DNA of 23,013 nt from a virus. The notes below the pieces were generated by a model. It searched no databases. It saw nothing but the letters and a program-made list of their open reading frames with translations, and was not told the origin of the DNA. How positions within the stretch are numbered: the stretch's first letter is position 1; every line of letters starts with the position of its first letter. The position numbers and the translations under genes are program-made. Where the stretch lies: IMG/VR virus record IMGVR_UViG_3300048068_000114, positions 1-23,013 of that record. One strand, given 5' to 3'. Below, one piece after another: positions 1 through 23,013 of the stretch.

Positions 1-1909
1 GGATTGCTGCCTCACGCGGATCATTAAGTATCTTGTCTTCGTCTAAGTCCATAGACGCAGCTAGCTCACGCAAGATGTAATCATACTTAACAAACGGAGC
101 CATCTGTGGGTTGGCAGTCATTTGCATAAACTGTAGTAGTCGTTGACTACGTACCTCATTACGCATCAGACTTTCAGTACCCCGTGCCTTAACAGCAAGG
201 TCTCCAATAAATTCTTTATCGAAGTTGAACTGCATGTTAAATGCAAATAGACTTTTGCCTAGTGGACCTAGTAAGTAGTCATCGATGTTACGAACCACTG
301 CCTTGATGTTTTGTGCTGCCGCACCCATCAACATACTCATACCACTTGCAGTACGCCCTACCCCACCTACGGCTCCAGAACCGTGCGTATAGCTTGGGAT
401 ACCTGTAGCCTCATCAGCAAGCTGTCGGCTCTTGTCGAACATCATTAGAAGCTCTTGAGATACGTTTGGAAACTTAGTGCCAAAGATAGCTTGCCCCGGA
501 GCGCCAGCTTGTCTGCGGAACACTTTTCCGGGGTATACTGACATATCCTGTCCGGGTACTAAGTTAGTTTCATCGACCTCAATTAACAAGTTTCCAGAGA
601 GCGCTGCGTTATCTACACTCATCCGCATAAAGCCATTCATAAGCAACTGAGTGTCAGTCATATTTTCAGCAACACCAATGCCAAAGAATGAATATGGGTT
701 AAGCTCATAAGGAACAGCTAAGTAAGGGATACGTGTAGGAGTAAATGGGTTTAGTACAAGCCGGATGATTTGGTTGTTACATACCCAGATGTTTACTTGA
801 ACTTCGTCTTTGTCTTCTAGTTCTTTTGGTATTTCGATATCAGCTTCTTCTGCAAGCTCTGTATCTAGTACACCCCAATACTCTAGGACTTCGTAGCGAT
901 CCATACCATCACTGTTACCATCGTCTTCTAGGGTATCTTCCCAGTATTCACGCTGATAGTCTGCACCGCCCTCAATAGCTAGCTCAATGCTTTCATCTCT
1001 GAAGTGTGGACGTTTTTTAAGTGTACGTAATTGTGTACGGTTTAGTCTATGGCGCTGAATAGTGAACTCAGCCTCTGACATGTTACGTGCATCAGGGTCA
1101 GGATAGAAATCCCAGCAAGAAACGTATTCCATCTTAGGAATTGTCTCAAATAGGGGGTCATAGTTGCCTTCTTCGTCCCATCTGGGGTATTCTTTGTCTT
1201 GAGCGAATGGACCCTTCATTACTCCAGTTCCAAACAAAACAGTCTCAAAAGACACCGATCTTAGGTGTTTTGGAGCATCAGTTTCGTCCAACTGATCGTG
1301 CATAAGCTTTTCCATCTTCTGGGCAGCACGTTTAGCAGGTTCATAGGTGATAGAACCGGGTATTTTACCTGCACCTAGCTCTAATTCGTCTTCAATAGCG
1401 TTTAATTTGTCTTTATATATGCCCAAGTCCTTGGCAATGTCAGGACGCACAATAGATTGAGGTAATTTGTAGTCTACATTCACCTGTTCCTTGATTTTTT
1501 CCTCTGTTAGGGCTTGAGGATTGAAAGAAACGGCGTCTGCTACGTTATTTGGGAACTTACTGGCCTCAATACCCAGCGGAAACTTACTTCCGGCAAATAA
1601 AACGTCAACAATCTGGGCATATGCAGCCAAAACCTTGGTTTTAGTTACTTTAATGAATGCTTTTGACTTTTCAGTGTCGGTAAACTGTACTTCGCTGGAG
1701 TAAATACCCCGATAATTGCGGTAGGAGTCTAACCAACGGTCTTCGTCAGAAAATCTAGCGTCTTTTGCACGTTGATACTGCGAATTTACAAAGGAAACCG
1801 CACCAGAATACGATATATTTTCCTCTTCTACGTTGCCATCTTCATCAAGAGCAACAGTTTGGTCTGTTTCATTAATATCGTCTGGTGTAGGTTTGTCCAT
1901 TAGTGCCAT
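1..1909 (-). CDS. Phage portal (head-tail connector) protein, C-terminus cut by window edge
   Basis: The reverse-strand frame is open from an ATG at 1909 to base 1 without a stop, giving at least 636 residues; the C-terminus lies outside the window. It starts 2 bases after the terminase stop, the usual TerL-portal order. The protein begins MALMDKPTPDDINETDQ and has an acidic N-terminus. A central part reads LMNGFMRMSVDNAAL, and a later part GVGRTASGMSMLMGAAAQ followed by DDYLLGPLGKSLF. The TASGMSMLM stretch and the large size resemble P22-like and HMO-2011-type portals. Portals form the dodecameric ring through which TerL pumps DNA and to which the tail attaches. The portal call is inferred from position, size and these motifs; confidence is high that the gene is real. 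Confidence 0.85.
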   Translation of the reverse strand, partial: MALMDKPTPDDINETDQTVALDEDGNVEEENISYSGAVSFVNSQYQRAKDARFSDEDRWLDSYRNYRGIYSSEVQFTDTEKSKAFIKVTKTKVLAAYAQIVDVLFAGSKFPLGIEASKFPNNVADAVSFNPQALTEEKIKEQVNVDYKLPQSIVRPDIAKDLGIYKDKLNAIEDELELGAGKIPGSITYEPAKRAAQKMEKLMHDQLDETDAPKHLRSVSFETVLFGTGVMKGPFAQDKEYPRWDEEGNYDPLFETIPKMEYVSCWDFYPDPDARNMSEAEFTIQRHRLNRTQLRTLKKRPHFRDESIELAIEGGADYQREYWEDTLEDDGNSDGMDRYEVLEYWGVLDTELAEEADIEIPKELEDKDEVQVNIWVCNNQIIRLVLNPFTPTRIPYLAVPYELNPYSFFGIGVAENMTDTQLLMNGFMRMSVDNAALSGNLLIEVDETNLVPGQDMSVYPGKVFRRQAGAPGQAIFGTKFPNVSQELLMMFDKSRQLADEATGIPSYTHGSGAVGGVGRTASGMSMLMGAAAQNIKAVVRNIDDYLLGPLGKSLFAFNMQFNFDKEFIGDLAVKARGTESLMRNEVRSQRLLQFMQMTANPQMAPFVKYDYILRELAASMDLDEDKILNDPREAAI

Positions 1910-1911
1910 AT

Positions 1912-3783
1912 TTAGTACCCAAATGTTGCGTCAGCGGGTTGCCAACTCTGTTGTGGTACGCCAGCGCCCATATCAAAGGGGCTAAACGCTTTTGGCCTAC
2001 TCATGACAGCGTATCTAACACTGTCGTAGGCGTGGTCAGAGGCGTATCGTGGGTCAATATCGTCAGAACCACGGGGATCACTAGGAAGTACAGGTAAATC
2101 CGCTATAATTTGGCGGCATGTATTAAAGAATTGTATTCCCGGTAAGTCTGTAATCTCATCTACTTTTAAAACTTCGTGCAGTCGGTTCTTACCAGCTACC
2201 CTAGCACCGTTAGTACGGTCACTTGGACGCCATCTACAGCCCATTGCAATCATCTCTTCGGCTATAGAGGGACCAATCTGGCCCCGATTATGCCAACATG
2301 AGCTATCAAGTACCCCATATTGTATTCTTTCAGAGCCTTCAGCTTCCATAACAGCTTTAGCTAGGTCTCTGCCTGTGTGCTTAGAGAGATACAATTCCCT
2401 GTAGTTAATTAAAGTACCGTAGCTTGGGTCTATTGCGAACCAGTGTACAGCACTATAAGAAGAGTACCCGTAGTCACATGACCTAAATCGTACCCATTCT
2501 GAAGGAATATCGTAAGGTTCTATGACATGTATGTTACTTCTAAACTCAGAAAAGGCCGCACCATCTGCTACAGCCCAATCACCCTCTAATAATTGTCTAC
2601 GTTGCATCTCCGGTAGAGATAACAAGTTAGCTTCATACTGACCGCCTTCCATCAAGTAAGGATTATCCCGTAGACTTGCTGGTATAAACCGCCTGTAGAA
2701 CAACGGCTCCCCTGCTTTCTCATGGCTATCGGGATATACTAGGTCTTCACCTGATTCCAAATCCTTAGCAACAAACTTTTTGTTTGCTGGTGCAGGGTCA
2801 ATAAACATCTTCTTAACCCAACCATGTCCATTTCCTCCGGGGTTTGTTGTAGCCCTCATATAAATGGGTAGGTCTGGGTCCGTTGTACGTAGCCGTGAGC
2901 GCATATAATTCCACGCGAAGGGCGTAGCATACTGAGTTAATTCATCAAAAGCCACATAGCTAAACGCTTGTCCCTGATAGCGCAGTACGTCTTGGTCTCT
3001 TTCTAGATACGTAAGCCAGAGCTTGGCTCCACTAGGGAAAGTCCATTGTGATTTCTTCTCAGCCCACTTTGCACCTTGGAATGCTTTAGGGTATAACTCT
3101 TGTGACTTCCATATTAGTTCACGTAATTCATCATTGGTTCTACGCAGTATCAGGCCGTTGAAGTTGGGGTTACTGAAATACCGCATAGGGTCAGCCAGTA
3201 GTCCAAAGGATTTGCCGCCGCCAGCCGCCCCGCCATATAGTACTTCTCTTTCAGACGCCGCTAGAAACTCTGTCTGTGGGCCTTCATTTGGAGCAAATAC
3301 TACCTCAGTCTTTTGCTTCTCGCTTTCAATCACAGAGAAGTCTAGATTAGATGTATCTAGCTCTTCCGTAGGCTGTAGTTCTTCTAACTGGCGTTTAGCC
3401 ATTGTGAGCCTACGTTTAGCGTCTGTCTGCTTACGCTTGGCTGCATTTAATTTCTTCGCTTCAGGGGTCTTAGGCTTTTTCTTGCGGTTAGCCTTAGCCA
3501 TGTCCTTTAGACGTTGTGAGGGATTATCACTATCCTTACCACGCCTAGACTTCCATATATGTATTAGACCTTGGTGACTGATCTTATCACCTGTCTTAGA
3601 GGTAAGCCACTCCGCAGTCTTACGACTAGAGTTACCTTCCTCAAGGTAGTCTAATGCTTCTTCAACTAGGACAGCTTTATCGTGGTCAGGGATAAGTACA
3701 AGAGGATCATCTTCAGACGCCACATAAGCATAAGGTATCTTAGCGGTCTTGTTTGGCCTAGTTTTATTTAACCATATAGTCAA
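1912..3783 (-). CDS. Terminase large subunit (packaging ATPase/nuclease)
   Basis: 623 residues. The packaging motor hydrolyses ATP to drive DNA into the prohead and cuts the concatemer. Residues about 50-85 look like a helix-turn-helix (SSRKTAEWLTSKTGDKISHQ), and about 95-135 are a Lys/Arg-rich probable coiled coil. Walker A is GGAAGGGKS at about 184-192, Walker B SYVAFDEL at about 275-282, and the coupling motif RATTNPGG at about 310-317. The C-terminal RNase H-like nuclease shows SCDYGYSS, GVLDSSCW and the late acidic YASDHAYDSVRYA. The start is TTG at 3783, overlapping the TerS stop as TTGA; no in-frame ATG occurs before about residue 95, which would remove the HTH. The long N-terminal HTH and basic extension is a noteworthy but family-compatible feature. 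Confidence 0.95.
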   Translation of the reverse strand: MTIWLNKTRPNKTAKIPYAYVASEDDPLVLIPDHDKAVLVEEALDYLEEGNSSRKTAEWLTSKTGDKISHQGLIHIWKSRRGKDSDNPSQRLKDMAKANRKKKPKTPEAKKLNAAKRKQTDAKRRLTMAKRQLEELQPTEELDTSNLDFSVIESEKQKTEVVFAPNEGPQTEFLAASEREVLYGGAAGGGKSFGLLADPMRYFSNPNFNGLILRRTNDELRELIWKSQELYPKAFQGAKWAEKKSQWTFPSGAKLWLTYLERDQDVLRYQGQAFSYVAFDELTQYATPFAWNYMRSRLRTTDPDLPIYMRATTNPGGNGHGWVKKMFIDPAPANKKFVAKDLESGEDLVYPDSHEKAGEPLFYRRFIPASLRDNPYLMEGGQYEANLLSLPEMQRRQLLEGDWAVADGAAFSEFRSNIHVIEPYDIPSEWVRFRSCDYGYSSYSAVHWFAIDPSYGTLINYRELYLSKHTGRDLAKAVMEAEGSERIQYGVLDSSCWHNRGQIGPSIAEEMIAMGCRWRPSDRTNGARVAGKNRLHEVLKVDEITDLPGIQFFNTCRQIIADLPVLPSDPRGSDDIDPRYASDHAYDSVRYAVMSRPKAFSPFDMGAGVPQQSWQPADATFGY

Positions 3784-4154
3784 TCTTCACTTTTCGGTGG
3801 CAAGATAAACATTGCCCCGCCTGTGTTTTTAACTTCAACCTGTTCTTTCTTAATCAGTCCGGTACGGTCTAATATCTCTCTAGCCGCAGACACTGTATTC
3901 CTAGCACCCATAGCACTTGGATCATTAAGAACGTCTACCATACCCCATGCGGCTTTAGGGGCATTCATAGCCAGCGTCATAGAGGCTTTATCATTAATCT
4001 CTTCTTTAAGCGCACCGACCACAGACGATATGCTAGTTTCTTTGGCGTAACCTGCTACGTCCATAGCCTTTCGTAGGTTGCCTCTACATTCTTCGGACAT
4101 AAGGGCATCTAAGAAGATTAACTGCTTGTCGGTGTATTGCTTTTCAGTTTTCAT
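3780..4154 (-). CDS. Putative terminase small subunit
   Basis: 124 residues from the ATG at 4154, which overlaps the upstream stop as ATGA and has AGGA-like bases in front. A longer reading to 4214 would run through the coding end of the upstream gene and is rejected. The N-terminus (MKTEKQYTDKQLIFLDALM) and the following KAMDVAGYAKETSISSVV look like the helix-turn-helix of small terminases that recognise the packaging site; the C-terminus (REILDRTGLIKKEQVEV) is typical of the Terminase_2-like group. It sits directly before TerL with overlapping codons. The assignment rests on position and weak motif resemblance. Confidence 0.7.
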   Translation of the reverse strand: MKTEKQYTDKQLIFLDALMSEECRGNLRKAMDVAGYAKETSISSVVGALKEEINDKASMTLAMNAPKAAWGMVDVLNDPSAMGARNTVSAAREILDRTGLIKKEQVEVKNTGGAMFILPPKSED

Positions 4155-4423
4155 CCTATAGTCCTCATATAAACAAAAGCAGCCCCAATAGAGGCTGTAA
4201 ATACAATCCACCAAATGCGTTCAAAGAACTGTAGCTTGTGACCTCTGGAGTTAGTAATTTGATCCAGCTTTTGAATGCGTTCCCACATAGCTTTCTGTTG
4301 ATCATCAATATTATCCATACGTTTGAATACAGTTATCATGCGCTCTTCCATTCGCGCTAATGTAACTACTGCATGGGAAAGCTTATCCAACTTGTCCTCT
4401 ATCCGCGTTAAGCGTTCATCCAT
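4151..4423 (-). CDS. XhlA-like coiled-coil membrane protein (possible lysis accessory)
   Basis: 90 residues. The N-terminal two thirds are a heptad-rich coiled coil (MDERLTRIEDKLDKLSHAVV, then MEERMITVFKRMDNIDDQ). A single C-terminal membrane helix follows (IWWIVFTASIGAAFVYM), with a short tail. This layout matches the XhlA/hemolysin family of phage holin-associated proteins, which act in the inner membrane at lysis. The gene overlaps the TerS-like gene by ATGA, so the two are translationally coupled. A lysis role is family-based inference, and no endolysin lies nearby in this window. Confidence 0.65.
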   Translation of the reverse strand: MDERLTRIEDKLDKLSHAVVTLARMEERMITVFKRMDNIDDQQKAMWERIQKLDQITNSRGHKLQFFERIWWIVFTASIGAAFVYMRTIG

Positions 4424-4429
4424 TACTAG

Positions 4430-4663
4430 TCACCCTTTATACTTTGCCTTGCCCCAGCTTATCTGCTTGGAGCTAGTCTTTTTCCTTGACGCAGATTTAG
4501 CAGCTTTAGATTTAGCTTGTGAAGCAGGGCGACAGGCTGGGTAACTTTTGCGTTTATCACCCTTTCCAGAGCGACCACACGGCTTGCCTGTTTTGACATC
4601 ACGCCAATCTTCTTTAAACCATTTCTTAAGTGCAGTACCTTTTTTTGATTTACGTACTGCCAT
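4430..4663 (-). CDS. Small Lys-rich DUF5872-like protein
   Basis: 77 residues, very basic, beginning MAVRKSKKGTALKKWFKEDW and containing DVKTGKPCGRSGKGDKRKSY followed by PACRP. The KKWF..DW.DV..GKPCGRS....YPACRP pattern matches a small conserved family (DUF5872-like) found in marine phages and viruses; the function is unknown. Its ATG overlaps the stop of the upstream small gene by one base (TAATG). The high Lys/Arg content suggests DNA or RNA binding or a virion-packaged basic protein, which is inference. Confidence 0.7.
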   Translation of the reverse strand: MAVRKSKKGTALKKWFKEDWRDVKTGKPCGRSGKGDKRKSYPACRPASQAKSKAAKSASRKKTSSKQISWGKAKYKG

Positions 4664-4818
4664 TATTTTTTCTTCTTCCCGCCTATGTTGTAATTCTTAG
4701 CTCCAACCTTACGGCACTTAGCCATATGACCGGAACGATATGCAGAATTTTTAGGCATGGCTCTCGCTACTTTCTTGTAGCAAGCATCACGCTTCGGTTT
4801 CTTTTTCTTAGCAGCCAT
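4663..4818 (-). CDS. 51-residue Lys-rich Cys-containing small protein
   Basis: A short reading frame from ATG at 4818 to TAA at 4665-4663, overlapping the next start as TAATG. It begins MAAKKKKPKRDACYKKV, continues with NSAYRSGHMAKCRKVGAKNY and ends in a Lys tail. The DACYKKV...SAY.SG...KCRKVGAKN pattern is a small motif seen in other marine viral proteins. Together with its two neighbours it forms a run of basic, coupled mini-genes in the late operon. Function is unknown. Support comes from tight overlap on one side and the recognisable motif. Confidence 0.7.
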   Translation of the reverse strand: MAAKKKKPKRDACYKKVARAMPKNSAYRSGHMAKCRKVGAKNYNIGGKKKK

Positions 4819-4822
4819 CAGA

Positions 4823-5089
4823 TTACCATTTCTTGCAAGACCAGTATCGGGCCGTTAATTTACTCTTGGCAGTGTCACACTTATGCCTAGCTCTGAAAGA
4901 TTTACGGGCTTTGGGATTATCTTTTCGGATTTCCATATTAGGGTCTCCGAATGTGATATACTTCACGTTATCACCCTCAACAGCCAGCACTTCAAACTTC
5001 TTTGGGCCACCCCTGCGCGGTTTATTTACCGCCGTGAACCCATGCCGTTTTTTACCTGCGGCTATCTTTTCTGCTTTAGTCTTTGCCAT
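4823..5089 (-). CDS. Small basic protein, DUF6321-like
   Basis: 88 residues, basic. Visible pieces are KPRRGGPKKFEVLAVEGDNV, the stretch KYITFGDP, and the end ARKSFRARHKCDTAKSKLTA followed by RYWSCKKW. The pattern of a FGD turn, then RKSF.ARH.CD..K.K..A.YWSC..W, matches a small conserved phage and giant-virus family (DUF6321-like). The family's biochemical role is not known; a nucleic-acid-binding or capsid-associated role is speculation. Its ATG shares its A with the stop of the upstream gene (TAATG). Confidence 0.7.
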   Translation of the reverse strand: MAKTKAEKIAAGKKRHGFTAVNKPRRGGPKKFEVLAVEGDNVKYITFGDPNMEIRKDNPKARKSFRARHKCDTAKSKLTARYWSCKKW

Positions 5090-5340
5090 TATGCCACCAC
5101 AAAATCTACTATTTGTCCGTCAGGGGTACGCAACTTGTTAGGGTCAGGATTGTATGCGTATAGCTGGTTAACCAACTTTAAGTTCTCTACCGGAGTGTCC
5201 TTATCTATAGGCTGCACTGATCCAGCTTCCCCTGCATTAACCTTCTTCTCAACTTCCTCTCCGCGACCACTTTCAAATATAACATTCACATGTGTCTGAA
5301 AGGGCATACTAGGAAGCGGAAAATGAGATATAAGTGTCAT
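5089..5340 (-). CDS. Conserved-looking hypothetical late protein
   Basis: 83 residues, no family recognised. It has a hydrophobic start, then FQTHVNVIFESGRGEEVEKK, and ends NPDPNKLRTPDGQIVDFVVA. The first ATG (5340) overlaps the upstream stop as ATGA, which favours it over the internal Met at residue 12. The stop overlaps the next start as TAATG. This coupling on both sides supports a real gene. The segment DGQIVDFVV resembles a beta hairpin; no membrane helix is evident. Confidence 0.65.
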   Translation of the reverse strand: MTLISHFPLPSMPFQTHVNVIFESGRGEEVEKKVNAGEAGSVQPIDKDTPVENLKLVNQLYAYNPDPNKLRTPDGQIVDFVVA

Positions 5341-5801
5341 CTAAACTGCCAAGCCCACCAAATTAATCCAGCACAACCACCTGTTACTAGTAAGACTACA
5401 ATCCCCCACTGAAATACTTCCATTAAGAAAGCCTTTGCTTTGGCTTGCTCTTCGGCTTCTTCACGCTTACGGATGCGTTCCTGTCTCTGAAAATCCACCC
5501 AAGCATCATACAATCCGGGTCTTCCGTATAGCCGCATATGGGATTCGATTTCCTTACGGGCTTGCTTCAGCTTATCTAACTCAAGAAATTCCTCAAAGGA
5601 GTTGCTATCTTTACCCATAGCTCTGGCAAACAAACTACGCTTCTTACGATCACCTTGAGCCTTCAAAGTTTCTTCCGCAGTCAGGATTGCCCCCAACTGC
5701 CTACCCATAGCAGAAATCTCCTGTCCATGCCCTATCAGAGTTTTAACCTGACCAATTGCGGCATTAGCAGCCCCTACGACTGCCAGTGTTTCTGCTATCA
5801 T
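5337..5801 (-). CDS. Late membrane protein with charged central helix
   Basis: 154 residues. The N-terminus is Ala-rich and mildly hydrophobic (MIAETLAVVGAANAAIGQVK). A long charged helical region follows (KLKQARKEIESHMRLYGRPG, then FQRQERIRKREEAEEQAKAK). One clear C-terminal membrane helix closes the protein (GIVVLLVTGGCAGLIWWAW). The start at 5801 has a strong G-rich Shine-Dalgarno containing a run of seven G. Its place in the late operon and its topology suggest an internal virion or lysis-related protein. No family was identified, so this is inference. Confidence 0.7.
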   Translation of the reverse strand: MIAETLAVVGAANAAIGQVKTLIGHGQEISAMGRQLGAILTAEETLKAQGDRKKRSLFARAMGKDSNSFEEFLELDKLKQARKEIESHMRLYGRPGLYDAWVDFQRQERIRKREEAEEQAKAKAFLMEVFQWGIVVLLVTGGCAGLIWWAWQFR

Positions 5802-5822
5802 ATCTCCCCCCCGAAAGATAAC

Positions 5823-6017
5823 CTATATTGTTTTGCCTACCTCAAAGCATTTAGCACGGGCTATAAGCTTAAGCTGGTTAGCCATCGCTTCCATTTCAGA
5901 TTGGACAATGATTTGACATTCTTCTCTAGTAGTGAATAGCCCGTTAGTACGGGCCACCATGCTGCATGAGAATGCATCAGTAGGACTGAAACAATAGAGA
6001 ATGACTCCTAAGAACAT
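5823..6017 (-). CDS. Small probably secreted Cys-containing protein
   Basis: 64 residues. The N-terminus MFLGVILYCFSPTDAFSCSM looks like a short signal peptide or lipoprotein-like leader, followed by REECQIIVQSEMEAMANQLK and a C-terminal KCFEV. Cysteines at about 18, 34 and 57 could form disulfides after export. Its ATG overlaps the upstream stop as TAATG. A periplasmic lysis helper or superinfection-exclusion protein are options, but neither is supported beyond topology. Confidence 0.6.
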   Translation of the reverse strand: MFLGVILYCFSPTDAFSCSMVARTNGLFTTREECQIIVQSEMEAMANQLKLIARAKCFEVGKTI

Positions 6018-6160
6018 TACTTCTTTTTCTTAGCCATCCCACCATACATCATTTTAGGTTTGCCCTTTTTATGGGCCATACCACCATTCGACATAGCAGG
6101 TTTCTTTTTCTTCGGGGGTCTTCCAACCTTTGACCCGTAAGTTCCCTTACCTTGAGGCAT
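6017..6160 (-). CDS. 47-residue Gly/Lys/Met-rich late protein
   Basis: A short frame from ATG at 6160 to TAA at 6019-6017, overlapping the next ATG by one base. It begins MPQGKGTYGSKVGRPPKKKK and then contains two GGMA repeats, NGGMAHKKGKP and YGGMAKKKK. Small MP.GKGTYG.KVGRPPKK proteins are common in late modules of marine phages. AGGATTATAGA precedes the start. Function is unknown; it may be a DNA-associated minor virion protein (inference). Confidence 0.7.
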   Translation of the reverse strand: MPQGKGTYGSKVGRPPKKKKPAMSNGGMAHKKGKPKMMYGGMAKKKK

Positions 6161-6184
6161 TCTATAATCCTTTATGCTGATATG

Positions 6185-6436
6185 TTAATCATCGAAACTT
6201 TCGTCTAGAAGTTCAGGGACATATATCTCAGGGTTGGGTGGGATATCTACAGAACACTCTTCTGTATAGAAGTATCGACCATAGCCCTCAAACTCTTTTG
6301 CCATCGGGTTATGGTCTAGCTCTGCTTGGGATATCAAACCTTCTTCTAAGAGAAGCTGCCTGATCCTATCGAAAGTCAGGACTTGCCCCGTGTTTTCACG
6401 TATAGCAGCCCTAATGTAGTACAAGTTCATACTCAT
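6185..6436 (-). CDS. Hypothetical protein, first gene of leftward late operon
   Basis: 83 residues (81 if the ATG at 6430 is used, which lies at a better distance from AAGG). It contains MNLYYIRAAIRENTGQVLTF and RIRQLLLEEGLISQAEL, then an acidic tail (PPNPEIYVPELLDESFDD). The central RIRQLLLEEGL segment is helical and looks like a small nucleic-acid-binding or regulatory helix; no family is recognised. A sigma70-like promoter lies about 25-55 bases upstream, making this the first gene of the late transcript. Confidence 0.65.
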   Translation of the reverse strand: MSMNLYYIRAAIRENTGQVLTFDRIRQLLLEEGLISQAELDHNPMAKEFEGYGRYFYTEECSVDIPPNPEIYVPELLDESFDD

Positions 6437-6461
6437 AAGCCTTATTACGACCTACCCCTTC

Positions 6462-6491
6462 ATTCTACCACTTAATAGGGGGTGAGGTCAA
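6462..6491 (-). promoter_or_regulatory. Promoter of the leftward late operon
   Basis: On the reverse strand, TTGACC (6491-6486) and TAGAAT (6467-6462) are separated by 18 bases. Predicted transcription starts near 6455, just before the 6436 gene, and would run through TerS, TerL and portal. The match to bacterial sigma70 is good, so host polymerase could use it. Confidence 0.65.
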
Positions 6492-6526
6492 TACCTTATT
6501 TAATTGTTTTTTTAGTCACTCAGTAA

Positions 6527-6555
6527 TTGACGAAACAGGCATTCAATGCTATAAT
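6527..6555 (+). promoter_or_regulatory. Strong sigma70-like promoter pointing antisense to 6602-7596 genes
   Basis: TTGACG (6527-6532), 17 bases, then perfect TATAAT (6550-6555) on the forward strand. No forward gene follows for several kb; the transcript would start near 6562 and run antisense into the 3' end of the DUF1127 gene. The first bases downstream contain GAAGTGTACTTC and GGCTACAAGCC, which could fold into small hairpins. No clear forward terminator is seen. Confidence 0.6.
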
Positions 6556-6601
6556 GAAGTGTACTTCGGGGCCGTATACTATAGTAAATGGCTACAAGCC
6601 G

Positions 6602-6787
6602 TTAACCGCGATACACTCTATCGTAGATTTCACCCCTAGTAACTCCAATATCTTTTAAGCTCTTGTCGGACATGTTCTGTAGCAGCCAGTAATTTGCTCT
6701 GCGCTGTTGGGATTGCTGTATGCGTTTACATATGGCTCCTTCGCCAGAAAACATATGGACCATTACAGCTAGACTTTTAGTTAACAC
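6602..6787 (-). CDS. DUF1127 (YjiS-like) small regulatory protein
   Basis: 61 residues from a GTG at 6787. AAGGAG lies 7 bases before it, and the only good promoter starts transcription near 6811, so a longer reading from 6856 would begin upstream of the transcript. The C-terminal half (RRANYWLLQNMSDKSLKDIG, then VTRGEIYDRVYRG) matches DUF1127: a short Arg-rich helix followed by LSD..L.DIG..R..I. DUF1127 proteins are common in Alphaproteobacteria, where small members bind RNA and affect RNA turnover and phosphate or carbon metabolism. A phage copy could modulate host RNA regulation (inference). The gene has its own operator-like promoter and faces an antisense promoter. Confidence 0.8.
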   Translation of the reverse strand: MLTKSLAVMVHMFSGEGAICKRIQQSQQRRANYWLLQNMSDKSLKDIGVTRGEIYDRVYRG

Positions 6788-6801
6788 AGTGTTTCTCCTT
6801 A

Positions 6802-6853
6802 GTGATTGTGTACCTTCATTATACCATTTCAGTACTCTAAAGAGTACAATCAC
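6802..6853 (-). promoter_or_regulatory. Extended -10 promoter flanked by nested inverted repeats (DUF1127 gene)
   Basis: Reading the reverse strand, TGGTATAAT (TATAAT at 6823-6818) is an extended -10 with no good -35. A palindrome with 7-base arms, GTACTCT-TT-AGAGTAC, covers 6832-6847 where a -35 would be. An outer inverted repeat, GTGATTGT/ACAATCAC, occupies 6846-6853 and 6802-6809, bracketing the promoter. This looks like a repressor- or activator-controlled promoter. Confidence 0.65.
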
Positions 6854-6866
6854 CAAGACATACCCG

Positions 6867-7289
6867 CTATGTTGTTAAGTAATCTAAAGCCCTCTTTATT
6901 AAGTCAGGATTATCCCTAAACTTACCCAGACCTGTATTGCAAGAGTCGCATATAAACCCTCTAAACGCCCCCGTATCATGATCATGGTCTAATCTAAACG
7001 GCGTCTTATTGCCCATACCCGGTGAATATAACTGTTCTGCACTCTTCTCACAGATAGGACAGCTATGATTATCCGGTACTTTATGCATGGCATGTAGTTC
7101 ACGCATCTTAAAGCCGTGTTCCCTCAGACACTTCTTACAAGTACACGCCCTGCCCAAGCTCTTGGCCTTATTATAGCCAAACCTATTGATGGGCAGAACC
7201 TGTCTGCAACCAGAACAACGCTTAGTGTCGCCTGTGTAAGTCTCGTCTGGAGTATCGTCTTCCCAGCCGAATAGATTAGGTTGATTCAT
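6867..7289 (-). CDS. Endonuclease VII-like HNH nuclease
   Basis: About 140 residues from the ATG at 7289 (MNQPNLFGWEDD), chosen because it overlaps the upstream gene by only 14 bases; an earlier ATG at 7316 overlaps by 41. An N-terminal zinc ribbon (RCSGCRQVLP..., ACTCKKCLREHG) is followed by a second Cys pair (CPICEK) and the core RLDHDHDTGAFRGFICDSCN then TGLGKFRDN. The LDHDH..G..RG..C..CN..LG pattern is that of recombination endonuclease VII (T4 gp49 type), which resolves branched DNA before packaging. Phage HNH enzymes of this size may also be free-standing homing endonucleases. Metal-binding residues look intact. Confidence 0.88.
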   Translation of the reverse strand: MNQPNLFGWEDDTPDETYTGDTKRCSGCRQVLPINRFGYNKAKSLGRACTCKKCLREHGFKMRELHAMHKVPDNHSCPICEKSAEQLYSPGMGNKTPFRLDHDHDTGAFRGFICDSCNTGLGKFRDNPDLIKRALDYLTT

Positions 7290-7596
7290 AGTCAGCGTCA
7301 AATAAATCAGATACATTAGCAGTACTGTCTTCTATTCGCTGTGCTTTTTCCCTAAGTCTTTCGGACTCTCTTACTAATTCATTTGCTACAGTATATAGCA
7401 TTTGATAATCGCTATCATCCAACAACCCTTCAACTATCTCAAAGAGAGGTCTCTTAATAGTAATCTCATCAAACTCATCTACTGTTAAGTCGATAACAAC
7501 AGCCAGTTGCCCGTCTTCATCAACTTCTAGATCAACGTCTACCCATAGAGGTATGCCATCTTCAAACAATACAGCATCGTTCCCTAAGTCTTCCAT
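7276..7596 (-). CDS. Acidic hypothetical protein upstream of HNH nuclease
   Basis: 106 residues, strongly acidic. The N-terminal half is beta-rich (PLWVDVDLEVDEDGQLAVVI then DLTVDEFDEITIKRP) and the C-terminal half helical (NELVRESERLREKAQRIEDS). No family recognised. It is the first gene behind a good reverse promoter and shares 14 bases with the HNH gene, so the two are probably co-expressed. An acidic DNA-mimic or nuclease-partner role is possible but unsupported. Confidence 0.65.
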   Translation of the reverse strand: MEDLGNDAVLFEDGIPLWVDVDLEVDEDGQLAVVIDLTVDEFDEITIKRPLFEIVEGLLDDSDYQMLYTVANELVRESERLREKAQRIEDSTANVSDLFDADYEST

Positions 7597-7634
7597 TCAG
7601 TGGTCTCCTAAACAATTAACTGAGTGTGATTAGC

Positions 7635-7663
7635 ATTCTAACAGTCCCACTCTACTAGTGCAA
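7635..7663 (-). promoter_or_regulatory. Promoter of acidic protein/HNH genes
   Basis: Reverse strand: TTGCAC (7663-7658), 17-base spacer, TAGAAT (7640-7635). The spacer region carries CTAGTAGAGTG, also found between the -35 and -10 of the early promoter at 11831-11859. That shared spacer sequence could be a common operator. Confidence 0.6.
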
Positions 7664-7800
7664 GCGTAGGATACTTGACATAGTGAATTATTTTCAATTG
7701 CTACTAGATGTAGGGTGTTTACAGTTTCGCTGACATTGTAAGAGGCATGGGTGCTTTACGGTTGCAAAATTCCCAAAATATGTCGCTGTTGTATACGCTA

Positions 7801-7830
7801 CCGGGGTACGGGGGGGTGGCGCTGGCAGGG
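7801..7830 (+). other. G-run cluster with quadruplex potential
   Basis: CCGGGGTACGGGGGGGTGGC continues into GCTGGCAGGG. Four runs of at least three G can be drawn (the seven-G run supplying two), so a G-quadruplex is possible. The cluster lies at the edge of an AT-rich stretch where G runs are otherwise rare. Confidence 0.4.
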
Positions 7831-7838
7831 TCTAGAAT

Positions 7839-8023
7839 AAATCGCCTAATAAATCCGACAATAAGCCCAAAGCCTTGTAAAATAGGCGTTTTTTGCTGCC
7901 TGTTAATCGTTACGTGTCAGGCAATCGGCTTTAAAAGCCTTAAAAATAAGGCGAAAACTTAAGCTTTAAAAAATAAATTGTCGCACAAAGTAACCGCTTT
8001 AAAAATTGCCTAATAAATCAAAC
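7839..8023 (+). repeat. Iteron-like direct repeats in AT-rich DNA
   Basis: GCTTTAAAA occurs at 7928-7936, 7963-7971 and 7996-8004, spaced 35 and 33 bases (about three helical turns). A 21-base direct repeat centred on GCCTAATAAATC occurs at 7839-7859 and 8003-8023 with three differences. CCGCTT and AAGCGG form an inverted pair around the right part. This resembles initiator-binding or regulatory arrays; no initiator gene is recognised. Confidence 0.4.
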
Positions 8024-8125
8024 AAAATAAGCGGCTAAAATAAGCGCCTAAAGAAAATCTAACCGCGTTACGTTTTGCAATAGGCGGCGCAAGGCGCGGC
8101 GCTATGCACCATTTGCCATAGTTGA

Positions 8126-8147
8126 TTTTCTAGAAAGGGTATCTAAA
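8126..8147 (+). repeat. Left arm of 22-bp inverted repeat
   Basis: TTTTCTAGAAAGGGTATC and the following TAAA match the reverse complement of 10267-10288 with one difference in 22. The arm lies 5 bases beyond the stop of the last leftward gene of the segment. Confidence 0.6.
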
Positions 8148-8152
8148 GAGTT

Positions 8153-8329
8153 TTATTTGCGGCTTAATTCTGAAAGCGCCTTGTCAATTGCTGCTTTCTT
8201 TCGCTGCAAAGCTTTAAGCCTACGCTTGATCCGGCGCTTGCTTTCCGGCTTTGGATTTACGCGATAGGCCACGCTATTTCTATGGTCTAAAGCGTTAGCC
8301 TTTTCCATCCATGCTTTAGGGCTAGTCAT
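8153..8329 (-). CDS. 58-residue basic helical protein
   Basis: A short frame from ATG at 8329 to TAA at 8155-8153. It starts immediately after the stop of the preceding membrane peptide (TAAATG). It begins MTSPKAWMEKANALDHRNSV and is very basic in the middle (KRRIKRRLKALQRKKAAIDK), with an ALSELSRK tail. The continuous amphipathic helix suggests nucleic-acid binding. No family is recognised. Abutting position and a clean basic composition support a real gene. Confidence 0.55.
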   Translation of the reverse strand: MTSPKAWMEKANALDHRNSVAYRVNPKPESKRRIKRRLKALQRKKAAIDKALSELSRK

Positions 8330-8332
8330 TTA

Positions 8333-8419
8333 ACTAAACCCGTAAGCGATAACGATAACAGCAAGCGGCAAAGCAAAGACACAAATAGCGCCTAGCATGT
8401 CTTTTATTAAATCAAACAT
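8333..8419 (-). CDS. Tiny single-helix membrane peptide
   Basis: 28-29 residues from ATG at 8419 to the TAA just before 8329. The sequence begins MFDLIKDMLGAIC and continues as a hydrophobic helix (VFALPLAVIVIAYGFS). It starts one base after the DUF932 stop, as expected for a translationally coupled gene. A similar peptide follows the DUF7178-like gene at 10485-10553, so the pattern recurs within the island. Function unknown; toxin-like or membrane-anchoring roles are possible. Confidence 0.5.
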
Positions 8420-8420
8420 A

Positions 8421-9365
8421 TTAAGCAGCCTCTAACATTTGCCAAGCGTTTGAAGACAAAACGCGGGTAACTTTGTTTTGTCTAGCGTCTAGGCTAGCAG
8501 CTACATTGTCACGGGTTTTAGAGCCGCGAACGGTAAACAATTCGCTGTTATGTGTACCCCAAAAAGTAAGGCTTGAAGCTAGCGCCCAAATGCTTTTTCC
8601 GCGTTTGGTTGCCTCTACTTCAAATCTATCCATAAGCTGCTTAGTTAGCCGTGGGCTAATGCCAGCCTGAACAAGCGCTTGTTCGGCTTGTTCGCTATCA
8701 ATAGATTTATCGGCCCAACGCTGCCATATTGCGATTTTATCGCGGTAGCTGTTCGCTTGCTGCTCTAAGAATTCACCAAAGCGGGTAATATCTAAAGAGC
8801 TAGTGTGGCGCTGTTTTGAAGTGTCATAATAGCTAGTTGTTAAGCTATTTAAACAGCTAATATCAACGCTGCCAGCCTTGCAAATTACGGGCGTTTTACC
8901 GCTGAAAGAATTAACAATTGAAACCTGAAAGTTAAGCCAAGTCTCTTTATGCTGCTTTCCATAAACGTCCGATTTATAGCCTGTTGCATTTCTTAGCTGC
9001 CGGATAGGTTCAGCGGCGTTAGGGAAAGTATATGTCCATTTGCAAAAAGCGCCGTTAGAGCTTGTTTGTTCATTTAGCTCAATTTTCTCTAAATAACTAC
9101 GCGGCAAGCTTTGTTCCAAGGCTTGTATCACTTGATCATTTAAAGCGGCGTTATCGGCTATACCGTAACGATTGCCGGACGTTCCAAGAAACTGATTTGT
9201 GTCGGTTCTATAGATCGCCTTGCATTCAGTTTCCGGCACGTTATGCAATCGGCCAATTACTTTTTCATCAGCGAACATCAAAGCCGCGTGTTTAGCTTCA
9301 AAGTTACAATCGACAAATTCCGGCCAATCAGTTGAATAGCTGTTCATATTTATAACGTCTAACAT
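8421..9365 (-). CDS. DUF932-family phage/plasmid protein
   Basis: 314 residues. The central part (WLNFQVSIVNSFSGKTPVIC, then DISCLNSL) and the C-terminal part (SIWALASSLTFWGTHNSELF, then TVRGSKTRDNVAASLDARQN) match the DUF932 family, in which a W.L...T...THN....R pattern precedes an N.A...R.....V.....W end. DUF932 proteins are carried by many phages and plasmids; their biochemical role is not established. The start has the island's standard leader, AAAAGGAAAACCAAATG. A terminator hairpin lies upstream, ending the preceding gene, so this may have its own promoter or depend on read-through. Confidence 0.8.
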   Translation of the reverse strand: MLDVINMNSYSTDWPEFVDCNFEAKHAALMFADEKVIGRLHNVPETECKAIYRTDTNQFLGTSGNRYGIADNAALNDQVIQALEQSLPRSYLEKIELNEQTSSNGAFCKWTYTFPNAAEPIRQLRNATGYKSDVYGKQHKETWLNFQVSIVNSFSGKTPVICKAGSVDISCLNSLTTSYYDTSKQRHTSSLDITRFGEFLEQQANSYRDKIAIWQRWADKSIDSEQAEQALVQAGISPRLTKQLMDRFEVEATKRGKSIWALASSLTFWGTHNSELFTVRGSKTRDNVAASLDARQNKVTRVLSSNAWQMLEAA

Positions 9366-9401
9366 TTGGTTTTCCTTTTAGTTGATAAGAGTTTTGCAGT
9401 C

Positions 9402-9460
9402 AGTTAACTGCCCAAAACAGCAATCAGCGAAAACCAATTGCTGCTTTCAGTAATTAACTT
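9402..9460 (-). terminator. Structured intergenic element with terminator hairpin, copy 1
   Basis: On the reverse strand a CAGCAAT/ATTGCTG stem (9443-9437 and 9424-9418) is followed by TTTT. Conserved flanks AGTTAATTACTGAAAG and CAGTTAACT can pair with each other outside the hairpin. It begins right after the 9461 gene stop. A second copy at 9733-9786 has the same flanks but a different stem that still pairs. Confidence 0.65.
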
Positions 9461-9694
9461 TTAGGCTGTTCTAAATTGCCGCGCATGCAACTCTTTTAGC
9501 TGCTTACTGCTTAAGCCTATTTCTTGAAACACTGGCACAAATCTTTCGCCGTGCATTGCTACAATGAAAGTTAAATGTTCCAGTTGATAACCGCGCATTG
9601 CAAAATTTAAGCGGCTTAAAGTGCTAAATGATCTAGCGCTCTTTAGGCCAATTTTGTTTCTAACATTTTTGCGGGTTTTGGTTACTTTATCCAT
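9461..9694 (-). CDS. Hypothetical basic protein of the island
   Basis: 77 residues, no family recognised. A basic N-terminus (MDKVTKTRKNVRNKIGLKSA) leads into a helical, mixed C-terminus (GYQLEHLTFIVAMHGERFVP; EIGLSSKQLKELHARQFRTA). The last part resembles a small helix-turn-helix, possibly DNA binding (inference). AAAAAGGAAAATCCAACT precedes the ATG, the same leader style as its neighbours, and it is enclosed by two structured terminator elements. Confidence 0.6.
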   Translation of the reverse strand: MDKVTKTRKNVRNKIGLKSARSFSTLSRLNFAMRGYQLEHLTFIVAMHGERFVPVFQEIGLSSKQLKELHARQFRTA

Positions 9695-9732
9695 AGTTGG
9701 ATTTTCCTTTTTCTAGTGGGTTAATGCAGTTT

Positions 9733-9786
9733 AGTTAACTGCCCAAAACAGCGCCCGTTTAAGGCGCTGCTTTCAGTAATTAACTT
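9733..9786 (-). terminator. Structured intergenic element with terminator hairpin, copy 2
   Basis: On the reverse strand, CAGCGCC (9769-9763) pairs with GGCGCTG (9755-9749) across a 7-base loop and is followed by TTTT. Flanks AGTTAATTACTGAAAG and CAGTTAACT match copy 1. All three positions that differ on each side of the stem keep base pairing, so the structure is conserved. Confidence 0.7.
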
Positions 9787-10000
9787 AAAAGGGGTTATCT
9801 TTCCGGTAGCTTTCTTTTATGCGCTCAATAAATGCAGCGTCATATTTATGAGCTATCGTTTTTTCGTAGCTGTTCCAGTTTAGCCGATTGCAAAGCCGCT
9901 CAATAAAACGGGCAATAAGCCAAGCTATCGGAATAGCTGCCAAAATAAAGATTACGTAATTTGTGAGTGTTAGTTGTTCGATTAACCATTCATTGCTCAT
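9785..10000 (-). CDS. Small membrane protein with one transmembrane helix
   Basis: 71 residues. A hydrophobic segment at about 13-31 (TNYVIFILAAIPIAWLIA) is followed by a charged cytoplasmic-looking tail (RFIERLCNRLNWNSYEKTIA; YDAAFIERIKESYRKDNPF). No family is recognised. Its ATG overlaps the stop of the 9997 gene (ATGA), so the pair is translationally coupled. The structured terminator copy 2 directly follows its stop. Confidence 0.65.
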   Translation of the reverse strand: MSNEWLIEQLTLTNYVIFILAAIPIAWLIARFIERLCNRLNWNSYEKTIAHKYDAAFIERIKESYRKDNPF

Positions 10001-10191
10001 ATCTCAAAAACCTTTGTATTAGGGTTTAAGAATATTTCGCGGTTAATGTCTTCACTATCGGAACAGCTAAAACATGCCGGACCGTAAACGCTTTTGCGGT
10101 TATAGTGGTTTTTGATAAACTCTGTTTTTGCGTCTAACTTGCGCTTGAATATAGCGCCTTTTTTCAGCGTTTTGAGTGTTACAGGTTCCAT
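9997..10191 (-). CDS. Small conserved phage protein (GxxFKRK...NREIFL type)
   Basis: 64 residues. The pattern LKKGAIFKRKLDAKTEFIKN, HYNRKSVYGPACFSCSDSED and NREIFLNPNTKVFEI resembles a small family I have seen in phages and plasmids with G..FKRK.DAK...I..HY.R....+..C...DD+NREIFL. It looks like a compact beta barrel; the function is unknown. AAAAAGGAAAATAACCAA precedes the ATG. First gene of a pair with the 9785 membrane protein. Confidence 0.65.
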   Translation of the reverse strand: MEPVTLKTLKKGAIFKRKLDAKTEFIKNHYNRKSVYGPACFSCSDSEDINREIFLNPNTKVFEI

Positions 10192-10235
10192 TTGGTTATT
10201 TTCCTTTTTGCTAGGTTGGTTGATATCTAAAAAGA

Positions 10236-10261
10236 GCTAGCCAATAAATTGCATGGCTAGC
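10236..10261 (-). terminator. Hairpin with T-tract in leader of the 10191 gene
   Basis: Reverse strand: GCTAGCC (10261-10255) and GGCTAGC (10242-10236) form a perfect 7-bp stem with a 12-base loop, followed by TCTTTTT. It lies between the possible promoters at about 10377-10405 and the 10191 start, so it could act as a leader attenuator or end upstream read-through. Confidence 0.6.
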
Positions 10262-10266
10262 CTTGT

Positions 10267-10288
10267 TTTAGATACCCTTACTAGAAAA
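10267..10288 (-). repeat. Right arm of 22-bp inverted repeat
   Basis: Reverse complement of the arm at 8126-8147 with one difference. Together the arms bracket 2.1 kb holding the DUF932 gene and its small companions. Confidence 0.6.
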
Positions 10289-10376
10289 CCAAAAAATCAA
10301 TTATCGGCTTTCGCCTATGATCAGTTTTATCAAATTGTCAAATAACGTGAGATAGGCAAAGCTATCGCATGTTTTG

Positions 10377-10405
10377 ACGTTAAATGAACCCTAACAAAGT
10401 GTCAA
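10377..10405 (-). promoter_or_regulatory. Possible promoter for the 10191-8153 gene set
   Basis: Reverse strand: perfect TTGACA (10405-10400), 17 bases, weak -10 TAACGT (10382-10377). A second TTGACA occurs at 10341-10336 without a good -10. The repeated TTTGACA.TTTG context could also be an operator. Confidence 0.4.
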
Positions 10406-10452
10406 ACAATTATTTTATTAAATGTCACGGCTAACAATTAGCGCATAAATAA

Positions 10453-10471
10453 AGCCGGAACAAATCCGGCT
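10453..10471 (-). terminator. Rho-independent terminator after the DUF7178-like gene
   Basis: Reverse strand: AGCCGGA and TCCGGCT form a 7-bp stem with a 5-base loop, followed by TTATTTAT. It ends the transcript that covers the DUF7178-like gene and the tiny membrane peptide. Confidence 0.65.
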
Positions 10472-10484
10472 CTACTTTGTTTGT

Positions 10485-10553
10485 TTAAATAAGCAAATCT
10501 AGAACGATTGCGACAAAAACTAAAAACCCGATAACTTGAAAAACGCCGCTCAT
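10485..10553 (-). CDS. 22-residue membrane micropeptide
   Basis: ATG at 10553 overlaps the stop of the DUF7178-like gene as ATGA; the frame ends with TAA at 10487-10485, just before a terminator. The product (MSGVFQVIGFLVFVAIVL followed by DLLI) is almost entirely one membrane helix. Coupling, position before the terminator and the parallel with the peptide after the DUF932 gene support it; the size keeps confidence moderate. Confidence 0.5.
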   Translation of the reverse strand: MSGVFQVIGFLVFVAIVLDLLI

Positions 10554-11212
10554 TTTATGCCGTGAATGTCGCGCCAATGGTTCCAAGTGATAGCTTGAAC
10601 GTGACAGCCCGTGATTGCTTCTTTAGGCTGTTCAATTTCATTTATTATTCCGGCAGCCGTAACATATGCGGCGCTAATTGCGGCATATTCCTTTTTACCT
10701 ATGTTAGATTTGTTATCCTTCAGCATGTATCTTTCGCCGTAGTAAATGCTTTTAGCGTGTCCATCTATACAAACGGCTTCTTTGCCGTGGGCGTGGGTTT
10801 TATTGCCAGCATACAAAATGCAATCAAAGAACGCCGTTATCTTTTGCCCGTTCAATATCCGGCGTAATTCAACCGTGTTAGATATTTCAAGACAATCAAC
10901 CGCTTTTGCTTTGTTTGGGTTATATGTTGAAACTTTCACTTCCATTGGGTTAGCGCCGTTTGCAAACGCCGTGCAAAGTCTATCAGCGTTATCAATATTA
11001 ATAGGCCATTTGTTATTAGGCGAAAGCGCTGAAATAACCGCAATAGTTGTTTCAATATCTAAACCCGTTTTTGCGCTTATTCCGGCTGCTACGTCAAACG
11101 CTAGCTTGTACCATTGCAAGCCGTAGGCTTTAGTCTCTAACGGCGCTGAATAATAAACGCCAAGTATGTTTAAGCAGTCTAAGCGCTGCTCTATATTTAA
11201 AGTTGTTTTCAT
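10550..11212 (-). CDS. DUF7178-like phage protein
   Basis: 220 residues from the ATG at 11212, chosen because AAAGAAAGTAACCAA just before it matches the leader of the other island genes; an upstream ATG at 11245 lacks this. Helical protein with TTIAVISALSPNNKWPINID then NADRLC, then VSTYNPNKAKAVDC, GQKITAFF, VCIDGHAKSI and a C-terminal CHVQAITWNHWRDIHGIK. The V.ALSP...W..N...A, TYN.NK.KA, G.K...F and DGHA signatures are those of a phage family annotated DUF7178. The all-helical layout recalls HhH-GPD DNA glycosylases, which is speculation. It is the first leftward gene of the island. Confidence 0.75.
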   Translation of the reverse strand: MKTTLNIEQRLDCLNILGVYYSAPLETKAYGLQWYKLAFDVAAGISAKTGLDIETTIAVISALSPNNKWPINIDNADRLCTAFANGANPMEVKVSTYNPNKAKAVDCLEISNTVELRRILNGQKITAFFDCILYAGNKTHAHGKEAVCIDGHAKSIYYGERYMLKDNKSNIGKKEYAAISAAYVTAAGIINEIEQPKEAITGCHVQAITWNHWRDIHGIK

Positions 11213-11428
11213 TTGGTTACTTTCTTTGGTTAGTTGGTAACGCAATCAATAGCAAAATGCTGCTAAGTGTCCATAACTAAATGGTTTTTTGTTTGTTTAA
11301 CTAATCGCCTTTTAGTTGTTTTATTAATCAAATCTGGCCCAGCGCAGCGATTTTTTAAAATTTTTTTCGTGTGTATATATGCGTGTATATACATGGCATG
11401 ATGAGCATTCTGTTTTGGGAGAGGTGTA

Positions 11429-11455
11429 TAAAATAGAGTAGTCGCGCAGGGTAAA
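11429..11455 (+). repeat. 27-bp promoter-upstream box, copy 1
   Basis: Contains GAGTAGTCGCGCAGGGTAAA. Copy 2 at 11783-11809 differs at one base in 27. It ends 23 bases before the -35 of the promoter at 11479-11506, an activator-like distance. Confidence 0.75.
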
Positions 11456-11478
11456 TTGTTTTTCTAGTTAATATCGTG

Positions 11479-11506
11479 TTGATCTTTCTATTGAGGGGTA
11501 TATACT
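11479..11506 (+). promoter_or_regulatory. Early rightward promoter 1
   Basis: TTGATC (11479-11484), 16 bases, TATACT (11501-11506). The -10 overlaps the palindrome GTATATAC, which may serve as an operator. It reads into the gene at 11547 and is preceded by the 27-bp box. Confidence 0.65.
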
Positions 11507-11546
11507 CCACTCTGGTAAATCAAACAAACAACACAGGAGAGTATCC

Positions 11547-11780
11547 ATGAACTGCATACAATTTAATAAACACCAAGCCGCTGAAATAGCCAATGCAATA
11601 CTTGATGCTCTGTCTGGCTATAAGGAGAACGACATTCCTTATGTAGTTGCTTACTCTCCTAGCATGGACGCAGCGATAGCCATGCCTGATGATGGTAACT
11701 CTTGTAAGGAACTGGGTTACATATGCCTTGCACAGGTCGGGGCTGAGTTTATTGCAGGGGATAATTGTTGTCCTGACTAG
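11547..11780 (+). CDS. Hypothetical early protein
   Basis: 77 residues, no family recognised. The N-terminal helix (FNKHQAAEIANAILDALSGY) is followed by a beta-like region (IPYVVAYSPSMDAAIAMPDD) and a Cys-containing acidic end (FIAGDNCCPD). CAGGAGAGTATCC precedes the ATG, a clear Shine-Dalgarno. It is a single-gene unit between two boxed promoters. A small early regulator or host-takeover protein is possible but nothing in the sequence proves it. Confidence 0.65.
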   Translation: MNCIQFNKHQAAEIANAILDALSGYKENDIPYVVAYSPSMDAAIAMPDDGNSCKELGYICLAQVGAEFIAGDNCCPD

Positions 11781-11782
11781 TC

Positions 11783-11809
11783 TAAAATGGAGTAGTCGCG
11801 CAGGGTAAA
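11783..11809 (+). repeat. 27-bp promoter-upstream box, copy 2
   Basis: Same box as 11429-11455 with one difference; it ends 21 bases before the -35 at 11831. It starts only two bases after the stop of the 11547 gene. Confidence 0.75.
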
Positions 11810-11830
11810 GACAACCTGTTAACTTTTTTC

Positions 11831-11859
11831 TTGACACCTAGTAGAGTGTCGTTCATAGT
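11831..11859 (+). promoter_or_regulatory. Early rightward promoter 2 (integrase operon)
   Basis: Perfect TTGACA (11831-11836), 17 bases, CATAGT (11854-11859). The spacer carries CTAGTAGAGTG, shared with the 7635-7663 promoter. It drives the genes from 11889 through integrase and ThyX to the terminator at 15166. Confidence 0.65.
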
Positions 11860-11888
11860 GGTCCTTGTTAACCAACTAGGATAAAACT

Positions 11889-12242
11889 ATGATGCAAAAT
11901 GCTACTATTAAAATCACTCAGCGTATGCTGAATAAGTCCATCATTGATGCTAACAAGTCAGTGGTGGCCTTTGCCAAAGAACACCTAACAACCGATTATG
12001 ATATGATTGAGAACGGTCAGAAGGCTACCTTTACGGGGTTCTTCACAGATGATTTTCGTTCACAGGAGACACAGGTACGCCTCTACCGCAGACCGCGTGG
12101 AGACAAACTTCTGTCCATCAAACACCTATCTAAATGGGCTAAGGCTGGCGACACAGTTGTTCTCAAGAGCGAAGTCGCTCTGCACCCCGACTCCAACTAC
12201 TTTGTTATTCGTATCAATGTACGCAAAGGAGAAGCAGTATGA
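11889..12242 (+). CDS. Hypothetical early protein, possible DNA-binding beta fold
   Basis: 117 residues. A helical N-terminus (RMLNKSIIDANKSVVAFAKE) leads into a beta-rich region (KATFTGFFTDDFRSQETQVR, then LYRRPRGDKLLSIKHLSKWA) ending DSNYFVIRINVRKGEAV. The order RLYRRPRGDKLLSI followed by AGDTVVL resembles DNA-binding beta domains attached to some restriction enzymes, but I cannot name a family. The start is at 11889, with AGGATAAAACT before it. First gene of the integrase operon. Confidence 0.65.
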   Translation: MMQNATIKITQRMLNKSIIDANKSVVAFAKEHLTTDYDMIENGQKATFTGFFTDDFRSQETQVRLYRRPRGDKLLSIKHLSKWAKAGDTVVLKSEVALHPDSNYFVIRINVRKGEAV

Positions 12243-12454
12243 GAGCTAAGATTAAACTTTGGGATGAAGATCGTGAACCTGTTGCGGAGTTAATTGTTCC
12301 CCGTGATGCCTCATACCACTTGAATACTGATGCGTTTGTTGCGCGTTGCTGGGAAGCTGCGGATAAAATGGCGTTAATTCTTACACCCTCTGATGAGTGG
12401 GGTGTGGAAATGGTTATCACCTGTGATTTTGCTAAGGAGAAGTCAGATGGCTAA
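12239..12454 (+). CDS. Hypothetical early protein
   Basis: 71 residues, starting inside the upstream stop (ATGA) with GGAG 7 bases before the ATG. It has a beta-like beginning (MRAKIKLWDEDREPVAELIV), a helix (NTDAFVARCWEAADKMALIL) and a strand (WGVEMVITCDFAKEKSDG). No family recognised. The last codons double as the ribosome-binding site and start of the next gene. Confidence 0.6.
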   Translation: MRAKIKLWDEDREPVAELIVPRDASYHLNTDAFVARCWEAADKMALILTPSDEWGVEMVITCDFAKEKSDG

Positions 12455-12734
12455 AGAAGAAGTATTCAGCAATTTTATATGGGCTATTGGTGGTTTGACT
12501 GAGGTTATTGGTCAAATGCACTGTAGCACCACTAATGAAGCTACTCAGCTACACTGGCATGATGATGAGAACTACTGGTTCACGTTAGAAATGCGTGAAG
12601 ACGGTATTTATGCAGAGATAGACGATAGTACGGATGCAAAGACTATGTATGCTGCTATCGGATACTGCCAGTATCATGGCATCTCCTACAGTCTAATTTG
12701 GCAAGACTATAGAAAAGAGAAGTCCAATGGCTAA
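12447..12734 (+). CDS. Hypothetical early protein
   Basis: 95 residues from the ATG at 12447, preceded by AAGGAGAAGTCAG; a longer reading from 12393 runs through the previous gene and lacks a ribosome-binding site. It contains MAKEEVFSNFIWAIGGLTEV, HWHDDENYWFTLEMREDGIY and YCQYHGISYSLIWQDYRKEK. The aromatic-rich beta layout is small and probably cytoplasmic; no family recognised. Its tail again overlaps the next gene's start, in the same arrangement as the previous junction. Confidence 0.65.
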   Translation: MAKEEVFSNFIWAIGGLTEVIGQMHCSTTNEATQLHWHDDENYWFTLEMREDGIYAEIDDSTDAKTMYAAIGYCQYHGISYSLIWQDYRKEKSNG

Positions 12735-13839
12735 AGCTCCCTATGTAAGACCCCGAATGCGGGGCAATCGCATGGTCTATGATATTAGATCAACCACAGC
12801 ACTCTCTCAGGCGTTCCCTAATATCAAGTTCCCTGAGACATACACCCTATTGTCTGAAGCTAATGCCCGTGGCTACGAGCTTAAGCGTAAGTTTGAGGCT
12901 TGGAAGTGTGGTAATCATGATGATATTCATGTGGACGAGCGTTCTGTTGAAGCTCTTATTCAGGCATATAAACAATCCAATGCCTATAAGAACATAAAGA
13001 AGGATGAGACTAGGCGTTCATACCTCAGTCACCTTAACTATGTTTCGTCTATACACATAGGTAATGTGTCATTCGATAGAATGCTTGTGCCAAACATAAA
13101 CTATAAGTTTGTACAAAATCTGTGGCAACACATACAGAATGATGTCTCTACACATAAAGCTAACCACACTGTGAAGGTATTAAAGCTGGTTTGGATGGAA
13201 GCACTGCGCTCTGATAGCGTCAAGACTAACCCATTCTCTCTACTTAAATTACCAAAGCTGCCTGACAGAGAGGTTTTGTGGCCCGAAGAGCATATACAGG
13301 GCATGATCGACTTCTGTGATGAACAGGGGCGACAGAGTATGGGTACTATGATCACTCTGTTGTATGAGTTTTGCCAGCGTGTAATTGATGTACGTCTACT
13401 AACATGGGACAACTTCGATCTAGAGGCTGGTCACTGTAATTTCACCCAACAAAAGACAGGGGCTAAGATGTCTATCTCTCTGACCCCATCTGTTCGTAAA
13501 CGTCTGGAGCTACATACCCGTAGTAACAGGGACAACTATGTATTGCGTGAGGAAAGTACAGGCAAGCCATACACCAGTGATCGGGCAGTGAAGTCTTTTA
13601 GAAGATTAGCCAAAGCCTATAAGCTACCAACGTCATTTGATAATGCTACTGGTAAACTTACTAACATTTGGCTGAATGATCTGCGCCGTACAGGTACTAC
13701 CCATGCAAGTCGTGCTGGTTGTACGGACAGAGAACTGATGTCTTTAACCGGACATCGCAACCCCCAGATGCTGGTAGTATATGCCAAGCATGGGAATATT
13801 GAAGCTGAGAACGCAATGCGTAAACGAGGGTTACTCTAA
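12727..13839 (+). CDS. int: Tyrosine-type site-specific integrase
   Basis: 370 residues. It joins phage and host attachment sites. The N-terminal arm- and core-binding parts occupy about 1-180. The catalytic domain follows, with box I YEFCQRVIDVRLLTWDNFD, box II LNDLRRTGTTHASRAG (Arg320) and GHRNPQMLVVYAKHG (His343, nucleophile Tyr352). The usual His of H-x-x-R is Asn317, a substitution that some active integrases tolerate. AAAGAGAAGTCCA precedes the start, and the gene overlaps the upstream stop by 8 bases. The attP-like tRNA-Asn fragment lies 1.4 kb downstream. This makes the phage temperate by gene content. Confidence 0.95.
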   Translation: MAKAPYVRPRMRGNRMVYDIRSTTALSQAFPNIKFPETYTLLSEANARGYELKRKFEAWKCGNHDDIHVDERSVEALIQAYKQSNAYKNIKKDETRRSYLSHLNYVSSIHIGNVSFDRMLVPNINYKFVQNLWQHIQNDVSTHKANHTVKVLKLVWMEALRSDSVKTNPFSLLKLPKLPDREVLWPEEHIQGMIDFCDEQGRQSMGTMITLLYEFCQRVIDVRLLTWDNFDLEAGHCNFTQQKTGAKMSISLTPSVRKRLELHTRSNRDNYVLREESTGKPYTSDRAVKSFRRLAKAYKLPTSFDNATGKLTNIWLNDLRRTGTTHASRAGCTDRELMSLTGHRNPQMLVVYAKHGNIEAENAMRKRGLL

Positions 13840-14043
13840 ATGGAATGCTTTAAAGATAAGTACACTCATGCCGGACATGAAACCAAATACAAGGTGTTTT
13901 TGGTGTACGATGAAGAAACAGATACTGTTGAGCGGTTGGCTGGTATGGGAAACACTCTGCCCTATCCCCGCCTCACCTCAATGCTGGTAGGAGCTAGGTG
14001 GCAATCTGTTAGGACTAAGAAAACTTATGAGAGGATACTGTAA
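13840..14043 (+). CDS. Hypothetical protein between integrase and ThyX
   Basis: 67 residues. It begins at the base after the integrase stop, and its own stop shares a base with the ThyX start (TAATG). It includes HETKYKVFLVYDEETDTVER and LTSMLVGARWQSVRTKKTYE. A small beta-alpha layout with no recognised family. Tight packing on both sides supports a real gene in the early operon. Confidence 0.65.
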   Translation: MECFKDKYTHAGHETKYKVFLVYDEETDTVERLAGMGNTLPYPRLTSMLVGARWQSVRTKKTYERIL

Positions 14044-14855
14044 TGGGTATTGAACAATTAACTGTAGATTATGTTGAACACAGTGGTGATGATATTTCAG
14101 TAGTTAATGCGGCTAGGGTATCCTTTGACAAAAAGTCTGAGGCTTTAGGCTATAGCGGTATTGGTGATGGTCCTATGACCCCTGTTGTGAATGATGTTGA
14201 TAAGAAGCTGATCAAGTATTTGGCTGATCATGAACACTATAGTCCATTCAACCATACCTTTGTTACCTTCAGGTGTAGCGCACCACTCTTTGTGATGGGG
14301 CAGCTTAAGAAACATGAGTATATGCCTTGGAACGAAATATCCCGTAGATATATAAATAGTGAGCCTGAGTTCTACAGGCCAGATACTTGGCGTGAGCGTA
14401 GTGAGGATAAGAAGCAAGGCTCTTCTAGTAATACAGTAGAGACCTTGCACTGGATGGAGCTTGATCATGAGCTAAGTACAGAAGAGCATCCGCTTTGGGA
14501 TAATTGGGAAGAGCCAATATCAGAGTACACAGACTACGTGTATGGCGAAGTGTCTCGACTGTATACCCTGATGATAGATAACGGCGTCTGTCCTGAACAG
14601 GCTAGGATGGTATTACCTCAGTCGATGATGAGTTCATGGATATGGAGCGGTACAGTTAAAGCAATAGCTAAAATGTGCAAGCTTCGGTGTAAGCCTGACA
14701 CGCAATATGAAAGCCGTGTGATAGCAGACAAGATCAGTGAACACATGCATACGCTGTTTCCGGTAAGCTGGTCTGCATTGATGGGTACTAACTATCCACG
14801 CATACGGCCTATGTCTGATGATGAGAGGCAGAGAGCCAAGGAGAAAGCGGAATGA
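14043..14855 (+). CDS. thyX: Flavin-dependent thymidylate synthase ThyX
   Basis: 270 residues. ThyX makes dTMP from dUMP using methylene-tetrahydrofolate, FAD and NADPH. The N-terminal half includes NAARVSFDKKSEAL and HYSPFNHTFVTFRCSAPLFV. The signature region is LKKHEYMPWNEISRRYINSE; the family motif is RHRxxSxNExSxRY, so here RHR is replaced by KHE and S by P, while NE.S..RY is intact. The C-terminal half (EQARMVLPQSMMSSWIWSGT; CKPDTQYESRVIADKISEH) fits the dUMP/FAD-binding core. Marine phages often carry ThyX to raise dTMP for replication. It overlaps the genes on both sides. Confidence 0.93.
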   Translation: MGIEQLTVDYVEHSGDDISVVNAARVSFDKKSEALGYSGIGDGPMTPVVNDVDKKLIKYLADHEHYSPFNHTFVTFRCSAPLFVMGQLKKHEYMPWNEISRRYINSEPEFYRPDTWRERSEDKKQGSSSNTVETLHWMELDHELSTEEHPLWDNWEEPISEYTDYVYGEVSRLYTLMIDNGVCPEQARMVLPQSMMSSWIWSGTVKAIAKMCKLRCKPDTQYESRVIADKISEHMHTLFPVSWSALMGTNYPRIRPMSDDERQRAKEKAE

Positions 14856-15010
14856 AAGATAAAGTACAACCCATCAAGATAGTAGAGATAGAAGAGCATG
14901 AAAACGGCTCTGCTACTGTCCAAATTGAGTGTAGCCCTGAAGTTTTTGGACAAATATTTTCTCTGGGGTTCATTGAACTGATTAAGAAAGGGCTGGAAGC
15001 AGATGGTTAA
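14852..15010 (+). CDS. 52-residue acidic hypothetical protein
   Basis: ATG at 14852 overlaps the ThyX stop (ATGA) and a GGAGAAAG site precedes it. The product begins MKDKVQPIKIVEIEEHENGS and ends FIELIKKGLEADG; strand-strand-helix layout. No family recognised. It overlaps the following gene by 8 bases, supporting translation. Confidence 0.6.
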   Translation: MKDKVQPIKIVEIEEHENGSATVQIECSPEVFGQIFSLGFIELIKKGLEADG

Positions 15011-15140
15011 GCTCTGCTACTATTGCGCTGTCACCGACAAGCTGTTGGCGCATAAGACCATCAACAGGCATATCGCAGAGCGAGAAGCCAAATACTTTAG
15101 GCGCAACTCAAGCTCTAAAGTCTACATCGTGCTAGAGTGA
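15003..15140 (+). CDS. 45-residue basic Cys-containing small protein
   Basis: ATG at 15003, overlapping the previous gene. The product starts MVKLCYYCAVTDKLLAHKTI and continues NRHIAEREAKYFRRNSSSKV with a YIVLE end. The CYYC pair is suggestive of a zinc site but no second Cys pair exists. It is the last gene before the terminator. Function unknown. Confidence 0.55.
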   Translation: MVKLCYYCAVTDKLLAHKTINRHIAEREAKYFRRNSSSKVYIVLE

Positions 15141-15165
15141 TTCACTTCTAGTAAAACTATTGCAG

Positions 15166-15206
15166 AAATCGCACTGTGCGACACCCTAATGTGCGGTGCG
15201 ATTTTT
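15166..15206 (+). terminator. Terminator of the integrase-thyX operon
   Basis: AAATCGCAC (15166-15174) pairs perfectly with GTGCGATTT (15196-15204) and T residues follow. The loop holds further small pairing. It ends the early operon and insulates the attP site from it. Confidence 0.7.
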
Positions 15207-15244
15207 GCCAATATTAAATAGAAAATATAATAAAATCAATAGTT

Positions 15245-15289
15245 TGGCTCCGGCGGTAGGGATCGAACCTACGACCAATTGATTAACAG
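15245..15289 (-). other. attP: attP-like 45-bp 3' half of tRNA-Asn(GTT)
   Basis: Read on the reverse strand, it starts with an anticodon loop CTGTTAA (anticodon GTT), then the 3' anticodon stem TCAAT, variable loop TGGTC, T-arm GTAGG-TTCGATC-CCTAC, acceptor strand CGCCGGA, discriminator G and CCA. No D-arm or 5' half is present. This is how phages that integrate into tRNA genes carry attP: the core restores the 3' end of the disrupted tRNA. A perfect 12-bp palindrome AGTTATATAACT (15288-15299) abuts the anticodon end. Integrase lies 1.4 kb away. If the window is from an integrated prophage, the site would instead sit at a prophage end, which the surrounding phage genes argue against. Confidence 0.88.
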
Positions 15290-15373
15290 TTATATAACTA
15301 ATACAAGCACTTACAGAGACTGTAGTAGAATGACTGTTATCAGTAATTGGTTGTAATAACTATGTATTAGGTG

Positions 15374-15424
15374 TTGACTGCAACATTTAATGCTGTATCC
15401 TTCGGATGCGCCCGATAGGGTGCA
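15374..15424 (+). promoter_or_regulatory. Promoter and hairpin/operator of the replication module
   Basis: TTGACT (15374-15379), 16 bases, TATCCT (15396-15401). Just after it, ATGCGCCC-GATA-GGGTGCAT (about 15405-15424) forms an 8-bp inverted repeat with one G-T pair, near the transcription start, where a repressor could bind or an RNA hairpin form. Confidence 0.55.
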
Positions 15425-15447
15425 TTATCAAAACTAGGACTATAACC

Positions 15448-16218
15448 ATGACCTATAAGCAACAACTAAAGACAGTACAGACTATACCAGTACAAGAAGG
15501 TGAGACAGTAGTAGTAACATGTCCCTTCTGCTACGGCCCAAAGAAGTTGGCTGTATCAAAGTCTGGTGGTAAACTACTATGGTACTGTTACAGAGCATCG
15601 TGTGATGCTAAAGGTGCATACTCTGGCAGACGTAATCAGAAGGCTGTTAGAGATTATCTCAATAATACAGCCCCTACTAAGAATAAGCCTATTAAGCCTA
15701 TTCCTTCTATAACAACGTCTGTTGAGAACCATGCACCCGCAATGGAATACTTGAAGAGCGTCAACAGTGTAGAAGCTTATCAGAATAAATATATAAACGT
15801 GCGGTATGCTCCGGCAGAGGACAGAGTATTATTCTATGGGCAGAACGGTGCTGTAGGAAGATCGCTTAGAAAGTTTGGACCCAAGTGGCTATCCTATGGT
15901 GAACTGCCTGAGGGTATACATGTAGGCTCTGGGGACATAGCAGTGTTAGTAGAGGACACGCCATCGGCTTGTGCAGTTAGTAGGCTGGAAGGTATAGTGG
16001 GAGTAGCATTGCTAGGAACTACCGTTACTTCTAGCATCAAGAAAACACTTAATAAATTCACTAACAAGTATTTAGTTCTTGACAAAGACGCTTCGCTAAA
16101 GTCTATTGCTCACATAAGGCGTGTAGATAGAAGCCTTAAAGTACGATTAACCAACGTAGATTTGAAGTATATGAATACTACTCAGATATACCAACTAATA
16201 AAAGGATATGTACCATGA
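15448..16218 (+). CDS. DNA primase (zinc ribbon + TOPRIM-like)
   Basis: 256 residues from the ATG at 15448 (MTYKQQLKTVQ), preceded by AGGACTATAACC; an upstream ATG at 15406 lies at the promoter start and is rejected. An N-terminal zinc ribbon (TCPFCYGPKKLAVS..., WYCYRASCDAKG) is followed by a TOPRIM-like domain with VLVEDTPSACAVSRL (catalytic Glu) and KYLVLDKDASLKS (Asp-x-Asp). It makes RNA primers for lagging-strand synthesis. In T7 these domains are fused to the helicase; here the helicase is a separate gene 320 bases downstream. Confidence 0.88.
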   Translation: MTYKQQLKTVQTIPVQEGETVVVTCPFCYGPKKLAVSKSGGKLLWYCYRASCDAKGAYSGRRNQKAVRDYLNNTAPTKNKPIKPIPSITTSVENHAPAMEYLKSVNSVEAYQNKYINVRYAPAEDRVLFYGQNGAVGRSLRKFGPKWLSYGELPEGIHVGSGDIAVLVEDTPSACAVSRLEGIVGVALLGTTVTSSIKKTLNKFTNKYLVLDKDASLKSIAHIRRVDRSLKVRLTNVDLKYMNTTQIYQLIKGYVP

Positions 16219-16418
16219 AAGCACGGGCTATATGCCTCATTGATTATGAAATTGATGGTGGCTTTAAAGCAGCAGCCGAAGAAGAAAGTAAGCTGGAACA
16301 AACAATTAAGAATTTGGTAACTGGGAACAAGAAAGTTGTACACTACCAGATTGAAATGCGGGAACGTAGAGGTGATAGCGCTCCTGACATTAAGAAAATG
16401 AAGTTCAGACAGAACTAA
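16215..16418 (+). CDS. Small conserved replication-module protein
   Basis: 67 residues, starting inside the primase stop (ATGA). It contains MKARAICLIDYEIDGGFKAA and VVHYQIEMRERRGDSAPDIK with a KMKFRQN end. A short charged helix lies between two strands. I recognise this as a small protein recurring next to primase and helicase in HMO-2011-type phages, without known function; it may be a replisome accessory factor (inference). Confidence 0.7.
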   Translation: MKARAICLIDYEIDGGFKAAAEEESKLEQTIKNLVTGNKKVVHYQIEMRERRGDSAPDIKKMKFRQN

Positions 16419-16449
16419 TAAATCAAACAATTCATAGTTAAAAATAATT

Positions 16450-16478
16450 AGCCCTTCTGCAAAAGAGGGGCTTTTTTT
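16450..16478 (+). terminator. Terminator between primase and helicase units
   Basis: AGCCCTTC pairs with GAGGGGCT (one G-T pair) around a 7-base loop and is followed by seven T. A strong rho-independent terminator, so helicase expression needs its own promoter or antitermination. The 57 bases downstream before the helicase ATG hold only a weak TATAGA at about 16495. Confidence 0.8.
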
Positions 16479-16536
16479 ATTTTTCTAATGGTGTTATAGA
16501 TACCTCTCTATTAAGTGCCAACTGTCAGGATTAACT

Positions 16537-17754
16537 ATGGACAAATCACTATTGAAGAACTGTTTGAAGTATGACTTCTATGAACAGAATAAGACTAAGC
16601 TAAGGGCATCGCTCTTTGAAGATACACTGAAAGAAGTGTACGAAACTATTATAAGCTCCCATGAGAAGTTTGCTCAAGACATAACTCCTCTTGAACTGTT
16701 TGCTTTTTGGAAGGCTAACAACCCTACCTCTACCAAGTCATGGGCTGATGATGTAGAGGATACTATTAATGCTACCAGCAATGCAGAGGACATTCATCCT
16801 GACATTGCTACAGACGTTATCGAAAACCTATGGCGTCAGAACGTAGGCTTGGATGTAGCCAACTTAGGTATCAAGATGTCTGAGGGTGAAGTCTCTGCAA
16901 TGGATGATCTAAATAGATTACTGGATCGTGTCTCTGAGGGATACCTGCCTGATGACTTCGGTGATCCAACAACGGATGATATCTATGAGCTTCTGGCTGT
17001 AACATCGGATGAAAACAGGTGGAAGTTTAACATCGAAACCCTTAGCCGTAATGTCTACGGGGTTGGTGCTGGTGAGTTTGCTGTTGTGTTTGCTTGTCCT
17101 GAGACAGGTAAATCAGCATTCATTGTTAGTCTATGCGCTGCCCCAAACGGCTTCTGTGAGCAAGGTGCTAAGGTATTATACTTGGGTAATGAAGAAAGCA
17201 CCAAGCGTACCAAGCTACGGGCTATACAATCATATACTGGTCTGAACCGCGAAGAGATAGAGTTTGATCCAGTAGCTGCCCTATCCCGATACTCTGGTAT
17301 TAAAGACAGTCTCATCATGAAGGATATTCAAGAATGGGATGTCCAGAAGATGGAAGCTTACATCAATAAGATGAAGCCGGACTTGGTTATATTAGACCAA
17401 GCCGACAAGTTAGCTGTAGCTGGTCAGTTTAACGCCGGACATGAGCGCCTAAGAGAACTGTATCGCAGACTGCGTGAGACAGCCAAGAAGTATGACTGTG
17501 CTGTAATTGGTGTATCCCAAGCATCTGCCGAAGCAGAGAACCGTACACGGCTCACCATGACTATGATGGAAGGTAGTCGTGTTGGTAAAGCGGCTGAAGC
17601 TGACCTGATAATAGGTATTGGTAAATTAAACAGCGGTGAAGAGGACGGTCCAGACAATAGCCGCTTCTTAACTGTAATGAAGAATAAGCTATCAGGCTTC
17701 CACGGCACTATCATGTGCAACATAGAACCGGAGATAAGCCGCTATGTCGTTTGA
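16537..17754 (+). CDS. Replicative DNA helicase (DnaB-like)
   Basis: 405 residues. A ring helicase that unwinds the fork. The N-terminal 130 residues form a DnaB-like primase-contact region (LFEDTLKEVYETIISSHEKF). The RecA core has Walker A VVFACPETGKSAF (the DnaB family commonly has A.P..GK here), Walker B PDLVILDQADKLAV, and the H4 region GVSQASAEAENRTRLTMTMM followed by EGSRVGKAAEADLIIGI. The C-terminus is short. TCAGGATTAACT precedes the ATG. It overlaps the next small gene. Paired with the primase at 15448. Confidence 0.92.
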   Translation: MDKSLLKNCLKYDFYEQNKTKLRASLFEDTLKEVYETIISSHEKFAQDITPLELFAFWKANNPTSTKSWADDVEDTINATSNAEDIHPDIATDVIENLWRQNVGLDVANLGIKMSEGEVSAMDDLNRLLDRVSEGYLPDDFGDPTTDDIYELLAVTSDENRWKFNIETLSRNVYGVGAGEFAVVFACPETGKSAFIVSLCAAPNGFCEQGAKVLYLGNEESTKRTKLRAIQSYTGLNREEIEFDPVAALSRYSGIKDSLIMKDIQEWDVQKMEAYINKMKPDLVILDQADKLAVAGQFNAGHERLRELYRRLRETAKKYDCAVIGVSQASAEAENRTRLTMTMMEGSRVGKAAEADLIIGIGKLNSGEEDGPDNSRFLTVMKNKLSGFHGTIMCNIEPEISRYVV

Positions 17755-17905
17755 TATTGATTCTGTACCGAATAGTCTTTCTTTCTGGCTGGAACAGAAT
17801 GGTATCATAGAGGCCAAACCAAAGGCTGAACCAGAGCCTGTAGTTGAAAGAAACTACGAATTTAGAATGCCCCAACTAGACGAGAATGGAGAACCCCCGT
17901 TTTGA
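17744..17905 (+). CDS. 53-residue Pro/Glu-rich protein between helicase and polymerase
   Basis: ATG at 17744 lies inside the end of the helicase gene; the stop at 17905 overlaps the polymerase TTG start (TTGA). It begins MSFDIDSVPNSLSFWLEQNG, has a KPKAEPEPVVE linker and ends MPQLDENGEPPF. It looks like a flexible peptide rather than a folded domain. Overlaps on both sides support translation; a helicase-polymerase linker role is speculative. Confidence 0.65.
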   Translation: MSFDIDSVPNSLSFWLEQNGIIEAKPKAEPEPVVERNYEFRMPQLDENGEPPF

Positions 17906-20067
17906 ATATATTAGTATTAGACCTAGAAACTACGGTCCAACGTATAGAGGGGCGTACTGATAACAGCCCCTTCAATCCCTTTAACAGGTGTGTCTCTGCA
18001 CACTACGGCTTCCTAGAAGACGGTGAGGTAAAGGTACAGAATGATATACTGTATCATACCTTACTGGATCAGGCTGAGTATGCTGATCATACCCAACTAG
18101 CTGAACGCCTAGAGAAGGCTGATATGCTTGTCTGCCACAATGCCAAGTTCGATATACTATGGCTATCACAGATGGGCTTTAGAATACCGGATCAAGTGTA
18201 CTGCACTATGATAGCCGAATATATATTATCCAAGGGCCAGCGCAGACTTATATCCCTGAAGGAAAGTGCTTTTCGGCGTAAGCTAGTGAACCAGAAGAAG
18301 GGTGATCTAGTGGATGATATGTTTAAACAAGGCACAGACTTCTCTGAAATGCCGCTAGATATCATGGTTGAGTATGCAGAAGCTGACGTAAAGACCACAG
18401 GTGAGCTATACTTGTCTCAACAGGCTGACTTCCAGAAGGAAGAGAACGCATCCCTTGTTCCAGTAGTAGACTTGATGAACGAAATGCTAATGTTCTTGGT
18501 AGAGATAGAAAGCAATGGCACATATATCTCTTTGGATACTCTTGAAGAAGTTGAACGTCAGTTTGAGCAAGAGAAGAAAGAACTAACCACACGCTTGTAT
18601 GAGATTATCGAAGAAGTAATGGGTGATACGCCTATTAATTTGAATAGTGGCGCTGATATGACCAAGGTGGTTTACTCCCGCGAGGTAATCAATCGGGATG
18701 CTCATCGACAAACCTTTAATATAGGGACAAATGCTGCGGGTAAGCCTCTAAGACCCCCGCTCATGAATAATAAAGAGTTCTCTGACGCAGTAAGGTCCAC
18801 CACTAAGATCGTACAGAAGACGATGGCTATCCAATGTATGGATTGCAATGGAATAGGCAGCATACAGAAGTATAAGAAGAAGACAGTTACTAAGCTGGGT
18901 AAGAAATACTTGGTTCAAGGTGATCCATATAAGAACCGTACTAAGTGTAAGACTTGTTCAGGTGTAGGTGCTATCTATAGCCCAACTGGTGAGACCGCTG
19001 GTCTAAAGATGATCCCTAGAAGTCCCGCATACGCAAGTATCAATGGGTTCAAGACTGATAAGCACACTCTTAAAATACTTATACAACAAGCAGATAATAG
19101 CGGTAGAGATATTGCAGTAGAGTTTCTTACTAAGAGTAGTAGATTGAATGCTGTAACAACCTACCTAGATAGCTTTGTTGCAGGTATACAGCGAGGCACA
19201 CGGTCTACTGGTCTGCTACACGCCAACTTCAACCAGTGTGTGACTGCTACTGGTAGATTAAGTAGTAGTGAACCCAACTTACAGAACCAGCCCAAGAGAG
19301 GTTTCCCTGTTCGTAAGGCTATTGTTAGCCGCTTCGGGCCAGAGCATCTAATCGTTGAGGCAGACTTCTCCGGCCTAGAATTTAGAATGGCTGGTGAATT
19401 AAGTAGAGACAGTCAGATCATTACCGACATTCTTGAAGGCAAGGATATCCACAAGCAGACTGCTTCTATTATTAATCAGTGTAGCCCTGATGAAGTTAGT
19501 AAGGATATGAGACAGGCGGCAAAACAGTATTCTTTCGCCCCGTTATATGGCGGGATGGGCGCTGGTGAGAAACCGCATGTCCAAAAGTACTTTTCTGAAT
19601 TTTTTGTTTTGTACAATGGATTGAAAAAATACCAAGAAGGCTTAATGAGCGGTGTTCTGAAGACGGGTATTGTTCAGGTTCCTAGTGGCAGACAGTATAA
19701 ATGGGATAACGTAGTTCGCACTAGAAATGGTCGAGTTCGTAACGCCACTCAGATAGTTAATTATCCAATCCAAGGCTTTGCAACAGGTGACTGTGTGCCG
19801 CTTGCTTGCATTCGTGCGCTGAAACTTTTTAAGAAAAGTAATCTGCGTAGTAAATTAATCTTAACGGTCCATGATAGCATTGTGGTGGATTGCCATAAAG
19901 ATGAATTAAATCAAGTAAAACAGATACTTAAGGAAGCTATGTTAGGTATCGATGAGGAGATGAAGACTAGGTTTAAGTACACGCCAATTGTTCCTTTCGA
20001 CATTGAGATAAGTGCTGGAAATAATTGGCTAGAACAGGAAGAATTGGTGTTGACTGATGCCACCTAA
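17902..20067 (+). CDS. Family A DNA polymerase with DnaJ-like zinc-finger insert
   Basis: 721 residues. Copies the phage genome and proofreads. The 3'-5' exonuclease occupies about 1-180, with LVLDLETT, CHNAKFDILW and YAEADVKTTGELY all intact. At about 312-352 two CxxCxGxG units (CMDCNGIGS and CKTCSGVGA) make a partial DnaJ-type zinc finger, documented for phage HMO-2011 and relatives. The polymerase domain has motif A EADFSGLEFRMAGE (Asp488), motif B RQAAKQYSFAPLYGG (Arg537, Lys541) and motif C LTVHDSIVVD (His657, Asp658). The start is TTG at 17902, overlapping the upstream stop. There is no 5'-nuclease domain. Confidence 0.96.
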   Translation: MNILVLDLETTVQRIEGRTDNSPFNPFNRCVSAHYGFLEDGEVKVQNDILYHTLLDQAEYADHTQLAERLEKADMLVCHNAKFDILWLSQMGFRIPDQVYCTMIAEYILSKGQRRLISLKESAFRRKLVNQKKGDLVDDMFKQGTDFSEMPLDIMVEYAEADVKTTGELYLSQQADFQKEENASLVPVVDLMNEMLMFLVEIESNGTYISLDTLEEVERQFEQEKKELTTRLYEIIEEVMGDTPINLNSGADMTKVVYSREVINRDAHRQTFNIGTNAAGKPLRPPLMNNKEFSDAVRSTTKIVQKTMAIQCMDCNGIGSIQKYKKKTVTKLGKKYLVQGDPYKNRTKCKTCSGVGAIYSPTGETAGLKMIPRSPAYASINGFKTDKHTLKILIQQADNSGRDIAVEFLTKSSRLNAVTTYLDSFVAGIQRGTRSTGLLHANFNQCVTATGRLSSSEPNLQNQPKRGFPVRKAIVSRFGPEHLIVEADFSGLEFRMAGELSRDSQIITDILEGKDIHKQTASIINQCSPDEVSKDMRQAAKQYSFAPLYGGMGAGEKPHVQKYFSEFFVLYNGLKKYQEGLMSGVLKTGIVQVPSGRQYKWDNVVRTRNGRVRNATQIVNYPIQGFATGDCVPLACIRALKLFKKSNLRSKLILTVHDSIVVDCHKDELNQVKQILKEAMLGIDEEMKTRFKYTPIVPFDIEISAGNNWLEQEELVLTDAT

Positions 20068-20079
20068 CTGTAGTACAAT
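20050..20079 (+). promoter_or_regulatory. Promoter inside the polymerase end for the SSB unit
   Basis: TTGACT (20050-20055), 18 bases, TACAAT (20074-20079). The predicted start near 20086 leaves a 19-base leader with AAGGA before the ATG at 20105. It would give abundant SSB independent of polymerase expression. Confidence 0.55.
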
Positions 20080-20104
20080 GATAACTCTTAACAAGGATGA
20101 ATCT

Positions 20105-20947
20105 ATGAATGAATTAGTAAATGTAACAGGCAACCTAAGCCTAGACGAATTGGCATCTAAATTAGGCGCAACTTCAGGTAATACAAAGGGTCCAAGTATC
20201 CCTACCCTGAAGATTAATTCTCGCGGCGAAGATGCCAACGGGGTGCAAATCCCTCTTGGTGCTTTCTTCCTCAATACCCCTATAGATGAGAGGGTGTATG
20301 CTAAAGAGGGCGTGAGTTTTCAGGCACTGAGTAATAAAATTCAGTACCAACATTGGGGTGAAGAAGGTCTCATAAATAAGTCTATTCTACTTGATTGGGC
20401 TAGAGAAGAAGGCCGTGATATGCTGGGTGGCTACAATTGTAATATGCCTACATACGAACAATCCCGTAACTTCACTGAAGAAGAGCGTAAGAAGTATAAT
20501 GGCATAGACCGATACCGTGTGGTACGTGGCCTAGTGTCGTATACGGGTAAGACTGCCGCTGGTGAAGAACGTGTAATAGAAAATCAACCGTGTGTACTTT
20601 CGCTGAAGCGTAAGAACTATGGTCCTTTCTATCATGACGTTTTAAATCGCATGGGTGATAAAAAGCTATGGGATTTTGCCAGTACTCTTAAGGCTGACAA
20701 GGTACAAAGCCCTAAAGGTGCTACGTATTACGTCATGCGTTTTGAGCCTCAGTTCAATACACCTATCCCTATGTCACAGGAAATTCATGACAGCCTGAGT
20801 GCTGTACTTGAGTTAATTGATGCAGAGAATGAGCGTATTGAGGTGGCATGGAAGAAGTCTAATACTCAACACATGGAAAATGAGCTAGATGATAATCTGG
20901 CTGATACACTAGAGGAACTAGAACAGTCTTTTGACGAAGCCGTGTAA
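20105..20947 (+). CDS. Putative single-stranded DNA-binding protein
   Basis: 280 residues from the ATG at 20105, preceded by AAGGA 7 bases before and lying just after the promoter; an earlier ATG at 20057 is within the promoter. Beta-rich middle: VQIPLGAFFLNTPIDERVYA, SFQALSNKIQYQHW and KRKNYGPFYHDVLNRMGDKK. The acidic C-terminus (NELDDNLADTLEELEQSFDE) ending in AV is typical of phage SSBs, which recruit partner proteins through it. It lies between polymerase and recombination nuclease. The SSB role is inferred from layout and neighbours; no sequence family was recognised. Confidence 0.6.
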   Translation: MNELVNVTGNLSLDELASKLGATSGNTKGPSIPTLKINSRGEDANGVQIPLGAFFLNTPIDERVYAKEGVSFQALSNKIQYQHWGEEGLINKSILLDWAREEGRDMLGGYNCNMPTYEQSRNFTEEERKKYNGIDRYRVVRGLVSYTGKTAAGEERVIENQPCVLSLKRKNYGPFYHDVLNRMGDKKLWDFASTLKADKVQSPKGATYYVMRFEPQFNTPIPMSQEIHDSLSAVLELIDAENERIEVAWKKSNTQHMENELDDNLADTLEELEQSFDEAV

Positions 20948-21717
20948 TGGGCATTGTTAATGGAATGACAAATATGGTGTACCACTCAACAAGTGGTATA
21001 TCATCCTCTGCTGTTAAGTCAGTGTATAAGAAATCATTAGCTCACTGGAAGGGTGAAAAGCGAACACAGACCGCTGCTTTTACTATGGGTACGGCTGTAC
21101 ATGCCTTGCTTCTTGAGGAAGATAAGAACCTAGTTCACAAAGGGCCAAAGACACGGCGTTCTAAGGCTTTTGAAGAAAAGGAATCCAAGCTCAAAGAGGA
21201 TGAAGTTCTCCTTACTGAGGTTGAATACAATACTGCAAAGAAGATTGCTAGAACAACCCTATCTAATAAGGATTGTGAGAAGTTCTTACGTCATAAGGAT
21301 AGGGAAAACGAAGTAAGCGTCTTTGCAGAGTGTCCTAGAACAGGTCTTATGCTTAAGACTAGGCCGGATTTGATGATCCAAAGCGAGAAGACAGTGTTTG
21401 ATGTTAAAACTACTCAAGACGCTTCTCCGCTAGGTTTTTCTAACGAGTGTTTTCGGTATGCTTACGACATCCAGAGCGCCTTCTATATATACGTATGTAA
21501 GTTGGCTGGTTTGGACGTTAGTGAGTTCAAGTTTATTGCTGTAGAAAAGACTGCACCGTATGTATCTCATGTTCATGTGGTTTCAGAAGATTTACTAGCT
21601 AATGCTACGGAGCGTATGCATCGTACATTGGGTATAATTGCTTCTGCACAGGATCAGGAAACGTATGATACTGGGTGGGGTGATTACAGTATAATAGAAC
21701 TACCTAAATGGCTATAA
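20947..21717 (+). CDS. RecE/DUF3799-like PD-(D/E)XK exonuclease
   Basis: 256 residues, overlapping the SSB stop (TAATG). It starts with a YHSTSGISSSAVKSVYKKSL helix region, then FTMGTAVHALLLEE, the catalytic core TGLMLKTRPDLMIQ and TVFDVKTTQDASPL (Asp and D-x-K), and a QSAFYIYVCKLAG helix. This is the pattern of exodeoxyribonuclease VIII-type phage nucleases, which resect double-stranded ends for annealing by a partner. With an SSB-like protein upstream it forms a replication-recombination set; no Rec-T or Erf-like annealase is visible in this window. Confidence 0.85.
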   Translation: MGIVNGMTNMVYHSTSGISSSAVKSVYKKSLAHWKGEKRTQTAAFTMGTAVHALLLEEDKNLVHKGPKTRRSKAFEEKESKLKEDEVLLTEVEYNTAKKIARTTLSNKDCEKFLRHKDRENEVSVFAECPRTGLMLKTRPDLMIQSEKTVFDVKTTQDASPLGFSNECFRYAYDIQSAFYIYVCKLAGLDVSEFKFIAVEKTAPYVSHVHVVSEDLLANATERMHRTLGIIASAQDQETYDTGWGDYSIIELPKWL

Positions 21718-22058
21718 GCACTCAAAGTGCGAAGGCAAAGGGGCGCAGACATCAGCAATGGGTTAGAGACCGGATTTTGGCTCTCTACCCCAAAGCACTT
21801 CTCCCCGATGATGTCCGTAGTACCTCTATGGGCGCTGGCGGTGAGGACATACAATTAAGTCCCGCTGCCAGACGCCTATTTCCTTACTCTATTGAGTGTA
21901 AATCATTCAAAAGCTTCGCAATATATAAAGTAATGGATCAGGCTAAGGAAAACTGCCCCAAGGGTGCGGAACCTGTAGCTATTATAAAAGGTGATCGCCA
22001 AAAACCACTGGCGGTCATGGACGCAGATCACTTCTTTAAATTAACGAAACGAAAGTAG
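21708..22058 (+). CDS. PD-(D/E)XK endonuclease, resolvase-like
   Basis: 116 residues. It overlaps the upstream gene by 10 bases. The core is STSMGAGGEDIQLSPAARRL followed by FPYSIECKSFKSF: Glu/Asp in GGED and the E-x-K pair form a compact PD-(D/E)XK active site. The N-terminus AKGRRHQQWVRDRILALYP is a basic helix. Phage enzymes of this size are usually Holliday-junction or branch nucleases; function is inferred. It would complement the endonuclease VII-like gene. Confidence 0.8.
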   Translation: MAISTQSAKAKGRRHQQWVRDRILALYPKALLPDDVRSTSMGAGGEDIQLSPAARRLFPYSIECKSFKSFAIYKVMDQAKENCPKGAEPVAIIKGDRQKPLAVMDADHFFKLTKRK

Positions 22059-22061
22059 CCA

Positions 22062-22403
22062 ATGTCAAATATTGCAGATAATACTATGAATATTCACATC
22101 AGAATAGATGATGATGAAGACATCATTGATGTAGAAATGGAACATAACATCAGTGACGAGATGGCTCCTGAGAAGGCTGAGTTCTTCATGGACCTATTAA
22201 ACGGCATTGGCTTCAAGATAGACGCCGAAGCTGAGAGTATAGCTTTTCAAGGCGCACTATTACGCAAAGTAGGCGAACTACAAGACATTATCGAAGAATA
22301 CGATGCTGATTTGGTAGGTTTTGAGCCAGATGATGAGCTTCTTGAGAAGGTAAAGGAATCCCAAAAGAGCAACGTAATATCTATGAAAAGTAAGTTGCAC
22401 TGA
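22062..22403 (+). CDS. Acidic hypothetical protein
   Basis: 113 residues, strongly acidic. It contains MNIHIRIDDDEDIIDVEMEH, FFMDLLNGIGFKIDAEAESI and a helical end (LQDIIEEYDADLVGFEPDDE). No family recognised. It starts 3 bases after the nuclease stop and its own stop shares a base with the next ATG (TGATG). Acidic small proteins in this position may be DNA mimics or replication regulators; neither can be shown here. Confidence 0.65.
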   Translation: MSNIADNTMNIHIRIDDDEDIIDVEMEHNISDEMAPEKAEFFMDLLNGIGFKIDAEAESIAFQGALLRKVGELQDIIEEYDADLVGFEPDDELLEKVKESQKSNVISMKSKLH

Positions 22404-22642
22404 TGGATACTAAAGATTTGGTGAATAACCCCCCGCACTACAATGAAGGCTCTATTGAATGCATTGAAGCAATGAGAGCTATGGCAGATGGCGTACTGAA
22501 TGTCTCTGCCCATGAAGCATACTGTTGGCAGAACGCCTTTAAGTATCTTTGGCGCTGGCCCTACAAAAACGGCGTGGAAGACCTGAAGAAATGCCGCTGG
22601 TATTTAGACCGATTGATCGAACAACTGGAGAATGACCAATGA
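22403..22642 (+). CDS. DUF3310 protein (nucleotide kinase-associated)
   Basis: 79 residues. The pattern LVNNPPHYNEGSIECIEAMR, then CWQNAFKYLWRWPYKNGVED and LKKCRWYLDRLIEQL is the DUF3310 family, found alone in many phages or fused to nucleotide kinases. The N-P-x-H-Y start and the F-K-Y-x-x-R-x-x-x-K-N-G motif are intact. Its role is not firmly known; it associates with nucleotide metabolism. It overlaps the MazG-like gene by ATGA. Confidence 0.88.
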   Translation: MDTKDLVNNPPHYNEGSIECIEAMRAMADGVLNVSAHEAYCWQNAFKYLWRWPYKNGVEDLKKCRWYLDRLIEQLENDQ

Positions 22643-23013
22643 TCACACAAGAAGATATTGATGCTTTTAAAGACATGCAAGAACCTATCTCTCAGGTGGG
22701 TCTGCATGATATGCCTAAAGATTGGGATCATCCCCATGCTACCCCATTGCAGATGGTTCAGGACTTTGCTGATGCTATGGATCAACCCTTGGGGGAAGTA
22801 TGGCAAAAAGACCCTGAACTAGAAACATTACGCTGGGGTTTAATCTCTGAAGAATACGGTGAGGTATGTGATGCCAGTGCTGACCGTAATCCTAGTAATA
22901 TGCTGAAGGAATTAGCAGACCTTGTGTACGTAGTATACGGATACGCTGCTACTTACGGATGGGACTTAGATAAAGCCCTACGCCGTGTACACCGCTCCAA
23001 TATGTCTAAATTA
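22639..23013 (+). CDS. MazG-like nucleotide pyrophosphohydrolase, cut by window edge
   Basis: The frame is open from ATG at 22639 to the end of the window (125 residues visible), starting inside the DUF3310 stop. The visible helices contain LRWGLISEEYGEVCDASADR, then MLKELADLVYVVYGYAATYG and a later RRVHRSN. The EExxE and ExxD metal-binding pattern is that of all-alpha NTP pyrophosphatases (MazG, dUTPase-like). Such phage enzymes clean up nucleotide pools or adjust ppGpp signalling. The C-terminus is outside. Confidence 0.8.
   Translation, partial: MITQEDIDAFKDMQEPISQVGLHDMPKDWDHPHATPLQMVQDFADAMDQPLGEVWQKDPELETLRWGLISEEYGEVCDASADRNPSNMLKELADLVYVVYGYAATYGWDLDKALRRVHRSNMSKL

Follow-up and report, generated by a model that had tools for sequence, protein, structure and literature searches.

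tRNA-targeting phages and the locus in the window

A tRNA 3′ half that serves as attP, and so leaves the tRNA intact on insertion, is a textbook arrangement. For the HMO-2011-type phages, a dominant and widespread marine group (PMC9038755), the precedent is CRP-3, whose integration in tRNA-Met(CAT), with a core lying over the tRNA 3′ end, was proven by sequencing and PCR (PMC6918029). CRP-3 alone had a mapped integration site in the HMO-2011-type literature that we searched, and the main text of the description of Roseobacter phage CRP-738 makes no mention of an attP or integration site (PMC9038755). The Paracoccus yeei prophage vB_PyeS_PD51 uses tRNA-Asn(GTT) (PMC6536676, Table 3). Searching the literature for roseophage or Rhodobacteraceae-phage use of tRNA-Asn by those terms returned no relevant paper.

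The DNA analyzed here, hereafter the window, is the whole 23,013-nt stretch of IMG/VR record IMGVR_UViG_3300048068_000114. Megablast of the window against phages gave no matches, and the closest integrase among phage records was that of CRP-738 (59.6% identity). The relevant genes and transcription signals are as follows:

12727–13839, plus strand: tyrosine integrase, 370 aa (PF00589, E = 9e-14; PHROG 1, E = 4e-35)
14043–14855, plus strand: ThyX-like thymidylate synthase, encoded between int and attP (PHROG 85, E = 9e-55)
15162–15208, no strand assigned: 18-bp hairpin separating the int-thyX operon from attP, a probable terminator (fold −26.7 kcal/mol, z −6.3)
15374–15401, plus strand: promoter-like TTGACT-16-TATCCT, preceding the primase gene (weak consensus match only)
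15406–16218, plus strand: DNA primase, whose gene opens the replication operon across attP from int-thyX (PHROG 47, E = 2e-13)
17902–20067, plus strand: DNA polymerase whose DnaJ-like insert carries two CXXCXGXG motifs, a hallmark of the HMO-2011 type (PHROG search)

The window also encodes a DnaB-like helicase and an exonuclease, and its integrase gene lies upstream of a primase-helicase-polymerase replication module, as in HMO-2011-type phages, the polymerase of which carries an unusual DnaJ-like insert (PMC6918029). On the basis of its polymerase motifs and gene order, the window is a fragment of an HMO-2011-type phage. The record runs unbroken across the attP and therefore represents the free, non-integrated form. 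The integrase retains the catalytic boxes QRxxD, DLRR, GH, and Y, and the first His of its HxxR box is replaced by Asn; across the aligned integrase family this residue was never His (Asn, Ala, Ser, Arg, or Met), and in the integrase of CRP-3, which is known to integrate, it is Arg. The GTTGAC stretch of the promoter-like element is kept in relatives. Where the window has the hairpin, relatives carried hairpins of quite different sequence, a pattern that suggests a conserved terminator that covaries.

Like CRP-3, the window phage is of the HMO-2011 type and holds a tRNA 3′ half between int-thyX and the primase gene in the same orientation. It differs from CRP-3 in its integrase (31% identical), in the tRNA concerned, which is tRNA-fMet in CRP-3, and in the start of host identity, which is at position 32 in the window and at position 39 in CRP-3. 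CRP-738, also HMO-2011-type, shares the placement of its tRNA-Asn half with the window phage, and its integrase is 60% identical to that of the window; it differs by a compensated T-stem pair and by having no palindrome at the core. The prophage vB_PyeS_PD51 shares its host family and tRNA target with the window phage, but it is a siphovirus prophage.

The tRNA-Asn half in the window, in hosts, and in integrase relatives

The initial annotation had recognized the 45 bases from the anticodon loop to the CCA end of a tRNA-Asn(GTT), 1.4 kb from the integrase, and had proposed that they form an attP whose use would restore the tRNA-Asn of the host. Both the bases and the distance are borne out, the integrase ORF ending at 13839:

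15245–15289, minus strand: predicted attP core, the 3′ 45 nt of tRNA-Asn(GTT), tRNA positions C32 to A76 (sequence, host matches, and the same half in relatives)

The minus-strand sequence, CTGTTAATCAATTGGTCGTAGGTTCGATCCCTACCGCCGGAGCCA, covers the anticodon loop, 3′ anticodon stem, variable loop, T arm, 3′ acceptor strand, discriminator, and CCA, and its identity with host tRNA-Asn begins at C32. It sits in an intergenic gap with the int-thyX operon on one side and the primase gene on the other. ARAGORN and Rfam called no tRNA in the whole 23-kb window, itself a fragment of the phage, and the 5′ half is therefore absent, as the annotation had stated; no complete tRNA-Asn is present within the window, for which Rfam returned no matches of any kind.

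Exact matches to the 43-nt GTT...CCA string came from at least 119 genome loci; 77 of the 80 titles among the matches listed belonged to Rhodobacteraceae-type genera, and the other three were alphaproteobacterial metagenome-assembled genomes. All 123 core copies at the matches listed (at least 119 loci) were identical over the full 45 nt. Whole tRNA-Asn genes accounted for 106 of these copies, with the core matching exactly at the 3′ end of the gene, and 15 were 3′ halves alone, the marks of integration by other elements. Shuffled controls gave no matches to the core even when 12 substitutions were allowed, and the match to host tRNA-Asn is far beyond chance. ARAGORN recognized a clean tRNA-Asn(GTT) when a host 5′ half was joined to the phage core, and none in the attP alone. 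Because the core or a natural variant of it was present in 293 of 397 Rhodobacteraceae genomes, the proposal that the core would name the host holds to the level of the family Rhodobacteraceae but not below it, and naming a host species from the core is ruled out by this spread.

Unrelated elements of ~10–11 kb lay between a whole tRNA-Asn and a 3′ half in three Rhodobacteraceae genomes (loci L277, L278, and L279 in G202, G380, and G101, respectively), two of them with a recognizable integrase beside the half; tRNA-Asn is therefore a working attB in this family. The cargo of these elements varied (reverse-transcriptase-like, Eco57I-like methylase, VapE-like, and DUF3987 genes). Same-strand core pairs ~10–26 kb apart were recurrent in Rhodobacteraceae genomes, pointing to an integration hotspot at tRNA-Asn.

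We also collected 30 IMG/VR loci by their integrase alone, 29 of which span the int-primase gap (L256 ends too early). Of these 29, 27 had a tRNA-Asn half with 0–4 substitutions where the window has its own, and none carried a whole tRNA. The remaining two, L247 (gap at 4700–5300) and L250 (2300–2830), kept int and had lost the tRNA half from the gap, and may be natural attP losses. Viral contigs that were found through the core and carry an HMO-type integrase or primase likewise all had the half and never a whole tRNA. The clade that keeps the half at one place and in one orientation includes integrases down to about 36% protein identity. In a sister integrase clade formed by CRP-3, CRP-235, and CRP-212, this gap holds a tRNA-fMet half, likewise oriented, and the Asn, fMet, and no-half types were cleanly separated in the integrase tree.

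The half of CRP-738, at 2934–2978 and unannotated in its record, is identical to the window core at 43 of 45 positions. Its two changes jointly preserve a T-stem pair (GTAGG/CCTAC to GTTGG/CCAAC), and the same allele occurs in two Rhodobacteraceae genomes (G190 and G206). A third phage allele, TTCGACC...CGTCGG (L242–L246 and L249), is also present in genomes G017 and G094. The identity of the 45-bp core, its position in the gap, and its conservation across the integrase clade are established by these sequence comparisons.

Integration, chromosomal residence, and the point of exchange

Exact host matches, a position kept in dozens of relatives, and the CRP-3 precedent strongly support the earlier proposal of an attP that rebuilds host tRNA-Asn. 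We are highly confident that the site is best explained as an attP through which an integrase-bearing HMO-2011-type roseophage targets a host tRNA-Asn gene. The phage integrase would recombine the core with the host gene. At attL, the host 5′ half and the phage 3′ half would form a whole tRNA, followed by the hairpin terminator at 15162–15208 and, beyond it, by the thyX-int operon, which would read toward the tRNA; at attR, the primase end of the phage would adjoin the displaced host 3′ half.

What follows insertion is less certain. Searches of 397 Rhodobacteraceae and 385 alphaproteobacterial genomes (782 in all, a sample in which known positives were recovered) turned up no integrated relative, and the alphaproteobacterial search gave two weak matches with integrases 25–29% identical. 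Since no integrated relative occurred in these approximately 780 genomes, stable lysogeny can only be inferred. The attP and integrase might work while insertion is rare and transient, in which case the phage would not be a classical temperate phage. This is a serious rival because T7-like cyanophages with int and attP integrate and form no stable lysogens (PMC8776855). Those phages (S-TIP37 and P-SSP7) resemble the window phage as marine phages that combine an integrase and attP with lytic behavior; their hosts are unrelated, and their integration has been shown to be transient (PMC8776855). Consistent with such a mode of life, a pattern scan of viral contigs found no attL-like junction, every HMO-type contig was in the free attP form, and no repressor was recognized in searches that were not repressor-specific. 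Against it, the T arm, acceptor stem, and CCA of the halves are exact or carry compensated changes that match host alleles, which would be needless for integrase binding alone and suggests selection for a working tRNA during real residence. The set used to assess conservation of the T arm and acceptor strand was picked by core match and is biased in that respect; the set collected by integrase alone is free of that bias. Because extrachromosomal phage DNA has no tRNA to fold, a half matched to real host genes is the simplest reading of this conservation. The exact T arm and acceptor strand argue that the phage does, at least sometimes, reside in the chromosome, and we regard insertion that is always rare and fleeting as a substantial, though somewhat less probable, alternative to residence of this kind.

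The initial annotation had placed strand exchange at the anticodon end of the core, and this did not hold up. L138- and L177-type attPs have a mismatch with the host at T33, and L258-type attPs and CRP-3 share identity with the host only from position 39. Exchange must therefore lie 3′ of those limits in these relatives, and the anticodon loop is thus an unsafe assignment for the family. In L258–L262, the tRNA-Asn half has its anticodon loop replaced (CTACCAC), and the start of identity at position 39 in these loci may place the exchange point. Exchange would lie somewhere 3′ of position 32 in the window phage; for the family as a whole, it is probably at position 39 or farther 3′. Strand exchange at the anticodon loop itself is unsupported, as the shared core of the relatives starts at 39.

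Flanking sites and the wider integrase family

We examined the DNA bordering the core for further motifs, listed here with the repeats that had been noted earlier:

15234–15246, plus strand: IHF-consensus site AATCAATAGTTTG, overlapping the CCA end (motif scan; same −2 offset in CRP-3)
15288–15299, no strand assigned: 12-bp palindrome AGTTATATAACT, judged a chance feature
15298–15305 and 15363–15370: inverted pair of TGTATTAG
15301–15313, plus strand: ATACAAGCACTTA, a degenerate version (two mismatches) of a second phased IHF-like position, at offset −69, where several relatives have a perfect copy
15331–15355, plus strand: TGACTGTTATCAGTAATTGGTTGTA, an imperfect, inverted match to the anticodon-arm region of attB (shuffle test)

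The site at 15234–15246 is the sole perfect WATCAANNNNTTR on either strand of the 23-kb window. CRP-3 likewise has a single perfect IHF-consensus site in its 6.5-kb locus, at −2 from the CCA end, and CRP-235 and CRP-212 have one site each at −70. In 15 dereplicated tRNA-Asn attPs we counted 13 perfect sites, compared to 0.19 expected (maximum of two in 500 simulations); these counts come from related attPs, and for that reason are not independent, and they use the E. coli consensus. The E. coli IHF consensus has reportedly been applied in another study of phage attP. When one mismatch was allowed, all 15 attPs had at least one site at −69/−70, −2, or +9/+10 from the CCA end, and only one site occurred at any other offset outside the core. 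Across lineages, the choice of site varies and the offsets stay fixed.

We infer that IHF binds at these phased consensus sites, and the integrase would be aided by IHF bending at −69/−70, −2, or +9/+10 from the CCA end. A one-mismatch version of the motif, AATCAATTGGTCG, also lies within the core, and for this reason the integrase may be the protein that reads it, the phased motif then being a core- or arm-type integrase site; this alternative is live. We nevertheless consider it doubtful, since, for two different tRNA targets, the motif in the attPs fits the IHF consensus WATCAANNNNTTR down to its separate TTR element.

The remaining repeats fared less well as functional signals. The palindrome AGTTATATAACT is real and lies at the anticodon edge of the core, as had been noted, but as a signal for exchange it is rejected: the window has four perfect 12-bp palindromes versus 7.1 expected, and this one is broken in L148 and absent in other relatives. 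The inverted TGTATTAG pair also exists, but its suggested role as arm sites is not supported, as the pair is confined to relatives with an integrase at least 93% identical and its right copy lies 3 bp upstream of the promoter-like −35 box. The score of TGACTGTTATCAGTAATTGGTTGTA was reached in none of 2,000 shuffles, near-equal matches occur elsewhere in the window, and the match is weaker in relatives; it is, with low confidence, a possible accessory integrase site.

The half could also be a passively captured host fragment (a transduction scar or decayed gene) with no role in integration, as the presence of a 3′ half alone might suggest, but this is highly improbable given its one place and orientation in integrases down to about 36% identity, the other tRNA half at the same place in a sister clade with proven integration (PMC6918029), and the phased IHF-consensus sites that border it.

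We return to the attP of a roseophage that targets host tRNA-Asn. To judge from the searched literature, the new elements are tRNA-Asn as the target of a large integrase clade with CRP-738 among its members, a switch of tRNA isotype within one fixed locus, and the phasing of IHF-consensus sites. We tentatively suggest, as a possibility that we do not favor strongly, that the attP locus is a fixed slot in which the tRNA isotype (fMet or Asn) switches with the integrase and the half is kept matched to host alleles, compensated stem pairs included, even though no prophage has been seen. If this were so, these phages would reside in the chromosome often but briefly, renewing their tRNA half from the host. 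The tRNA-Asn core links uncultured contigs to Rhodobacteraceae and provides a testable integration target for the whole integrase clade, the cultured phage CRP-738 included. The exact attL and attR predictions that follow from it can be searched for in metagenome reads, as a gauge of how often these phages integrate in the ocean.
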